Source of the DNA: Akkermansia muciniphila
GTDB taxonomy: Bacteria > Verrucomicrobiota > Verrucomicrobiia > Verrucomicrobiales > Akkermansiaceae
Length of the DNA: 64,000 nt
Assembly (NCBI GenBank): GCA_945874895.1
Contig: CAMCIC010000009.1
Coordinates: 57,084-121,083, forward strand
Reading direction: 5' to 3'
Made by a program: the position numbers and the translations under genes. Positions 1-64,000 of the stretch are shown piece after piece; positions within the stretch are counted from its first letter, which is position 1, and every line of letters begins with the position of its first letter. Under the pieces are notes generated by a model. That model saw only the letters and a program-made list of their open reading frames with translations, had not been told where the DNA came from and ran no database searches.

Positions 1-537
1 GAGACACCGTTTCTTTTGCCATGGCCAAACATTCAGGTCAGCGGAAAAGTCGACCGCATCGATTTCCATGCCGGTCGTGAAGAATACATTATGTGGGACT
101 ACAAAACCGGATCAGTAAAAAAACAAGTCGGACAATCGCACCTTGTCGGCGTCTCGGCGAAGTCAGTGATTCCCGCCCATCTTGCGGAGGATGAAAGACT
201 TTTTTGGACTGATGAAAAAGGAAAACGCCACAGGTGGACCAACCTGCAACTCCCGCTGTATGCCGTTGCCGGATTGACGCCTAAGCCGCCGATGGTCGGG
301 TTCATCACGATAGGCGATGCCCGCGACAATGTCTCGTATTCACTTTGGGAGGGATTTGATCAGAGCATCGCGGATGCTGCGGTGGACTGCGCGCAATGGC
401 TACTCGATCTCATTGACCGGCGTCATTTTTGGCCGCCTAACGAAAAGAGTCTGCCAACGGAGTTCGATATTCTATCTTGTGGGAGCGATCTGCGTCAGAT
501 GTCCGCTGAATTGCTTGCGCGACACGAGGAAGCTTGA
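1..537 (+). CDS. C-terminal part of a RecB-family PD-(D/E)XK nuclease (AddB-like), 5' end outside window
   Basis: The reading frame is open from base 1 to the TGA at 535-537, so only the last 178 codons are present. The motif VDRID followed by WDYKTGS is the RecB/PDDEXK_1 nuclease signature (acidic residue, then D-Y-K-T-G with the catalytic lysine). It is followed by a region that reads LQLPLYA, matching motif III (QxxxY) of RecB and AddB nucleases. Proteins of this type carry this domain at their C-terminus and process double-strand DNA ends for recombination with an AddA helicase. The iron-sulfur cysteines seen in many AddB proteins cannot be judged from the fragment. An alternative is another PDDEXK exonuclease. 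The TTG at 16 is probably internal, not a start. Confidence 0.72.
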   Translation, partial: ETPFLLPWPNIQVSGKVDRIDFHAGREEYIMWDYKTGSVKKQVGQSHLVGVSAKSVIPAHLAEDERLFWTDEKGKRHRWTNLQLPLYAVAGLTPKPPMVGFITIGDARDNVSYSLWEGFDQSIADAAVDCAQWLLDLIDRRHFWPPNEKSLPTEFDILSCGSDLRQMSAELLARHEEA

Positions 538-692
538 TCGCAAGCGATGCGTGCATTCATCAAGATGGAACAAAGAGGGATGGGGTCTCCGTCAAAACCA
601 CAAAGGACAGATGTAAGGAGCACACGCAGCGGTTCACGAAATTTTCACGCATCCGCTCTTGCGATTTTCGGTGCAAACGGAATGATGAGCGG

Positions 693-1334
693 GTGAAGGA
701 CATACTTGATTACTTTTTGCACCTCGACGCGAGACTGGTCGATTTAGTGAAAACCTATCCTCTGTGGATCTACGGGATTTTGTTTGCCATCATTTTTTGC
801 GAGACTGGGCTGGTGGTGACTCCGTTCTTGCCAGGTGATTCTCTGTTGTTTGCGGTGGGCGCCGTCTCGCAAAAGACCTCACTGAATCTCTGGTACTGCG
901 GTGGTCTCATGTTGGTTGCCGCCATCATGGGGGACATTGTGAACTATGGGATCGGTCGTACGGCCGGGCGCTGGATGATGAATACATTTCCGCGCATCGT
1001 AAAAAAAGAATACATTGATAAAACTCACAAGTTTTTCGAGCAATATGGTGGCAAGACCATCATCATCGCAAGGTTCGTTCCCATTGTCCGCACCTTCGCT
1101 CCCTTTGTTGCGGGCATGGGTCACATGGAGGCGCGAAAATTCATGTCCTTCAATGTCACAGGCGCCGTCCTATGGGTGGGGCTGCTCATTCCCGCGGGGC
1201 GTTTTTTCGGCCGCATACCCGTGGTGGAGGAAAACTTTGAGCTGGTAGTGTTTGGCATCATCGGTTTTTCCCTATTGCCCATGGTGATCGAATTTCTCAA
1301 ATACAAACTTACCCGCTCATCGAATCCTTCCTGA
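693..1334 (+). CDS. DedA family integral membrane protein
   Basis: DedA/SNARE-associated family protein of about 213 residues, close to the usual family length. Family members are half-transporters of the inner membrane involved in lipid (undecaprenyl phosphate or phospholipid) flipping and envelope homeostasis. The signature segments are visible: FCETGLVVTPFLPGDSLLFA near the N-terminus and the conserved RFVPIVRTFAPFVAGMG, which carries the paired arginines of the family. Several hydrophobic segments follow. The frame is open back to 534, but homology starts at V-K-D-I-L-D, so GTG 693 is chosen over the upstream TTG. No strong ribosome-binding site decides it. The gene stands alone between the nuclease and rimO. 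Confidence 0.88.
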   Translation: MKDILDYFLHLDARLVDLVKTYPLWIYGILFAIIFCETGLVVTPFLPGDSLLFAVGAVSQKTSLNLWYCGGLMLVAAIMGDIVNYGIGRTAGRWMMNTFPRIVKKEYIDKTHKFFEQYGGKTIIIARFVPIVRTFAPFVAGMGHMEARKFMSFNVTGAVLWVGLLIPAGRFFGRIPVVEENFELVVFGIIGFSLLPMVIEFLKYKLTRSSNPS

Positions 1335-1443
1335 GGGAGATCGGGTTGCCCGAGCCTCGATGGTCTACCCCGCTTGCCGGAGGCACGTTTCGTGATTTTC
1401 TGATTCTCAAACGCGCGCTTTTGCGTTATCGATCTGCACCACC

Positions 1444-2847
1444 ATGCAAACCACTGTAGGTCTCATCTCTCTCGGCTGCGCCAAAAATCTCATCGACTCG
1501 GAAGTCATGATCGGCCACCTCGCCCAAGCAGGCATGGCGTTGACGCCCGATGCCGACCTCGCAGACGTGCTGATCATCAATACCTGCTCGTTCATCGACA
1601 TGGCCAAGACCGAGTCGGTCAACGCGATTTTCGAAGCGGTCAAGGAGCGTGCTGAAAACGAGGAGCGCGCGCGCCAGAAGATCATCGTGGCCGGTTGTCT
1701 TTCCCAGCGCTTTGCCAAAGACCTACCGGGCATCATGCCGGAGGTAGACGCCTTCATCGGCCTGGACCAAATCACCAAGGTAGCGCCCATCATTGAAAAC
1801 CTGCTAGGAAAAGAAAATGCCGATGAGGTCCAAAAAACCGAAGGCCCGGCAGCGACGGAGGATCCGCGGGATTTCGTCACCCTCAAGCCGCAATACATTC
1901 CGGATTACTCGACGCCCCGCATGCGATTGACACCGGATCACTTCGCCTACGTGAAAATCGCCGAGGGCTGCAATCACACCTGCACGTTTTGCATCATCCC
2001 ACAAATCCGCGGTCGCCATCGCTCACGCACGCAGGAGTCGGTGGTAAATGAAGTGAAAGCACTGGTGGCTTCCGGCGTGAAGGAAATCAATCTCATTTCC
2101 CAGGATACCACGTATTTCGGCATGGACTTGTGGGACGAAGCTCGCCCGAAGCCCAATTCTCCTGTCGATTCTTCCAAAGGTCACTCACTGGCGACCTTGT
2201 TGCGTGAACTGAATGAGATCCCCGGCGATTTCTGGATTCGTTTGCTTTATACTCACCCCGCCCACTGGAGCGACGAATTGATTCAAACGATTGCCCAGTG
2301 TGACAAGGTTGCGAAGTATGTGGACATCCCGCTGCAGCACATCTCTGATCGTATGCTGACAGCGATGAAACGCGTGACGTCCGGCGACTACATTCGCGAT
2401 CTGCTGCGCCGCATGCGTGCGGGGATTCCTGGAATTGGCATTCGTACTACGTTCATCGTAGGTTTTCCTGGGGAAACGGAAGAAGATTTCCAAGAGCTCT
2501 TGGAATTCATCGAGGAGTTCCGCTTCGAGCGCGCCGGCGTTTTTTCCTATTCCAAAGAAGAAGGAACACGCGCCAACAAGATGGACGGGCATATCCATCA
2601 TGCAACGAAAAAATCTCGTTGGAGCCGCGCGATGAAAGCGCTCCAGCGCATCGCCAGCGAGGTCAATCAAGAGCAAGTCGGCAAAACCGTCAAAGTCCTT
2701 GTTGAACAACCTGGGGTTGCTCGCACCGAGTGGGATGCTCCAGAAATCGATGGCTCCGTTCACGTGCCCGAGGACATTCCAGTAGGCACCTTTACCGAGG
2801 TCACCATCAAGGATTGGCGCGGCTACGATCTGGTGGCGGCACGGTAA
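1444..2847 (+). CDS. rimO: Ribosomal protein S12 methylthiotransferase RimO
   Basis: Radical-SAM enzyme that adds a methylthio group to an aspartate of ribosomal protein S12. The 467-residue protein has the three cysteines of the N-terminal UPF0004 domain (C12 in LGCAKN, C48 in NTC, C85 in AGC) that hold the auxiliary 4Fe-4S cluster. The radical-SAM CxxxCxxC motif is at C176, C180 and C183, and a C-terminal TRAM domain ends in a DLVAAR-type tail. The start SLGCAKN and the string CNHTCTFCIIP favour RimO over MiaB. ATG 1444 fits the usual N-terminus. It is a single gene; the next gene begins 43 bases downstream but looks unrelated. Confidence 0.93.
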   Translation: MQTTVGLISLGCAKNLIDSEVMIGHLAQAGMALTPDADLADVLIINTCSFIDMAKTESVNAIFEAVKERAENEERARQKIIVAGCLSQRFAKDLPGIMPEVDAFIGLDQITKVAPIIENLLGKENADEVQKTEGPAATEDPRDFVTLKPQYIPDYSTPRMRLTPDHFAYVKIAEGCNHTCTFCIIPQIRGRHRSRTQESVVNEVKALVASGVKEINLISQDTTYFGMDLWDEARPKPNSPVDSSKGHSLATLLRELNEIPGDFWIRLLYTHPAHWSDELIQTIAQCDKVAKYVDIPLQHISDRMLTAMKRVTSGDYIRDLLRRMRAGIPGIGIRTTFIVGFPGETEEDFQELLEFIEEFRFERAGVFSYSKEEGTRANKMDGHIHHATKKSRWSRAMKALQRIASEVNQEQVGKTVKVLVEQPGVARTEWDAPEIDGSVHVPEDIPVGTFTEVTIKDWRGYDLVAAR

Positions 2848-2890
2848 ATCCTTGCGTTTTTGCTCTGATGGGTCAGCATGCAATTCTCGT

Positions 2891-4729
2891 ATGAATGGGT
2901 TGCTTCGCTGTTTCTCTGGTTTGCTGGTCGCTGGGTGGGTGGTGATCCCGATGTCGGCGCAAACGCCCGCGCAGATTATGGCGGATTTCCCTCAACGCCG
3001 GCAGCTGGTGCTCGAGCAATTTGCTCGCGAGGGAAATGAAAAGTTCATCCAGGCTCAGTGTCTGTTTGCTCTGGGTCGGAATCAGGACGGCATCCGGGTG
3101 GTCAATCAGGGACTGGATGCTCTGGTTCCAGGCAATAAGATCAATCGGTGGATGCACGGTGGCAACACGGGATTCATCGCTTGGCCGGGGATCGAGTGCT
3201 ACGTGCGCTTCCAACAACAAATGGATCAATCCACGCGTGATCGTTATCGGAAAATCTACACCGGCGGCGTGTTTTATGCGAAACTCTCCACCAGCAATCA
3301 CAAGATCATGGCGGCCGTAAGCCGCTATCTTGCCACACAGTGCTGGGGCGCAGATGCGTTTCAGGCCGATCCGTGGTTCATGCAGAATGATCCTTACATT
3401 CAGGAGATGACGGCCAAGTCCCGTCACAAAGGCTGGGTTTGGGGCTCAAGGTTCGGCCACGAAGATGAAACAGGGGAAAAATACTTGCGAGAAATCATCG
3501 CTTCCAGCTGTCGCGTGGGGCCAGGGGAATACGCTTCTCGCCCGTATGGCGCGCAAAACGTCCTTCCCTTATTGACGATTGCCGACTGCGCGAAGGATGC
3601 TCAGCTTGCGGCACAAGCGCGGGTGGCGTATGAAATCTCTCTGACACAAATCGCCCCCGCTTGGATGGCCGGACATCTGGCGACATTTGCCCCGCGATCC
3701 TATCCGGATACGGAGTGCCAGCGCCCGTGGGGCTTTGCGACGCTGCCGTGGTTTTATTTCGGCGGATTGGCTCCCGAACTGCGCGGCGCGAAAGCGGCAG
3801 CAGCCGCAGCGGTGAGTCGCTACCAAGTGCCTGAGGAAATCGTCGAAGCGGCCGTCGACCGCGTCCGAGCCTATGAGTATCGCGCCCTCATCAACGGTTG
3901 GGCACTGAATCATCACATGCAAGGGTCCTACGCCTTGTTTTCCCGTTCCGCTAAGGTCGGTGGTAAGCCATGGGGTGGTCAAAGTTATCCCTGCGGTGTG
4001 ATGTGGCAGGAACCACGCCACGAATGCGGCAGTCATCTCTGGATCACCAATCCCGCGGCTGATGAAGCGGGCAAGATGGGCTTGCATACGCACGGTGTGC
4101 GCCCTTTTGAGCAGGAGCTCCTGGCACGCGATGCCTTATTGTATGTATTTCAGATCCAGGACGATAATCCCTTTCCTTATGCTCTCGGATACATACCCGG
4201 CGGTTACCGAGTGAGCATGGATGAAGGACGCAAGCATCATTCCCTATTTTTTCACTATGGCAGCGTATTGATCGCCGTGCGCGCCAGTCATCCGATCGAA
4301 TGGCATCCGGATCAGGGCATTCGCGCGCCCGCATCGCCCGCTCGCACGGGTGACTCGGAGTTTCGCTTGCGGGAAAAGCGATGCGCTTTGGTCATCGAAA
4401 CGGCATCACCGGCGGAATTTTCTGCTGCGAATGACACTGCCGTTTTGCAACGCTTCCGCGATCGAATTCTTGAGCACCCCCATCCTTCTCTCCGCATCGA
4501 AGCACACACATCGGCAACCTATCGCACGCGCCATAACACGACCCTGAGCTGCACCTTCGATGGGGAGGATTGGATCGATGGTCAAAAAATCGATTACGCG
4601 CGATGGCCCATTTCCTCCAGCCCGTGGACTCGGCAAACCGATCCGAAGGGACCATTCATCATCGAAGGGAAAAAAACGATCCGCACCTATGCGCTAGACG
4701 GCTCCGCACCCGTGGTCCGCGGAAAATGA
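2891..4729 (+). CDS. Secreted protein of unknown function
   Basis: About 612 residues starting with a good signal peptide (MNGLLRCFSGLLVAGWVV followed by PMSAQT, cleavage near AQT). The frame opens earlier at 2852, but ATG 2891 places the signal peptide at the N-terminus. I do not recognise a named family. The first half is rich in helix-forming segments with many aromatic and histidine residues; the second half (from about residue 380) has short beta-like strands and histidine-rich motifs such as GLHTHGV and HHSLFFHYG. This is the general layout of alpha-toroid plus beta-sandwich polysaccharide lyases, but I see no defined catalytic signature, so that is only a guess. It is probably periplasmic or extracellular. 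Confidence 0.6.
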   Translation: MNGLLRCFSGLLVAGWVVIPMSAQTPAQIMADFPQRRQLVLEQFAREGNEKFIQAQCLFALGRNQDGIRVVNQGLDALVPGNKINRWMHGGNTGFIAWPGIECYVRFQQQMDQSTRDRYRKIYTGGVFYAKLSTSNHKIMAAVSRYLATQCWGADAFQADPWFMQNDPYIQEMTAKSRHKGWVWGSRFGHEDETGEKYLREIIASSCRVGPGEYASRPYGAQNVLPLLTIADCAKDAQLAAQARVAYEISLTQIAPAWMAGHLATFAPRSYPDTECQRPWGFATLPWFYFGGLAPELRGAKAAAAAAVSRYQVPEEIVEAAVDRVRAYEYRALINGWALNHHMQGSYALFSRSAKVGGKPWGGQSYPCGVMWQEPRHECGSHLWITNPAADEAGKMGLHTHGVRPFEQELLARDALLYVFQIQDDNPFPYALGYIPGGYRVSMDEGRKHHSLFFHYGSVLIAVRASHPIEWHPDQGIRAPASPARTGDSEFRLREKRCALVIETASPAEFSAANDTAVLQRFRDRILEHPHPSLRIEAHTSATYRTRHNTTLSCTFDGEDWIDGQKIDYARWPISSSPWTRQTDPKGPFIIEGKKTIRTYALDGSAPVVRGK

Positions 4730-4822
4730 AAAAATCAACCGTGGAGTGACTTTACGAGTGGCTCCCGTTTTGCCTGACGGTTTTCCATTGAAGGAATCAG
4801 CTCCGCGTGTTTTGATGACGCG

Positions 4823-5254
4823 GTGAACGATTCCCTGACTCTCCTTGGCAACTCACAAACCCAATGGCCACCATCACCGGACGAGGCGAAGCTGGAAACA
4901 TTCCCCAATCGCAGTCCTCAGCACGCCTACTGGGTGCATCTTGACTTCCCAGAATTTTCCTCATTGTGCCCAGTGACCGGTCAGCCCGATACCGCTAGGA
5001 TCCAGATCCGCTACATCCCAGACAAAGTCTGCGTGGAAACGAAGTCACTGAAATTTTATCTCACCTCCTTCCGCAATTCCCAGGCCTTTAACGAGGAAAT
5101 CGTCAATCGCATCCTCGCCGACATGGTGCGCGTTCTTGAGCCGAAGCGTCTGGTAGTGCGCGGCGATTTTTCACCCCGTGGTGGTATTTCCCTCACGGCT
5201 CAAGCCTCGCATCCGACCGCGGAATGGGTCGGCTTGTCGATCGACGAGGCCTAA
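4823..5254 (+). CDS. queF: NADPH-dependent 7-cyano-7-deazaguanine reductase QueF
   Basis: Short, unimodular QueF of 143 residues that reduces preQ0 to preQ1 in queuosine synthesis in the cytoplasm. The active-site cysteine C49 lies in SSLCPVTGQPD and is followed by the conserved aspartate D56. The QueF substrate and NADPH motif reads CVETKSLKFYLTSFRN, followed by the conserved glutamate in AFNEE. The start is GTG 4823, which gives the expected N-terminus; no other in-frame ATG precedes the conserved core. No other queuosine gene is adjacent. Confidence 0.93.
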   Translation: MNDSLTLLGNSQTQWPPSPDEAKLETFPNRSPQHAYWVHLDFPEFSSLCPVTGQPDTARIQIRYIPDKVCVETKSLKFYLTSFRNSQAFNEEIVNRILADMVRVLEPKRLVVRGDFSPRGGISLTAQASHPTAEWVGLSIDEA

Positions 5255-5289
5255 GACGTAAGGTTCCACTTCGAGGATCCTGCCGCAGC

Positions 5290-5391
5290 ATGAAATTTTC
5301 CTCATGGCTGGCGATCTCCGCTGCTGCAGTCGTCATGGCGACTCGGGCGGCCCCTCTTGTTTGGAAGAGGGAAATCGACGGAGGAAAATGA
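5290..5391 (+). CDS. Possible 33-residue secreted peptide or remnant of a small gene
   Basis: The 332 bases between queF and lysA hold no normal gene. An ATG at 5290 opens a 33-codon frame whose product begins MKFSSWLAISAAAVVMA and looks like a signal peptide, ending at TGA 5389-5391. In the same frame, ATG 5407 opens a further 19 codons to TAG 5464-5466, and the frame then continues with basic, serine-rich residues to TAG 5575-5577. Three in-frame pieces separated by single stops could be a decayed small secreted protein, or chance. There is no strong ribosome-binding site. Confidence 0.25.
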   Translation: MKFSSWLAISAAAVVMATRAAPLVWKREIDGGK

Positions 5392-5586
5392 TCATACGGA
5401 CCATGTATGAAGAAAGCCAAAATCGGTGTGGGCAAAAGGGTCTTTCCAAAGTCTGGCTGGACCTAGCGGCCAAGGAGGGCAAAGCGTAGGCCACAGAGTG
5501 ACTCGTCAAGTAAGTCGCCGAGCGATAAGATCAGCAACGATTTCCCACTTGGCGGGCGCGGGATTTGCGTTTAGTTTGCGCGCGCC

Positions 5587-6867
5587 ATGCACGCTTTTTC
5601 CTACATCGACGGTCAGCTTCACTGCGAAAATGTCCCGCTGCAATCTCTTGCGGAACAATACGGCACTCCTCTTTACGTGTATTCCGGCAACACGATCCTC
5701 GACCATTACCAGCGTCTCGATCTCGCCCTACAAGGTCTGGATCACGAGGTGGCCTATGCCGTAAAAGCGAACTCGAACCTTTCCGTGCTGCGCCTTCTTG
5801 CTCAAGCAGGTGCCGGATTCGACATCGTGTCCGGTGGCGAGCTGTATCGCGTGATCAAGGCCGGCGGCGATCCGGCACATTGCACCTTTGCGGGTGTGGG
5901 CAAAACTCGCGATGAAATCATCTATGCGCTCCAACAGGGCATTTACTGCTTCAATGTCGAGTCGGCCGCCGAGTTGGCCTATCTGAATGAAGTCGCCGGT
6001 GAATTGGGCGTGGTCGCTCCCGCGGCTGTTCGCGTGAATCCGAACGTGGATGCTAAGACACACAAATACATTTCCACGGGTAAGTCGGAGAACAAATTCG
6101 GTATCGATTTTGATGCCATCGAGGCGCTCTATGACAAGGCCGCTGTGGATTGGAAAAACGTGCGCATGCGCGGTTTGCAAATGCACATCGGTTCGCAACT
6201 CACCTCCGTGCAGCCGTTTGTGGAAGCAGTGAAAAAGGTCAAGCCGCTCGCGCAGACGCTCAAAGACAAACACGGGATCGAATTCTGGTCCATCGGTGGC
6301 GGCATCGGCATTGTTTATCACGACTCCCTCGCTTCTGGCCAACTCGAATGGTGGCAGCAAAAAGAGGAGAAGCCACTTACCATCGAGGAATACGGCGCCG
6401 CGGTGGTTCCATTGTTGCAGGATCTGGGCCTAAAAATCCTGCTGGAGCCCGGGCGCTACATCGTTGGCAATGCTGGGGTATTGCTCACCCGTTGTCTCTA
6501 CGAGAAAAAAGGCAGCGCGAAAACTTTCAAGATCGTAGATGCGGGCATGAATGATCTGATTCGTCCCGCACTTTATGAAGGGCATCATGAAATCGCACCG
6601 CTCCAAGAAACGGTCGGTGAATTGGTCAAAGCCGATGTGGTAGGCCCGATCTGCGAGAGCGGAGACTTTTTCTGTCAGGATCGTGCGATGGCTGACTTCC
6701 AGCCTGGCGATGTCATTGCGTTGTTATCCGCTGGAGCCTATGGCTTTGTGATGGCGAGCAACTACAACACGCGACCTCTCCCTGCGGAAATCCTCGTGGA
6801 CGGAGAGAAGTCCACTCTCGTGCGCAAACGCCAGACCTTGGATGACGTGCTTGCGGGAGAACTCTGA
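5587..6867 (+). CDS. lysA: Diaminopimelate decarboxylase
   Basis: PLP-dependent decarboxylase of 426 residues that converts meso-diaminopimelate to lysine, the last step of the DAP pathway. The PLP lysine is K60 in YAVKAN. Other family landmarks are the HIGSQ segment, the glycine-rich GGGIGI phosphate loop, EPGRYIVGNAG, CESGDFF with the active-site cysteine, and AGAYGFVMASNYN near the C-terminus. The alanine-racemase-type barrel is followed by a beta domain. ATG 5587 is well placed. The next gene is convergent on the minus strand, and the two stop codons nearly touch. Confidence 0.95.
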   Translation: MHAFSYIDGQLHCENVPLQSLAEQYGTPLYVYSGNTILDHYQRLDLALQGLDHEVAYAVKANSNLSVLRLLAQAGAGFDIVSGGELYRVIKAGGDPAHCTFAGVGKTRDEIIYALQQGIYCFNVESAAELAYLNEVAGELGVVAPAAVRVNPNVDAKTHKYISTGKSENKFGIDFDAIEALYDKAAVDWKNVRMRGLQMHIGSQLTSVQPFVEAVKKVKPLAQTLKDKHGIEFWSIGGGIGIVYHDSLASGQLEWWQQKEEKPLTIEEYGAAVVPLLQDLGLKILLEPGRYIVGNAGVLLTRCLYEKKGSAKTFKIVDAGMNDLIRPALYEGHHEIAPLQETVGELVKADVVGPICESGDFFCQDRAMADFQPGDVIALLSAGAYGFVMASNYNTRPLPAEILVDGEKSTLVRKRQTLDDVLAGEL

Positions 6868-8184
6868 TCAAGGCGCATGCCCTGATTCCGGTTCTTTTCC
6901 GTCCAAGACGCAGGCGACGCAAAGATCGCCGCAAACGTTGATCATGGTGCGGAAGCGATCGAGAAACCAGTCGATGGGAATCAGCAACATGCTGTAGTGC
7001 AAGGGCAGTCCAACCGCGGCGAGAACGAGAGTCATCGTGAGCATTCCTGAGGAGGGGATACCGGCTGCGCCCATGGATGCGACCATCGAGCAAAGAACAA
7101 TGATCAACTGTTCGCCTAGACTCATCTCCATGCCCATCAATTGGGCGATGAAAAGCGCCGCCATCGATTCGTAAAGCGCGGTGCCGTCGTTGTTGAAATT
7201 CGCACCCACCAGAGCTCCGAGATTTGCGGATTGCTTGCGCAGCTTCAGATTGCCGCGCAGACATTCGTAGGTCACCGGCATGGTGGCGGTCGAGCTGGCT
7301 GTAGAGAACGCCATGACCAGAGCGTCGCGGCAGTGGTGCAGTAGCATTCGTGGGGTGACCCATGATTGCAGATAGATGCGCCCCATATAATAGATGAATT
7401 GCAGAGATAGAGCCAACAACACCGCCAGTATCAGCCATAGCAAATTGACAAAAGAACTGAGGCCATGGTTGCCCACTTCCGCCGCGACCACTCCCATCAC
7501 AATCAACGGCACCAATTGTACCACCCAGTGAAGTATGGTGATAAAGGCATCCATGAATACTTTCACCGTTGTGGTGGTGGCATGAATGTCGGGCGATACC
7601 TGGCGCAAGGCCAAGCCCAACAAAAGGGCGAGCACGACCACACCCAGCACGTTGCCATCCGTGAAAGGGCCCAGCACTGTTTTTGGGAGACGCTCGAGGA
7701 TCTGGTAGATGCTATCAGTGAGTTTTCCTTCCTTTGCTTTGGTTTCCACCGAGCGGATGGTATCTTTGAGCTCCACGGCACGCTGCGCTACCTCGGCCCG
7801 CTCGCTCTCTAATGCATTTCGTTTGCCGGGCTGGATCACGTTGGCCACGGTCATGCCGATCACGATGGCCGCCACGGTATTGGTAAAGAGCAAGCGAATG
7901 AGTTGCGGGGTTTTCCCTTTTTCGATCTTTGCCCCCGCCAGTGCATGGACAATCGCAAAAAAAGCCACCGGAGCGGCTAGCATCTGCACGAGGCTCATCA
8001 GGATACCGCTGGGTTTGGCCAAGCCTGCAGCCTGGGAGCCTTGCCAGTAGCCGATGATGGCACCGAGAATCATGCCGATGAGTGTACGCAGATAGAGAGG
8101 CCATTGTTGCCATCGGCGAAGGAGACGTATCATCAAATCCACACTACCCGTGCCACCTCCACTGGCAACTGTAAAATCTTGCAT
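6868..8184 (-). CDS. Dicarboxylate/amino acid:cation symporter (DAACS family)
   Basis: Secondary transporter of the GltP/GltPh type, 438 residues, driving uptake of glutamate, aspartate or C4-dicarboxylates with sodium or protons across the inner membrane. Recognisable parts are the serine-rich re-entrant loop FSTASSTATMP, the TM7 motif NNDGTALYE (family consensus NMDGT) and the second hairpin AGIPSSGMLTM. A poorly conserved, charged stretch of about 45 residues (roughly residues 120-165, including ERAEVAQRAVELKD) lies between early helices, as in some Verrucomicrobiota and Bacteroidota members. The start may be ATG 8184 or ATG 8133; neither has a clear ribosome-binding site. It diverges from the next gene with only 51 bases between them. 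Confidence 0.88.
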   Translation of the reverse strand: MQDFTVASGGGTGSVDLMIRLLRRWQQWPLYLRTLIGMILGAIIGYWQGSQAAGLAKPSGILMSLVQMLAAPVAFFAIVHALAGAKIEKGKTPQLIRLLFTNTVAAIVIGMTVANVIQPGKRNALESERAEVAQRAVELKDTIRSVETKAKEGKLTDSIYQILERLPKTVLGPFTDGNVLGVVVLALLLGLALRQVSPDIHATTTTVKVFMDAFITILHWVVQLVPLIVMGVVAAEVGNHGLSSFVNLLWLILAVLLALSLQFIYYMGRIYLQSWVTPRMLLHHCRDALVMAFSTASSTATMPVTYECLRGNLKLRKQSANLGALVGANFNNDGTALYESMAALFIAQLMGMEMSLGEQLIIVLCSMVASMGAAGIPSSGMLTMTLVLAAVGLPLHYSMLLIPIDWFLDRFRTMINVCGDLCVACVLDGKEPESGHAP

Positions 8185-8235
8185 CTCTGCGCTGAAAGAT
8201 GATCATTTTTGTTAGGGTAAGAGCAAAGCAACAAT

Positions 8236-9654
8236 ATGAGAGCGGCGGGGGAAAATGCCAGATATCGATGGTTACGATTGGCGCTGATGGCACTAGCATG
8301 GCAAGTCAGCGCAGGATATGCGCAGGAATCACCCCTGTCTGTAGAGGTGGCTACCAAACCCGGTAGCAAATGGGTGGCGAAGGAGACGCGCGGTCTCGCC
8401 CAGGCGTTCGATGGAGTGAACGTTCGAGAGGACAAGGACTTGAGTCGTTTCGGAGGGGTGACGTCGAGGCGAGAAAAAGCAACGGGTTTTTTTCACACGG
8501 CCCGCATCCAGGGTCGCTGGTGGCTGGTCGATCCTGAGGGGTGTTTGTTTTTGCACCGTGGGGTGACATCGGTGAATCGTCTGAATACCGATGCCGCGCG
8601 TGCGGCGTTTGACGGCAAATTTCAAACGCCGCAGCGCTGGGCCGAGAGCACTACGGACCTGCTGCGCGATCATGGATTCAACGGCTTGGGTGCGTGGACG
8701 GATACCGATGCCATGCGCGCTGCGAAACAACCTCTGGTCTATACGAAAATCTGGAACTTCATGTCCAGTTACGGCAAAAAGCGCGGTGGCACCTATCAGA
8801 AACCCGGTCATACTGGTTATCCGAACGACTGCATTTTTGTGTTTGACGCGGAATTCGAGGCATTTTGTGACGAGTATGCCCAGCAACTGTCCAAGGATCG
8901 CGATGATCCATGGTTGCTAGGGCATTTCTCGGATAATGAACTGCCGATCAAAGAGGATGCGCTGAAAAAATTCCTAGCCCTGCCTGAGGGGGAAAGGGGG
9001 CATCAGGCGGCCTGGCAGTGGCTGCGAAAGCGGCGCGGGAATCATGCCACGATCGATGACATCGAGACCGCGGATCAATCGGCATTTCTAGAATTCATGG
9101 TGGAGCGATATTTTCTTATCGTCGGAACATCCATCAAAAAACACGATCCCCATCATTTATACTTGGGTTGTCGATTTCATGGCGGAGCGTTACGTTTGCC
9201 GGAAGTTTTCCGTGCCGCGGGTCGACATGCGGACGTCGTATCGGTTAATTACTATCACGCTTGGACACCTGATCCGAAACGCATGGAAATGTGGGCCAGC
9301 GAAGCGAAAAAACCTGTGATTATCACCGAATGGTATGCGAAGGGAGTGGACTCAGGCATGGGCAATACCAGCGGCGCTGGTTGGTTGGTCAAGACCCAGC
9401 GCGACCGCGGCCTGTTTTATGAAAATTTTACTCTTGGACTTCTGGCATCCAAAAACTGCGTAGGCTGGCATTGGTTCAAATACATCGATAACGATCCTAC
9501 CGATCGAAAGGCGGATCCGTCGAATACCGACTCTAACAAAGGAATACTCAACAACCGCTACGAACCCTATCCGCCCTTGCTGGAGTCGATGAAAGCCATC
9601 AACAAGCGGGCCTATGGCATCGTGGAACGTTTCGACCAAGATGCAGCCAAGTAG
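8236..9654 (+). CDS. Secreted clan GH-A glycoside hydrolase, agarase-like
   Basis: 472 residues with an N-terminal signal peptide (hydrophobic LRLALMALAW, cleavage after GYAQ). The middle and C-terminal parts read as a TIM-barrel hydrolase related to beta-agarases of the GH50/GH86 type: FHTARIQGRWWLVDPEG at the start of the catalytic part, GHFSDNELPI with a glutamate suited to acid/base, VSVNYYHAW, and IITEWYAKG with a glutamate suited to nucleophile. It probably acts in the periplasm or outside on a galactan or a related polysaccharide; the substrate cannot be fixed from sequence alone. Its ATG 8236 follows a GTTAGGG word by about 20 bases, with no clear Shine-Dalgarno. Confidence 0.72.
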   Translation: MRAAGENARYRWLRLALMALAWQVSAGYAQESPLSVEVATKPGSKWVAKETRGLAQAFDGVNVREDKDLSRFGGVTSRREKATGFFHTARIQGRWWLVDPEGCLFLHRGVTSVNRLNTDAARAAFDGKFQTPQRWAESTTDLLRDHGFNGLGAWTDTDAMRAAKQPLVYTKIWNFMSSYGKKRGGTYQKPGHTGYPNDCIFVFDAEFEAFCDEYAQQLSKDRDDPWLLGHFSDNELPIKEDALKKFLALPEGERGHQAAWQWLRKRRGNHATIDDIETADQSAFLEFMVERYFLIVGTSIKKHDPHHLYLGCRFHGGALRLPEVFRAAGRHADVVSVNYYHAWTPDPKRMEMWASEAKKPVIITEWYAKGVDSGMGNTSGAGWLVKTQRDRGLFYENFTLGLLASKNCVGWHWFKYIDNDPTDRKADPSNTDSNKGILNNRYEPYPPLLESMKAINKRAYGIVERFDQDAAK

Positions 9655-9729
9655 TGCCATGGATCGTTGGTCGGGTGGGCTGTGCCATCTCTCACTTGCC
9701 AGAGTGAAAAATCCGTTATACACAGGGGC

Positions 9730-11292
9730 GTGGATACGTTTTCCGTGGCTGAACAAACAGTTCGTGCTGCCTTGCAGTCGGGAGTGCGCGAATTTGTTGT
9801 GTGTGCCGGTGCCCGGAATGCGGCTCTGGTCGAGGTTCTCGCCCAAGCGCAACTCGCAGGCCAAGTGACTTTGTGGCGGCATTTCGAAGAGCGATGCGCA
9901 GGATTTTTTGCACTTGGTCGATGCATGGCATTGCAGGCCCCATGCGCTGTGGTGACTACCAGCGGCACGGCTGCGGCAGAACTTCTGCCAGCGATGATAG
10001 AAGCTCATTACCAGCAAAGACCACTTCTCGCCATCACGGCTGATCGTCCCGCCGTCTATCGCGGCACGGGTGCACCCCAGGCCATCGAACAGGAAAACTT
10101 GTATGGAGTGTATGCCGGGTGCGGGTCACTGGATCAATGGTCTCGGCTCGGCCCATGGCAGTGCAATGTCGAATTGGAAGAGGAGTTTGCCGTCACCCAT
10201 TGCGATTTCTCCGCGGAAATGCCGCAATTCAGCCAAATGCAGAAACCTGTGGCGGTCGCAGCATTGGCCCGTTGGCTGCGCGAGGACAATTCCGGTGGAT
10301 TGGTGGCGCTGGTCGGCAGTCTCGAGCTGGAAGAACAAGAGGAAGTCTGGCACTTTCTTGACGCCTTACGCATTCCCGTTCTGGCGGATGCGACCAGCGG
10401 ACTTCGCGAAGCTTTAGCGCACATCGGGCTCCCCGATGGGGACCGATTGTTGCGACAGCAACCACCACAAAAAATCCTGCGTTTGGGAAATATTCCGACT
10501 GGTCGGTTTTGGAGGGATTTGGAGTCCTTGCCCCACAGTGAAGTGTGGTCCATCACGCGCACTGGCTTTGCCGGCCTCGCGCGGGAAAACCGTGTCGTGA
10601 CAGGTCCTGTGCATCGCGTGGTGAAATCACTGGGGCATCAGGAGCGCATAGGCGATCCCCTAGGTTATTTCGACGACACTGCGCGACGTGCGGCGCAAAT
10701 CGAGGAGCTTTTGGAGGCTTACCCGGAAAGTGAGCCCGGTTGGATCCGCACTTTGTCGCACTACGCCACTTTAGCGAGTTCCCTGTTTTTGGGAAACAGC
10801 TTGCCGGTGCGCGAGTGGAATGCTTTCGCACAGTGGCAGCGCCCCGTCAACCGAGTCATGGCGAACCGTGGCGCGAATGGCATCGACGGCCAATTGAGCA
10901 CTTGGTGGGGCGCGAGCGCGCGCGAGGAAAATGCCTGGTGTCTGGTGGGGGATCTCACGGCACTTTACGATCTCGCTGCCCCATTTTTGCAACAGCAGTG
11001 CGAGCAAAAAGGACGCGTCTTGGTGATTCTTAACAATGCTGGTGGACGGATTTTCGAGCGATTGCCCCGCTTGCAGCAGATGCAGTCGGCCGCGCGCGAG
11101 CTCATGATCAATGCCCATCCGACCGATTTCTCAGGATGGGCCGCGCAGTGGGGCATGTCTTACCTCTGTGCCGCTTCGCCCGATGATCTAGATGCCTTCG
11201 AGCCTGGTGATCGCACGTACGTGCTGGAAGTGCGACCAGATCCTCAACAAACCGACGACTTTTGGCAGGCGTGGGAACGAATCCATCGATGA
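9730..11292 (+). CDS. menD: MenD, SEPHCHC synthase of menaquinone synthesis
   Basis: Thiamine-diphosphate enzyme joining 2-oxoglutarate to isochorismate in menaquinone synthesis. About 520 residues from GTG 9730 (upstream frame open to 9667). The N-terminal domain has HFEERCAGFFALG with the cofactor-activating glutamate and TTSGTAAAELLPA. The C-terminal ThDP-binding domain has VGDLTALYDL and NNAGGRIFERLP, equivalent to the GDL to NNNGG motif of MenD. The usual APGSRSTPL loop is here CAGARNAALV, keeping the arginine but changing the serines. The stop overlaps the start of the menH-like gene in ATGA, so the two are translationally coupled. Confidence 0.9.
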   Translation: MDTFSVAEQTVRAALQSGVREFVVCAGARNAALVEVLAQAQLAGQVTLWRHFEERCAGFFALGRCMALQAPCAVVTTSGTAAAELLPAMIEAHYQQRPLLAITADRPAVYRGTGAPQAIEQENLYGVYAGCGSLDQWSRLGPWQCNVELEEEFAVTHCDFSAEMPQFSQMQKPVAVAALARWLREDNSGGLVALVGSLELEEQEEVWHFLDALRIPVLADATSGLREALAHIGLPDGDRLLRQQPPQKILRLGNIPTGRFWRDLESLPHSEVWSITRTGFAGLARENRVVTGPVHRVVKSLGHQERIGDPLGYFDDTARRAAQIEELLEAYPESEPGWIRTLSHYATLASSLFLGNSLPVREWNAFAQWQRPVNRVMANRGANGIDGQLSTWWGASAREENAWCLVGDLTALYDLAAPFLQQQCEQKGRVLVILNNAGGRIFERLPRLQQMQSAARELMINAHPTDFSGWAAQWGMSYLCAASPDDLDAFEPGDRTYVLEVRPDPQQTDDFWQAWERIHR

Positions 11293-12053
11293 CTGAGCCG
11301 AAACCTACCATCTGGTGTTTGCATGGTGCCGTGGGCGCGGCTACCGACTGGAATGGCTTTCGTCAGTCATGGGAAAATGCTGGTTACGCATTTCGCGCTG
11401 TCGACTTGTGGCGATTTCTGGATTGCTGTCCTCGTTCCTTGCATGAAACGGCGCGGGCCCTCAATGCCGAGGTTGCGTGTCAGAATGGTAAAAACCTACT
11501 GGTTGGTTACTCCATGGGGGGGAGAATTGCTTTGCATGCTCTTTTGGCTGCTGGTTCGCCGTGGGATCGGGCAGTGATCGTGGCTGCACATCCCGGACTG
11601 GAGAGCGAAGAGGAAAAAATCGAGCGAAGGAAAAGGGATGCGGATTGGTCGGTGCGTTGCCATCGCGATTCTTGGGCTGATTTTCTGAAAGAATGGCAGT
11701 CGCAACCGATTCTGCAGCTGTTGGCAGGATCGCAAGAAGCAGGGTTGGATCGTGGGCCTTTGCATTTGCGGCGCAAGGAAATCTCCCGCAGTTTTCTCGA
11801 GTGGTCGCTGGGAGTTCAGGAAAATTTGTGGCCCCATTTGGGGCAAATCCGGGTGCCTCTGCTTTGGATGACGGGCGAGTTGGATCTCAAGTTCAGCGCC
11901 TTGGCTCAATCCGCCTGTGAGCGAATTCCCCATGCCCGCGCCCTCGTGATGCCCGCAGCGGGGCACCGTTTGCCTTGGCAACAACCGGAAAAGTTCTCCC
12001 AAGAGGTTCTCGCGTTTTTTTCCGACTCTCGCATGGAAGGGCACAGCACCTGA
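11289..12053 (+). CDS. menH: Alpha/beta hydrolase, probable MenH (SHCHC synthase)
   Basis: 254-residue alpha/beta hydrolase beginning LHGAVGAATDW (oxyanion region) with nucleophile elbow GYSMGGR and late catalytic residues in GELDLKF and AAGHRLPWQQP. The GYSMGGR elbow and the 4-base overlap with menD point to MenH, which removes pyruvate from SEPHCHC. Family size is 240-270 residues, so it fits. ATG 11289 is chosen because it overlaps the menD stop; the frame is open slightly upstream to 11262 inside menD. A general esterase remains possible. Confidence 0.78.
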   Translation: MTEPKPTIWCLHGAVGAATDWNGFRQSWENAGYAFRAVDLWRFLDCCPRSLHETARALNAEVACQNGKNLLVGYSMGGRIALHALLAAGSPWDRAVIVAAHPGLESEEEKIERRKRDADWSVRCHRDSWADFLKEWQSQPILQLLAGSQEAGLDRGPLHLRRKEISRSFLEWSLGVQENLWPHLGQIRVPLLWMTGELDLKFSALAQSACERIPHARALVMPAAGHRLPWQQPEKFSQEVLAFFSDSRMEGHST

Positions 12054-12216
12054 TTTCGTTTTAGTCGACAGTTAGAATGGTGGGGCGTTATCGGATGAAA
12101 AAAGTCGTGCAGGTCTGATGGCTCGCCGTGACGTATGCTCCTTTCAGCTTGCTCTTGCTTCCGCACAGCATCCTGTCATACTGCGCACGCACGTGCGGTT
12201 GCGCGGGCACAAAGTT

Positions 12217-12804
12217 ATGGCACGCACATCATCACAAAAGCGTAAGACGGCGGAGACGGACATCGTGTTGTCCCTCGATCTCGATGGCTCCGGCAATTCC
12301 ACGATTCAAACGGGGATCGGCTTTTTCGATCACATGCTTACGTTGTTTTCTCGCCACAGCTTGATCGATCTGAACGTGCAAACGATCGGCGACTTGCACA
12401 TCGATGCGCACCACACGGTGGAAGATACCGCGATTGTTCTGGGCGATGCCTTGCGCGAGGCGCTGGGCTCGAAGGAGGGCATCACGCGCTATGGTCATGC
12501 GTATCTGCCGATGGACGAGACGCTCGCTCGCGTGGTGATCGATCTTTCGAACCGTCCGCACCTGGAATTTCGCACGCCGCCGAATGCAGCGTCGGCACCG
12601 AATTTCCCGCTCACACTGACCGAGGAGTTCTGTCGCGCTCTGGCCAGCAATTTGCGCTGCAATCTGCACGTTGAACTGCTCTACGGTCGCGATGGGCACC
12701 ACATTGCCGAGGCGATTTTCAAAGGTATCGCGCGCGCGCTGCGAGTTGCGGTCGCGATCGATCCACGCGTGAAAGGCGTGCCCTCCACCAAAGAAGCGCT
12801 CTAA
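12217..12804 (+). CDS. hisB: Imidazoleglycerol-phosphate dehydratase
   Basis: Manganese enzyme of histidine synthesis, 195 residues, the normal size of the monofunctional HisB. Both metal-binding histidine motifs are present: FFDHML and DAHHTVEDT in the first repeat, and FCRALASN with DGHHIAEA in the second. The frame opens upstream at 12118, but ATG 12217 (MARTSSQKRKTAETDI) fits the family start. hisH follows after 7 bases, so the two are co-transcribed; the remaining his genes are elsewhere. Confidence 0.95.
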   Translation: MARTSSQKRKTAETDIVLSLDLDGSGNSTIQTGIGFFDHMLTLFSRHSLIDLNVQTIGDLHIDAHHTVEDTAIVLGDALREALGSKEGITRYGHAYLPMDETLARVVIDLSNRPHLEFRTPPNAASAPNFPLTLTEEFCRALASNLRCNLHVELLYGRDGHHIAEAIFKGIARALRVAVAIDPRVKGVPSTKEAL

Positions 12805-12811
12805 CAAAAAC

Positions 12812-13423
12812 ATGTCCGCTACCGTTCTGATCGATTACGGTGCAGGGAATTTGCGCAGTGTGGCGAATGCTTTGCACAGTCTGGAGGCTGAGGTGCTGAT
12901 CGTCAGCAAGGGTGAGGATTTCTCAGCAAACCCGGCCCGCGTGATTCTGCCGGGGGTGGGATCGTTTGGGGATTCGATGGAAGAACTCACGCGTCGTGGG
13001 CTCGCTGATCCGGTGCGTCGCTCCATTGCCGCAGGCGTGCCGTTTTTGGGCATCTGCGTGGGCTACCAATTGCTTTTTGAGGGCAGCGAGGAAAGCCCAG
13101 GCATCGCCGGATTGGGCGTTCTCAAGGGTCAGGTGAAACGGTTTCTGCCTGGGAAAAAAATTCCGCACATGGGTTGGAATGCGGTTTGCCCGACTCACGC
13201 GGAGCATCCTTGTTGGCATGGTATGGAAAAAAATCCGTATTTTTATTATGTCCACTCGTATTTTCCGGACCCTCAGGACAAGGGTCTCATCGCCGCTACC
13301 ACCGAGTATGAGGAAACATTCGCCGCGGCCGTGATCCGCGACAATCTCTGGGCCGTCCAGTTCCACCCGGAAAAAAGTCAGGACAGCGGCATTCAGTTGC
13401 TGCGGAATTTTTTGGCGCAGTGA
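12812..13423 (+). CDS. hisH: Imidazole glycerol phosphate synthase subunit HisH
   Basis: Class I glutamine amidotransferase subunit of 203 residues that hands ammonia to HisF during formation of IGP and AICAR. The nucleophilic cysteine is C82 in GICVGYQLLF; the catalytic His and Glu are in AVQFHPEKSQD near the C-terminus. The N-terminal IDYGAGNLRSV and LPGVGSFGD are classic for HisH. It begins 7 bases after hisB. HisF is not next to it. Confidence 0.95.
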   Translation: MSATVLIDYGAGNLRSVANALHSLEAEVLIVSKGEDFSANPARVILPGVGSFGDSMEELTRRGLADPVRRSIAAGVPFLGICVGYQLLFEGSEESPGIAGLGVLKGQVKRFLPGKKIPHMGWNAVCPTHAEHPCWHGMEKNPYFYYVHSYFPDPQDKGLIAATTEYEETFAAAVIRDNLWAVQFHPEKSQDSGIQLLRNFLAQ

Positions 13424-13540
13424 ATCATGAAGATCCGGCGCGAAGTCCTCTGCTTGCCTCGGGGTTTTTCATTGAACATAGGTAGATCGTTGCAAAATTC
13501 CTCACTCCGCTATCGACCAAGCGCCAACTTACGCTAGTCT

Positions 13541-14563
13541 GTGCGCGTGTATCCTTTGTTTCGAGATTTGCTCTTTCGACTGAATGCGGAAACCGCACAC
13601 CATTTATCGCTTGCCTCCCTGCGCCTGATGGAAAAATCCGGTATGCTGGCGTTGCTGTTTCCGGAAACAGAATTCGTATCGCCCGTGGAGGTCATGGGGC
13701 TGACATTTCCGAACCGCATTGGTCTCGCCGCGGGACTGGATAAGGAAGGAAATACCATCGATGCCCTGGGTCGACTTGGCTTCGGCTTCATCGAAATCGG
13801 CACCATCACGCCGCGTCCGCAAGCGGGGAATCCGAAGCCGCGCTTGTTCCGTCTGATCGAGGAGGAATCCATCATCAACCGCATGGGATTCAACAACCCC
13901 GGTATGGAGCAGGGCGTGATCAATGTGCGCGGCACCCGCGACTACGGCGGCATCATCGGCTTCAACATCGGCAAAAACAAAGACACGCCGAACGAAAAAG
14001 CGGATGACGATTACTTGCAATGCCTGCGCGCCGCCTATCCGGTGGCCGATTATGTGACAGTCAATCTTTCCTCGCCGAACACTCCCGGATTGCGCGATTT
14101 GCAGAATGCAGAGAGCACCGCCACACTGTTAGCCACACTCAAGGCAGAGCAAAAACTTTTGCAACAACAGCACGGAAAGTATGTGCCCATCGCCTTCAAG
14201 GTCGCGCCGGATCTTGCTGATGACCACATCGATGCGCTGGCAGAGGTGTTTCTCGCGGGCGGGCTCGATGGTCTCATCGCCACCAACACCACGCTCTCGC
14301 GAGCGGGAGTGGAGCATCATCCTCTGCATGCGCAATCGGGTGGTTTGTCGGGACCTCCTGTGAAAACGCTCAGCACGCATGTGATCCGACGTTTCGCTAC
14401 CCGCTTGCAAGGACGCATTCCCATCATCGGGGTGGGTGGCATTTCCTCGGTGCAAGATGCGCAGGAAAAACTCGATGCCGGTGCGACACTCCTGCAAATT
14501 TACACATCCTTCATCTATCAAGGTCCGCCCCTTGTGCGTGAGCTGGTCAAACAGCTGGGTTGA
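13541..14563 (+). CDS. pyrD: Dihydroorotate dehydrogenase, quinone type (class 2)
   Basis: FMN enzyme that oxidises dihydroorotate to orotate and passes electrons to the quinone pool at the inner membrane. The amphipathic N-terminal helix (YPLFRDLLFRL), the active-site segment VNLSSPNTPGLRDLQ with serine as base, NRMGFNN, FKVAPDL and GVGGISS mark the class 2 enzyme. 340 residues from GTG 13541; GTG 13547 is an equally possible start. The gene is monocistronic or followed by the DUF1844 gene after 85 bases. Confidence 0.93.
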   Translation: MRVYPLFRDLLFRLNAETAHHLSLASLRLMEKSGMLALLFPETEFVSPVEVMGLTFPNRIGLAAGLDKEGNTIDALGRLGFGFIEIGTITPRPQAGNPKPRLFRLIEEESIINRMGFNNPGMEQGVINVRGTRDYGGIIGFNIGKNKDTPNEKADDDYLQCLRAAYPVADYVTVNLSSPNTPGLRDLQNAESTATLLATLKAEQKLLQQQHGKYVPIAFKVAPDLADDHIDALAEVFLAGGLDGLIATNTTLSRAGVEHHPLHAQSGGLSGPPVKTLSTHVIRRFATRLQGRIPIIGVGGISSVQDAQEKLDAGATLLQIYTSFIYQGPPLVRELVKQLG

Positions 14564-14648
14564 AATCACCATTAGCCCGTGACAGGGGACCCGAAATTGC
14601 CGCATTCTGGCGTTGCCGTGTGCGTTCTTAGCGCTATCATTCACGCCC

Positions 14649-14906
14649 ATGCAGCACGATCCACAACCCGATCCTCGTTTCGATGATTTTCTCTTTCTGC
14701 AAGCGCAGAATGCGGGGCTGTTTTTGGGGCAAATTCCCCATCCGGCCACGGGAGAGAAAAGCGTCAACCTTCGTGCCGCCAAGTCTGTTCTCGACTGCCT
14801 CGAAATGCTGGAGGCGAAAACGCAAGACCATCTCACCGCTCACGAGGACAAGTTGCTCCAAGCTGCCCTCGCCAACATCCGCAGCCTTTACCAAAAACAC
14901 CTCTGA
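14649..14906 (+). CDS. DUF1844 family small protein
   Basis: 85 residues. The core [28 protein letters not shown] and LYQKHL match the DUF1844 family, small cytoplasmic proteins of unknown function common in Verrucomicrobiota and other Gram-negatives. It is mostly helical and acidic. ATG 14649 is chosen over the upstream in-frame codon at 14613. Its TGA overlaps the ATG of kdsA (TGATG), so it is translationally coupled to LPS synthesis genes. Confidence 0.8.
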
Positions 14907-15739
14907 TGTCACTCGCACCCGTTCCTCATCCTTTCACGTTTGGTTCCATTCAAGCCGGAGCCGGAATCCCTTTTTTCATTTTAGGGCCTTGTGCTCTCGA
15001 AACAGAGGCATTCGCCTGGGAAATGGCCAGAGCACTCAAGTCCATAACCGATCGCACTGGCGCGCCTTTTGTTTTCAAAGCTTCTTTTGACAAGGCCAAT
15101 CGCACTTCCGTGTCTTCTTTCCGCGGTCCTGGCCCTCAGGAAGGTTGTCGCATTCTCGGTGAAATCGCCAAAGAATTGGGAGTGCCCGTCACCACGGACA
15201 TCCATACCGCTGAGCAGGCGGAAATTGCGGCGGAGCATATCGATATCCTGCAAATCCCTGCGTTTCTTTGCCGCCAGACCGATTTGTTAGAAGCCGCGGC
15301 TAAAACCGGTCGTGTGGTCAATGTGAAAAAAGGGCAGTTCCTTGCACCTTGGGACACCGTCAACATCGCCGACAAAATGCGCAGTTTCGGTTGTGAGAAA
15401 TTTTTCCTCACTGAACGCGGCACCACTTTCGGCTACAACAATCTTGTGGCGGACATGCGATCACTCTACTGGATGCGCAAGGAGGGCATCCCCGTGATTT
15501 TCGATGCCACCCACTCGGTGCAGCGCCCGGGTGGCAACGGAGGTTCCACAGGAGGTGATGGCGAGCTAGCCCCCGTGTTGGCGCGTGCGGCCATCGCCAC
15601 CGGCATCGACGGACTGTTCATGGAAACTCACTCGAATCCGGCCGCCGCCTTATCCGACGGACCGAATCAAATTCCTCTGTCCGATATGGAAGCGCTGCTG
15701 ATCAAACTTCAAGCATTGCATCTGGCCGCCCATGCATGA
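14906..15739 (+). CDS. kdsA: 3-deoxy-8-phosphooctulonate synthase (metal-dependent type)
   Basis: Condenses phosphoenolpyruvate and arabinose 5-phosphate to Kdo-8-phosphate for the LPS inner core. 277 residues. Motifs include [23 protein letters not shown] and [11 protein letters not shown]29 in ILGPCALE occupies the place of the metal-binding cysteine of Aquifex-type KdsA, where the E. coli metal-free enzyme has asparagine, so a metal-dependent enzyme is inferred. It overlaps DUF1844 upstream and the lptC/A-like gene downstream by 8 bases, forming a compact LPS operon. Confidence 0.95.
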
Positions 15740-17003
15740 GTTCCGAATGGTTTCGCGCAAAAGCCTGCACTTGTTGCGTGGGAGCATGATTCTGCCGATC
15801 GTGGCATGGACATGTTCGATCGCGCAAGCCAGCGATTTGGAGGCCATTTTGGAGCGGATGGAGCCGGGATCCATCATCAAGGACCTGTTGATTCCCCGAT
15901 ACGATGAGAATAAAAAGGCGTCCATGGTTCTGCGTGCGGACCTCATGGTTGTCGAATCGCTGAAAAGCATGACGGCGGAAAATATCTCCCTCCACCTGAT
16001 CTCCTCGCGCAGCAATAAAGCTCTTCACGGATCGTGGTTTTCATTGAGGCAATGCCGTTATGATCTTTCCACCAGCATCTTGCGGAGCGATTCCCCTGTG
16101 GATGCGCTTTCCGCCAATTTTCTGCTTCACAGCGAAGGGCTGATCACTAAAATCGAAAAAAACCAGTCGGAACAATCGGTGTTTCTATTGCCTCCCGTGC
16201 ATGGTTTTATCAACCCGAAATCCGATGATACCATTTCCATGAACCGAACCCGACAATCCTTGATGCTTGCCGCGGCTCTCACGGCCCAAGCAGCGTCCCA
16301 AGATGCGACATCCGAGCCTACTCCTGATGCATTTTATTCCGTTACGCCGCGCACACAGGCCATCGACGCTCAGTTGCAGGAATTCGCCAAAAAACACAGC
16401 GTCACGATCGCACCGGTGCCTATGCCGGTGGCGACCGATGCCGTGGTCAAGCCTGTGAATCCCGTTGAGCAGATCCCGCAGTTTTTGCCTGCTGCAGACG
16501 CTCTCGGTTTCGCCTGCAAGGGCGGCGTTTTTTACGATAGCAAAACAGCTTCTCTCACCCTGCTAAAGGACATCACGGTGCGCAATCCGCAATATGCCAT
16601 GACGGTCAAGGGTGAGGTGAAAATCTTGTTTGAAGAAACTCCAGCAAAAAAACCTGACCCATCAAAAAAAACAACGGATGGCAAAAAGAAGACGGATGCT
16701 TCTCCTTCCAATTCGCTGGGCGCCATCAAACATTTGTTCGGCACAGGTGGTGTTGCCCTTGAGGTCGTGGATCAGGATGGGGTAAAAAATTTCGCCACAG
16801 GGGATGAGGTGGCCTATGAAATGGCCAAAGAGCAAATCCACCTCAAGGGACGCAAGCTGGTTTTCCAGCAAGGAGTGAACAGTCGCTTCGAGTCGGCGTC
16901 GCCGGACGCATGGTTGCGCTTCAATCTCAAAACGAAGGACTTCACCATGTCCGAGGGCTGGAATGCCAAACTGACCATGCCTGCTAACTCAAATCCGCGA
17001 TAG
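15732..17003 (+). CDS. LptC/LptA-like LPS transport protein, apparent fusion
   Basis: 423 codons between kdsA and lptB, the place where lptC and lptA sit in many Gram-negatives. Residues 1-169 have a signal peptide or anchor ([18 protein letters not shown]) and an LptC-like beta-rich stretch starting [17 protein letters not shown]. At residue 170 (ATG 16239, in frame, no stop before it) a second typical signal peptide begins: [20 protein letters not shown]. It is followed by an OstA/LptA-like part with repeating strands ([18 protein letters not shown] and later [16 protein letters not shown]) and a lysine/proline-rich linker. It may be made as one polypeptide or as two proteins with an internal start. 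It should bridge LPS from LptB to the outer membrane. Confidence 0.7.
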
Positions 17004-17006
17004 TCC

Positions 17007-17735
17007 ATGTCTGTTCTCACCGCCACGCATCTCAGCAAGTCCTACAACAAACGCAAGGTCGTGAACGATGTCTCACTCACGGTCAATGCCGGAGAGATCG
17101 TGGGTTTGTTAGGTCCGAACGGAGCGGGGAAAACTACCTCTTTTTACATGATCGCCGGGCTGATCCATCCCGACCAAGGCACTGTGGTGCTCGATGGCCA
17201 AGAGGTCACGCGCTTGCCGATGTATCGACGCGCGCGCCTTGGTCTCGGCTACCTGCCGCAGGAGGATTCCATTTTCCGCAATCTTTCTTCGGTGGACAAT
17301 CTGCTCGCCATTCTGGAAACCCGCCGTGATCTCAATCGCAAGCAGCGCCAAGAAACAGCCGATCATTTGCTCCATCGATTCGGCATCGAAAAACTCCGCC
17401 ATTCGCTAGCGATTACACTCTCCGGTGGAGAAAAGCGCCGTCTCGCCATCGCCCGCTCGCTGTGCTCGAACCCCAAAGTATTGATGCTCGACGAACCCTT
17501 CGCCGGCGTGGATCCCTTAGCGGTGGAAGACATCCAGCGCATCGTCAAGGAGCTGCGCGACCAGGATGGACTGGCGATTTTGATCACCGATCACTCCGTG
17601 CGTGAGACTCTCACGATTGTTGACCGTGCTTTCCTCATTCATGACGGTCACGTCATCCTGCAAGGCACCTCGCAGGAAATTGTCAATGATCCGATCGCCC
17701 GCAAAAACTACTTGGGAGAAAATTTCCGGTTCTAA
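17007..17735 (+). CDS. lptB: LPS export ABC transporter ATP-binding protein LptB
   Basis: 242-residue ABC ATPase that powers LPS extraction from the inner membrane with LptF/LptG/LptC. Walker A is GPNGAGKTT, the Q-loop lies in LGYLPQEDSIF (LptB type), the signature is LSGGEKRRLAIAR, Walker B is VLMLDEPFAGVDP, and the H-loop is ITDHSVRET. The C-terminal NYLGENFRF is typical of LptB. It starts 3 bases after the lptC/A-like gene and hrpB begins 9 bases after it, so all are one transcription unit. LptF/G are not in the window. Confidence 0.95.
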   Translation: MSVLTATHLSKSYNKRKVVNDVSLTVNAGEIVGLLGPNGAGKTTSFYMIAGLIHPDQGTVVLDGQEVTRLPMYRRARLGLGYLPQEDSIFRNLSSVDNLLAILETRRDLNRKQRQETADHLLHRFGIEKLRHSLAITLSGGEKRRLAIARSLCSNPKVLMLDEPFAGVDPLAVEDIQRIVKELRDQDGLAILITDHSVRETLTIVDRAFLIHDGHVILQGTSQEIVNDPIARKNYLGENFRF

Positions 17736-17744
17736 CAGATTGCC

Positions 17745-20294
17745 GTGGCTTTACCCATCGATGACATTCGCGAGGCTTTGGTGCGTGCTGCCGTGCCGGG
17801 CTGTCGTATTCTGCTGAAGGCTCCTACGGGTTCGGGAAAATCCACGAGCGTGCCGCCATTTCTCACGACGAAGGGCGCGGCGGAAATCACGCTGGTCATC
17901 GAGCCGCGACGCATGGCGGCGAGGCTATTAGCGACGTGGGTGGCGAAACAACGTGGTGGTGAGGTCGGTCAAGAGGTGGGTTACGCCGTGCGCTATGATA
18001 CCCGCTACGGCAAGTCGACGCGGATCATTTACATGACCGATGGCGTGTTCCAGCGCTGGATTCAGGAAGACCCAGAGCTGCGGGGCGTGGGCACGGTGAT
18101 TTTCGATGAGTTCCATGAGCGGCGTTTGGCGGTCGATGTGGCACTGGCGCGATGCCTGAATTTGCAGGATGGCGCGCGCAAAGATCTGCGGGTGGTCGTG
18201 ATGAGCGCCACGCTGCAAACGGCGGGATTGGCGGAGTATCTGGGATCACAAACGGTAACATTGGAAACCGGTGGTCGCACTTATCCCGTCAGCACCCACT
18301 ACCGACCCGAGCGCCCTGCCGCCACGCAGCGCACGGGCGGACCACCGCGTGAGACGCCACTTTGGGAGCGTATCGCGGCAGTGGTGAAGGAGGCCATTGC
18401 GACACCTGAACCGGGACATCTGTTGGTCTTCTGCCCCGGCACCTATGAGATCCGCAAAACCTGTGAGTTGTTAGAAAATGCTTCGTTTGCCAAAGGATGG
18501 AATGTCTATCCGCTCTACAGCGCTCTTTCGCCTCGTGCTCAGGAGTTGGCCATCGAGCCCTCTAGCTCGCCGAAAATCATCGTTGCCACCAATGTTGCCG
18601 AGACATCTCTCACGATCGATGGTGTGCGCACGGTGATCGATACGGGATTGGCTCGCATTTCCTCGTTCGATGCTCGTCGCGGCATTGACACGCTGCACAT
18701 TCATAAAATTTCACGCGCCTCTGCGGAGCAGCGTGCGGGCCGCGCCGGGCGCACGGCACCGGGGCAGTGTTTCCGATTGTGGAGCGAGAGTGGTCACGCC
18801 CACCGCGCGGCTTTTGATGCACCGGAGATCCATCGGGTGGATCTCGCGGAGACGATGCTATTGCTGAAAGCGGCAGGGGTGGAGGACTTGGCTGGATTCC
18901 GTTGGCTCGATGCTCCCATGGAAAAATCTCTGCATCGTGCCACTGTTTTGTTAGAGCAACTCGATGCCGTCGACGCGCTAGGCGGATTGACCGAGCACGG
19001 CAAAGCAATGGCTGCCATTCCGGTAGCACCGCGTTTTTCTCGATTGATGATCGCTGGTCTAGAACAAGGCTGCGTGGCAGAGGCCTGTTTCATCGCAGCT
19101 GCGGTGCAGGGTGAGCTGATTTTCACGGGTAGAGGAAATGTATCGCGCAAGGATTTCCATTTCCCCGGTGCGGGCAGTGATTTCGCTGCGGAATATCAGG
19201 CGATGCAATCCGCGCAGAACTTGCATTTCGATCCTAAGGCCTGTGGTGCGGCGGGCATTTCCGGCAGAGCCGCGCGCGAGCTCGTGCAAGGATTTGATCG
19301 ATTGCTCGCTCTGGCGAAAAAACAGCAATGGCCGGTGGAGCGCATCGATTTCGTGGAGCATGCCACGGCGGTCGGTCATGCGATGCTGGCGGCGTTCAGC
19401 GATCAACTGGCCGTGCGTCTCAGTGCCGGAACCTTGGCTTGTCGGGTCAGTGGGCAGCGCCGAGGCAAGCTGGATGATCAATCGATCGCCAAAAATGCGA
19501 CCGCTTTTATCGCTGTGGAAATGACCGAGGTCGAGGGTCGTGAAGTGACCGTGCATCTGCGTCGCGCAACGGTCATCGAGCTGGACTGGCTCAAGCACCT
19601 CTTTCCTAGGGACATGCAGGCCAGTGATGGAGTCGCGTGGGATGACATGCGCAAACGGGTCGTAGCGCGAAAGGAAATCCGTTTTCGAGATCTTACATTG
19701 GAAAGCAAGGAGTCAGATCAAGGTGTGAATTTATCGTTAGCGGCTGAAATGTTAGCCGAGCGGGTGATCAGTGGTGAGTTGACATTGAAAAATTGGGATG
19801 ATGCGGTGGAGCAGTGGACCTCGCGATTGAACTTGCTCTCGCGCGTCATGCCTGAACTCGGTTTGCCCTCGTGGACGCACGAGGATCGCGTTGCTGCCAT
19901 CGCGCAGATCTGCCATGGATCCTTAGCCTACAAGGACATCAAGGAAGCGCCGGTCTGGCCGGTCTTACGCGATTGGCTGAGCGATCCTCAGCATCAATTG
20001 TTAGAGCAACATGCGCCTGAGTGGCTCAAGCTCGGTGCGGAACGGCGTGCGAAAATCACCTATCCATCCGAAGGCGATCCATTCATCGCCGTCAAGGTAC
20101 AACATCTTTTTGGGACGAAGGAAACGCCGCGCATTGGCGGAGGCAAAGTTCCGTTGCTGGTGCACATCTGTGCGCCGAACCAGCGACCGTGGCAAATGAC
20201 GAAGGACCTATCCAGCTTCTGGAATTCAGGTTACAAGCAAATGAAAAAGGATTTGGCGGGGCGTTATCCGAAGCACGATTGGCCAGACCTTTGA
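17745..20294 (+). CDS. hrpB: ATP-dependent helicase HrpB
   Basis: 849-residue DEAH-family RNA helicase. Motif I is LLKAPTGSGKST, motif II is IFDEFHERR (DEFH variant typical of HrpB), motif III is SATLQT, motif V is ATNVAETSLTI and motif VI is QRAGRAGRTAPGQ. The HA2 region and the HrpB C-terminal domain follow (ELDWLKHLFPRD to SSFWNSGYKQMKKDLAGRYPKHDWP, shown here only by its ends), close to the usual 800-850 residues. The start is GTG 17745, 9 bases after lptB. Its cellular role is not well known. Downstream lie a terminator and tRNA-Asp on the other strand. Confidence 0.93.
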   Translation: MALPIDDIREALVRAAVPGCRILLKAPTGSGKSTSVPPFLTTKGAAEITLVIEPRRMAARLLATWVAKQRGGEVGQEVGYAVRYDTRYGKSTRIIYMTDGVFQRWIQEDPELRGVGTVIFDEFHERRLAVDVALARCLNLQDGARKDLRVVVMSATLQTAGLAEYLGSQTVTLETGGRTYPVSTHYRPERPAATQRTGGPPRETPLWERIAAVVKEAIATPEPGHLLVFCPGTYEIRKTCELLENASFAKGWNVYPLYSALSPRAQELAIEPSSSPKIIVATNVAETSLTIDGVRTVIDTGLARISSFDARRGIDTLHIHKISRASAEQRAGRAGRTAPGQCFRLWSESGHAHRAAFDAPEIHRVDLAETMLLLKAAGVEDLAGFRWLDAPMEKSLHRATVLLEQLDAVDALGGLTEHGKAMAAIPVAPRFSRLMIAGLEQGCVAEACFIAAAVQGELIFTGRGNVSRKDFHFPGAGSDFAAEYQAMQSAQNLHFDPKACGAAGISGRAARELVQGFDRLLALAKKQQWPVERIDFVEHATAVGHAMLAAFSDQLAVRLSAGTLACRVSGQRRGKLDDQSIAKNATAFIAVEMTEVEGREVTVHLRRATVIELDWLKHLFPRDMQASDGVAWDDMRKRVVARKEIRFRDLTLESKESDQGVNLSLAAEMLAERVISGELTLKNWDDAVEQWTSRLNLLSRVMPELGLPSWTHEDRVAAIAQICHGSLAYKDIKEAPVWPVLRDWLSDPQHQLLEQHAPEWLKLGAERRAKITYPSEGDPFIAVKVQHLFGTKETPRIGGGKVPLLVHICAPNQRPWQMTKDLSSFWNSGYKQMKKDLAGRYPKHDWPDL

Positions 20295-20339
20295 GAATTT
20301 GTTCCGCCACTTGCGTGACAAAGAAAAGCGTCACAAAGA

Positions 20340-20369
20340 AAACGGCTTCCTGTTGTCAGGAAGCCGTTT
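20340..20369 (-). terminator. Intrinsic terminator of tRNA-Asp
   Basis: A perfect 13-bp inverted repeat (20340-20352 with 20357-20369) around a 4-base loop. Read on the minus strand it is followed by TTTTCTTTG, a U-rich tail, so it stops transcription coming from tRNA-Asp. On the plus strand the stem is followed by GCAAAAAAC, without a T-run, so it is unlikely to be an efficient terminator for hrpB. Confidence 0.8.
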
Positions 20370-20419
20370 GCAAAAAACATTGAAAAACAAAAACAAATCA
20401 GTTGAAACACCCAAACGAA

Positions 20420-20496
20420 TGGCGGAGCGGACGGGACTTGAACCCGCGGCCTCCAACGTGACAGGCTGGCGCTCTAACCAACTGAGCTACCGCTCC
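20420..20496 (-). tRNA. tRNA-Asp (GTC), CCA encoded
   Basis: On the minus strand the sequence from 20496 folds as a complete cloverleaf: acceptor GGAGCGG pairs with CCGCTCC, the D arm GCTC/GAGC carries AGTTGGTTA, the anticodon arm CCAGC-CTGTCAC-GTTGG gives anticodon GTC, and the T arm has loop TTCAAGT. Discriminator G and a genomically encoded CCA (20420-20422) follow. The anticodon reads aspartate codons GAC and GAU. It lies downstream of fabD on the same strand. Confidence 0.96.
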
Positions 20497-20587
20497 CCGT
20501 TCACTCGGGCGGGCGGAAACTAGGGTCAGGGCGATGGTTTGGCAATAAGAAAATGAGAAAAAGTGAACTTTTTTTCTTTTCTCTGTT

Positions 20588-21511
20588 TCAACCCCACATT
20601 TCCACGGCTGTCTCGAGGCTGGCGATGTCTTCGATGCTGATCACTTGCGCCTCTTTGGCTGTCTTGCCCACCAGTCCTGCGATGACCTTGCCTGGACCGA
20701 ATTCGATGAAGCGTGTATGTCCCATAGCGCACAGGGATTGGATCGATTCGGTCCAACGCACCGAACCTGTCACCTGTTTTTCTAACATCGTGCGGATCTC
20801 TGTCACATCGTTCACTACCGATGCGCCGAAATTGCAGACCACGGGTATGCGCGGAGATTGCATAGGCAGACCGCGCAACTCCGTCGCCAGTTGATCTTGC
20901 GCGGACTGCATCAAACGCGAGTGATAGGCACCGGCCACATGGAGAGGAATGGCACGACGAACTCCGAAGTCCTTGGCTTTTTCCACGGCCATCGCAATGC
21001 CTGCGACTGAACCTGACAGCACGATTTGCCCGGGCGCGTTGAGATTTGCTACGTCCACATCGCATTCCGCGGCCAGTGCGCGGATCTGATCGATCTCGCC
21101 ACCGAGCAGAGCGGCCATGGAGCCCTCAGTATTCTGGCAGGCCTCTTCCATCAGGGATCCTCTTTTTGCGACGATGCGCAGACCATCTGCAAAGGAAAAA
21201 GTGCCAGCGGCCGCATGAGCGGTGAATTCACCTAACGAAAGTCCCGCGGCGGCATCCATGTTCAGGTGGGAAACGCGTTCTGCCAGCAGAGCCATGGCAA
21301 CAAGGCCATGCAGGTAGAGTGCCGGTTGGCAGCGTGATGTGCGGGTGAGTTCTTCATCTGGTCCTTCGAACATAACTTTTGTGAGCGAAAACCCCAGGAC
21401 CTCATCAGCTTCGTCCATCATCCTGCGAGCGGTGGCGGATGTTTCGTAAAAGTCCTTGCCCATGCCCACTTTCTGAGCGCCTTGTCCGGAAAATAATGCG
21501 ACGATGTTCAT
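20588..21511 (-). CDS. fabD: Malonyl-CoA:ACP transacylase
   Basis: 307-residue enzyme that loads malonate on acyl carrier protein for fatty-acid synthesis. The N-terminus ALFSGQGAQKVGMG is the family hallmark, the nucleophile is S92 in GLSLGEF, the substrate arginine lies in KRGSLMEEA, the catalytic histidine lies in GAYHSRLM, and the late motif FIEFGPGKVIAGLV is present. The other fab genes are not adjacent. ATG 21511 is the natural start; mgtE diverges about 100 bases away. Confidence 0.95.
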   Translation of the reverse strand: MNIVALFSGQGAQKVGMGKDFYETSATARRMMDEADEVLGFSLTKVMFEGPDEELTRTSRCQPALYLHGLVAMALLAERVSHLNMDAAAGLSLGEFTAHAAAGTFSFADGLRIVAKRGSLMEEACQNTEGSMAALLGGEIDQIRALAAECDVDVANLNAPGQIVLSGSVAGIAMAVEKAKDFGVRRAIPLHVAGAYHSRLMQSAQDQLATELRGLPMQSPRIPVVCNFGASVVNDVTEIRTMLEKQVTGSVRWTESIQSLCAMGHTRFIEFGPGKVIAGLVGKTAKEAQVISIEDIASLETAVEMWG

Positions 21512-21617
21512 GTGGCGCGCAGACTAGGCGTGAGGGCCTGACATCGGCAATGCAAAAACATCACGAGAGACACGGAAAATCGCGGATTTGCCCTTGCGGC
21601 AGTCGTGCCAGAAGCGC

Positions 21618-23018
21618 ATGATCCGGGCTGTGTCGGAGGAAATGGAATTGGAGGATCTGGACAAGCTGCGGCTCGCGATCGAGGCGCGTGATCCCTCCGC
21701 TTTGCTGGCTGTAGCCATCGACATCCACTATGCCGACTTGGCGCACGAATACGAGAACCTGTCCGATGAAGATCGCGATTTTCTTCTCCAAACGATAGGC
21801 CCAGAAGTGGCTACCGATGTCATCGGTGAGCTGCCCTGGACTCTGATTGAAGAGGCCTTGCTGCATTTCAAACCGGCGCAATTGCGCATCATTCTGGGCA
21901 ATCTCTCTGACGACGACCGCGTGGACATTTTCCAAATTGTTTCACCGGAAAACCAACGTCGGTTTTTTTCCCTTCTGGGTCCTGCGGACGAGCAGTTGAC
22001 ACGCAATCTGCTCAAGTATGACGAGGAGACTGCCGGTGGGCGCATGACCACCGCCATTGGACGTATTACCGCTGACATGACGGTCAAGCAGGCCATTACG
22101 GTCTTGCGCCGACATCAGGATTCCGCAGAAACACTCTCGCGCATTTTTGTGGTAGATGAGGAAGGTCGCCTCGTTGGTAAAGTCCGCCTTCGTGATCTGG
22201 CATTTCACCCTTGGGCGACGATGATCCATGACATCATGGAGGATGCCGATGAACGCGTATTGGCAACGATCGATCAGGAAGCAGCGGCTCGCATGCTCTC
22301 CAAGTATGACCTGATCGTGCTTCCAGTGGTGGATGAATTCGACCACCTGTTAGGTGTGATCACCTACGATGATGCCATGGAGATTCTCCAGGAAGAGTCT
22401 ACCGAGGACCTCGAAAAACTCGCCGCCATCGGTGGTGAGCAATCGGAGTTGAGTTATCTCAACACATCCGCGCGCAGTCATTTCCGCCGCCGAGTGATTT
22501 GGCTGGTCGTGCTCGCCTTCGTGTCGATTTGTTCAGGATACGTCATGTATCGCTTCAGTTCCGTGCTCGATCAGGCCTTCGTGCTAAGTTTGTTTTTGCC
22601 CATGGTAGTGGCGGCGGGAGGAAACTCCGGTGGCCAGGCCGCGACGATGGTGATACGCGCCATGTCGCTGGGTGAGGTCAACCCAGGCACTGCGCTGCGA
22701 ATCGCATGGAAAGAAATGCAAACCGGTGTGCTCCTCGGTGCGACCCTAGGTTTGGCCATGGGCTTGTTCATTTACTTTCTGCTCCCATTGATTCAGGAAC
22801 AACACGAGGTGACCTACATGCGGCTGGCTTTCACAGTCAGCGGGGCGCTGCTCCTTCAGGTCTTTTCCTCAACGTTACTGGGCGCCCTGCTTCCCTTGGG
22901 TGCGCGCGCCATCCGACTCGACCCCGCCGTGGTGTCCTCTCCCTCGTTGGCTTCCACGGTTGATGTGACAGGCATGTTGATCTATTTTACCGCCGCGCGA
23001 TTCATACTTTCTCTCTAA
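21618..23018 (+). CDS. mgtE: Magnesium transporter MgtE
   Basis: Magnesium channel of the inner membrane, 466 residues from ATG 21618 (frame open to 21588). Order of parts: MgtE N-domain (LPWTLIEEALLHF, LGNLSDDDRVDIF), two CBS domains (around FVVDEEGRLVGKVRLRDL and VLPVVDEFDHLLGVITYDD) that sense Mg, a connecting helix, then five transmembrane helices with the pore motif VAAGGNSGGQA and the last-helix DVTGMLIYF. Length and order are typical. The small kinase-like gene begins 10 bases after the stop, so co-transcription is likely. Confidence 0.94.
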   Translation: MIRAVSEEMELEDLDKLRLAIEARDPSALLAVAIDIHYADLAHEYENLSDEDRDFLLQTIGPEVATDVIGELPWTLIEEALLHFKPAQLRIILGNLSDDDRVDIFQIVSPENQRRFFSLLGPADEQLTRNLLKYDEETAGGRMTTAIGRITADMTVKQAITVLRRHQDSAETLSRIFVVDEEGRLVGKVRLRDLAFHPWATMIHDIMEDADERVLATIDQEAAARMLSKYDLIVLPVVDEFDHLLGVITYDDAMEILQEESTEDLEKLAAIGGEQSELSYLNTSARSHFRRRVIWLVVLAFVSICSGYVMYRFSSVLDQAFVLSLFLPMVVAAGGNSGGQAATMVIRAMSLGEVNPGTALRIAWKEMQTGVLLGATLGLAMGLFIYFLLPLIQEQHEVTYMRLAFTVSGALLLQVFSSTLLGALLPLGARAIRLDPAVVSSPSLASTVDVTGMLIYFTAARFILSL

Positions 23019-23028
23019 CGAAACCATC

Positions 23029-23412
23029 ATGCGCAATCTGAAAGATGGCATCCGTGCCCATGTCCGCATCGACTGGAACGGCAGGGTTCACAAGCGTTTT
23101 CGCGGCACCGATGCCGATCGGCGATACGCGAACGAAGTCGCCGTGCTTCAGGTGCTGGAGCAACGTGGTTGCCCATACACACCGCGTTTGCTGGAAGAGC
23201 ATCCGGATGAATTGTATTTCGTGAGCACCAACTGCGGCAGTCCCGTGCCCAATCTCACAAGAGAAAAAGCACAGCAGCTCTTTGATGAACTGGAACGGGA
23301 TTTTGGTGTGCGCCATGGCGATGCGGAACCGCGCAATATCACCTACTCCCCGCAACTCGGTCGATTCTGCATCATCGACTTCGAAATCGCGGAAATCCTG
23401 CCGATGCCTTAA
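23029..23412 (+). CDS. Minimal kinase-like (RIO/APH-fold) protein
   Basis: 127 residues. The second half carries VRHGDAEPRNITY followed by FCIIDFEIAE, which match the catalytic HxDxxxxN loop and the metal-binding D-F-E/D-F-G site of RIO-type and aminoglycoside-phosphotransferase-type kinases. The first half (VHKRFRGTDADRRYANEV) could supply a lysine and the helix glutamate that pair in the ATP site, but there is no glycine-rich loop and the protein is about half the normal size. It may be a reduced kinase, perhaps for a lipid or sugar, or an inactive relative. It follows mgtE by 10 bases. Confidence 0.6.
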   Translation: MRNLKDGIRAHVRIDWNGRVHKRFRGTDADRRYANEVAVLQVLEQRGCPYTPRLLEEHPDELYFVSTNCGSPVPNLTREKAQQLFDELERDFGVRHGDAEPRNITYSPQLGRFCIIDFEIAEILPMP

Positions 23413-23547
23413 TGAGAAACGCATGATGATGATAGGCTGCAAGCTGTTAGCGATGCGGATCCAATGCGACTGCCGCCCTCCGCGCATACGATGTTCATTG
23501 CCGTTTTTCCATTGAACTGTTAGGGTTCCACGATAGAATCCTCCGCC

Positions 23548-24966
23548 ATGAAAGAGGAAACCAATGTGTTCGCTGGGGTGAAGTCGCGTCGGCAGCGCGG
23601 CGGAATCCCTTGGTTGTGGCTTACCTTCATCCTCGTGATCGTCAGCGGAATGATCGTTCTTTGTTCTCCACTCGCTGGAAAAATCAAGCGGGCCTTGCTT
23701 AGCCTAAAGGCTGATGAACGACGCAGCGCGCGGGATGAGGCGGATCTCGAACGACAGATCGAGAATCGTTTGCGCGCGGAGTTTGAGCAGGAACTCGCCG
23801 CCAAAATGCGTGAGATCCGTCAGAACGCCCCAGTGCAGGAGCCGGCCTCCGCCGATGCGGTCGTTGCTCCCGCTCCCGAACCTGAGAGCAATCCCGCAGG
23901 TGTGGATGTGCGAACTCTGCGCAGCGGCATACCCTTCACTTCCGAGGTTGTTGTGACGGGTGGCCAGCAGGCTTCCAAAGAGCGCTTGGACAAGGAAAGC
24001 TACAAAGCAGAATACAAACTATCTGTGAAAGTTCCACAAGCTGCCAAAACGCTGGCGGGATTGCAAAAAGTCAGTCCTGAGATCGAAAAAATCCTGCCCA
24101 AGCTTCCGCAGTTGTTAGAAAAAAGCACGGTCTCGCCTCACTACCAAGTTCTCTATAACAACAAGATCGCACGCATCAAAAAAGATGCGAACCAACTGCA
24201 GGAATTGGTGAGCAAACACAATTTTTATGATTTGGAAACCATGCTGCACCTGCGTGATCCCGCCACCAACCGCCGTGTGTTTTTGATGCAATCGGAGATG
24301 GATGTGGTGTCAGATGGATCGGATGGCGATCGCCTCGCCAGCATGCCGCAGGAAATTGTGGATTCCACCAATTATCAACCATTCACCAGTTACGGATGGA
24401 AGAAAACTGGGGCCACGCCGAATCCTATGATCGCAGGATGGGAGAAGCGCATCACTGTCGCGAAGGAAGAACTTGCCTTGCCCGCCACTGCCACCTCCCG
24501 CAAGACCTGGCTCAAGGAAAGAATCGCCTATCTCACGCGCGGCATCCAGGACATGAAGTCCCGCAGTTTTCTCGTGGCCGAGCATGATCCATTCATCGTG
24601 ATTCCCGTCAATCTCCTCACTGCTGCCAACGATCCCTATGCGCCGCGCATCGGTGACTTTGCCGTGGTGATTCACAACAAAAAACTTTATCCTGCGATTG
24701 TGGGTGATGGCGGACCAACCTACAAGGTGGGCGAAGCATCGCTGCGTTTGGCCCGGGAAATCAACCCGCGCGCCACGCCCTACAGCCGTCCCGAATCCGA
24801 GTTGAAAGTCACTTACCTCGTGTTTCCAGACAGTCATGATCAGGAACGAAGTGCGCCAGATTATGAAAAATGGAAAAAGCGCTGCGAGGAATTGTTGGGG
24901 GAAATCGGCGGGCTGGCACCGGAGTATTCCTTGCACTCCTGGTCTAACACCTTCCCCCCTCCGTGA
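23548..24966 (+). CDS. Membrane-anchored GH75 (chitosanase)-like protein
   Basis: 472 residues. A single membrane segment at about residues 22-42 (WLWLTFILVIVSGMIVLC) follows a short basic cytoplasmic tail. A coiled coil rich in R, E and D (about residues 50-90) and a proline/alanine linker come next. The C-terminal 270 residues resemble GH75 chitosanases: SEMDVVSDGSDGDR corresponds to the acidic catalytic strand, TSYGWK follows, and GDFAVVIHNKKLYPAIVGD with GEASLRLA forms the second conserved part with another acidic residue. It would act in the periplasm, possibly on amino-sugar polymer or peptidoglycan-like material. No co-transcribed partner is evident. Confidence 0.65.
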   Translation: MKEETNVFAGVKSRRQRGGIPWLWLTFILVIVSGMIVLCSPLAGKIKRALLSLKADERRSARDEADLERQIENRLRAEFEQELAAKMREIRQNAPVQEPASADAVVAPAPEPESNPAGVDVRTLRSGIPFTSEVVVTGGQQASKERLDKESYKAEYKLSVKVPQAAKTLAGLQKVSPEIEKILPKLPQLLEKSTVSPHYQVLYNNKIARIKKDANQLQELVSKHNFYDLETMLHLRDPATNRRVFLMQSEMDVVSDGSDGDRLASMPQEIVDSTNYQPFTSYGWKKTGATPNPMIAGWEKRITVAKEELALPATATSRKTWLKERIAYLTRGIQDMKSRSFLVAEHDPFIVIPVNLLTAANDPYAPRIGDFAVVIHNKKLYPAIVGDGGPTYKVGEASLRLAREINPRATPYSRPESELKVTYLVFPDSHDQERSAPDYEKWKKRCEELLGEIGGLAPEYSLHSWSNTFPPP

Positions 24967-25007
24967 TGTGAGATCGTGCGTGTCCATGGACTCACCCCTA
25001 TCGCTGA

Positions 25008-26336
25008 ATGACAGATTTCTCGATGAATTCGTTCGCACAAGAAAATATGACCGATGAAAATCAAGAACAGGCGGAGATAGAGCACCCCGTGCCGCAGCGT
25101 TGGTGGCAGAACGAAGATTGGTTGGCGGTGTTCGCCGCCGTGTGCCTTTTGTTCGTTGTGGCATTTGGTTGGCGGCCTGCATGGCCCGATGTTTCGTGGC
25201 AGCAGGCGGCAGACCTCAGTCGTATTTTTTCGCTGATGAATGGCGTGCGTATCGCGATCCTATCATCCGCGATGATCGCTCTTGCCGCGTTGGCTTTGAG
25301 CGCAACATTGCGCAGATCAATGATCCAATTTGCCTTAGGCTCGATCGTGGTCTTTGCGCTCGCATGGTTGGCTCAGGTCGCTGCTGGTCAGGCGACGATG
25401 AAACAGATGGGCTTCGAGTATGTCGTTTTTGCACTGGCGCTCGGTCTCTTGTGGAGCCACCTATTGCCTCGTCCTTTGTGGCTGATGGCTGCGGTGAGAA
25501 CCGAGTTTTTCATCAAAACAGGCATCGTGCTCTTGGGTGCGGGCATGTTGTTTGGCGATCTTTGGCAAGCCGGGTTGCCTGGACTGATCCAAGCGCTGCT
25601 GGTGATTCCCGTGGTATGGCATCTGACTTTTCGCATCGCGCGCTGGTGCAAGGTCGATGATGAGTTCGGTGTCATGCTATCCTCAGCGGTTTCGATCTGT
25701 GGAGTTTCCGCCGCCATCGCCGCTTGCGGAGCCATTCAGGGGGATAAGAAAAAGTTGTCGTATGTGACATCGGTCGTTTTGCTCTGTGCATTGCCTATGA
25801 TGATTCTGATGCCCTGGTGTGTGAAATGGCTGGGTCTCAGCGAAGCGGTGGGGGGCGCGTGGCTGGGAGGCACGCTGGACACCAGTGGATCCGTGCTGGC
25901 GGCCACGGAAATGTTGGGCGAGACAGCCACGAAAACGGGCACGGTGGTGAAGCTTTCGCAAAACGTGCTCATCGGTCTCGCGGCTTTCGTGCTTTCGATC
26001 TGGTGGACGATGCGAGATCGAAGCGAGGGAAAGGAGGCCAAGGGGCCCAGCCTGCGTGTGATCTGGGATCGCTTTCCGAAGTTTGTGATCGGCTTCCTGC
26101 TCGCCTCGCTGACGTTTTCTTTTTTGCTGCCGATGGAGACTGTGAAGGACACTACCAAAACTCTGAAGGGACTGCGGGAAATGTGGTTCGCCGCAGCTTT
26201 TGTGTGCATCGGTTTGGAAACTCGACTGAGTGATCTCGCCACGCTGGGCGGAGCCCGTCCTGCCCTAGCTTTTCTCGCGGGTCAGTTCATCAACATCCTT
26301 TGGACGCTAGGGCTGGCGTGGCTGTTGTTTCGTTAG
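25008..26336 (+). CDS. YeiH/UPF0324 family membrane transporter
   Basis: 442 residues with about ten to eleven membrane segments. The family core is visible: KTGIVLLGAGMLFGDL, SAVSICGVSAAIAACGAI, GAWLGGTLDTSGSVLAA and the closing AFVCIGLETRL. Members are annotated as putative sulfate or sulfonate exporters, but the substrate is not firmly known. A hydrophilic N-terminal tail of about 30 residues precedes the membrane part; ATG 25008, 25023 and 25047 are all possible starts. It is convergent with the helicase gene, with only 4 bases between their stop codons. Confidence 0.85.
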   Translation: MTDFSMNSFAQENMTDENQEQAEIEHPVPQRWWQNEDWLAVFAAVCLLFVVAFGWRPAWPDVSWQQAADLSRIFSLMNGVRIAILSSAMIALAALALSATLRRSMIQFALGSIVVFALAWLAQVAAGQATMKQMGFEYVVFALALGLLWSHLLPRPLWLMAAVRTEFFIKTGIVLLGAGMLFGDLWQAGLPGLIQALLVIPVVWHLTFRIARWCKVDDEFGVMLSSAVSICGVSAAIAACGAIQGDKKKLSYVTSVVLLCALPMMILMPWCVKWLGLSEAVGGAWLGGTLDTSGSVLAATEMLGETATKTGTVVKLSQNVLIGLAAFVLSIWWTMRDRSEGKEAKGPSLRVIWDRFPKFVIGFLLASLTFSFLLPMETVKDTTKTLKGLREMWFAAAFVCIGLETRLSDLATLGGARPALAFLAGQFINILWTLGLAWLLFR

Positions 26337-26340
26337 AAAA

Positions 26341-29070
26341 TCATTCCAGCGGCGCAAGCAGATTGCGCAGAGTTGACGGATCCAGCCGAGCACTGCGATC
26401 CGCCTGAGCGAGCAGTGCGTTGGCAAGTTCTGCCTTTTCCTGTTGCAGCAGGTGGATGCGTTGTTCGACGGTGTTTTCGCACAGGAGTTTGTGCACGAAG
26501 ACAGGCTTGTCTTGGCCGATGCGATAGGCGCGGTCGGTGGCCTGCGCTTCGGCGGCTGGATTCCACCAAGGATCGTAGTGGATGACGGTATCGGCCGCTG
26601 TTAGGTTCAAACCCGTGCCTCCGGCTTTGAGCGAAATCAAAAACAGCGGCGCCTTGCCACTCTGGAATTGCTCCACCAATGCACCGCGGTGCTTGCTGTT
26701 CCCTGTGAGAATCAGATAGGGAATGCCTTGTTCTTGCAAATGGCGTTCGATGATTGCGAGCATACTGGTGAATTGCGAGAACAGCAGTATCCGGCGACCT
26801 TCCTCCAACAGGGTGCTCAGCAGCTCAGTGAGGAACTGCAGCTTCGCAGATTCAGTGATGTTGTGTGAAAACTCCGCAGGCAGCAGGGTGGGGTGGCAGC
26901 AGAGTTGGCGCAGTTTTAACAAGGCATCGAGGAAAAGGATCTGACTTTTTTCGATGCCGCGAGCAGCAATCGCATCGCGCACCCGCTTGTCCATGGTGGC
27001 GCGGATGGTTTCGTAGAGGTCTTTTTGGGGCGTGCTGAGTTCGATGAGGTGGACCAGAATCGTTTTAGGCGGAAGTTCTTTTGCGACTTGGTCTTTCGTG
27101 CGGCGCAGGATTAGCGGGGCGACGCGACGCTTCAGGGCCTCAAAGCGCGCCTGATCGCCCTGTTTTTCGATGGCTTTGCGGAAGCGCGAGTTGAAGGATT
27201 TTTCGTTGCCGAGGAACCCAGGCATGAGGAAGCGCATCAGGCTCCACAGCTCGCCGAGGTGGTTTTCCACCGGAGTGCCGGATAGACAAAGCCGGTGCCG
27301 AGCTTGCAATTTGCAGGCAGCCTGTGCGACCTGAGCGCGCGGGTTTTTGATGTATTGCGCTTCGTCGAGAATGACGAGGTGAAAGGCCTGGTCCTTGAGT
27401 TTTAGGATGTCGCGATGCAGCAATGCGTAGGAAGTGAGTACGACATCGGCATAGGGCATGCTGCGGAAATATTTTCCACGATCGGTCCCGCTGAGCACCA
27501 ACAAGCGCAATGAGGGTGCAAATTTGATGGCTTCGGAGCGCCAGTTTGATACGACCGATGTGGGGGCTATGACCAGCGAGGGCAAGCCGCCGGACCGGCC
27601 GCTTTCCTTTTCCGCCAGCAAGTGCGATAACGTCTGCATGGTTTTGCCCAGTCCCATGTCATCGGCGAGGATGCCGTGCAGTCCGTGACGCGCGAGAAAC
27701 TGCATCCAGCGGAATCCGGTGATCTGGTATTCTCGCATGGTAGCCTGCAGTCCCTGAGGTGCTGGTGTTTCCTCGATGCCGGAAAAGTCGCGCATTTTTT
27801 CGCGCAGCTCGATCAGAGCGGGAGGTGTGTCCAGTCCCAGCTCCTCGACTGCGCTCAGAGCCACCGCATCGAGCGCATGAATTCGCACTTGCCCTAGGTT
27901 CTGCGGATCGATCAATGCCACGAGGTGCTTGAGGATGGCACGCACGCGGCCTAAAGGAATTTTCAGCGCTGATCCGTCGGGCAAGGGCGCCAATACGAAT
28001 CCGCCATCGGGTCGATCCAAGGTTTCTGCTAGATAATCTTCCTCGATCAGCTTGGCGAGGATGGGCAGCAGGTCGTAGGGCTTACCGTTGACCTGGAAGC
28101 CGACCGAGAGCGAGAACCATCCGCCGTCGCCATCGATGGCGGTGAGGGATGTTTCCCAATCATCAGGCAGCGCGTCATAGACCTCATGACCCACGTTGTC
28201 GGTAAATGTAATTTGCCAACCGCGTTGCTGCAAGGTGGCGACGTGATAGGCGCGGAATTGATGCCAATACGAGGACGCTGCGGAAGGTGGCATGGCAGGA
28301 AGCCACGGATTATCAACGGGCATCTCGCGTTTTTGAGCCCCGTGCAGGAATCGTAGCATGGGTGAGGAATCAAAGGCGCTCAAACCGATTTCACGCATCG
28401 TCAGCGCGGCGATGACTTCACTCGCACGCTCGCGGCGTATGATCACCGTCTGGCCTTTGGCATCTTGCCTTCGGACCTCAAGTTCCGGATGTGAGGAAAA
28501 AAGCGGCAACTCGAATTCATCGTAAACAGCCACGGCACGGGCAAAGACCCATTCGGTCGGTTCTTTCTCGCCCAGATATTGGCAGATCATCGCTGCACTT
28601 CTGTCGCGCACCGGTTCGCGGCATACATCGAGCCGGAAGCGCGGCATCGTGACCAGTGTGGGGAAACTCGCATGATCCTGTGGCAGAAGATCACTCGCTT
28701 TGCCAAGAGCGAGCGGATTTTTCATGGCAGCCTGTTTGCCATCCACGGTTCGGAGCAGATTTTGTTGGATGGACAACGATTGCAATACAGCAGAAGCATG
28801 AATGCAAAAAAACGATACATGACAAGAACACGAGGTGTCAATCTCCCATCCTTCATTGACACGCCAGAAATTGATTTCGACGCGCACTGGGGGATGGGTA
28901 GTAAACGAGGCGGTCACGGTGAGATTGTCGGCATCGATCACATCCGCCTCCGTTTCCTCCAGGCTCCGCTCTTTCAGCAGCCTTCTTCCTCCTGCCAGTA
29001 TCTCTTCATCGAATCGATCCCGCCACTCCTCCAGCGTGAGCATTTCCTGAAGAGTGGCAAACGATGACAT
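26341..29070 (-). CDS. SWIM zinc finger / SNF2-family helicase
   Basis: 909 residues. A SWIM-type zinc motif (SCSCHVSFFCIHA, CxCx5CxH) is in the first 100 residues. The C-terminal half is a full SNF2 ATPase: DDMGLGKTMQTL (I), VILDEAQYIKN (II), LSGTPVENHL (III) and, in the second RecA lobe, SLKAGGTGLNLT and QATDRAYRIGQDKPV (V/VI). Such proteins are usual chromosomal bacterial Swi2/Snf2 remodellers or translocases on DNA or RNA polymerase, with no fixed role known. The middle (about 180-400) is a family-specific region. It is monocistronic; tRNA-Thr lies just upstream on the same strand. Confidence 0.92.
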   Translation of the reverse strand: MSSFATLQEMLTLEEWRDRFDEEILAGGRRLLKERSLEETEADVIDADNLTVTASFTTHPPVRVEINFWRVNEGWEIDTSCSCHVSFFCIHASAVLQSLSIQQNLLRTVDGKQAAMKNPLALGKASDLLPQDHASFPTLVTMPRFRLDVCREPVRDRSAAMICQYLGEKEPTEWVFARAVAVYDEFELPLFSSHPELEVRRQDAKGQTVIIRRERASEVIAALTMREIGLSAFDSSPMLRFLHGAQKREMPVDNPWLPAMPPSAASSYWHQFRAYHVATLQQRGWQITFTDNVGHEVYDALPDDWETSLTAIDGDGGWFSLSVGFQVNGKPYDLLPILAKLIEEDYLAETLDRPDGGFVLAPLPDGSALKIPLGRVRAILKHLVALIDPQNLGQVRIHALDAVALSAVEELGLDTPPALIELREKMRDFSGIEETPAPQGLQATMREYQITGFRWMQFLARHGLHGILADDMGLGKTMQTLSHLLAEKESGRSGGLPSLVIAPTSVVSNWRSEAIKFAPSLRLLVLSGTDRGKYFRSMPYADVVLTSYALLHRDILKLKDQAFHLVILDEAQYIKNPRAQVAQAACKLQARHRLCLSGTPVENHLGELWSLMRFLMPGFLGNEKSFNSRFRKAIEKQGDQARFEALKRRVAPLILRRTKDQVAKELPPKTILVHLIELSTPQKDLYETIRATMDKRVRDAIAARGIEKSQILFLDALLKLRQLCCHPTLLPAEFSHNITESAKLQFLTELLSTLLEEGRRILLFSQFTSMLAIIERHLQEQGIPYLILTGNSKHRGALVEQFQSGKAPLFLISLKAGGTGLNLTAADTVIHYDPWWNPAAEAQATDRAYRIGQDKPVFVHKLLCENTVEQRIHLLQQEKAELANALLAQADRSARLDPSTLRNLLAPLE

Positions 29071-29154
29071 GCGGGAAGGTTCAATCGAACGCGATTTTTT
29101 GACAAGTGTCGATTTTAGAACGCAAGCAACGCGGTGCGATGGATCGCTGAATCA

Positions 29155-29229
29155 TGGAGCCGCTGGTCGGATTTGAACCGACGACCTATTCATTACGAAT
29201 GAATTGCTCTACCCCTGAGCTACAGCGGC
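29155..29229 (-). tRNA. tRNA-Thr (CGT), CCA encoded
   Basis: Read on the minus strand from 29229: acceptor GCCGCTG pairs with CAGCGGC, the D arm is GCTC-AGGGGTA-GAGC, the anticodon arm ATTCA-TTCGTAA-TGAAT gives anticodon CGT, and the T arm is GTCGG-TTCAAAT-CCGAC. The discriminator is T and CCA is encoded at 29155-29157. It reads threonine codon ACG. No obvious terminator follows it before the helicase gene. Confidence 0.95.
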
Positions 29230-29304
29230 ATCGTGCAGATGCGGAGAAAACTTAAGGCAGACTTTTGGTCTTCCTGCAATCGAAAAATGATGAATTTCCT
29301 CAGC

Positions 29305-30351
29305 TCATGCAGGCCCTACACTCTCTCGCGGGGTGTAGATGGTAGGGTAAATCACCTGCCGCGCTTGTGCAAGTTCGGTGGAATCGCGGTGCTCGATTCG
29401 TTGGATGAGAAGGTCGGCCGCTTCTTGGGTGATTTTTTTGTAGCGTTGTCGAATCGAGCTGAGAGTGGTTGGCAGATATTCGCAAAGAGGGATGTCATCC
29501 ACGCCGACTATCGAGAGATCGCCCGGAACAGAGAGGCCTGCCTCCACCGCAGCGCGCATGCAGCCCACGGCGGCGATGTCATTCATGGCCACCATGGCGG
29601 TGGGGCGGTTCTTCTCCGTGGCTACCAGGAAATCCTGAAACGTTTGGTATGCCTGATCGATGCGATGCCCCGTTTGCAACAGATGAACGGATGAGCGGGG
29701 TATGCCGGCCTTGGCCAAAAGATTTTGAAACAACTCCGAGCGCGATCCATCATAGGTGCCAGCAGCCTGCGCGCTTAGGAAGGCAAATCGTTTGTGACCT
29801 CGCGCCAACAGGTCTTTCACCGCGTCCTGCAGCCCTTGGGTGAAATCACTCAAAACCGCATCAGTGGGCAGTGCGATTTCAGGAACGCCGTTGCCCAATA
29901 CGACAACCGACATCTTTTTCTCGAACATCGTTGCCAACTCATTGCGGTAGGTTTCGTTGTTGCTCAACCACATGACAGTGCCGTCCACCTCCATATCGGC
30001 CAACTCGTGCAGCAGGTGTTTTTCCCGTTCGGGTGAGGAACGGCAGCTTTCCACGAGCAAGTCGTATCCCCTAGCTTCCACTGCGGCCTCAAGCTCATCG
30101 GCGATTGTGCAGAAAAACGGATTGGTCACGTCTTGAATGATAAGACCTATCGTGTGAAAACGACCTGATCGCAGAGCTCGTGCGGTTTTGTTAGGGCGGT
30201 AACCCATTTCCGCGGCGGCGGCAAAAACACGCTCCTCGGTTTCCTTAGAGGCCCACGAATTTGGGCGTCGATTGAGTATGGTCGATGCGGTATTCACCGC
30301 AACCCCTGCTCTGGCTGCGACATCCTTGAGGCGTATACGGGTGCTCATCAA
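29305..30351 (-). CDS. LacI-family transcriptional regulator
   Basis: 348 residues. The N-terminal helix-turn-helix RLKDVAARAGVAVNTAS with a hinge helix (NKTARALRSGR) is typical of LacI/GalR repressors. A periplasmic-binding-protein-like effector domain follows (IGLIIQDVTNPFF, VVLGNG, PTAMVAMNDIAAVG, VGVDDIPLCEYLPTTLSSIRQ given here in parts). The effector is probably a sugar. It sits next to malQ in the same orientation with 83 bases between, and heads the carbohydrate region, so local glycan genes are likely targets. The start may be 30351 or the adjacent ATG 30348. Confidence 0.92.
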   Translation of the reverse strand: MMSTRIRLKDVAARAGVAVNTASTILNRRPNSWASKETEERVFAAAAEMGYRPNKTARALRSGRFHTIGLIIQDVTNPFFCTIADELEAAVEARGYDLLVESCRSSPEREKHLLHELADMEVDGTVMWLSNNETYRNELATMFEKKMSVVVLGNGVPEIALPTDAVLSDFTQGLQDAVKDLLARGHKRFAFLSAQAAGTYDGSRSELFQNLLAKAGIPRSSVHLLQTGHRIDQAYQTFQDFLVATEKNRPTAMVAMNDIAAVGCMRAAVEAGLSVPGDLSIVGVDDIPLCEYLPTTLSSIRQRYKKITQEAADLLIQRIEHRDSTELAQARQVIYPTIYTPRESVGPA

Positions 30352-30434
30352 GGCGAGACAAGAAGATTCTTATGAGGCGGGCAAGAAAAATGCGGTTTCG
30401 GCAGGAAGACAAATGACGGATTATGACACAGTCC

Positions 30435-32159
30435 TCACGGTGGCGGAGTCAGACCACGATTTTTTTCGAGGCATAAACGGAGTTGTGCTAGGTCCGCTTG
30501 GAAGCTCGGATCGTTTCGCATTCGGGAGCAAGTGAAAGGCAGTCGGAAGCTCCAGTTCTCCGCGTTCACGGTGCCGGGCTTGTTGTAGCGGTTCGTGAGA
30601 CCGAAGACATCGGTAATCATCAGCGTCACGTAGCGAGATCGTGAAGCAAGCAGGGCGTCGAGCAGTTGCCACCGGATGGGGAAATCATACGCTGGGGGAT
30701 TTTCGGGATCGATCAAGATACCACCGAACTCTGCCATGAGACGAATGCTCTCCCTTGCTTTCTGTTGCTCTTCGGGTTCCACCGATCTGGCTCCTACAGC
30801 GTCCAGGCGGTATGATTCCCATAACGCAGCCATGGGATCGTGATCGTGGGTGGCAAATGTGGCAAAAGAGCATTCGGGGAAACGCGAGCCTTTTACAACC
30901 TGACCTTGATCCGAATCCCAATGCGGGATGCGGAAGCCGGCGATGTCGAGTGATTCCAGATGTGGACGCACGTATTCCGGCACGCATCCGAGGTCTTCGC
31001 CCACGATTTGCGCCTCTCCGACCGCCGCTATGAGGGCGCGCAGACGTTTGTCGCCATCATCGCGGTTGGCTGCTCGATTTTCTTCCGATTCATCATCACG
31101 CCACGCCCATTGCGGCAAATGACCGCCCGTGAGGCGGGATGCTTCCTCCGCCGTGAGATCGAGGAATTCCGCATTTCTGTTAGGGTGCCATGGAAAGGCA
31201 TACATCCGATAAAAGCCGAGAATGTGATCAATGCGAAAGATGTGGAAAATTTCAGTGAGTTTTTGCACGCGTTGTTTCCACCAACTGGAGTCACTTTGCT
31301 CCAGAAAGTCCCAGCGATACAGCGGCACGCCCCAGTTCTGCCCCCAGCGCTGGATGAAGCGATCATGCTTGAACATGGTCTCGGGTGGTGCGCCGCCGAA
31401 CCAGGAGAGATCGAAAATTTCTGGCTGAAAAAACACATCAGCAGAGTAGTAAGAGATACCGATGGGGACATCACCCATGAGTTTGACACCGCACTGGTCG
31501 GCGTGTTTGCGCACCTGCCGCCATTGACGAAAACAGAGCCATTGCACCCATGCGTGAAAATCCAACTCCTCTTGCACCACATCTCTACGCTCGATCAGTT
31601 GTCGGTCAAAATACTCTCGTGCCCGTGCTGCATGGCAGAATGCAGCGGGCCATTGGTCCCATTGCTCGGAGCCCCCAGCCTGATCCATGAGCCAGCGATA
31701 CAGAATGAAATTGCCTAGCCATGATGCCTCGTTTTTTTGGAATAATTGAAAATCGCACTTTTCCTGCGAAAAATCTCCGCTCAAAAACCGCGCATAGCCG
31801 ATCTGTAGCAGATCGTTTTTGCAAGCGCGCACCTTGGTGTAATCGACCATCTGAGCATCCATCACTTCCGCGCCTAACAATTTCCGTGCTTGAGAAAATT
31901 CGTTTTCCTCCAGCCCGGGAATTTCTTCCATCGTCAGATAAAGGGGCTCCAGTGCCACCGAGGAAATCGCGTTGTAGGGGCTTTCGTCCGAGCCGTTATG
32001 ATGGATGGGGAGCAGTTGCAAAAATCCCACACCCGTCTCTGCGGCCCAGTCCATCCACTCGATCAGCGCCCGTGTGTCGCCAATACCCAAATCGCCATCG
32101 CGACGCGCAGAAAAGGCCGGAAGCAACACGCCGGCAAGGCGGGGGCGAGATGAATTCAT
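30435..32159 (-). CDS. malQ: 4-alpha-glucanotransferase (GH77)
   Basis: 574 residues, within the normal range for amylomaltase. It transfers alpha-1,4-glucan chains in maltodextrin and glycogen use. Landmarks are SPYNAISSVAL near the N-terminus, MGDVPIGI, FRIDHILGFYRMY with the catalytic nucleophile aspartate, IVGEDLGCVPEYV with the acid/base glutamate, and TFATHDHDPMAALW with the third carboxylate. It lies upstream of the lacI-type gene on the same strand and could be in one unit with it. ATG 32159. Confidence 0.93.
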   Translation of the reverse strand: MNSSRPRLAGVLLPAFSARRDGDLGIGDTRALIEWMDWAAETGVGFLQLLPIHHNGSDESPYNAISSVALEPLYLTMEEIPGLEENEFSQARKLLGAEVMDAQMVDYTKVRACKNDLLQIGYARFLSGDFSQEKCDFQLFQKNEASWLGNFILYRWLMDQAGGSEQWDQWPAAFCHAARAREYFDRQLIERRDVVQEELDFHAWVQWLCFRQWRQVRKHADQCGVKLMGDVPIGISYYSADVFFQPEIFDLSWFGGAPPETMFKHDRFIQRWGQNWGVPLYRWDFLEQSDSSWWKQRVQKLTEIFHIFRIDHILGFYRMYAFPWHPNRNAEFLDLTAEEASRLTGGHLPQWAWRDDESEENRAANRDDGDKRLRALIAAVGEAQIVGEDLGCVPEYVRPHLESLDIAGFRIPHWDSDQGQVVKGSRFPECSFATFATHDHDPMAALWESYRLDAVGARSVEPEEQQKARESIRLMAEFGGILIDPENPPAYDFPIRWQLLDALLASRSRYVTLMITDVFGLTNRYNKPGTVNAENWSFRLPFTCSRMRNDPSFQADLAQLRLCLEKNRGLTPPP

Positions 32160-32265
32160 CGCTTTCTATGATGCGAACACGGTAGTTTCTGACAAGCACA
32201 TAGTCCGTGAGATCGTTGAAGGTTTTTCATGGTGATTCACGAAATGCCTGAAAAAACAGCGCAAA

Positions 32266-33390
32266 ATGATTGACGATGGATTGGCAGAATTCATGTTCTT
32301 TGTGATGCGTGAACAACGACTTTTGAACGTGCGTGGAGTGCTGACGATCGTCTGCTCCGCGATACTGGGCCTGCCAAGTGCCAGCTCTGCATTTCAGCCG
32401 ATGAGTCCGCTCGGCTGTTGCGCCGTTTCTCGTGCGGAAAATCCCGTAGTGAATGCGGATCAAACCGTGATCATACTTTGGGATAAAGAACGCCAGACGC
32501 AGCACTTCATCCGCAAGGCAGATTTCAAGACGGATGCCAGCGACATTGGATTTCTCGTGCCTTCACCTTCGCGGCCGGAATTGTCGGAATCAGGAAATGC
32601 GGCATTCGCCTTGCTGGATCGCATCACCATGCCACCGCCCCAGAGCGGTGGCGGGTTTCCGTTAGGTTGTGCCGCACAAGCACCGACGAACTCGTTAGCG
32701 TATGGCGTGAGGGTGGTGGAGGAAAAACGGGTAGCGGGCTTCGACGCCACGATACTCACTGCTAGATCGGGCGAAGATCTGGTGCAGTGGCTCAAGAAAA
32801 ACGGCTATGCGTATTCGCCCGCTGTCGCCGAGTGGGCGAAACCTTATCTCGGTGGCACCTGGCATTTCACCGCACTCAAGGTGGCGAAAGATCAAGCGAC
32901 CGCCACACAAAACACCGTGAAGGCTGCGGCCCTACGCATCAGCTTCCGCACCGATCAACCGCTTTTTCCCTATCGCGAACCAGAGTCCTCTGAGTCCAGT
33001 CAACAGCTCGGGGCAAAAAAACGGCTGCTGCGGATCTACTTTATGGCTGAGACCCAGTATGAGGGGAAGATCGACGGGACAAAACGCTGGAGCGGTAAAG
33101 CCTTGTGGTCGGGCGATATCACCTCACATCGGACCGAGTTATTGTCGGCTTTACAACTTCCACCATCCACCGGGCCATCGCGTTGGTGGCTTACGAAAAT
33201 CGATGACCAATGGCCCTACGAAAAAGCCGCTGGCGATGTGTATTTTTCACCAGCGGCCCGAGAAAAAAGTTTCAACCTCAGTGCGGCATCGACCAGCAAG
33301 ACCATCGAGCTCAGCGGCCTCACGTTGGTCGCGCTTTTCTCGTGGACCTTATTGAGGAAGCGCTCCCAAAGGATCAATTCAACATGTTGA
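32266..33390 (+). CDS. DUF2330 family secreted protein with C-terminal membrane anchor
   Basis: 374 residues. A signal peptide (VLTIVCSAILGLPSASSAF) is followed by GCCAVSR and NADQTVIILWDKERQTQHFI, the start of the DUF2330 family, whose members keep several cysteines near the N-terminus and are of unknown function. A predicted C-terminal membrane helix (LSGLTLVALFSWTLL followed by RKRSQR) would anchor it with the bulk in the periplasm. The start could be ATG 32266 or a later ATG at 32293 nearer to the signal peptide. A REP-like repeat begins directly after its stop codon. Confidence 0.75.
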   Translation: MIDDGLAEFMFFVMREQRLLNVRGVLTIVCSAILGLPSASSAFQPMSPLGCCAVSRAENPVVNADQTVIILWDKERQTQHFIRKADFKTDASDIGFLVPSPSRPELSESGNAAFALLDRITMPPPQSGGGFPLGCAAQAPTNSLAYGVRVVEEKRVAGFDATILTARSGEDLVQWLKKNGYAYSPAVAEWAKPYLGGTWHFTALKVAKDQATATQNTVKAAALRISFRTDQPLFPYREPESSESSQQLGAKKRLLRIYFMAETQYEGKIDGTKRWSGKALWSGDITSHRTELLSALQLPPSTGPSRWWLTKIDDQWPYEKAAGDVYFSPAAREKSFNLSAASTSKTIELSGLTLVALFSWTLLRKRSQRINSTC

Positions 33391-33394
33391 TCAA

Positions 33395-33454
33395 TGGAGC
33401 GCGGACCTCCCGGTCCGCACGTCTTATCAAGAGCAGACTAAAGTCCACGCTCCA
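33395..33454. repeat. REP-like palindromic element
   Basis: A 60-base element between the DUF2330 gene and the sugar kinase gene. Its ends are inverted repeats TGGAGCG (33395-33401) and CGCTCCA (33448-33454). Nested inside is a strong hairpin GCGGACC-TCCC-GGTCCGC (33401-33418). Hairpin plus terminal inverted repeats in an intergenic gap between two converging genes is typical of REP/MITE-like extragenic repeats. Only one copy is in the window. Confidence 0.6.
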
Positions 33455-33471
33455 ATGAGAAACCTCTCCCA

Positions 33472-34569
33472 TTATCGATCCACCCGCGCCGACCCACCGC
33501 CGACGAGTTTTTTCACTTCGTCGAGTGTGGCCATTGAGGTATCGCCGGGGGTGGTCATCGCTAGTGCACCGTGGGCGGCACCGTAATCGACCGCCAGTGC
33601 GGCGTCATTGAATTCCAGGAAGCCATAGGCCAGGCCGCTGGCAAAGGAATCGCCGCCGCCGACGCGGTCGTAGATTTCCATTTTCGGACGCTGGATGGAC
33701 TCGAAGAATTGGCCATCGTGCCAGCACACCGCCGCCCAGTCATTGATGGTGGCGCTGTGCACATCGCGCAGGGTGGTGGCGACGACCTGGAAGTTGGTGA
33801 AATCTTTCACCACGCGGTCGATCATGTTCTTGAAGTGCTCCACGTTGATGCCGGTGATGTGCTCGCTCACGCCCTCCACCTCAAAGCCGAGACAGGCAGT
33901 GAAGTCTTCTTCGTTGCCGATCATCACATCGACGTAGCGGGCGATCTCGCGATTGACTTCCTGGGCTTTCGCCTGGCCACCGATGGATTTCCATAGGCTG
34001 GGGCGATAGTTCAGGTCGTAGGAAACGATGGTGCCGTATTCTTTGGCTTTTTTGCATGCCTCCAGCACCACGGCGGCGGTGGTTTCGGAAAGAGCGGCGA
34101 AGATGCCACCGGTGTGGAACCAGCGGGCTCCATATTTGCCGAAGACTTCATCCCAATCGATGTCGCCGGGCTTGAGTTGGCTGGCGGCGGTGTTGCCGCG
34201 ATCGCTGGTGCCCTTGGCACCGCGAATGCCGAAACCGCGTTCGGTGAAATTCAGGCCGTTGCGGACATCGCGACCGATGCCGTCGAACTTCCGCCACTGG
34301 ATGAAACGGGTATCCACGCCGCCTTGCAGGATGAAGTCCTCGATCAAACGACCCACATCATTTTCCGCAAAAGCGGTGACCACGGCGGCACGCTTGCCGA
34401 AGCAGCGACGCATGCCACGGGCGACGTTGTATTCGCCACCGCCTTCCCAGGCTTGGAACTGGCGGGTGGTGCGGACGCGGCCGTCGCCGGGATCGAGACG
34501 CAGCATGATTTCGCCCAGCGAAATGATATCGTAGGCGCAGGAGTCGGCGGATTTGATTACGAGGCTCAT
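33472..34569 (-). CDS. PfkB-family sugar kinase, probably 2-keto-3-deoxygluconate kinase
   Basis: 365 residues of the ribokinase/PfkB fold. DIISLGEIMLRLDP at the start, WEGGGEYNVARGM in the substrate region, SYDLNYRPSLWK, GNEEDF, and DRVGGGDSFASGLAYG, which carries the catalytic aspartate and anion hole. SLGEIMLRL, NYRPSLW and the overall layout fit KDG kinases, which phosphorylate 2-keto-3-deoxygluconate from uronate breakdown. The upstream gene on the same strand encodes a 2-hydroxyacid dehydrogenase 21 bases away, so both form an operon. Fructokinase-like activity cannot be excluded. Confidence 0.85.
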   Translation of the reverse strand: MSLVIKSADSCAYDIISLGEIMLRLDPGDGRVRTTRQFQAWEGGGEYNVARGMRRCFGKRAAVVTAFAENDVGRLIEDFILQGGVDTRFIQWRKFDGIGRDVRNGLNFTERGFGIRGAKGTSDRGNTAASQLKPGDIDWDEVFGKYGARWFHTGGIFAALSETTAAVVLEACKKAKEYGTIVSYDLNYRPSLWKSIGGQAKAQEVNREIARYVDVMIGNEEDFTACLGFEVEGVSEHITGINVEHFKNMIDRVVKDFTNFQVVATTLRDVHSATINDWAAVCWHDGQFFESIQRPKMEIYDRVGGGDSFASGLAYGFLEFNDAALAVDYGAAHGALAMTTPGDTSMATLDEVKKLVGGGSARVDR

Positions 34570-34590
34570 AGTAGTTGTTAGGAAAAAATG

Positions 34591-35568
34591 TTATTCAGCG
34601 GAAGAAACGATGCCATTGGCGCAGAAAACTGGGCCGCTGCCGTTGAGGAAATTCACGAGGTTGCTCAGTGCCTTCATCGCTTGGCGTGGCACGCTTTCAT
34701 AGGTGCGGGAACCAACGTGGGCGGTGACGAGAACCTTCGGGTGGCGCAGCATCGGATCATCGGCAGCAGGCGGCTCCTGTTCCATCACGTCGGTGGCATA
34801 GCCGGCGAGTTTGCCGGAATCCAGTGCCGCGAGGATGGCAGCGGCATCGGCGAGCTCACCGCGGCCGGTATTGACGATCACCGCTCCTTCGGGCAACAGC
34901 GCGAGACGCTCGGCATTGATGAGATGTTTCGTGTCGGCAGCGAGTTTCGTGTGAGGGCTGATGATGTCGCAGGTGGCGAAAATCGAGTCGATCGAATCAT
35001 GGCGAATCACGCCGTATTGTTGACAAAATTCCTCGGGCCAGAAATTCCCGTAGCCGTGCACTTCCATGCCGAAGGCCTTAGCACGGATGATCACTTCCTG
35101 CCCGATGCGACCGAGACCAATGACACCGATTTTTTTCGCCCACAGCTCGTGGCCGGTAAGACGCAGCCATTCGCCCTTGCGCGTGGCATCCACGCTGGGG
35201 ATGAGATTTTTCACCAATGCCAGCAACAGGCAGAAGGTGTGTTCGGCCACGGTGGTATGATTGACACCTGGCGTGAACATGACGGGGATGTTCTTTTCCT
35301 TGGTGGCGGCGAAGTCGATCTTGTCGAGGCCGATGCCATACTTGGAAATGACTTTCAGTCGAGGTCCGCACTTGTCCAGCACCGCGCGGGTAATGGCGTC
35401 ATCGCCGCAGAGAAAGGCATCGAAGTCGCCCGCCAGCTCCAACATGCGTGCCTCGCTGAGCGGTCCGCGCTCGCGCACGACTTCATATCCTTGGCTGGCA
35501 AGAAGCTCATGGTGAGGTCCCGGGGTGTCTTGGAAACTGCAAGTGGTCAGCAATACGCGTGTGCTCAT
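34591..35568 (-). CDS. D-2-hydroxyacid dehydrogenase (SerA-like)
   Basis: 325 residues, NAD-dependent. The Rossmann motif is IGVIGLGRIGQEV. The catalytic triad is visible as Arg in VNTGRGELAD, Glu in DVMEQEPP and His in VTAHVGSRT, the D-isomer 2-hydroxyacid dehydrogenase arrangement. It lacks the extra C-terminal regulatory domain of long SerA proteins. Lying just upstream of the KDG-kinase-like gene, it is more likely a 2-keto-gluconate/glyoxylate-type reductase for sugar acid metabolism than a serine-pathway enzyme; this is inference from context. ATG 35568. Confidence 0.87.
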   Translation of the reverse strand: MSTRVLLTTCSFQDTPGPHHELLASQGYEVVRERGPLSEARMLELAGDFDAFLCGDDAITRAVLDKCGPRLKVISKYGIGLDKIDFAATKEKNIPVMFTPGVNHTTVAEHTFCLLLALVKNLIPSVDATRKGEWLRLTGHELWAKKIGVIGLGRIGQEVIIRAKAFGMEVHGYGNFWPEEFCQQYGVIRHDSIDSIFATCDIISPHTKLAADTKHLINAERLALLPEGAVIVNTGRGELADAAAILAALDSGKLAGYATDVMEQEPPAADDPMLRHPKVLVTAHVGSRTYESVPRQAMKALSNLVNFLNGSGPVFCANGIVSSAE

Positions 35569-35856
35569 AAGTTGTATGACAAATGCTAGGAAGGGGCGAC
35601 TCCGTCGTCAAGCAAAAGTATCATGGAATTCTCGCAGGCAGGGCGATCAAACCAGCAAACCAGCGACACAGCGGTCAGACGACCCTACGCGAAATATGAG
35701 GCCCGGGAAGGCGGATCTGACCAACCTGCTAACCGCCCTGAGTCGAAGTCGGAGGGTAGCGACAAACCTCAACCTGAAGCGGGGTAGCGATCTCGGTAGT
35801 GGGTGCCAGGTTTCATCGTTGATAGAATCCATGGGTTCGATGGGTAGTTTTCCGGG

Positions 35857-36786
35857 ATGAATGTGCTCTCTCGCGGTGTGTGGTTCCCCTTGGTTTTGGC
35901 GGTTGGAATGCTGGGAGCTTGGTTGACGATGTCGCCCACAGGGGCGGTGGCTGAGGAGAAAGCCGGAAGTAAGAAAAAAATTGTCTTTGTCGCGGGGAAG
36001 CCCAGTCATCCCAAAGGCGAACACGAACACCGAGCCGGTTGTTTGTTGTTGGCGGATCACTTGAACAAGAGCGGATTGCCCGTGGAGGCCGTGGTGGTCG
36101 AGAACGGTTGGCCTCAGGACGCGAGTGTGTTTGATGGTGCCGCGGCGGTGGTCATTTATTCTGATGGCGGCAATGGCCATCCTGCGTTGCGACAGTTGCA
36201 GGTGATGCGCGCGATGATCAACAAGGGAGTGGGCATTGGTTGCATCCACTACGCGGTGGAAGTTCCCGCAGGAGAGGCAGGCGATGCCATGCTCGATGGC
36301 ATGGGCGGATATTTTGAAATGAACTGGTCGGTCAACCCTCATTGGGAGGCCAAGTTCACACTTCCGGAACACGAGATCAGTCGCGGGATCCGCAGCTTTA
36401 GCATCCGCGATGAATGGTACTATCACATGCGTTTTCGCAAGGAAATGGAAGGCATCCGGCCGATCCTGAGCGATCTGCCACCGAAGGAAACGCTCACTCG
36501 TCGCGATGGTCCGCATTCGGGGAATCCTCATGTGCGTGCTGCTGTGATGGATCGCAAGGAAGCGCAGCATGTGATGTGGGCGTTCGATCGCCCCAAGTCG
36601 CTCGGCGGCGGTCGCGGCTTCGGTTTCACAGGCGGGCATTTCCATAAGAACTGGCAGCACGATGATCACCGACGCGTGGTCTTGAATGCGATCATTTGGA
36701 TGGCCGGATTGGAGGTGCCTGCCGGTGGCGTGCCATCGTCCACTCCCGATGATGATGCGATGAAAGTGAACTTGGATGCAAAGTAA
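35857..36786 (+). CDS. Secreted ThuA-domain protein
   Basis: 309 residues with a signal peptide (FPLVLAVGMLGAWLTM, cleavage near AVAEE). The ThuA/trehalose-utilization domain covers nearly the rest: KIVFVAGKPSHPKGEHEH, VVIYSDGGNGHPAL, GIGCIHYAVEV, EWYYHMRF and a glycine/histidine-rich end GFGFTGGHFHKNWQ. The fold is related to class I glutamine amidotransferases, but no amidotransferase cysteine triad is clear. ThuA-like proteins are greatly expanded in PVC bacteria and tied to sugar use, function unproven. The 267 bases upstream contain no gene I can support. Confidence 0.86.
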   Translation: MNVLSRGVWFPLVLAVGMLGAWLTMSPTGAVAEEKAGSKKKIVFVAGKPSHPKGEHEHRAGCLLLADHLNKSGLPVEAVVVENGWPQDASVFDGAAAVVIYSDGGNGHPALRQLQVMRAMINKGVGIGCIHYAVEVPAGEAGDAMLDGMGGYFEMNWSVNPHWEAKFTLPEHEISRGIRSFSIRDEWYYHMRFRKEMEGIRPILSDLPPKETLTRRDGPHSGNPHVRAAVMDRKEAQHVMWAFDRPKSLGGGRGFGFTGGHFHKNWQHDDHRRVVLNAIIWMAGLEVPAGGVPSSTPDDDAMKVNLDAK

Positions 36787-36942
36787 GGATAAGATTGTGT
36801 ATGGATGGTAAAAAAACGATGGGATTTTTTACGAGGGTGGATGCGCAACAATGGGAGAAATGTGAATCTGCAGATGAGGGATTGTGTTTGGGAATTTCAA
36901 GGTAAAAAGAGTGGCGTGGATTCGGCGTTCGTTCGTGGATGC

Positions 36943-38166
36943 ATGATCAACTCGATGGGCAAGCTTTGCTGCCTCATGGCTTTCTTTTTCCTTCATCCGC
37001 TATTGGCTCAAACCCCGGCCATGGAAAAGGTCGCGCCACGCTCTCATGAGCTGAGTCAAGTGATCGGCACGCAAATCATCAGTGCGCCCTATCGCCTGAC
37101 GAACCAACCCGCGCTGATCGAGATGGCGAAGGCACTGCGCGAGATGGGATCGGACATCCTCAAGCTGAGTGTATCTCCCAAGTATCCGGAACTCTATCAT
37201 CTCAAGCCGAATCCGGACATCAAGAGCCTGCGTGATCTCGTAACCAAGGAGTCGTCTTTCCCCTCTGTTTTCGACATGCCCTTCCGCCACATCATGCTGT
37301 GGGTCTATCCCTTCAGCGACTCGCTTCAGCAATTCCATAACGGGAAACTTCCGCAAAAAGAGGCTGATTTGATCTATCGGGAACTCTATGATTTCACCGC
37401 CCATCTTCTCACTACCTACTCGGGTTCTGGGAAATCTTTTTACCTCGGCAATTGGGAGGGTGACTGGCATACGGTGAAAGGCGGTGATCTCAGGGTTGAT
37501 GCCACGCCAGAGAGTCTACGCATCATGCGCGAATGGCTGCTGTTGCGCGAAAAGGCCGTCAGCGATGCGCGTCGCAACACTGACCACAAAGACGTGAAGG
37601 TATTTTTCTATGTGGAGATCAATCTTGTCAAAAAAGCCATGCGGGAAGGGCGACCCGCGATCGTGAATGAAGTGTTGCCTTACATCAAAACCGACTTCGT
37701 TTCCTACTCAAGTTATGATGTGACCAAGGGCGCTTTGAAAACAGGCGGTGATGCGGGCCGCAAGGAGCTTTTCGAAGCGATGGATTACATCGAAAAACAT
37801 TTGCCACCCAGTGATCTCGTGGGCAAAAGGGTCATGATCGGCGAATACGGTGTCACCCTCGAGTCGGTGGGCGATGCCCAGGCACAGGCCCAACAGGTGG
37901 CTCAGATGATGCGCTGGGGGCTCGAGTGGGGCTGTCCTTTTGTGTTGTATTGGCAGTTGTATTGCAATGAGATCAACGAGCAGACCCGCAAGCATCGGGG
38001 GTATTGGCTGATGGATGATCAGGGGAGAAAGCAGCCCGTCTGGAATCTCCATCGCGAATTTCTGCGAAAATCGCATGATTGGATCGAGGGATATGAAAAG
38101 AAACACGGCAAACCTCCCCGCCAAATCGAATACAATAAGGCTGCGATCGATTGGATTGATTCGTAG
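36943..38166 (+). CDS. Secreted glycoside hydrolase, clan GH-A-like, family not recognised
   Basis: About 407 residues. The frame opens at 36805, but a signal peptide beginning at ATG 36955 (MGKLCCLMAFFFLHPLLA) makes 36943 or 36955 the start. The body looks like a TIM-barrel retaining hydrolase: YLGNWEGDWH has a glutamate suited to acid/base, VFFYVEINLV and SYSSYDV follow, and MIGEYGVTLES has a nucleophile-type glutamate at the end of a strand, followed by PFVLYWQLYCNE. I cannot name the CAZy family. It is 24 bases from the end of the convergent CE15 gene and lies among carbohydrate genes. Confidence 0.7.
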   Translation: MINSMGKLCCLMAFFFLHPLLAQTPAMEKVAPRSHELSQVIGTQIISAPYRLTNQPALIEMAKALREMGSDILKLSVSPKYPELYHLKPNPDIKSLRDLVTKESSFPSVFDMPFRHIMLWVYPFSDSLQQFHNGKLPQKEADLIYRELYDFTAHLLTTYSGSGKSFYLGNWEGDWHTVKGGDLRVDATPESLRIMREWLLLREKAVSDARRNTDHKDVKVFFYVEINLVKKAMREGRPAIVNEVLPYIKTDFVSYSSYDVTKGALKTGGDAGRKELFEAMDYIEKHLPPSDLVGKRVMIGEYGVTLESVGDAQAQAQQVAQMMRWGLEWGCPFVLYWQLYCNEINEQTRKHRGYWLMDDQGRKQPVWNLHREFLRKSHDWIEGYEKKHGKPPRQIEYNKAAIDWIDS

Positions 38167-38189
38167 CGCACGCGGAAGAAATCTTTTTG

Positions 38190-39461
38190 TTAGGGTTGCT
38201 GTGGAAGATGTCGATCGCAGAAATCGCAATAAGCCTTCCAGTCTTCTTGGGTGACGTCATGGCGTCCATGTCGCAGAAAATAACCCATCCTATCATTCAC
38301 GAGCTGGCCGGGAGAGGGCATCGTTGTCGCTGTGAGACCTTCGTGTCCGAAAAGGGAATATGCGGGATTGGTGGCGCGGGCGGCAAGAAATTCTCCGTGA
38401 GGATCCGCCCAGCGGTCTTCGGTCGCGCTGGTGATAAGCAGGGGCCGCGGCGCGCAGAGCGACAGCAGAAAATGCGAATCAAATTCCATCGCGGATTCAT
38501 TTTCCGAATAGCGATGGAAATTTTTGCAGAACCAATGCGGGAATGAACGGTTGAGACGGCCGACCGTTTCTCCGAAGATGCGTTTGTTTAAGGCTGCGCC
38601 TCCAGCTCCGCTGTTTTGTGAGATCACGATCGCGTAACGAGGATCGCTGGCCGCGGACCAGAGAGCGGCTTTCCCCAAGCGGGAGAACCCTTGCACGGCC
38701 ACTCTTTTGCCATCCAGCGAGGGCTCTTGCACGATCCAGTCCATGGCTACGCTCATCCCCCAAGCCCACGCGGCAAGACTGCCCCAGGTTTCTGAGCTAC
38801 GATTTTTTTCCATTTCTGGATGCAGTGAGTGCACCCCGTTTTTCCAGCCGTCATCGTAGTCGGGGTCGATATCGCCATAGTATCCTGTGACCACGGCGTA
38901 GCCACGTTGGATGGCGTATGCCACCGGCCATTTGCCGGCATCCGTGCCACGCGATTCTTCCAGGGCATGATGAATATCGGGTTTTTTGAGTTCCTGATTG
39001 TTGACCCATGATCGGCACATCAGAATGCCAGGATCGGATTGTACGGATTGGTTTCCTTTGAAATTCAGACCGAAAATCACTGGTGGCAGCTTCACAGAGT
39101 TGCGGGGACGATAGATCAATAGGTCCAATGCGGTCTCGTCTTGTGAGGAAAAATACACCCTTACTTGCTGACGCAAGGCGGTTCCGTCCAGTGCATGAGT
39201 CGCTGGCTCCATGACGCGGAAGCGCAACGTAGGCCGCGGCGGGCTCACACCAAACATCCGCTGTTCCAAGAGATGAAATATTTCCGCGCGTCTGGTTTCT
39301 TGCCATTGCTTGGATGTCTCTGCGGACGAGCCATCCTGTTGCTGAAGCAGGGCTGGCAGCTGGTAGGCCGGTACTTGCGCTTCCTGGTAATTGAATTCCT
39401 CTGCTACGGAAGAGGATAAGGACAGAACGATCGCGAGCCATGATTTCATGATCGAGATCAT
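38190..39461 (-). CDS. Glucuronoyl methylesterase (CE15)
   Basis: 423 residues with an N-terminal signal peptide (SWLAIVLSLSSSVA). The CE15 core is plain: PPVIFGLNFKGN, GYYGDIDPDYDDG, LAAWAWGMSVAMDW, the nucleophile elbow VQGFSRLGKAALW (consensus GCSRxGKA), the Q-N-S-G-AGGAA oxyanion segment, TEDRWADPHGEF and a late GHEG histidine. CE15 enzymes cut ester bonds between lignin and glucuronate on xylan, or related uronate esters. It supports the view that neighbours handle glucuronoxylan-like substrates. The SOUL lipoprotein gene is upstream on the same strand, 76 bases away. Confidence 0.88.
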   Translation of the reverse strand: MISIMKSWLAIVLSLSSSVAEEFNYQEAQVPAYQLPALLQQQDGSSAETSKQWQETRRAEIFHLLEQRMFGVSPPRPTLRFRVMEPATHALDGTALRQQVRVYFSSQDETALDLLIYRPRNSVKLPPVIFGLNFKGNQSVQSDPGILMCRSWVNNQELKKPDIHHALEESRGTDAGKWPVAYAIQRGYAVVTGYYGDIDPDYDDGWKNGVHSLHPEMEKNRSSETWGSLAAWAWGMSVAMDWIVQEPSLDGKRVAVQGFSRLGKAALWSAASDPRYAIVISQNSGAGGAALNKRIFGETVGRLNRSFPHWFCKNFHRYSENESAMEFDSHFLLSLCAPRPLLITSATEDRWADPHGEFLAARATNPAYSLFGHEGLTATTMPSPGQLVNDRMGYFLRHGRHDVTQEDWKAYCDFCDRHLPQQP

Positions 39462-39537
39462 GGCTGTTTTTCCCGGACGGGCAAAGAAGCATGTCTGTCA
39501 TTGCGCATCACGTGCCGCATGGAGGATCAAATTTTTT

Positions 39538-40122
39538 TCAACGTTTGAGCAAGGCCTGCAGTTCCAGCGTGGCTTTTTCGCGCGGTGTGGATGGGCCGTT
39601 GTAGCCTAAGAGACGATATCGCTCGACGGTGAGTTTTTGAGCTTTGAGAGCAGAATCGATGGCGGTCTTCGCTTTGGTGAGGTTTTCTTTGCTGTCGGAG
39701 CCTTGCCATGTGTAGCTCAGCACGTCGGCCTTCGGCACGTCCTTGACTTCCACGGCACCGTTCGTACCGATGGTGCCCACCTTGTCGTTCTGATAGAGAA
39801 ATGCCATTGATGCCACTTCGAGATTCTGTTCTTTCTCCTCCATGCTCATTTCTACTGGAGCAGTCATCGGTATCTTGTTTTTTTGAATGTGGAAAAAGAG
39901 CGTCCAAAACGATGAGCCGCGACCACCAGGCTTGGCAAAGGCGGCACGATAGGCGGGCAGGCTTTTGCGCGTCACTTGATCGTAAGGGCCCGGCGTAGGC
40001 CATCCCTCTGGCAAGGGGGCTTCGCTCACGTAAGTGGGTTGTCCAGGCTGGGGAGCCTGACCATGGGAGGCACAGGATGCGATCATAGCGGTGAGCGTGA
40101 GCAAGACAGGAAGAAACTTCAT
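39538..40122 (-). CDS. SOUL heme-binding family lipoprotein
   Basis: 194 residues. The N-terminus MKFLPVLLTLTAMIASCASH is a lipoprotein signal with lipobox IAS-C, so the protein is attached to a membrane on the periplasmic side. The remainder matches the SOUL/HBP fold: YDQVTRKSLPAYRAA, SFWTLFFHIQKNKIPMTAPV (the PMTAPV segment is the family hallmark), VEVKDVPKADVLSYTW and a closing RYRLLGYNGPSTP. Function is probably heme or tetrapyrrole binding, unproven in bacteria. ATG 40122 replaces the longer frame from 40317. It diverges from the AraC regulator gene, sharing an 88-base promoter gap. Confidence 0.85.
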   Translation of the reverse strand: MKFLPVLLTLTAMIASCASHGQAPQPGQPTYVSEAPLPEGWPTPGPYDQVTRKSLPAYRAAFAKPGGRGSSFWTLFFHIQKNKIPMTAPVEMSMEEKEQNLEVASMAFLYQNDKVGTIGTNGAVEVKDVPKADVLSYTWQGSDSKENLTKAKTAIDSALKAQKLTVERYRLLGYNGPSTPREKATLELQALLKR

Positions 40123-40210
40123 GTCATCAATCAACCATGGATTCGCATCGGCGCAAGAGGGAGAGAGCAAATTCTTGAAAAACGGGAGGGCCTGGAGTGG
40201 TAGCACATGC

Positions 40211-40984
40211 ATGTCATGCCCGCAGCAAGAGTCGAGCGAACAAATCCAGAGGGAGTTTTTCTGCCGCTTGGGTGACGCAGGGCAGTTGTTGCAGTTGGTG
40301 GACGCTTTGCACGGCATTCATTTTTTTATCAAGGATCACCTCTGCCGTCACATCGCCGTCAGCCAGAAGTTTGCCGAACGACTGGGCCTGCAAAGCGCCA
40401 GTGAAATGATCGGCCACACGAACTACGAATTTTACCCCAAGCTGATTGCCGACAAATTTGCCATCGATGATCATCACATCCTCAAAACGGGTGAGCCTTT
40501 GCTCAATATCGTGGAGATGCTGCCCTCGGCGTGCGGGGGATTCGATTGGATCACCACCAACAAAATGCCCATTTTCGATGGCCAAGGTCGTGTCATCGGC
40601 ATCATGGGCACGCTGCAATCGCATGGTGATTATTTCCGCCCTTGGTTCCAAGGTTCCGGTGTGGGCAAGGCTGCGGAATACATCCAGATCCACTTCCGTG
40701 AACCGGTCGATTTGAAGCATCTCACCCGAGCAGCTGGATTGTCGCAGCGACACCTGAATCGGAAATTTCATGAAGTGTTCGGCATGTCGGCCCAAGATTT
40801 TTGGATCAACACGCGAATCCAGCGCTCCTGTGACGAGCTCACGGGTACTTCGAAAAATATCTCGGAAATTGCCCAAGAGTTTGGCTTCTGTGACCAGAGC
40901 GCCTTTTCGCGACAATTCCGCCAGCGCACCGGGTTGTCTCCGCTCGAGTATCGGCGGCGTTACGCGCCACCTCGTCGTGGCTGA
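40211..40984 (+). CDS. PAS-AraC family transcriptional regulator
   Basis: About 257 residues from ATG 40211 (upstream frame to 40091 reads through the divergent promoter). The N-terminal two thirds is a PAS sensor domain (GIHFFIKDHLCRHIAVSQ, ASEMIGHTNYEFYP, WITTNKMPIFDGQGRVIG). The C-terminal 100 residues are two helix-turn-helix motifs of the AraC/XylS family (LTRAAGLSQRHLNRKFHEV and ISEIAQEFGFCDQSAFSRQF). PAS-AraC genes next to PSD1/DUF1501 and glycan genes are common in PVC bacteria, so it probably controls neighbours in response to a small molecule. Confidence 0.88.
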   Translation: MSCPQQESSEQIQREFFCRLGDAGQLLQLVDALHGIHFFIKDHLCRHIAVSQKFAERLGLQSASEMIGHTNYEFYPKLIADKFAIDDHHILKTGEPLLNIVEMLPSACGGFDWITTNKMPIFDGQGRVIGIMGTLQSHGDYFRPWFQGSGVGKAAEYIQIHFREPVDLKHLTRAAGLSQRHLNRKFHEVFGMSAQDFWINTRIQRSCDELTGTSKNISEIAQEFGFCDQSAFSRQFRQRTGLSPLEYRRRYAPPRRG

Positions 40985-41067
40985 ATCGTCCCGAAAATTG
41001 GCGGATGGCGGCATGGCGTGACGAAGGACTTGTGTTACGGTAGGACAGTGCCTCCAAGCCCAACCAC

Positions 41068-44016
41068 ATGAAGGTCCCATCCATGATATTTCTCTCCCTT
41101 TCGCGTGCCCTGTGCACCATCATGCTTTGTTTTGGCGCGATGCGTTTGCATGCTCAAGCCAACGATGACATCGCGTTCTTTCGCGACCGGGTTAAGCCCC
41201 TATTGGACGAGCATTGCATCACATGTCACGGCGGCAGCGATGGCAAAGGTGGCTACAAGATCAAAGGCGGACTGCAATTGATCAGCCGCAAAGGTCTCAT
41301 GCTCGGCGGTGAACATGGGCCAGCTTACGACGAGAAAAATCCCCTTCGCAGTTTGTTGTTGGAAGCGATTTCCTATCGCAATGACGAATGGCAAATGCCG
41401 CCGAAAAACAAGCTTACGGATGAGCAGATCGCCATCATCACCGAGTGGGTCAAACGCGGAGTTCCTTGGACTCCGGAAGATGCGGATCTTCTGCGCGAGG
41501 TGAAGAGTCCGATTTCTGATCTCACCACGGTGAACGAGAGAACCAAGGCTTTTTGGTCTTACAAGCCGATGGTGCGACCGCCCTTACCAGAAGCGGAGGG
41601 CTTCGCTCATCCTGTGGATCGTTTCCTCGCGGTGCAGCGCGCCGCGCACGGTCTCGTGGCGAATCCCCCCGCGAGCAAGGCTGAATTGTTGCGCCGCGCT
41701 GCCATGGATCTCACGGGACTCGCGCCCAGCATCGCTCAAGTCAAAGAGTTTGAAAATGACACTCATCCTGATGCATGGAACAAACAAATCGAGCGCTTGC
41801 TCGCCTCGCCACAATACGGCGAAAAATGGGGACGTCACTGGCTCGATCTCGTGCGATATTCGGAGTCACAAGGGTTCGAGCGCGATACCAACAAATCGCT
41901 GGTATGGCGCTACCGCGACTATGTGATCGATGCGTTCAACCAGGACAAACCATACGACCGATTTCTGTTAGAGCAGTTGGCCGGTGATGAGATCGCCGAG
42001 CCCACGCGTGATTCCCTGATCGCCACAGGTTATCATCGACTGATGCAGTGGGATGACGAGCCCGCAGATCGTCTTCAACACATGTATGACATCATCGACG
42101 ACAACGTGCGCGTCACCACCGAGACCATGCTGGGCATGACAGTGGGATGCGCTCGCTGCCATGATCACAAGGGCGATCCCATTCCGCAAAAAGATTACTA
42201 CCAGCTGGCGGCCTTTTTTCGCAACATCAGCCCTATGGGAAATGGCGAGGAGAACTTACGTTCCGTTCCCGCCCGCGATGCTCAGGGGCCGTTGCAGATC
42301 CAACGCTGGAAGGCGGAAAAAGCTCGTGTCGCGTCGAAGATCAGCCTCTTGGAACGCGAGTATCGAAGCCGCACCGATGCCGCAGGTGTCACCGGTCCGA
42401 CGTCCGACGTGTCCTTGGTTTCCGATGCGCGCGCGCGGCCGTGGAAATGGCATTACACCTTCCAAAAACCCGCAGAGGACTGGAAAGCCGTGGGTTTTCG
42501 CGCCGAACTACAGGGCTGGAAAGAGGGTGTGGCCGGGTTCGGCACCGAAGTGCCGGGCGCCAAGGCCAAAACAAAATGGAATGGCAAGGACATCTGGCTG
42601 CAAACAACATTTTTGTTAGAGTCGATTCCCACCTCGCTTGTGATGTCTCTCTATCACGATGAGGACATTGAAATCTTCTGCAACGGCCAGTTGGTCTACC
42701 GTAAAGAAAAATACCTCGTAAAATACGATACAATCGAAGTATCAGATGCATTCATTGCTGCCTTGCAAACGGGTCGTAATGTGATTTCTGTGCACGTCAG
42801 ACAGACCAGTGGCGGGCAATACTTTGATATGGGGCTGACCATCAAAGGTCGATCCCTCCGTCGAGAAATGTTGGTCAACGCCAACCCGCACATCACTTCT
42901 GCGCAGCGTGAAGAATTCCGGACCTTGTTGGATCAACTCACGGCGCTGGATGCCAAACTGGACCAGCCGCAGGAACGGGCCCTCGCTGTGGCGGAAATGG
43001 GAGCCCAATCACCGCCCACCTTCATTCTGCTGCGCGGTAGTGCTCATGCCGAGGGGGCTCAGGTGCAACCGGCCTTTCCTGCGATCTTCGGCGGAGAAAG
43101 TGCTCAGATCCAGCCGCCTGCATCAGGGGAGAGTTCGGGTCGTCGTCTGGCTCTGGCCCAATGGATCACCCGACCCGACAATCCGCGTACGGCTCGCGTG
43201 ATGATGAACCGTTTGTGGCAACATCACTTTGGTCGTGGATTGTCCACCACACCCAATGATTTTGGATACCTCGGAACCCCTGCCACCCACCCGCAGTTGT
43301 TGGATTGGCTGGCTACGGAATTTGTCGCCAAAGGATGGAGTCTCAAGTCGATGCACCGTCTGATCATGACTTCGGCTGCCTATCAGATGTCGAACCGCCG
43401 TCACGACGCGAATCTGGCCAAAGATCCCGCCAATGAATGGTGGTGGCGCTTTCTGCCGCGGCGGCTCACATCAGAGGAGCTGCGCGATAACATCCTGGCC
43501 GTCACAGGGGAGCTCCATCTGCAAATGGGAGGTCCCAGCATTTACATCCCGATCCCAGAAGAGGTGTTGGCCACCTCCTCCACCAAAGGAGGCAAGTGGG
43601 GCAAAAGCGCTCCCGATCAGGTCAACCGCCGCACCGTTTATGCGGTCAGCAAGCGCTCGCTCTCCGTGCCATTCCTGACCGAACATGATCAAGCCGATAC
43701 CGATAACCCCTGTCCCGTGCGGTTCTCCACGATCGTTCCCACGCAGGCCCTGGGTATGATTCATAGCGACTTCATTCACAAAAAAGCTCAGGCGCTGTCG
43801 CAACGCTTGCGGCGCGAGGTGGGAGAAGACAGGGCGGCCCAAGTGCGATTCGCCTACCAACTCGCAGTGCAACGGGATCCATCCGCCGCTGAAGTCCAGC
43901 GCGCCGTCGAGTTTCTCTCCATGCTCGAACAACAGGAAAAACTCTCGCCCGATGTGGCATTGCAACGTTTCTGTCTCGCCGTTTTCAGTTTCAACGAATT
44001 CATCTTCATCGACTAA
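41068..44016 (+). CDS. PSD1 / DUF1549 / DUF1553 planctomycete-type cytochrome protein
   Basis: 982 residues with a signal peptide (LCTIMLCFGAMRLHAQA). Order: a planctomycete cytochrome C domain with heme motif HCITCHG at about residue 52; DUF1549 (LRRAAMDLTGLAP, WGRHWLDLVRYSES) with a second motif CARCHDH; an inserted beta-sandwich (about residues 455-605; WHYTFQKPAEDW, SLYHDEDIEIFCNGQ) like the galactose-binding jelly roll of beta-galactosidases; then DUF1553 (RLALAQWITRPDNP, MMNRLWQHHFGRGL, RLTSEELRDNILAV). It probably passes electrons or binds substrate in the periplasm; role unknown. It pairs with the DUF1501 gene 18 bases later. Confidence 0.9.
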   Translation: MKVPSMIFLSLSRALCTIMLCFGAMRLHAQANDDIAFFRDRVKPLLDEHCITCHGGSDGKGGYKIKGGLQLISRKGLMLGGEHGPAYDEKNPLRSLLLEAISYRNDEWQMPPKNKLTDEQIAIITEWVKRGVPWTPEDADLLREVKSPISDLTTVNERTKAFWSYKPMVRPPLPEAEGFAHPVDRFLAVQRAAHGLVANPPASKAELLRRAAMDLTGLAPSIAQVKEFENDTHPDAWNKQIERLLASPQYGEKWGRHWLDLVRYSESQGFERDTNKSLVWRYRDYVIDAFNQDKPYDRFLLEQLAGDEIAEPTRDSLIATGYHRLMQWDDEPADRLQHMYDIIDDNVRVTTETMLGMTVGCARCHDHKGDPIPQKDYYQLAAFFRNISPMGNGEENLRSVPARDAQGPLQIQRWKAEKARVASKISLLEREYRSRTDAAGVTGPTSDVSLVSDARARPWKWHYTFQKPAEDWKAVGFRAELQGWKEGVAGFGTEVPGAKAKTKWNGKDIWLQTTFLLESIPTSLVMSLYHDEDIEIFCNGQLVYRKEKYLVKYDTIEVSDAFIAALQTGRNVISVHVRQTSGGQYFDMGLTIKGRSLRREMLVNANPHITSAQREEFRTLLDQLTALDAKLDQPQERALAVAEMGAQSPPTFILLRGSAHAEGAQVQPAFPAIFGGESAQIQPPASGESSGRRLALAQWITRPDNPRTARVMMNRLWQHHFGRGLSTTPNDFGYLGTPATHPQLLDWLATEFVAKGWSLKSMHRLIMTSAAYQMSNRRHDANLAKDPANEWWWRFLPRRLTSEELRDNILAVTGELHLQMGGPSIYIPIPEEVLATSSTKGGKWGKSAPDQVNRRTVYAVSKRSLSVPFLTEHDQADTDNPCPVRFSTIVPTQALGMIHSDFIHKKAQALSQRLRREVGEDRAAQVRFAYQLAVQRDPSAAEVQRAVEFLSMLEQQEKLSPDVALQRFCLAVFSFNEFIFID

Positions 44017-44034
44017 CCCTCAACCATTTCAGCC

Positions 44035-45489
44035 ATGATTCATATTCCCAATTTCTGCGGTCAGGTGCGCCGACGCGAGTTCATCCATCAACTCGGCGGT
44101 GGATTCACTTCTCTCGCTCTCACCGGCTTGTTAGGGCAAAGCGGTTTTTTCTCACCGGCCCAGGGCGCCGAAATCATGGCAAACCCGCTGGCTCCGCGCG
44201 ATCCACAACTTCCCGCCAAGGCGAAGTCGGTGATTTTTCTTTTCATGTATGGCGGTCCGAGCCACATGGACACTTTTGATTACAAACCGAAACTCTATCC
44301 GCTCGATGGCAAGACGATCCCGATCAAGACCTTTGGCCGCGGCGGGAAAAAGAATGCCGGTCGCGTTGTGGGTCCTAAATGGAAGTTCAAGCAATACGGC
44401 CAGTGCGGCAAGCATGTGTCCGACCTCTTTCCTCACACGGCGCAGTGTGTGGATGACATCGCGTTCATTCACTCGATGACAGCGGATTCTCCGATCCATG
44501 GATCCGCCATGCTGATGATGAACAGCGGCTCGCTGCTCAGCGGTAAGCCCTCGTTAGGTTCTTGGCTCAATTACGGCCTCGGTTCCGTGAACGAGAATCT
44601 ACCAGGCTATGTGGTCATGCTCGATAAAACCGGTGGCCCCATTTCCGGTGCAAAAAACTGGTCCTCCGGCTACATGCCCGCCTCCTACCAGGGGGTCGTT
44701 TTTCGCTCACAGGGCGATCCGATTCTGAATCTGGCCGACACACACGGCATGAACCGCGTGCAGCAGCGATCTCTGTTAGACTATCTTGGGGATGTGAACC
44801 AAGGTCATTGGAAAGGGCGGGAAGATCATAGCGATTTGGCATCGCGCATCGCTAGTTATGAACTCGCCTTCCGCATGCAAACGACCGCGCCAGAGGCGAT
44901 CGATGTGGACCGTGAGCCCGAGCACATCAAGTCTCTCTACGGCATGGATCAACCGCGCACCGAGGACTTCGGTCGCAAGTGTCTGCTGGCACGTCGACTC
45001 GTGGAACGCGGCGTGCGTTTCATCCAGATCTACTCCGGTGGCGCGCACAACGATGACAATTGGGATGCCCATGGCGATTTGGAGGGAAACCACAATTTCC
45101 ATGCCGGGAATACCGATAAGGCGATCGCCGGATTGCTCAAGGATCTCAAGCAACGCGGTCTGTTAGACGAGACCTTGGTCGTGTGGGGTGGAGAGTTTGG
45201 CCGACAACCGACAGCCGAGTATGCGGCTGGCACGGGCCGCGATCACAACTCCTACGGCTTCACCATGTGGATGGCTGGCGGCGGCATCAAGGGCGGTGTC
45301 AGTTACGGAGAAACCGATGAACTCGGCTCGCAAGCGGTCGTGAATCGTTGCCAGGTGAAGCACCTGCACGCGACGATTCTCCACCAAATGGGCATCGATC
45401 CGAACAAACTGAGTTTCTTCTACAACGGCCTCGACCAGAAGCTCGTGGGGGTGGAAGAGATCGATCCGATCCGCGAGATCATGGCATGA
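44035..45489 (+). CDS. DUF1501 protein, Tat-exported sulfatase-fold family
   Basis: 484 residues. The N-terminal RRREFIHQLGGGFTSLALTG carries a twin-arginine motif followed by a hydrophobic core, so export by Tat is expected. The body is a DUF1501 domain of the alkaline phosphatase/sulfatase fold: SVIFLFMYGGPSHMDTFDYKP with metal-site residues, SPIHGSAMLMM, GGAHNDDNWDAHGD, VVWGGEFGRQP and GRDHNSYGFTMWMAGGG, where His/Asp repeats suggest metal binding. Pairs of PSD1 and DUF1501 genes are a trademark of Planctomycetota and Verrucomicrobiota; their joint function is not known. Confidence 0.9.
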   Translation: MIHIPNFCGQVRRREFIHQLGGGFTSLALTGLLGQSGFFSPAQGAEIMANPLAPRDPQLPAKAKSVIFLFMYGGPSHMDTFDYKPKLYPLDGKTIPIKTFGRGGKKNAGRVVGPKWKFKQYGQCGKHVSDLFPHTAQCVDDIAFIHSMTADSPIHGSAMLMMNSGSLLSGKPSLGSWLNYGLGSVNENLPGYVVMLDKTGGPISGAKNWSSGYMPASYQGVVFRSQGDPILNLADTHGMNRVQQRSLLDYLGDVNQGHWKGREDHSDLASRIASYELAFRMQTTAPEAIDVDREPEHIKSLYGMDQPRTEDFGRKCLLARRLVERGVRFIQIYSGGAHNDDNWDAHGDLEGNHNFHAGNTDKAIAGLLKDLKQRGLLDETLVVWGGEFGRQPTAEYAAGTGRDHNSYGFTMWMAGGGIKGGVSYGETDELGSQAVVNRCQVKHLHATILHQMGIDPNKLSFFYNGLDQKLVGVEEIDPIREIMA

Positions 45490-45537
45490 GGGTGGAAATC
45501 CTGTTGAGTAAGATCGCCATGGCCCCATAGCACTCCG

Positions 45538-47322
45538 TCACTTGTTATAGCCCTTGTGATTCATGAACTCCCAGATGCGTTCCATCCAGGTGAAACTGCC
45601 CGTCTCGGGAGCCGCGGCTCTCTGGAAGCAATGATTGCGCTTCACGAGAGTGTGGAGATCGGATTGAATGCCCATGCGGCGAAGTTGTTCCCAGCATTTG
45701 ACGGAATTCATCGCCGCCCAGCTATCGGCATCACCGTGGATGAAGAGCATGGGACAAGTCGCGAGATCGAAGGCAAATTCTGGAGCGAGTCGCGCGTTAT
45801 CTTCATTGCCGCCTTGGGCATTGCCGGCCTCGAGTCCGTCCGTGAGCGCATAGGCTGGATAAATCGCCACGGCCCATTGCACACTGCAGGAAATTTTGTC
45901 GATGGCATCAATCGCGGCATAGGAGCGGGAGCTTGAGGTGGTAGCTCCCATGAGCGCGAGGTGTCCGCCCGCAGAAGAGCCCATGATGCCGATGCGCTGG
46001 GGATCGAGCCCCTTTGCCGCCGCCTCGCTGCGGACGAGTCGAATGCAGCGCTGCAAGTCCTGCCACGCGGTGGTGTGTTTGGCCAAGCCTCCTTGTGGTC
46101 GTGGTGTACGGTATTTCATCGTCACGACCGCCATGCCCTTTTCATTGAGATAGCGCCGCGCGGGCGCGACTTCGAACTCATCGGGGTTGTTGCCGTTATA
46201 GGACCCTCCCGAGAAAATGATTTGCACGGCCTTGGTCTTGAGTTCCTTCGGCATGTGCCATTCTAGGTAGGGCTGCCCTTGTTTGGCTTGTGCGTCCGGC
46301 ATTTTTCCTTCTGGCCAGAGCGGTGCTTTGCGGTAGTCTCCGCGCGCATCGTCACTCGCGTAGCGTTGCATGAGCGGGACCTCCGTGCCGAGACGTCCAT
46401 CGTAATTCATCTGACGCAGAAACTCGGTGACGCGATCGAACCAGTGGTCATAGGCGGTGCCATTTTCGCCCTTTTCCGGATCGCCCATGAACCCGTGGGG
46501 GCGATCCGCGAAGAGATGGAGCTCGGCAGGAATTTTCATGCGGCGGAGTTGGCGATAGATTTGCGTGGAGCCGAGCGGTGAATACACATCGGTTCCGCCA
46601 TGAAAGAGCGCCATGGGGCAGGTCTTGGCATCGAACGGGAATGCCTGCGAGAGCTTCACATCCGGCGCATCGCCCTCGCGAGTGTTAGGCCCAGTGAGGC
46701 CATCGGTGAGCGCATAAGCGGTGAAGACTGGCACCGCCCAGTTGATGTGGCAGGGTAACTTGTCGAGTTCATCAAGGGCCGCGTACGCTGGTGTGAGCGC
46801 GCTGGTTCCAAGCAATACGCTTAGATGCCCACCCGCGGAAAAACCAAGCACGCCGATTTTTTCCGGATCATACCCGCGTTTTGCTGCCTCATGACGGATG
46901 TGGCGGATGGCACGCTGCCCATCTTCCCATGCGCTCTGATAGATGGGCAGGTTTTTCGGGCGCGGTGTGCGGTAGGTGAGATTCACGCAGACATAACCGA
47001 GCTCTGTGAGTTGTTTCGCCGCGCGATCCACAGTGACGCCATCGACGCAGCGCTCATACCCACCGCCAGAAAACAGCAACAGACAGCCACCGTTTTTCTT
47101 GGCCGGGGCGTCATACCAATTCAGATGCGGCATGATGTGCTCCTCTGGCTTGAATCCCGGGGCCTTGGTTTGGCTGCTGGTCGCTGCGATCTGCTGGGTC
47201 TGAAAATGCGGAATTTTTCCCTCTGGCCAAAGCGCGACACGCTCCTCGCCCCATAACAACAATGCCATCAACCACCAAGAACCAAGAGTAAGGATTTTTT
47301 TCATACAAGGGTTTCCCCCCAT
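45538..47322 (-). CDS. Secreted esterase with two tandem alpha/beta-hydrolase domains
   Basis: 594 residues, made of two related domains after a signal peptide (start probably ATG 47304, MKKILTLGSWWLMALLLWG). Each domain begins with ALWPEGK or PLWPEGK, has a CLLLFSGGGYE or IIFSGGSYNG oxyanion strand, a YRTPRP segment, a serine elbow (LGFSAGGHL in the first, MGSSAGGHL in the second), an AYALTDGL strand and a late Asp/His pair (HGGTDV with RPHGFM; HGDADS with RNHCFQ). Both therefore look catalytic. They resemble acetyl-xylan or feruloyl esterases, so the protein may remove two kinds of acyl group from a glycan. It is convergent with the DUF1501 gene. Confidence 0.85.
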   Translation of the reverse strand: MGGNPCMKKILTLGSWWLMALLLWGEERVALWPEGKIPHFQTQQIAATSSQTKAPGFKPEEHIMPHLNWYDAPAKKNGGCLLLFSGGGYERCVDGVTVDRAAKQLTELGYVCVNLTYRTPRPKNLPIYQSAWEDGQRAIRHIRHEAAKRGYDPEKIGVLGFSAGGHLSVLLGTSALTPAYAALDELDKLPCHINWAVPVFTAYALTDGLTGPNTREGDAPDVKLSQAFPFDAKTCPMALFHGGTDVYSPLGSTQIYRQLRRMKIPAELHLFADRPHGFMGDPEKGENGTAYDHWFDRVTEFLRQMNYDGRLGTEVPLMQRYASDDARGDYRKAPLWPEGKMPDAQAKQGQPYLEWHMPKELKTKAVQIIFSGGSYNGNNPDEFEVAPARRYLNEKGMAVVTMKYRTPRPQGGLAKHTTAWQDLQRCIRLVRSEAAAKGLDPQRIGIMGSSAGGHLALMGATTSSSRSYAAIDAIDKISCSVQWAVAIYPAYALTDGLEAGNAQGGNEDNARLAPEFAFDLATCPMLFIHGDADSWAAMNSVKCWEQLRRMGIQSDLHTLVKRNHCFQRAAAPETGSFTWMERIWEFMNHKGYNK

Positions 47323-47383
47323 TGGATCGAGGGACTGCGTATGCTGTGCGATGCAGGGGAGTCAGCGCAAGCCGAATTGCACC

Positions 47384-47482
47384 ATGACCACAAGACGCGT
47401 TCCGCTACCGCGTTGGGGGATCAAACTCTTCGTCTTTTTCTTTGTCGCACTCGCGACGCTTATTTCCGTTGCCAACAAGTGA
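47384..47482 (+). CDS. Possible 32-residue single-span membrane peptide
   Basis: ATG 47384 to TGA 47480-47482 encodes MTTRRVPLPRW followed by a hydrophobic span GIKLFVFFFVALATLISVA and NK: positive residues before one membrane helix, as in known bacterial small membrane proteins. It lies between two minus-strand genes and its last 23 bases overlap the 3' end of the methyltransferase gene tail to tail. There is no obvious ribosome-binding site, so it may be chance. Confidence 0.3.
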   Translation: MTTRRVPLPRWGIKLFVFFFVALATLISVANK

Positions 47483-48206
47483 CGAGTGACTGCGACCACT
47501 GGAATTTCCGAGCCGTCTCGCGAATGAGAAAAGGTTCATGGCAGCGATGCATGAGCTCGAAGTGGGCCTCCAATTGCTGGTGCAACCAGGAAAAGGTATC
47601 CCCCTCTGGCCAGGCGCTGGGCGGGGTGAATTCCTCCAACCAGGTGCAGGGCGTGGCGAGGATCAGTTCTCCGCCAGAACGGACCAGATCAGATAGGCGC
47701 TCGATGAGGGCCAGCGGTTGCGGGAGGCGGCAAATGAGGTTCGCCGCGTGAACGCGGTCAAAGCGGCCGAGATCGCCGCGCAGGTTCATGGCATCGCCCT
47801 GCTCGAAGGAACAACGATCCATCCTGCCTGCGGCTTGGGCCTGCAATTCTTGATGCATGCCGCCCTCATCATGGCGACGGAAGGCGATCGTTTTGCTCTG
47901 TTGCAATGTCGTCGCCGCACCGATGAAAGCGTGCGAGTAGTCGATGCCGATCACACATTCACAATGTTCTGCCATGGCAAAGGTCGATCCTCCTACGGCA
48001 CAGCCGAGATCCAGCCCACGTGCCACTGTGAAGTCGCCGAAGTAACTCACCGTGCGCCGCGTGAATCCCAGCGCCTCGCGCATGGCGGCAGGATAGGGAA
48101 TTTCCGCATCCGCAAATACCTGCTCTGAGCTGCCATAGTGAAACAGGAGGTATTCGTCTAACAGACGCGGGGACTCGTAGATGTTGGAATCGGCCACGGC
48201 GCTCAA
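47460..48206 (-). CDS. ovoM: Putative 4-mercaptohistidine N1-methyltransferase (OvoA C-terminal-like)
   Basis: 248-residue class I SAM methyltransferase. Motif I is GLDLGCAVGGSTFAMA, then VIGIDYSHAFI. The N-terminal NIYESPRLLDEYLLFHYG and the HDEGGMHQE stretch correspond to the methyltransferase part of OvoA (YES...EYLLFH; EEGE), which N-methylates 4-mercaptohistidine to ovothiol A. Here the domain is a stand-alone protein. No sulfoxide synthase (OvoA N-terminal part) or lyase is in the window, so pathway completeness is unknown. Its start overlaps the stop of the upstream M29-like gene in ATGA, which implies joint production. Confidence 0.75.
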   Translation of the reverse strand: MSAVADSNIYESPRLLDEYLLFHYGSSEQVFADAEIPYPAAMREALGFTRRTVSYFGDFTVARGLDLGCAVGGSTFAMAEHCECVIGIDYSHAFIGAATTLQQSKTIAFRRHDEGGMHQELQAQAAGRMDRCSFEQGDAMNLRGDLGRFDRVHAANLICRLPQPLALIERLSDLVRSGGELILATPCTWLEEFTPPSAWPEGDTFSWLHQQLEAHFELMHRCHEPFLIRETARKFQWSQSLVTCWQRK

Positions 48207-49411
48207 AATGCCGTCAGCGCGTCCATGATGTAACGACTGGGTCGGAAGTTTTCGATGATGATCTCCTCTTGATCTCCGCGTTTCATGCGCACTTGGCTGA
48301 TGTTGAAATTGGGAGTCTTGTGTGGAGCGAAAAGGATGTCGTCGTGCGTCGAGTTCTCATGTTTTTTGAACATCGATGGCATGATATCGCCGCCGAGATG
48401 GTCATCGCGACCCGTCGCAAGGTGGCAGGTGCCCAGCACTTTTTCGTCCTGAATGTCCGCACCAGAAACGGGCAACACCTGTGTGCCGAAGCCGAGTTCG
48501 CCCAGCGTTCCGGTCATCGGATCATCGAGCAAACGCGCGTTGTGGGCATCGATGGTGGCTTGGTTCCCAGCAATCAGAGTGGAGCGGATGATGCAGCGGT
48601 TTTCTACATCGAGCACACCGAGGGTGCCATCCTCGTATTTCATGGGGAATTGTCCGCGGGCATCAGCAGGAACGAAATAGACTTCACCAGCGGGAAGATT
48701 CGCAATGTCGGGCGTGAGACCGTTGCAAAGACCGTGGGATTTCTGTGCTTCCTGGCCATCGAGACCCAGCCATGCGGTGAGAACGCGTCCGTCTTCGAGC
48801 GCAAAGTCGATTTCGATCGAATCGGCGCGGGTCATCGCAAGGCGGATTTTTTCGGCATCGCGCGATACCTCGTGATAATCGACGGCCAGTCCTGAGGAAA
48901 GGATGATGTCATTCACACCATGGAGTGTGGCCCCGCGGAAGCCGAATTGTTTGGCTTTCGCAGTCAGTGGAGCGGTGGCGGAGTAGGTGGAGATGCAGAG
49001 GATCAGGTCGTAGTTCGGATAGATGTCGCGATCGAAGGAAAGCTTCTGGCCGCGGGTGTCCCAGACCTCGTCGGCTAGGTCGAGGTTGGAGCCATAGGTC
49101 ATGCGGTAGGCGAACATGTCCCCGCCGTGCATTTCCAGTTCTTCCATGACGCCCTGCAGAAGCCCGACATGGAAATGCTGGTAGGCCCGCTTTTGGATCG
49201 AGAAACCCTCTTCCCGCAGAAAGCGGAAGTCATGGATCATCGGTTGCGGATCATCGAAATCCACGAGCACGCAAATCTTACAACCTGCCGTGGGAGTGAA
49301 TACGGTCTCGAGAAGACGACGAAGGTCGAATGAAGGGAATTGACGTTTCTCTGGGTGAAGCAAGATCGCTTCCTCAAGATATTCGGGCAGAAGGGTGCAG
49401 CTGGAGGACAT
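48203..49411 (-). CDS. M29-aminopeptidase-like metalloprotein
   Basis: About 402 residues from ATG 49411 (the frame is open to 49459). The second half follows the M29 (thermophilic aminopeptidase, AmpT/AmpS) pattern: NLPAGEVYFVPA, LGELGFGTQVL, DEKVLGTCHLATG and a late STHDDILF, positions that carry glutamate, histidine and aspartate metal ligands in that family. The first half resembles the family's nucleotide-like N-domain (PTAGCKICVLVDFDDP, YDLILCISTYSATAP). Overall identity looks low, so activity is uncertain. It overlaps the ovothiol-type methyltransferase by 4 bases and may serve the same pathway. Confidence 0.62.
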   Translation of the reverse strand: MSSSCTLLPEYLEEAILLHPEKRQFPSFDLRRLLETVFTPTAGCKICVLVDFDDPQPMIHDFRFLREEGFSIQKRAYQHFHVGLLQGVMEELEMHGGDMFAYRMTYGSNLDLADEVWDTRGQKLSFDRDIYPNYDLILCISTYSATAPLTAKAKQFGFRGATLHGVNDIILSSGLAVDYHEVSRDAEKIRLAMTRADSIEIDFALEDGRVLTAWLGLDGQEAQKSHGLCNGLTPDIANLPAGEVYFVPADARGQFPMKYEDGTLGVLDVENRCIIRSTLIAGNQATIDAHNARLLDDPMTGTLGELGFGTQVLPVSGADIQDEKVLGTCHLATGRDDHLGGDIMPSMFKKHENSTHDDILFAPHKTPNFNISQVRMKRGDQEEIIIENFRPSRYIMDALTAF

Positions 49412-49502
49412 GGAGAAAAATAACCATGAGTGATGGGCATGCAAGTGACAAGACAACAATTTTACAAAACAGGCCAGTGGAGCAGGGTGCCGTTTGATGA
49501 GG

Positions 49503-51329
49503 TCACTTGAATTTGTTGTTGGGATCTTTGGTGGGCAATTCGTCGCCGATCGTCTGATTGAGCCGTTGAATCAGCAGGGGCAATCTGTCGCGGAGGGATC
49601 GTGAGGATTCCTGAAGTGACTTTTCATGAAACTTTTTGGATCCTTGATCGTTCGACTTATCAGAGACTTTTTTCATGGCGCGCGCCAGTGTGCGGGCGGT
49701 ATTGGATAGATCGAGCGCTTCCGCATGCAATTCCCGACTGGTGTTGGGAACGAGGCGATCCAGTGGGTCGAGCATGGCCCTGCTGGCATCGTGCCCGGCT
49801 TGGATGGCAGTTGGTGTGATCGTGCGGTCGCCATTCGGTTCTCTGGATAAATCCTCAATGTGTTGAAGCGGAGCGAGCGCCATGCGGATTTCATGCGCTA
49901 CCACGAGATCGGACAACTGCGAGGAGCGTTTGCCTTTGGCTTGCATCAGGAGAAATTGTACCGAGGCGTATGAAGGCATGGCAGTGGCGATGCCTTCAAG
50001 ACGTGCTCGCACCGCAGGGTTGGCGACAAAGGGTCCGATGCTGGGCGTGGATTTTTCTCGCACAACGGCAAAATTGGCAAGTGCCGCGGCCACCTTGGCG
50101 TCCGGAGATTTCTTGCTGAACGCGATCAATTCATCGAAATTTTCGGCCAGAAAAATGTCGTGCTTCATGAAATAGCTCAGTTCATCCATCGTCAGAAGCC
50201 CCGGTAAGAGCTCTGCGGCACTTTTGGGCAATACCACGCGTGATGGGGGCGCAGTGGATAGCGAGCGAATGAGTTGCCAGCCGTTTTTTGGCAATTTCAG
50301 TTTGCCATCGTTTTCCACAATGCCGATGACTACACCCGTAGGCTCCTGTCCGCTCAGGGCGGCATGGGCCAATACCGCGGCTGCGGCGGAAAGGTTGTCG
50401 TGATTCTGTCTCACGGAGTAGCCTTCTTTGAAAAAGTTGGATAAAACGACGACGCCCCCTTTCGGTAGTTCACCGATCGATTTCTCCAAGCAAGGCACCG
50501 TGTTTTTATTGATGGAAAGAAGGGCAGGGCGCATGCGCTCTTCATCCGCATCATTCAGGTGATAGCGAAACTCCGCATGGTCCTTGTCGATCCAGTGGGA
50601 CATGCTCACGGGGGTCAATTTCAGGTCGTAGCTCTTCGTCGCTTCCTCATAGATCATTAAGGGCGTGGAGACGGTTGCCGTGAGGAGTTGGAACGATGGC
50701 TCTTTGATCAGGTTGGCATCATCGGTTTTTTTCTCTTCGAACATGCCCTCGGATGGACCTTCTTGCTGGGGAGTGAGAGCCGGTTCGTCTTTTTTCAGAA
50801 AACTCTCTTTTTGTGCGACCCAGTCGGCCCACTTGCCTTGTTCGGATTGAAAAGCCACCGCCGCGGGATTTTCCGGATCGACTTGGGCCAGCACATCCCC
50901 CAGACAAAGCGCGAGGTTTTTGCCGTCATGGCCTGCTTGTTCGCTGCCCAGCCATCGTTGGATGCGCCATGCGCGGGATTTGGCGAGTTGCACATCTCCG
51001 GGCAAGGGAGCCGCAGGATTTTCCTCGTTCTTGAAACTTTCCAGCATGTCTTCCGCCTGCCGATTGACGGGATCGAGCGCCCGCGACAGGGCGAGAAACT
51101 GGGCCGCCGTGCGCTGCGCCGCGGGATCTGCACCGGGGAGCGTGGCGCAGAGCAGACTCAACTGCTGCGAGAGCTGCTTCATGGTGTCCACATCGATGGG
51201 CAATTGATCCCGCCGAAAAGGCGCGCGATCGGTGGGCGCAATGAAAGCTCCTACGGCATGATCCGCTGTGAGGAGCGTGCCCGCCACGACGAGGCAGGCC
51301 AAGCGGTTGGTGATCGTGTGAGCTTTCAT
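49503..51329 (-). CDS. Secreted protein with Lon-protease-like (S16) domain
   Basis: 608 residues with a signal peptide (ACLVVAGTLLTADHAVGA). Residues about 30-180 are helical and TPR-like. The region around 300-420 reads like the S16 proteolytic domain of Lon: HDNLSAAAAVLAHAALSG occupies the place of the serine loop GPSAGVAMATALVS, and VVIGIVENDGKLKLPKNGWQLI that of GEITLRGRVLPIGGLKEKL, followed by a SRVVLPKSAAELLP strand equivalent to TVIIPKENEKDL. Serine and lysine candidates are kept but the surrounding glycines are not. It could be a secreted protease or an inactive relative. The C-terminal part is helical. Minus strand, monocistronic. Confidence 0.5.
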   Translation of the reverse strand: MKAHTITNRLACLVVAGTLLTADHAVGAFIAPTDRAPFRRDQLPIDVDTMKQLSQQLSLLCATLPGADPAAQRTAAQFLALSRALDPVNRQAEDMLESFKNEENPAAPLPGDVQLAKSRAWRIQRWLGSEQAGHDGKNLALCLGDVLAQVDPENPAAVAFQSEQGKWADWVAQKESFLKKDEPALTPQQEGPSEGMFEEKKTDDANLIKEPSFQLLTATVSTPLMIYEEATKSYDLKLTPVSMSHWIDKDHAEFRYHLNDADEERMRPALLSINKNTVPCLEKSIGELPKGGVVVLSNFFKEGYSVRQNHDNLSAAAAVLAHAALSGQEPTGVVIGIVENDGKLKLPKNGWQLIRSLSTAPPSRVVLPKSAAELLPGLLTMDELSYFMKHDIFLAENFDELIAFSKKSPDAKVAAALANFAVVREKSTPSIGPFVANPAVRARLEGIATAMPSYASVQFLLMQAKGKRSSQLSDLVVAHEIRMALAPLQHIEDLSREPNGDRTITPTAIQAGHDASRAMLDPLDRLVPNTSRELHAEALDLSNTARTLARAMKKVSDKSNDQGSKKFHEKSLQESSRSLRDRLPLLIQRLNQTIGDELPTKDPNNKFK

Positions 51330-51413
51330 GAGGAGGATGATTTACCTTGGAACTACGATTCCATTCGTCGTGATGTTGCAAAAGTTTCCACCGTTTGTCA
51401 ATCTCTCGCCGCC

Positions 51414-51824
51414 ATGCAGGAAAAAATTTCGATCGTCACTCGCGAGGAAGTCATGTTTTTCGATACCGATTGCGGAGGCGTGGTGCACAATCTCGCCTAC
51501 CTTCGCATGATCGAAACCTGCCGCACGCGATTGGCGGCGCTGATGGGGATGGACTTGCCGACCATGGCGAAAACCCAGCTCTACCCCGTGGTGGTGCGCA
51601 CCGAGGCCGATTACCGCTTTCCGGCCAAGCTGGGCGATTGGTTGCGGATTGAAGGCGAGCTGGCGGAAATCGAGGGCGCGCGCTTCTGGTGTCAGTTCGT
51701 CATGACGCGCGAGTCCGATGGTCAGGTTCTCATCAAAGCTCGCCAGGCGCTTGCGCTGGTGCAGATGCCGGAGGGGAAACCGCGTCGACTACCCGCGGAG
51801 TGGCGGCAACAATGGGGAGCATGA
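51414..51824 (+). CDS. Hotdog-fold acyl-CoA thioesterase
   Basis: 136 residues. FFDTDCGGVVHNLAYLRMIE is the YbgC/4-hydroxybenzoyl-CoA thioesterase signature (D-T-D-x-G-G-V-V) with the catalytic aspartate. The rest (VRTEADYRFPAKLGD, RESDGQVLIKARQALALV) completes the single hotdog domain. The frame opens upstream to 50688, but all of that is antisense to the Lon-like gene, so ATG 51414 is chosen. Because menD and menH are present, it could be the 1,4-dihydroxy-2-naphthoyl-CoA thioesterase, which has the same fold; the sequence alone does not decide. Confidence 0.85.
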   Translation: MQEKISIVTREEVMFFDTDCGGVVHNLAYLRMIETCRTRLAALMGMDLPTMAKTQLYPVVVRTEADYRFPAKLGDWLRIEGELAEIEGARFWCQFVMTRESDGQVLIKARQALALVQMPEGKPRRLPAEWRQQWGA

Positions 51825-51843
51825 TGCGAAAATAACGATCATT

Positions 51844-52134
51844 CTACCATAACGAGGGTCCCAGGTCCGGGGGAGGATTCTTGCGCGGACGGGCCAACAC
51901 TCCATCGAGACGGATCAGATCATCCATGGTCGGCTCCCACTCCCCGTGCAACAAGGACATCAGATCGCGTTGCCAATCGCGGCCATGGTTGGCTTCCTGC
52001 GCTTGCAGTAGGGTGCTCACTTCTGCGATCCGCCCGCTGATGGCTAATTCCTTGCGCGTACGGCGCATCCACAGATCGATGAACTTCCGGTCCTTGGTCA
52101 ACACGATGAGGCGATTTTCCTGATTCGATTTCAC
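51844..52134 (-). CDS. Small hypothetical protein
   Basis: About 96 residues from GTG 52134; the frame is open to 52257, but that part overlaps the divergent gene at 52231. The product is rich in charged residues (LTKDRKFIDLWMRRTRKELA) and ends with a proline-rich tail (RPRKNPPPDLGPSLW). No family is recognised and there is no signal peptide. It faces the spermidine-synthase-like gene across a gap of about 96 bases, and its stop is 20 bases from the end of the thioesterase gene. Confidence 0.45.
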   Translation of the reverse strand: MKSNQENRLIVLTKDRKFIDLWMRRTRKELAISGRIAEVSTLLQAQEANHGRDWQRDLMSLLHGEWEPTMDDLIRLDGVLARPRKNPPPDLGPSLW

Positions 52135-52230
52135 GCGTGGTTGCAGACGAAGAAAAGGCCCTGAGATTGTGCGATGGACACGACGCTGTTCTCTTACTAA
52201 GCTTTTTCCGCTCCGGCAATTGAAAATCAC

Positions 52231-52911
52231 ATGAAACCACGCATCATCCACGCCCATGCCTCACTGCCCGATGGCAGCAATCTCGAACTCCATGAGCATG
52301 ATGGACGTTTCTATCTGCATTCCCACGGTCAGCAATGGGCCGGCACTGGCAATCACGTGGCGGAAGAGGAGCTGGCCAAGCTGGGCACGCATCCGTTCCG
52401 CCCGGCCCGACAACCGAAAATGCTGATCCTGGGCCTAGGACTGGGCGCGCTAGCTCGCGCCGTAGCCGCCGCCATTCCCCAGAAAAAAGCCGAGTTCACC
52501 GTCTACGAACCGTTGCGCGAATTGGCGCAGTGGCAGAAGAAGTTCTTCGCCGAGGAAAACTGCTTTCAGGACAGCCGTCTGAAATGCATTCACGACCTCA
52601 CCCCTTCGTCCCTGGCTCGTGAAAACGGCTCGTTGCACGCCATTCTCTTGCAAGCCGATGCCTGCCCTCTCGATCAGGGGAAATGGTTGATCGATGACAA
52701 ACGCTGGCTGGGAGCGATGCGGGACGCCCTGCAATCCGGTGGTGTGCTCGGCATCACCGCCTCGCGCATCATTCCCAGTATGTTTTCTCGACTGCGCCGC
52801 GCCGGATTCGATGTGGTGGAGCATTTCGTGGAAATCCACCCCGCCGCGAAAAAACCCCGCCGTTTTCCGATCTGGCTGGCACGCAAGCCAGCAGGAAATT
52901 CGGAAAAATGA
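52231..52911 (+). CDS. Spermidine-synthase-like protein
   Basis: 226 residues with a Rossmann-like methyltransferase fold: MLILGLGLGALARAV is the nucleotide-binding loop, VYEPLRELAQWQKKFF places an acidic residue on the next strand, and DDKRWLGAMRDALQSGGVLGI resembles the late strands of SpeE. It is shorter than SpeE and lacks a clear GDG motif, so polyamine synthesis is doubtful; it belongs to the broader spermidine synthase/methyltransferase-like group common in bacteria. ATG 52231. Function unknown. Confidence 0.65.
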   Translation: MKPRIIHAHASLPDGSNLELHEHDGRFYLHSHGQQWAGTGNHVAEEELAKLGTHPFRPARQPKMLILGLGLGALARAVAAAIPQKKAEFTVYEPLRELAQWQKKFFAEENCFQDSRLKCIHDLTPSSLARENGSLHAILLQADACPLDQGKWLIDDKRWLGAMRDALQSGGVLGITASRIIPSMFSRLRRAGFDVVEHFVEIHPAAKKPRRFPIWLARKPAGNSEK

Positions 52912-52985
52912 TTGAATAAATCCGCATCGATGGATCGTTCTACGGTTTCCATCACGATCGTTCTCTCCCGTCTCGACCCTTCCCT

Positions 52986-54383
52986 ATGAAAGCTACCTTG
53001 TCCCTGTTGCTGTGCCTCTGCTCCGCGTTGATGGCGGATCCTCTTGTCGTCAAAACATCGGATTTCCTCGTGCGGCCCACGATGTCCGCCACCTTGATGC
53101 CCGAGCAGGCTCTTCCTATCGCCATTCCCGCCAAGGAGTGGGGCACCTTCACCATCCTAGAGATCGCCGCCCACGGCACTCGCGTGAGCAAGGGCCAGGT
53201 GCTGGTGCGCTTCGAAGACGAATCCTATCAGAAAAAATTGCGCGATGCCGAGTCCGCCGCGAAGGCCGGCAAGCTCTCGCTCGCCAATGCCGAGGCGGAT
53301 TTTGCCAGCGCCGAAAAATACCTGCCCATGCAGTTGCAACACGCCCGCATCAAGGCCGATGAAGCCGCGGAAGCTCTTGCCTACTTTCGCAACACCCGCC
53401 GCAACTCGGAAGTCACCGAGGCGAACCTCAGCCTGCGCCAGAGCGAACTGCGCCTGGAGTCCGAACTGGAAGAGCTGAAGCAGTTGGAAAAAATGTATAA
53501 GGCCGATGATCTCACAGAGAACACCGAGGAGATCATTCTGAAGCGTCAGCGCGAAATCGTGAAAGCAGTGGAAATTTCCCTGGAGATGGCGAAATTGTCC
53601 CACAAGCGCAAATTGGAAGTCAGTCTGCCGCGCGAGGCCGTTGCACTCGAGCGGGATGAGCAGAGCGCGGCCATCGCTTTGAAGGAAAATGAACAAAATC
53701 TGCCGCGCAATCTGGAACTGAAACGCATCGCTCTGGAAGACGCGAAGGTCAATGCGAAGCGCAGCGCTGATGCCCTCGCTGCCCTGCAAGCAGAGAAGGA
53801 TCTGTTTGTCATCAAGTCTCCCGCCGAGGGCTATTTCTACTACGGCACCATGCAGGATGGCCGCTGGACCACGGGCGAACCAGTGAAGGCGCTCACTCCC
53901 TTTTCCCCCGTGGCCATCAAGCGCCCCTTTGCTGTGGTGGTGCCGATCGATGCGACACAACGCCTAGAAGCCTCGGTGGATGAGGCGACCATGCGCGTGC
54001 TCAAGCATGGCGTGAAAGGATTCGCCACGCTGTCTGGTCGCGCCGATCAGAGTTTCCCCGTGACGATCAAGGAACTGGCCGCCGCGCCGGGGATCGATGG
54101 CCGCTACCGCGTATCCCTGTCCGCCGAGTTTCCCGCCGATCTCACCCGCGTGGCAGGTATGACCGCATCGGCGCAGGTGACCGCCTACCAAGCCAAAGGC
54201 GTCATCGCCATTCCTCTCAAGGCCTTGCGCTCCAATGGCGAAGGCGGCTGGGAGGTGGAGGTGCAGGAGGCGGACAATAAGGTCAAACGCGTCGCCGTGA
54301 AACGCGGCGTGGCATGGGGCGATCAAGTGGAAATCCTCTCCGGTCTCAGCAAGGATCAAACCATCATGGTTCCCGGCGCATGA
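52986..54383 (+). CDS. HlyD-family periplasmic adaptor (membrane fusion) protein
   Basis: 465 residues with a cleavable-looking signal peptide (LLLCLCSALMADP). A lipoyl-like half-motif (AAHGTRVSKGQVLVRFED) precedes a long helical hairpin rich in Leu, Glu and Lys (about residues 80-270), then the second lipoyl half (KSPAEGYFYYGTMQDG), a beta-barrel (VVPIDATQRLEASVDEATM) and a closing VTAYQAKGVIAIPLKAL domain. Layout matches membrane fusion proteins of RND/ABC systems, but no permease or outer-membrane factor is next to it. The stop overlaps the next gene in ATGA, coupling them. Confidence 0.82.
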   Translation: MKATLSLLLCLCSALMADPLVVKTSDFLVRPTMSATLMPEQALPIAIPAKEWGTFTILEIAAHGTRVSKGQVLVRFEDESYQKKLRDAESAAKAGKLSLANAEADFASAEKYLPMQLQHARIKADEAAEALAYFRNTRRNSEVTEANLSLRQSELRLESELEELKQLEKMYKADDLTENTEEIILKRQREIVKAVEISLEMAKLSHKRKLEVSLPREAVALERDEQSAAIALKENEQNLPRNLELKRIALEDAKVNAKRSADALAALQAEKDLFVIKSPAEGYFYYGTMQDGRWTTGEPVKALTPFSPVAIKRPFAVVVPIDATQRLEASVDEATMRVLKHGVKGFATLSGRADQSFPVTIKELAAAPGIDGRYRVSLSAEFPADLTRVAGMTASAQVTAYQAKGVIAIPLKALRSNGEGGWEVEVQEADNKVKRVAVKRGVAWGDQVEILSGLSKDQTIMVPGA

Positions 54384-55594
54384 AATCCATCATTCCTTTC
54401 TGCTTGCTGCTGACCAGTCTGCCATTGCTCGCGGAGCCCGAGCAAACACCCACGGCTGACTCCGCCGCGATCAGAACAGGCGTGGATTCGCGCGTGCTCA
54501 TTCCCGAGGATCAGGTGACGCTGCAGGCCGTGGAGCAATCGATCCGCCGCGGGGTCGATTATCTGGTCGCCAAACAAAATGCGAACGGTTCTTTCGGCGG
54601 CGCGACCCGCACGAAGGGCTTGAACATCTACGCGCCACTCCCCGGGGCTCACGATGCCTTTCTCGCCGGCGCCAGCACGCTTGCGCTGGCCGGGCTGGTC
54701 GATTCTCATGACGATAGACCCGAGGTGAAAAAGGCCATCGCACTGGGCGAAAAATGGTCCTTCGAGCAGTTGCCGAAATTGCGCCGCGCCGATGGCACCA
54801 CCACCTACAATGCCTGGGGACATGCCTACGGCCTGCGCGCCATCACCCGGCTCCATCAGTCCTGCCCGGACGATGCGGCCCGACAGTCCGCACTGAAAAA
54901 TCTGGCACAGCAGCAGGTGGAGTTGGCGAACCGTTACGAGGATCTGAATGGTGGCTGGGGATACCTCGATATTTACGATGGACTGCACACGCAGAAGCCC
55001 AGCGGCATCACCACGTCCTTCACCTCGGCGACGATGCTTCTCGCCATGCACGAGGCCCGCGAGACGATGGGCCTGACCCTAGATCCCAAGGTGGTGAGCA
55101 GCACGCTCGCCTCCATCCGTCTCCAGCAGTTTCCCGATTTCACCTACGCCTACTCGCACGGTCACTATCTCTCACCCCAGGGGGAAATCAATCGCCGCAA
55201 TGGCTCGCTCGCCCGCTCGCAGGCCTGCAATGCGGCCCTCCACGCCTTCGATGACCCCAAGATCACCCACGAGGTGCTTTCCACCTGGTGCGACAATTTC
55301 CTCGAGTTCGAGAAATGGCTCGATCACGGTCGCAAGAAGCCGCGCCCGCATGAATCCACCTTCAAAATATCCGGCTACTTTTACTTCTATGGCGTGTATT
55401 ACTACACCGAGTGCGCCAAGCATTTGCCCAAGGAAAAACAACGCCAACTCGCCAAGGGTCTGGCGCGCATCATTCTCACACGTCAGGAAAAGGACGGCTC
55501 GTGGTGGGACTACCCGCTCTACGATTACCACCAACCCTACGGCACCGGCTACTGCCTCATGGCCCTGAAATGGTGCCGCGAGGCGATGAAGTGA
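54380..55594 (+). CDS. Secreted alpha/alpha-toroid (prenyltransferase/squalene-cyclase-like repeat) protein
   Basis: 404 residues with signal peptide IIPFCLLLTSLPLLAEP. The mature part shows repeated QNANGSFGG / LNGGWGYLD / QEKDGSWWDYP motifs spaced among helical stretches, the QW-like pattern of prenyltransferase and squalene-oxidase repeats in an alpha/alpha barrel. The catalytic DxDD of hopene cyclases is absent, so it is more likely a binding or novel protein; such secreted toroids are widespread in PVC bacteria. ATG 54380 overlaps the adaptor gene's stop, and the pair may work together. Confidence 0.75.
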   Translation: MKSIIPFCLLLTSLPLLAEPEQTPTADSAAIRTGVDSRVLIPEDQVTLQAVEQSIRRGVDYLVAKQNANGSFGGATRTKGLNIYAPLPGAHDAFLAGASTLALAGLVDSHDDRPEVKKAIALGEKWSFEQLPKLRRADGTTTYNAWGHAYGLRAITRLHQSCPDDAARQSALKNLAQQQVELANRYEDLNGGWGYLDIYDGLHTQKPSGITTSFTSATMLLAMHEARETMGLTLDPKVVSSTLASIRLQQFPDFTYAYSHGHYLSPQGEINRRNGSLARSQACNAALHAFDDPKITHEVLSTWCDNFLEFEKWLDHGRKKPRPHESTFKISGYFYFYGVYYYTECAKHLPKEKQRQLAKGLARIILTRQEKDGSWWDYPLYDYHQPYGTGYCLMALKWCREAMK

Positions 55595-55695
55595 AATCAT
55601 GGCATTTGCATGACGTGGCAGCGCTTTCCAAGGGCCAAGACCATGAAGGGTGGTGATTGGCATGGCGGATGCAATGCGCCGCCACACATTTCTCC

Positions 55696-55720
55696 TTGAC
55701 AAAAGTATCAGATTTGATAC
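55696..55720 (+). promoter_or_regulatory. Likely promoter region with palindromic operator upstream of the XRE gene
   Basis: A consensus -35-like TTGACA at 55696-55701 is followed by a perfect inverted repeat GTATCA-GATT-TGATAC (55705-55720). The palindrome falls where the RNA polymerase spacer would lie, about 115 bases before the XRE gene, and could be its autoregulatory operator. No clear -10 hexamer is seen at 16-18 bases spacing, so the promoter call is tentative. Confidence 0.45.
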
Positions 55721-55836
55721 GTTTTTCGCAGTGAGTCCACCTTCGCCGCGTCCGTTACGCACCTTCTTCTTTATGACAGAAGCGGGGAATGAGCCTGTTT
55801 ACGAGAGTCCCTTTACACAAAAGGAGAACGAAAAAA

Positions 55837-56139
55837 ATGAAAAACAATACAAAAATCAAGGTCCACCGAGGTGGTGAGTTCAGCGATTTTCTCGCGGAGG
55901 AAGGAATTTTGGCAGAGGTAGAAGTGCTCGCCTTGAAGCGTGTCGTCGCGCTGCAGATTCAAAAAGCTCTGGAACAGGAAAAACTCACGAAGACCGAGCT
56001 GGCACACCGTATGAAAACGAGCCGGGCGGCCCTCGATCGCATCCTCGATCCCACCAATCCATCGTTGACCGTGGCCAGCCTTGGCAAGGCCGCCGCCGCT
56101 CTCGGGCGAAAAGTGGAGCTGAAACTTTTGCCTGTCTGA
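55837..56139 (+). CDS. XRE-family transcriptional regulator, orphan antitoxin-like
   Basis: 100 residues from ATG 55837, which has a rare good Shine-Dalgarno in this window (AAGGAG at 55821-55826, 10 bases before the ATG). The C-terminal half is a helix-turn-helix of the HigA/XRE kind (LTKTELAHRMKTSRAALDRIL, shown to 20 residues as KTELAHRMKTSRAALDRIL) followed by TVASLGKAAAALGRKVELKL, typical of type II antitoxins. No RelE/HigB-like toxin gene lies on either side. The frame opens at 55789, but the ribosome-binding site decides the start. Confidence 0.8.
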   Translation: MKNNTKIKVHRGGEFSDFLAEEGILAEVEVLALKRVVALQIQKALEQEKLTKTELAHRMKTSRAALDRILDPTNPSLTVASLGKAAAALGRKVELKLLPV

Positions 56140-56161
56140 CCTTCGTCCTTCCGACCCACCC

Positions 56162-56881
56162 ATGTCCCGCAAGATCGCTCTATTCGACTTCGATGGCACC
56201 CTGCTGCCCTGGGATACGCAGAAACTTTTTTGCCACTATGTGTTGCAGCAGCATCCGGCACGACGCTGGTATTTTCCTCTTTTTCTTTTGATGACTCCCT
56301 TCACTCCCCTCCTCGGTGCCGAGGGCATGAAGCGGGTGTTTCTGAGTTTTTTGTGGAAGATGAAACGCGAGGAAGTCGAGGAACTGGCACGGGGCTTTGC
56401 CGCCCAGTGGGTTCCTTCCCGCATCTGGCCGGAGATGGTGGAGCGGTTGGAGCGGCATCGGCGTGACGGGGATCTCACGGTGTTGGTTTCCGCCAGTCCG
56501 GAGCCCTACATCAAGGAAATCGGCCGCATTCTTGGCTTCGATCTCAGCTTCGGCACCGTCATCGATTTCCCCGCTCAAGGCCTGCCGCTGTTTCCCGATC
56601 TGATCAACAACAAGGGCTGGAACAAGGTCACACGTCTGCGCTGCGAACTGGATGCCACGGCATTTCATGGCGATCAACTTCATCAGGCTCACGGCTACAC
56701 CGACAGCGCCGCGGATCTGCCCATGCTCACTCTGTGCCAGCAGGCTACGGTGGTGAATCCCGCGCCGCACCTGCTCGCTTTGGCTGAGGAGAAGGGCTGG
56801 GAAGTCCTGAGGCTGCCCCGTCCCTGGAAATCCAAGCTCCACCGGCTTTGCCAACGTCTGCGTTATCTCACGGGCGGTTGA
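56162..56881 (+). CDS. HAD-superfamily subfamily IB phosphatase
   Basis: 239 residues. Motif I is ALFDFDGTLLPWDT with nucleophile aspartate, motif II is LVSASPE, motif III lysine lies in NNKGWNKV, and motif IV is GYTDSAADLPML. A helical cap lies between motifs I and II. The SASPEPYI segment and IB layout match phosphoserine-phosphatase-like HAD enzymes acting on lipid- or sugar-phosphates; the substrate is not determined. It starts 22 bases after the XRE gene on the same strand, but the functional link is unclear. Confidence 0.9.
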   Translation: MSRKIALFDFDGTLLPWDTQKLFCHYVLQQHPARRWYFPLFLLMTPFTPLLGAEGMKRVFLSFLWKMKREEVEELARGFAAQWVPSRIWPEMVERLERHRRDGDLTVLVSASPEPYIKEIGRILGFDLSFGTVIDFPAQGLPLFPDLINNKGWNKVTRLRCELDATAFHGDQLHQAHGYTDSAADLPMLTLCQQATVVNPAPHLLALAEEKGWEVLRLPRPWKSKLHRLCQRLRYLTGG

Positions 56882-57009
56882 AATGGCATCCTGATGGGTG
56901 CGATAGGGGGTCTTTTCCGGTGTTTCCGCAATGAGCCTCGTTGCCTAAAATCGATGCCGAAATGGCGAGAGGGATTCTCCTGCTCAACGGAATCTGGCTC
57001 CTTGTTTCC

Positions 57010-57197
57010 CCGTCCCAGAGGGACGGCTCATTTCAGCCCATGATGAAATCATGGGTGATGATTGTCCCACGTATTCTGGCGTCCTGAAGGGACGCCTCAT
57101 CGAACGACATCCGATCTCAGGAAAATGGCAAGATGTTTGATGAAAACGAATCGCTTGATTGCGGTGAGCTTGCTGATGAAGCGTCCTTTTAGGACGC
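57010..57197. repeat. Cluster of short palindromic hairpins in a 476-base gap
   Basis: The gap 56882-57357 holds no gene. It contains four short hairpins: CCGTCCC-AGA-GGGACGG (57010-57026), CCCATGAT-GAA-ATCATGGG (57037-57055), GGCGTCC-loop-GGACGCC (57078-57096) and GCGTCCT-TTT-AGGACGC (57181-57197). The last two share the core GCGTCC/GGACGC. Such sets of small palindromes around a GTCCC/GGGAC core are typical of REP-like extragenic elements of this phylum. Confidence 0.6.
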
Positions 57198-57206
57198 AAT
57201 TTTTTT
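57181..57206 (+). terminator. Possible intrinsic terminator
   Basis: The 7-bp hairpin GCGTCCT-TTT-AGGACGC is followed by AA and seven T (57200-57206), as in a rho-independent terminator on the plus strand. It could end transcription from the HAD gene side or isolate the following FGE-family genes. It is also one of the palindromic repeats, so its role is uncertain. Confidence 0.45.
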
Positions 57207-57357
57207 ACGAGACGCGATTATGGTTCGATTTGAATGCAATCTGCAGATTTCAGGAGGGAGCAGAAAAAATCCTATTGGTTCAGTAAAAAATGCGGTTGAG
57301 TCAAAAAATTCGGGTCTTTTTCCTTGAGCGCGTAACTGGTTCAGTCACGATGCTTAA

Positions 57358-57585
57358 GTGAATGCGATTGATTCGTTTACCCATGCCTCCCGTGCTTTGT
57401 ATGCCTGGGTCATCTTCGGGATTCTGACCAGCTTCCTTGGCGCGGCAGATCCTGTGGTCTCGAATCTTTCCGCAGTGCAACGTGTGGGGACGAAGATGGT
57501 AGATGTAGGAGATGAGGTAATAGCCACAAATTTTGAATCAAATACCGCTAATAGTAATTTTTGTCATCTACGTAACCAATTGTGA
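57358..57585 (+). pseudogene. Truncated head of an FGE-family surface protein
   Basis: A 75-codon frame from GTG 57358 encodes a signal-peptide-like start (YAWVIFGILTSFLGAADP) followed by VVSNLSAVQRVGTKMVDV. That last stretch matches the domain before each FGE-fold domain in the next gene (VITNITATQRSETKFVDIS and VITNLAAAQRSGTKLFDIT). After MVDV the similarity stops and a low-complexity tail (ATNFESNTANSNF) leads to TGA at 57583-57585. So the first quarter of a paralogue survives and the rest is lost. It lies 17 bases upstream of the large gene. Confidence 0.6.
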
Positions 57586-57602
57586 TTTAATCAACAGACC
57601 TT

Positions 57603-60600
57603 ATGAAAAAAACAATATTTGCATCATCAATTCTTATGCCAATCGTTTTTCTATTGGCATTCATGGTGGTCGCACACGGCGCAGACTCCGACTTCGACGG
57701 CTTGGATGATTCCGTGGAAACCAACACGGGTGTATATGTTTCGCCTTCGGACACGGGAACCGATCCTAACAATTCAGATACCGACAACGACCACTTGGAT
57801 GACGGCGCCGAAATATCCTTTGGAATGAGCCCTTTGATTACCGAAGAATTCCCTGAAATGGTCACAGCAAAAGAAATCATAGCGACGAGCACGGCCTTTT
57901 CAATTTCGATTTCAAAATACCCTAAAAACAAGCAATGGGCCGAATCTCGAAAAATAACAATGACACAAGGATCCAATATCTTTGAGCCAGCACCGGTATC
58001 ATCACTTTTTGACGGAACTCTAACAGGTCCGATTTTAGCAAGTCCTTACATTGTTTCATTCAAAAATTCAATCACAGAGTCTTTTAAAGGTGCTTACTTC
58101 GTTATAGATGGAGACAGAAGCTCGCGATCAATAAAAATAGAAACAAGAACAGACTCAGGACCTTGGGTTTTAACAGTTGACGTCACCGCATTCCCAACAA
58201 GATTGGATTCAAGCAAATTCGCATTATATAAAGTGACATTTCCAGAAACAACGGCCAACGAATTCAGAATCACATTCGGCACCTCAAACTCGCGGCTCAC
58301 AGGAGCTCAACCAAGGCCGGGAGAAATAATCATGGTTCCCTCAGTTCCGGCGTTCAAACTTAATCTGACAAATAACGACAACACCACCAGAGGAATAATC
58401 ACAAAAACCGGCACGTTGGCTAGTGGTGCAAATGCTGAGCTCACAGCAACTCCTCTACCAGGCTATCTTTTCGATTCATGGATGGGTGATGCATCTGGTT
58501 CTGACAACCCCACAGTGATATTGATGGATTCCGACAAAACTGTTGGAGCGAATTTTGTTGAAGATACCCGCGATCCTGACAATGACGGGCTGACGAATTA
58601 CCAGGAATTGGTGACCTATGGTTCCAATCCTGATCTCGCCGACACCGATGGAGATGGCATCAATGATGGTGCGGAAGTGACCCAGGGGCGCAGTCCTAAA
58701 GTGGCTGAACCTGTCATCACCAATATCACAGCGACCCAACGTTCGGAAACGAAGTTTGTGGATATCAGCTATGATCTTGCGTCCCTAACGCCAACGGTGA
58801 AGGTCACTCTGGAAATTTCCAGCGATGGAGGTCTCAATTACAATGTTCCTGTCACTTCAACTACGGGAGCTATTGGCAATGGTATCACAGTAGGAGTAGG
58901 CAAGACCATCGTCTGGAACGCAGGTGCTGATTGGGACAGCAATTTCAGCAACCAAATGCGTTTCCGATTGATAGCTGATGATTTGCAGGTTCCGGGGTTT
59001 TCCTTGATTCCTGCTGGTGACTTTGCGATGGGACGCACGAGCGGCGATACGGATCCCGATGCTCCGCCTGTGAATGTGACCGTGAGTCAATTTTACATGG
59101 GAAAATATGAGGTCACAAAAGCGGAATGGGATGAGGTTAGGGCGTGGGCCGTCAACAATGGTTACACCGACTTGGCACTAGGCAACGGGAAAGCCGACAA
59201 TCATCCGATACATTCGATCAGTTGGTGGGATGCTATCAAATGGTGCAATGCACGGAGTGAAAAGGAAGGGTTGACACCCTGTTATAAGGTAAGTGGAGCT
59301 GTGATGAAGACCGGCACTGTGGATCCTATAGTCAACTGGACAGCGAATGGTTATCGTCTTCCTAACGAAGCAGAGTGGGAAAAGGCCGCGCGTGGAGGAG
59401 TTAGTGGCAAACGATTCCCCTGGGGAACCGATACGATCAGTCATGCGAATGCCAATTTCAACAATATTAACGGTGAAATCTACCAAACAGGAACAACTGG
59501 TTATCATCCTAGCTACGAGACTGGCTCGACGCCCTTCACTTCACCTGTTGGGAGTTTTGCGGCAAATGGTTACAGTTTGCATGACATGGCAGGAAACGTG
59601 TGGGAATGGTGCTGGGATTGGTATGGTGCATCGACGTATGTGAACAACGCGTCGGATCCTCGTGGTGCTGCTTCGGACTCGAACCGAGTGCTCCGCGGCG
59701 CCGGCTGGAACAACTACGCGATCTACTGCCGCTCCGCGGAACGCGGCTACAACCCCCCGTCATACTCGGACTACAACGGCGGCTTCCGTTTGGCCCGCAG
59801 CAACAGCATGACACTTGGAGTCAGTAATTCTTCATCGGCTCAAAACACCACAGTCGACATACGGAACTTTTATCTATCGAAAACCACTACGACAAATGGT
59901 TCGATTTCAGGCACTGCTTCTCATCTCAGTGGTTCGTCCGCGACTGTCACAGCCACGCCTCAACCAGGCTATCTCTTCGGATCATGGACCGGTGATGCAT
60001 CTGGTTCTGCCAACCCCACGACTGTCTTGATGGACTCCGACAAAACAATGGGCGCCACATTCGTCGAAGACTCGCGTGATCCTGACAATGACGGATTGAC
60101 CAATTACCAAGAATTGGTGACCTATGGTACCAATCCTGACCTCGCCGATACCGACGGAGACGGAATCAACGACGGCGCTGAAGTGCAACAGGGCAGAAGT
60201 CCCTCAATAGCCGAGCCTGTAATCACGAATTTGGCAGCAGCACAGCGCTCAGGCACAAAGCTTTTTGATATTACCTATGACCTCGCGTCGACAACTCCTA
60301 CCGTCATCTCATTGGAGATTTCCAGCGATGGTGGGGCAACATACACAATTCCCGTGACATCAGCAACTGGTGCGATCGGCGCAGGTGTGGCTATTGGAAA
60401 TGGGAAATCGATAGTTTGGAATGCCGGTATTGATTGGGATGAAAAGTCTAGCGCCCAGATGCGTTTTCGATTGATTGCTGACAATCAGATCATCGACGGG
60501 CTATATCTGATTCAAGGCGGTGCGTTTACTATGGGTCGCACCAGTGGTGATATTTTACCTCAGGGACTTTTTGACGATATTCCTCCACCCGTCACCGTGA

Positions 60601-63600
60601 ATGTAAGCCGATTTTACATGGGCAGTTATGAGGTAACGAAAGCGCTCTGGGATGATGTTCGCACATGGGCTGTGGCGAATGGCTACACGGATCTAGCAAT
60701 AGGAGGCGGCAAAGCGACGAACCACCCTGTGCAGGAGGTGAGTTGGTGGGATGTGATCAAGTGGTGCAATGCGCGGAGCGAAAAGGAAGGACTGACACCT
60801 TGTTACAGGGTGAGTGGCGCGGTGATGAAAACCGGCACCACGGATCCGACTGTAAATTGGAGAGCGAATGGCTACCGTCTTCCCTCGGAGGCAGAGTGGG
60901 AGAAATCTGCTCGCGGAGGAGTGATAGATAAAATTTTCCCATGGGGCACGGATACAATCAGCCACAGCCAGGCAAATTACTATGCTGCGCCTTGGAATTG
61001 GAGTTCTGATCTCAGCGGAACGGTGGATAGTCGCCACCCGACCTATGCTACGGGCTCAGAGCCCTTCACCTCGCCAGTGGGAGCGTTCGCGGCAAACGAC
61101 TACGGTTTGCATGACATGGCAGGGAATGTCAGGGAGTGGTGCTGGGACTGGTATGAAGGATCGACGTATATTGATGGAGCGACGGATCCACGGGGTGCTG
61201 CTTCGGGCGCGTATCGGGTGTTCCGGGGAGGCGGTTGGGATTACTATGCGTTCGATTGCCGCGCCGCGAGCCGCGGCTACAACGACCCGACGTTTCTGTA
61301 TTACGGCATCGGTTTCCGAATTGCTCGTTCAATTGACGCAGTATCTTCTATACTAGCATCTAGTGATATAACGCTTGATACTCGTAACTGGTCGATCGTT
61401 GTTGATACTGGTGATAAAGGCATTGTTGTTGGTTCTGGAACCTATCTTCGTGATACGAGTGCAACACTCACGGCAACTGCATTACCAGGCTATCTCTTTG
61501 GATCATGGAGTGGTGATACATCGGGTAGCGAGAATCCTACAACAGTGCTAATGGATACAAATAAAGCAGTCGGTGCGACTTTTGTGGAAGACACTAGCGA
61601 TCCAGATGGTGATGGCCTCACCAATTATCAGGAGTTCGTCGTCTACGGAACAAAATCAGATGTTGCTGATAGCGACGGAGATGGAGTCAATGACGGTGAC
61701 GAAGTAAAAAACACCACCAACCCTCTTAACGTTGATACTGATAATGATGGTCTCCATGATGGTGTTGAGACAAATACTGGGGTTTATATTTCATCATCGA
61801 ATACTGGAACCAATCCGACTTTGTCTGATAGTGACTACGATCTGATCCCGGACGCATTGGAAATTTATTTCGACAAAAATCCCTGTATTGCAGAAAGCTT
61901 TGATACGAGTCGTGCAACATTTGAGGAGTGGATTAGCACCAAAGAATTTCCCGATACTGAAGTATGGGAAAATAGTTATCACAATTTTTCTCAAAATGAA
62001 GATTATATAGGTAAATATGAATTAAAAATCAATTCGGGAGATAATGCTTACGATGGTCCTGTGACATCAATCTTTGATAGGTCGCACAATGGGTCAATTA
62101 TTGCACATCCTTACTCAATTGATTTTTCCCTAAATAAAGAAATATCAGTCAAGGGTTGTTATATCAGAAGCGATGGAGATAGGAGCACGGGGTCGATAAA
62201 ACTTGAATATAAGAATAGAAAAGGTAGATGGATTACCGCTTGTAATTTATCATTTCCGACAAGAGTGCCATTTCCAGGAATAGTGATTCATAAAATTTCG
62301 ATACCTGTGATTTACTCAAATAATTTTCGGGTCACTTTCGGAGCATCTAATTCAAGACTGGTCGGTGAAGAACCCCGCATTACTGAATTTATTTTGGTAG
62401 AAGGGGAAGATCCCAGCCTACTTGCTAAAGACACCGACGGCGACGGTTTGAGTGATTGGGAGGAAATAATCCACACAAAGACGAATCCGCTCCTCGCCGA
62501 TACGGATGGCGATGCGATCTCTGATGCTCTGGAAGACTTGGATAATGACGGGATTTCCAATCTGCGTGAGGTGACCGAACTCACGACTGATCCTCTTCGG
62601 GTAGACTCGGATAGCAATGGACTAAGCGACACTTATGAACTGGTCTACAAGGGAAGCGTGGCCGTATTCCAACCGCGCATCGGTGATCGCTTGCGCTTCG
62701 AGCTGCGCGAACTCGTTCCGCAGGGAACACTCCGATTGGCTGGAACTTTGCCCACGGGATTGACCTTCAACGCCCTTACGGGAGTGCTGGAAGGTAAACT
62801 CACGGGTAGAGTCGGCGCGGTCAACTTATCAATCCAAGTATTGAATGGCAGAACCGTAATGAGGACCATACCCTTTACCTTCAGCGTATCGCCGTTCCCC
62901 TCGGGCCTTATCGGAACGTGGCAGGTCTTGCTGGAAGATGCGAATGGCAACCCACAAGGACTCATCACCACTACCGTCAGCTCTCCCGGTGCTTGGAGTG
63001 CGCGGTATGACGCGATCGGAACCAAGACGATTCTTAGCACCAGAGGCGTCTTTGATCTCACGCCATCGGTGGATCGTGCTGCGTTCACTATCACCTTCCC
63101 CGTCGCTTCCCTTGCACCTGCTTTTTCCACTAGTTGGCAGATCGATGCCTCGACCGCCTTGGCCGGTGGAACCTACGCGCAAGGGACCATGCGCGGCTTC
63201 CGCTTGGCGAAAACGGGAGAGCTGCCCACGGCATCGCGTCAAGTCACGATGGTCATCGATCAGGGCGAACAGGACGGATACCAAGTCCCTGCGGGCTTGG
63301 GCTGGGCCACAGGCACCTTGAGCACATCGGGCAGCCTGCCCCTGAGTGGTCAACTGGGGGATGCTCAGACTTTCCGCAAGACAGTCAATCTGGGAGCCAC
63401 AGGACAAGCCATCCTGTGGATGAAGCCCTATCGCAACCTCAATTCGACGATAGGCGGCATCATCTCGCTGCGCGACACGGGCGTGGTGCCGCAAACATCC
63501 TACGCGCCCATCCAAAACGGCCTGCTATGGCAGCGTGTGGCGGATAGTGCGGAGTTGTCGTATGGCAGTGGTTTCGGTCCACTTGCCGCGGATGCCAGCA

Positions 63601-64000
63601 TCAATCCCTACCTTAAGCCGGCATCGGCGGTCGCGCTCGCCACGAATCTGGGACTCGCCAACAATCAGTTCCGCAACGTGACGTTCGATGGCGGTGGGCT
63701 CCCGAATGCCGAGCAAACCGCGGCCATGCCGGAACGATTCGTCATGGATTCCTCGTACAAATTGGCACCGGTGGCCTTGCCGGGTCGGGTTATGGCCCTG
63801 TGGCAAGGAGGGATCAGTGCCAGTGCGGGAACGTTCAAGGGGACCATCGCTCTCGATGCCAGCAATAGCGGGATTCTCAAGGGCAATGCCGGTGTGTCAG
63901 GTGTCGTCTTCCGCCGCAACGATCTCGAGAGCGTGGGGGCAGGCTTGATCAAAATCCCCACCACAGGCGTCAAAGGCAGCTTCCGCACCGGGGCGTTTCT
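57603..64000 (+). CDS. Giant secreted modular protein with two FGE/C-type-lectin-fold domains (3' end outside window)
   Basis: One frame runs from ATG 57603 past the window end, at least 2,132 residues. Order: signal peptide (cleavage AHGA-D near residue 27); thrombospondin type-3 (TSP3) acidic repeats; an unknown module (about 57990-58340); InlB-like B-repeat (58350-58565); TSP3; a linker domain; FGE-fold domain 1 (58998-59811, starting FSLIPAGDFAMGR, with GYRLPNEAEWEKAARGG and GNVWEWCWDW); InlB-like, TSP3, linker; FGE-fold domain 2 (60500-61330); InlB-like, TSP3, second copy of the unknown module (62064-62400), TSP3, a putative Ig-like domain (TLPTGLTFNALTGVLEG, about 62690-62850), then a beta-rich C-terminal module (GTWQVLLED, SGQLGD). 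Only one of the two FGE catalytic cysteines is kept (C in the CRSA/CRAA segments), so both domains probably bind ligand rather than make formylglycine. Confidence 0.8.
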   Translation, partial: MKKTIFASSILMPIVFLLAFMVVAHGADSDFDGLDDSVETNTGVYVSPSDTGTDPNNSDTDNDHLDDGAEISFGMSPLITEEFPEMVTAKEIIATSTAFSISISKYPKNKQWAESRKITMTQGSNIFEPAPVSSLFDGTLTGPILASPYIVSFKNSITESFKGAYFVIDGDRSSRSIKIETRTDSGPWVLTVDVTAFPTRLDSSKFALYKVTFPETTANEFRITFGTSNSRLTGAQPRPGEIIMVPSVPAFKLNLTNNDNTTRGIITKTGTLASGANAELTATPLPGYLFDSWMGDASGSDNPTVILMDSDKTVGANFVEDTRDPDNDGLTNYQELVTYGSNPDLADTDGDGINDGAEVTQGRSPKVAEPVITNITATQRSETKFVDISYDLASLTPTVKVTLEISSDGGLNYNVPVTSTTGAIGNGITVGVGKTIVWNAGADWDSNFSNQMRFRLIADDLQVPGFSLIPAGDFAMGRTSGDTDPDAPPVNVTVSQFYMGKYEVTKAEWDEVRAWAVNNGYTDLALGNGKADNHPIHSISWWDAIKWCNARSEKEGLTPCYKVSGAVMKTGTVDPIVNWTANGYRLPNEAEWEKAARGGVSGKRFPWGTDTISHANANFNNINGEIYQTGTTGYHPSYETGSTPFTSPVGSFAANGYSLHDMAGNVWEWCWDWYGASTYVNNASDPRGAASDSNRVLRGAGWNNYAIYCRSAERGYNPPSYSDYNGGFRLARSNSMTLGVSNSSSAQNTTVDIRNFYLSKTTTTNGSISGTASHLSGSSATVTATPQPGYLFGSWTGDASGSANPTTVLMDSDKTMGATFVEDSRDPDNDGLTNYQELVTYGTNPDLADTDGDGINDGAEVQQGRSPSIAEPVITNLAAAQRSGTKLFDITYDLASTTPTVISLEISSDGGATYTIPVTSATGAIGAGVAIGNGKSIVWNAGIDWDEKSSAQMRFRLIADNQIIDGLYLIQGGAFTMGRTSGDILPQGLFDDIPPPVTVNVSRFYMGSYEVTKALWDDVRTWAVANGYTDLAIGGGKATNHPVQEVSWWDVIKWCNARSEKEGLTPCYRVSGAVMKTGTTDPTVNWRANGYRLPSEAEWEKSARGGVIDKIFPWGTDTISHSQANYYAAPWNWSSDLSGTVDSRHPTYATGSEPFTSPVGAFAANDYGLHDMAGNVREWCWDWYEGSTYIDGATDPRGAASGAYRVFRGGGWDYYAFDCRAASRGYNDPTFLYYGIGFRIARSIDAVSSILASSDITLDTRNWSIVVDTGDKGIVVGSGTYLRDTSATLTATALPGYLFGSWSGDTSGSENPTTVLMDTNKAVGATFVEDTSDPDGDGLTNYQEFVVYGTKSDVADSDGDGVNDGDEVKNTTNPLNVDTDNDGLHDGVETNTGVYISSSNTGTNPTLSDSDYDLIPDALEIYFDKNPCIAESFDTSRATFEEWISTKEFPDTEVWENSYHNFSQNEDYIGKYELKINSGDNAYDGPVTSIFDRSHNGSIIAHPYSIDFSLNKEISVKGCYIRSDGDRSTGSIKLEYKNRKGRWITACNLSFPTRVPFPGIVIHKISIPVIYSNNFRVTFGASNSRLVGEEPRITEFILVEGEDPSLLAKDTDGDGLSDWEEIIHTKTNPLLADTDGDAISDALEDLDNDGISNLREVTELTTDPLRVDSDSNGLSDTYELVYKGSVAVFQPRIGDRLRFELRELVPQGTLRLAGTLPTGLTFNALTGVLEGKLTGRVGAVNLSIQVLNGRTVMRTIPFTFSVSPFPSGLIGTWQVLLEDANGNPQGLITTTVSSPGAWSARYDAIGTKTILSTRGVFDLTPSVDRAAFTITFPVASLAPAFSTSWQIDASTALAGGTYAQGTMRGFRLAKTGELPTASRQVTMVIDQGEQDGYQVPAGLGWATGTLSTSGSLPLSGQLGDAQTFRKTVNLGATGQAILWMKPYRNLNSTIGGIISLRDTGVVPQTSYAPIQNGLLWQRVADSAELSYGSGFGPLAADASINPYLKPASAVALATNLGLANNQFRNVTFDGGGLPNAEQTAAMPERFVMDSSYKLAPVALPGRVMALWQGGISASAGTFKGTIALDASNSGILKGNAGVSGVVFRRNDLESVGAGLIKIPTTGVKGSFRTGAF
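57990..58340 (+). repeat. Unknown module, copy 1 (within the giant gene)
   Basis: Encodes a stretch beginning SSLFDGTLTGPILASPY, with VIDGDRSSRSIKIE in the middle and FRITFGTSNSRLTG at the end. A second copy lies at 62064-62400. It resembles a small beta-sandwich carbohydrate-binding domain but I do not recognise a family. Confidence 0.6.
59709..59789 (+). other. Variable-region-like segment of FGE-fold domain 1
   Basis: 27 codons from after the Trp of GAGW to the Arg of GGFR. The stretch is 50 of 81 bases G+C, 24 of 27 codons end in C or G and 20 end in C, richer than the surrounding AT-leaning sequence. It matches the position of the ligand loop that varies in FGE-fold targets of diversity-generating retroelements. 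Confidence 0.45.
61239..61319 (+). other. Variable-region-like segment of FGE-fold domain 2
   Basis: The equivalent 27 codons in the second FGE-fold domain (after the Trp of GGGW to the Arg of IGFR). 13 of the 27 residues differ from domain 1, against 15 of 58 in the preceding block. Framework residues (C, R, A, R-G-Y-N, G-F-R) are kept. Confidence 0.45.
62064..62400 (+). repeat. Unknown module, copy 2 (within the giant gene)
   Basis: Encodes TSIFDRSHNGSIIAHPYSI, then SDGDRSTGSIKLEYKN and FRVTFGASNSRLVGEEPR. It lines up with copy 1 over its whole length (S-x-FD, PY-x-x-x-F, DGDRS, S-I-K-x-E, FPTR, FR-x-TFG-x-SNSRL). Each copy follows a related segment reading VETNTGVY, so a block of about 200 residues appears duplicated at both ends of the FGE-fold part. 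Confidence 0.6.

Follow-up and report, generated by a model that had tools for sequence, protein, structure and literature searches.

The ends of two FGE domains in a giant gene carry the signature of a diversity-generating retroelement (DGR). From comparisons with other copies and with relatives' templates, we put at about 0.9 the probability of this reading, under which the blocks at 59673-59789 and, less clearly, 61203-61319 were likely written from an adenine-rich template not found in the assembly. The window, by which we mean the whole 64,000-nucleotide stretch analysed, is a DGR-written target and not a DGR. The source bacterium likely belongs to the Akkermansia family. The features discussed below are as follows.

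57317-57504, + strand: stretch upstream of the giant gene, with 72% identity to DNA where the open frame of the short target begins in sister genome G006
57603-63998, + strand: giant open reading frame, 2132 codons, open to the contig end
58989-59798, + strand: FGE1, first FGE-sulfatase/C-type-lectin-fold domain (Pfam PF03781; structure model and PDB match)
59673-59789, + strand: variable-region block 1 (C9F1), 39 codons, GC3 0.90, with the DGR-written signature by codon-position and template comparisons
60504-61328, + strand: FGE2, second FGE domain (Pfam PF03781)
61203-61319, + strand: variable-region block 2 (C9F2), worn; of its 13/82 non-adenine sites off the template of a relative, G180, 10 are at third positions
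62420-64000, + strand: C-terminal module, a separate gene behind the short target in sister genomes G003 and G006 (80-83% amino acid identity)
63852-64000, + strand: 149-base repeat, exact at the ends of contigs C9, C10 and C21

A giant gene with two FGE domains

A preliminary description of this DNA had reported two FGE domains in the giant gene, and both were recovered as matches to PF03781 (FGE-sulfatase) within the frame at 57603-63998, which gains four codons and ends (LMDR, stop) when joined to contig C21. The predicted model of FGE1 (pLDDT 88.3) has the DGR protein TvpA (2y3c) as its top PDB fold match by E-value, and its predicted fold is the C-type-lectin/FGE fold of DGR targets. Fifteen of the 25 most variable columns lie inside the block, and the variable stretch is presumably at the ligand face, judging from its place in TvpA. 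When FGE1 was aligned with human FGE (the chain used being the C336S mutant), the C336 position was N, inside the block, and the C341 position was C. We take these to be the two active-site cysteines; the domain thus lacks one of the two found in a formylglycine-generating enzyme, and the earlier statement that the catalytic cysteine is missing applies to C336 but not to C341. The giant protein is probably displayed at the cell surface, where InlB-like and TSP3 linkers would hold the loop outside the cell.

Block 1 keeps third bases in common with other genes

The start of block 1 was set at 59673 by a rise in GC3 and by the start of the repeat in a relative's DGR, 12 codons ahead of the start given in the preliminary description. 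Recounting reproduced the earlier figures: 13 of 27 residues differ between 59709-59789 and 61239-61319, compared with 15 of the 58 just before, and 20 of the 27 codons in copy 1 end in C. The corresponding count for copy 2 is 15/27, the gene-wide fraction is 0.28 and 20 is the maximum for any 27-codon window of the gene. Over the 39 codons from 59673, GC3 is 0.90 against 46% upstream, ranking fourth among 2094 windows (mean 0.50, s.d. 0.15), while block 2 has a GC3 of 0.74 against 0.57 upstream. The two copies differ at 37 bases of the block, 14 of them third positions; this fraction (0.38) equals that of controls (mean 0.39, 120 pairs), and we therefore dropped the difference between copies as proof of a DGR in its own right. 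Block 2 looks like a worn copy by sequence, weak when taken alone and, against block 1 alone, not separable from ordinary divergence.

The strong evidence comes instead from other copies in the genome, as block 1 is also present in the FGE domains of two other genes, on contigs C10 and C8. Between C9F1 and its C10 counterpart (C10F1), differences at codon positions 1, 2 and 3 number 4, 3 and 25 in the 56 codons upstream, 14, 10 and 5 in the block (Fisher 2.3e-6, block versus upstream) and 5, 5 and 16 in the 60 codons downstream, with third-base differences resuming within a few codons past GFR. The corresponding counts for the C8 and C10F1 blocks are 17, 11 and 2. In the three fresh pairs, third positions account for 0.17, 0.14 and 0.07 of the differences, compared with a mean of 0.39 and a minimum of 0.13 in the 120 control pairs. 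Among C9F1, C10F1 and C8 there are 44 variable columns; 30 of them coincide with template adenines of G180, which number 35 (Fisher 2.2e-12). In block 1, third bases agree despite drifted surroundings, while first and second bases differ mainly where relatives' templates carry adenine. This implies that a common template overwrote the blocks, with changes directed to adenines, once the genes had already diverged. Retention of third bases and non-adenine sites from such a template is seen in C9F1, C10F1 and C8, and weakly in C9F2. The signature is missing from C10F2, a control domain of the same kind and protein family, which also varies. The gene on C8 ends in the same block, followed by a 3′ homing-site-like sequence and a non-coding flank as in relatives' DGR targets. 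For the second FGE domain of P0011, the counts were 22/39 in the block, 17/39 before it and 37/39 after it, the last from an ungapped comparison that is probably out of register.

Relatives' templates fit the blocks at non-adenine sites

Measured against the G180 template, adenine and non-adenine sites that differ number 20/35 and 7/82 in C10F1, 16/35 and 9/82 in C8, 17/35 and 13/82 in C9F1, and 22/35 and 13/82 in C9F2, compared with 22/35 and 34/82 in the control domain C10F2. Templates L099, L171 and L263 agree, with 6-13 non-adenine changes in the four blocks against 33-34 in the control. A fifth, L106, fits less well (16-24 of 78 against 29), and with it the control domain too has an adenine excess (p 1e-3). 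Differences are therefore concentrated at template adenines, as measured on relatives' templates rather than on the genome's own. Beside relatives' DGR-type reverse transcriptases, 301 of 349 mismatches in 16 template/target repeat pairs lie at an A of the template copy; this total takes as template the copy picked for its adenines, retains a pair (L186) whose scoring used the wrong strand, and includes four pairs (L059, L067, L068 and L070) from loci that built alignment A1.

Relatives of the same family hold complete DGRs, with an FGE target, a GxxxSQ reverse transcriptase, a template and, where tested, an HRDC accessory. The templates of three of them (G180; L099/V1-33; L171/HRSG-H1-bin-188) differ from C10F1 at 6-7 of 82 non-adenine sites. 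These DGRs resemble the blocks described here in FGE target, block start and template fit, but their targets stop at the block, with a homing site and flank, and lie beside template and reverse transcriptase. The 3′ flank of C8 was found in 22 of 260 family genomes, and an FGE block directly precedes a C8-type flank in 28 of the 30 loci inspected (of 35 rows). One cellular-looking contig and one contig with weakly phage-like structural genes share a 3.84-kb family DGR cassette (94% identical).

The preliminary suggestion of DGR-diversified loops thus holds for copy 1 and has weaker support for copy 2, although the comparison of the two copies would not have revealed it; it rests on the two other FGE genes of the genome and on the fit of relatives' templates at non-adenine sites. 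Error-prone reverse transcription of an adenine-rich template would write the blocks at the FGE ends, with a DGR core (reverse transcriptase and template) acting in trans, either from sequence that the assembly lacks or from a mobile element. Each homing event could alter about 15 codons, those for which the template has AAC, and the altered codons would lie on the ligand face of the C-type-lectin fold.

Reverse transcriptase and template were not found in the assembly

The preliminary description had named two observations that would speak against a DGR: neither a DGR-type reverse transcriptase nor a template repeat in the genome, and a strain comparison with changes spread evenly over the domain. 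The first pair was indeed not found in the genome's own assembly, which is 97% complete, whereas differences between paralogues sit in the block, on adenine sites. In this genome, the RVT_1 profile gave no match, and neither did a DGR reverse-transcriptase alignment at 1e-8; at a relaxed limit, its best hit (E about 0.04; 0.037) was a 43-residue piece with a stop at C10:60929-61072, perhaps a chance match. RVT_1 matches occurred in five of the other nine genomes of the genus (G004, G005, G006, G008 and G009), and the GxxxSQ motif was not found in the stretches read. We rejected these as DGR enzymes: those of G004, G005, G008 and G009 carry QG..SP motifs, that of G006 carries GLPTGLSISS, and three weaker G008 matches and one G005 match lack GxxxSQ in the stretches read. 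A recognised DGR enzyme was thus found in none of the ten genus genomes, though six have blocks, each inside an FGE gene.

DNA searches of the genome with C9F1, C10F1 and the G180 template recovered no template repeat; the G180 search missed C9F1 itself, so a template could escape it. An exact 15-base template core word was absent from all ten genus genomes, which is a weaker test for the other nine because the word was inferred from this genome's own blocks. Phage and plasmid records searched with the G180 template gave no match, and no reverse transcriptase was recognised by eye among open reading frames of at least 150 codons in the first 12 kb of the C21 flank (if C9 or C10 is joined to it).

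The giant gene lacks a homing site

There are two giant genes in the assembly, on C9 and C10, but only one continuation (C21). Sister genomes G003 and G006 have a short target gene whose frame ends at the block, followed by separately encoded sequence that corresponds to the C-terminal part of the giant. Relative to these targets, the giant has its modules doubled and joined to the C-terminal part, without stop or homing site. This arrangement suggests that the giant arose when a DGR target module was doubled and fused to the gene that followed it, which would have removed the stop and the homing site. An IMH-like homing-site pattern is absent from both strands of the window and from the C10 stretch read, and is present on C8, G003, G006 and G180; homing-site flanks occur in five of the ten genus genomes. 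The G180 repeat is followed on its 3′ side by CGCAGCTCAGTCCCGGAG at the template and by CGCAGTTCAGTTCCCTAG at the target; this position and the differing version at the template make the sequence a putative IMH. A hairpin behind the block was not supported in three target flanks (z-scores 1.41, -0.32 and 0.34).

Comparison with known systems

In the small Treponema denticola protein TvpA, the chain ends with the variable region. The FGE/C-type-lectin fold of TvpA (2y3c) is like that of FGE1, and the T. denticola DGR has an HRDC accessory, as does the relatives' cassette; here, in contrast, the domain is doubled within a protein of more than 2100 residues, with long sequence behind and no homing site. 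One report describes T. denticola isolates with orphan targets, from which reverse transcriptase and template are absent (PMC4891356), and the present genome likewise has targets without either. Cyanobacterial remote variable proteins (PMC7517822) are likewise targets at a distance from the core; their core, however, is present in the genome, and matches lie close to the 3′ end of the target genes, whereas no core was recovered from the present assembly and the blocks of the window are internal. Adenine-aimed rewriting is shared with the DGR of Bordetella phage BPP-1 (PMC3240598), and the G180 CGCAGCTCAGTCCCGGAG/CGCAGTTCAGTTCCCTAG pair resembles IMH*/IMH; BPP-1 needs a hairpin behind its target, whereas no significant one was predicted in the three target flanks.

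Alternative explanations

Ordinary selection on FGE loops without any retroelement, with high GC3 reflecting codon bias, is very improbable and already contradicted. FGE loops do vary generally, C10F2 among them, but loop selection does not freeze third bases as in the fresh pairs (0.17, 0.14 and 0.07 against 0.39), and the C8 block and its non-coding flank are common to DGR targets of other species. It is possible, though doubtful, that the lineage once had a DGR and lost its reverse transcriptase and template, leaving the blocks as recent relics. The genus-wide lack of a recognised enzyme and of the template word alongside blocks in six of ten genomes would fit such a loss, as would the T. 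denticola isolates with targets and no core (PMC4891356) and the stop-bearing C10 piece (E 0.04), if it is not a chance match. Against it, third positions of C8 and C10F1 differ in only 2 of 39 codons, implying little drift since the last write; moreover, the core is commonly missing from draft assemblies (an enzyme match above 200 bits is present in only 6 of the 16 flank-bearing genomes of genus g13), and one continuation beside a giant gene is itself absent from the assembly.

A DGR might instead write only short, homing-site-bearing targets such as C8, with ordinary recombination transferring copies of their blocks to internal domains of the giant genes. We consider this unlikely. A stop and a homing site follow the block in C8, G003 and G006 but not in the giant genes, third-base differences return soon after GFR, and BPP-1 requires both homing site and hairpin (PMC3240598). 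Yet no block identical to a giant-gene block was found elsewhere in the assembly, C9F1, C10F1 and C8 mutually differ in many codons, and 31 of 271 multi-VR DGRs have several variable repeats per open reading frame (PMC6642488). Quite unlikely, too, is a two-step machine in which a DGR core kept off the chromosome, by a phage-like or mobile element, rewrites short targets with a homing site and recombination moves the new loops into internal giant domains that lack one, much as in cassette-based antigenic variation. It is hinted at by the genus having targets and homing-site flanks (5/10 genomes) with no recognised core enzyme (0/10), by giant blocks that are fresh yet lack a homing site, and by the 3.84-kb cassette on cellular-looking and weakly phage-like contigs.

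Under the preferred reading of DGR-written blocks, giant multi-domain proteins contain target modules in tandem, their variable blocks are internal and a homing site is absent, raising the question of whether a DGR writes without one or recombination spreads its products. A block of frozen third bases can identify DGR-written genes without enzyme or template, so reverse-transcriptase-first surveys may miss many targets: template DNA, with templates and targets counted together, has matches in 47 of 260 family genomes, compared with 15 of 260 that have an enzyme match above 200 bits.

Terminal blocks of the FGE domains

The window covers 57084-121083 of contig C9. Its giant gene encodes two FGE-sulfatase domains, three Flg_new_2 (InlB-like) domains and four TSP3_bac stretches by Pfam, and runs off the contig end:

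57603-63998, giant ORF
59673-59789, block 1, 39 codons ending the first FGE domain (FGE1, or C9F1)
61203-61319, block 2, ending the second FGE domain (C9F2)

Among PDB entries, the predicted structure of FGE1 (mean pLDDT 88.3, from an alignment of 29 rows) is closest to TvpA (E 4.7e-20, TM 0.72/0.70), followed by CarF and FGE. Of the 25 most variable alignment columns, 15 fall inside the block. The catalytic cysteine that the preliminary description reported missing is indeed absent: an N stands where FGE has C336, within the block. At the protein level, the giant encoded on contig C10 and its relative P0011 have different residues at 20/39 positions of the first block, compared with 2/39 before and 5/39 after; the second domain shows no clear pattern, with 22/39 in the block, 17/39 before and 37/39 after.

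The genome has 12 FGE matches, of which six were measured for third-base GC (GC3). A jump at the block was present in four, namely C9F1, C9F2 (weakly), C10F1 (first of two FGE domains in the C10 giant gene) and C8, a stand-alone gene of 508 residues (L195:3616-5139), and absent from C10F2 and C24. C10F2 (G000:C10:109067-109876), lacking the signature beside a domain that has it, is a natural within-protein control. Separately, one short contig of another genome (L100, C1_MAG_00061, 3523 bases) holds three FGE blocks with GC3 of 0.93-0.97 and upstream values of 0.66-0.67.

Table. GC3 of terminal FGE blocks, and changes from template repeats of relatives
Domain: GC3 in block, upstream; L099 template, A sites changed (of 35), other (of 82); L106 template, non-A changed (of 78)
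C9F1: 0.90, 0.46; 17, 11; 16
C9F2: 0.74, 0.57; 23, 12; 24
C10F1: 0.95, 0.50; 20, 6; 16
C8: 0.90, 0.42; 15, 10; 19
C10F2 (control): 0.56, 0.45; 22, 34; 29

Block differences concentrate at first and second codon positions

C9F1 and C10F1 differ at 4 first, 3 second and 25 third codon positions over 56 upstream codons, at 14, 10 and 5 in the 39-codon block (block versus upstream, Fisher 2.3e-6) and at 5, 5 and 16 over 60 downstream codons. C8 and C10F1, which by eye show little resemblance upstream, differ in the block at 17, 11 and 2. The third-position share was 0.17, 0.14 and 0.07 in three fresh own pairs, and 0.39 (sd 0.07, minimum 0.13) in 120 control pairs from 16 low-signature FGE blocks. 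Neither selection on the loop nor plain gene conversion would yield these numbers, which imply overwriting from a common template with changes at chosen sites. Block 1 bears the signature of writing by a diversity-generating retroelement (DGR). The earlier counts between the two copies (59709-59789 and 61239-61319) were exact on recount; the DGR reading built on them is supported for block 1 and less strongly for block 2, but copy 1 against copy 2 gives a third-position share of 0.38, no different from the controls.

Relatives carry complete DGRs

An RVT_1 search of 57 genomes, our own among those searched, found matches in 26. Some enzymes with a GxxxSQ motif, which is typical of DGR reverse transcriptases, are flanked by block copies on both sides (for example, G043:C35). 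Searching 260 family genomes with an alignment of four GxxxSQ enzymes gave matches above 200 bits in 15 (next score 115). Twelve of these loci and four outside the family supplied 16 repeat pairs, in which 301/349 mismatches lay on an adenine of the copy called template, this copy being picked by its adenines and one pair being scored on the wrong strand. Complete DGRs are thereby shown in relatives of our genome.

Against the V1-33 template (L099), the own blocks changed mainly at adenines; templates G180 (from a same-family relative), L171 and L263 gave the same picture, and L106 fitted more poorly (Table). Among C9F1, C10F1 and C8, 30 of 44 variable columns lie on G180-template adenines (35 A in 117; Fisher 2.2e-12). 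L106 carries a DGR-type enzyme and belongs to LacPavin_0419_WC70L_MAG_62_22, which contributes 16 of the 79 loci kept (L102-L104, L106, L109, L111, L115-L120, L124, L127, L128, L161) and has many FGE target-like genes.

On the IMG/VR contig L263 (IMGVR_UViG_3300042402_007908), 3.84 kb that are 94% identical to the G180 cassette adjoin genes whose matches to phage head and tail proteins are weak, so that the G180-type cassette seems mobile. The accessory in the L263 copy is an HRDC protein (PF00570), like the one that PMC4891356 reports for T. denticola. The other copy (L176:3443-7285) lies on a cellular-looking contig, and the shared segment has sharp ends.

Putative homing site and search for the core

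C8 ends in GCCCGCAGTTCAGTCCCCTAG, followed by ~90 non-coding bases. This flank recurs in 22/260 family genomes (at most three candidates scored per genome), including 5/10 in the own genus, and an FGE block directly preceded it in 28 of 30 loci inspected from 35 search rows. In G180 the template ends in GCCCGCAGCTCAGTCCCGGAG and the target in GCCCGCAGTTCAGTTCCCTAG, a pair resembling IMH* and IMH as described in PMC3240598 and PMC4891356. This putative homing-site sequence is absent from the window and the C10 stretch, and hairpin prediction on three target flanks gave nothing significant. Nine IMG/VR stretches (L343-L351) contain an 18-base homing-site word, in each case at the end of an FGE-like gene, with no reverse transcriptase seen in them; the L345/L349 pair differs at positions 1, 2 and 3 by 22, 14 and 74 over 308 upstream codons and by 19, 20 and 9 over the last 48.

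The preliminary description proposed seeking a reverse transcriptase and template repeat genome-wide: complete DGRs occur in relatives, and neither component was found in the 97%-complete own assembly. Six of ten genus genomes, G006 among them, have blocks, all read and all within FGE genes, that of G007 being least template-like (21/82 non-A sites changed). A recognised DGR enzyme was found in none of the ten, and the stretches read of the matches in G004, G005, G006, G008 and G009 lack GxxxSQ. Little can be concluded from a draft that lacks the core, since only 6/16 flank-bearing genomes of genus g13 show the enzyme (own genus, 0/5, a small sample). A fragment of 43 residues that resembles a reverse transcriptase and is interrupted by a stop (L356, G000:C10:60929-61072; genome-wide E 0.04; 41% to the G180 enzyme over 39 columns) is either a relic or chance.

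The locus is classed as a DGR target, not a DGR, and its block 1 signature would be a record of past writing. We infer that a DGR mechanism made the last write into the blocks, its enzyme presumably coming from a core that is missing from the assembly or carried on a mobile element. The literature already describes targets that are orphaned (PMC4891356) or remote (PMC7517822), as well as single ORFs with several variable repeats (PMC6642488); the portions of the DGR literature consulted gave no account of blocks inside giant joined proteins.

Target and C-terminal genes are separate in sister genomes

In G003 and G006 a short open frame, of 524 and 410 codons respectively, serves as the target and ends at block and homing site, with separate coding sequence behind it (two ORFs in G003, one in G006). 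Compared with the giant, this sequence matches at 50-67% in InlB-like parts and 80-83% in the C-terminal module. In the window, two copies of the target module stand in frame with the part that the sister genomes code separately. Upstream of the giant, 57317-57504 is 72% identical to DNA where the G006 target begins. The direction of change was probably joining rather than splitting: a target module would have joined the gene behind it, and the resulting giant protein may display the loop for ligand binding.

In the source assembly (2.92 Mb, 26 contigs), C9, C10 and C21 have an exact 149-base end in common, and the C9 and C10 giants compete for one continuation, at the C21 end. Behind a giant gene, the first 3.8 kb of C21, reverse strand (L193), holds an ORF that by eye resembles a transposase (MSHSLANVILHIVFSTKKRERS...), together with recurring stretches similar to one another (such as RRKRFDEASRWDAG) that may form a repeat family of the REP/RAYT type.
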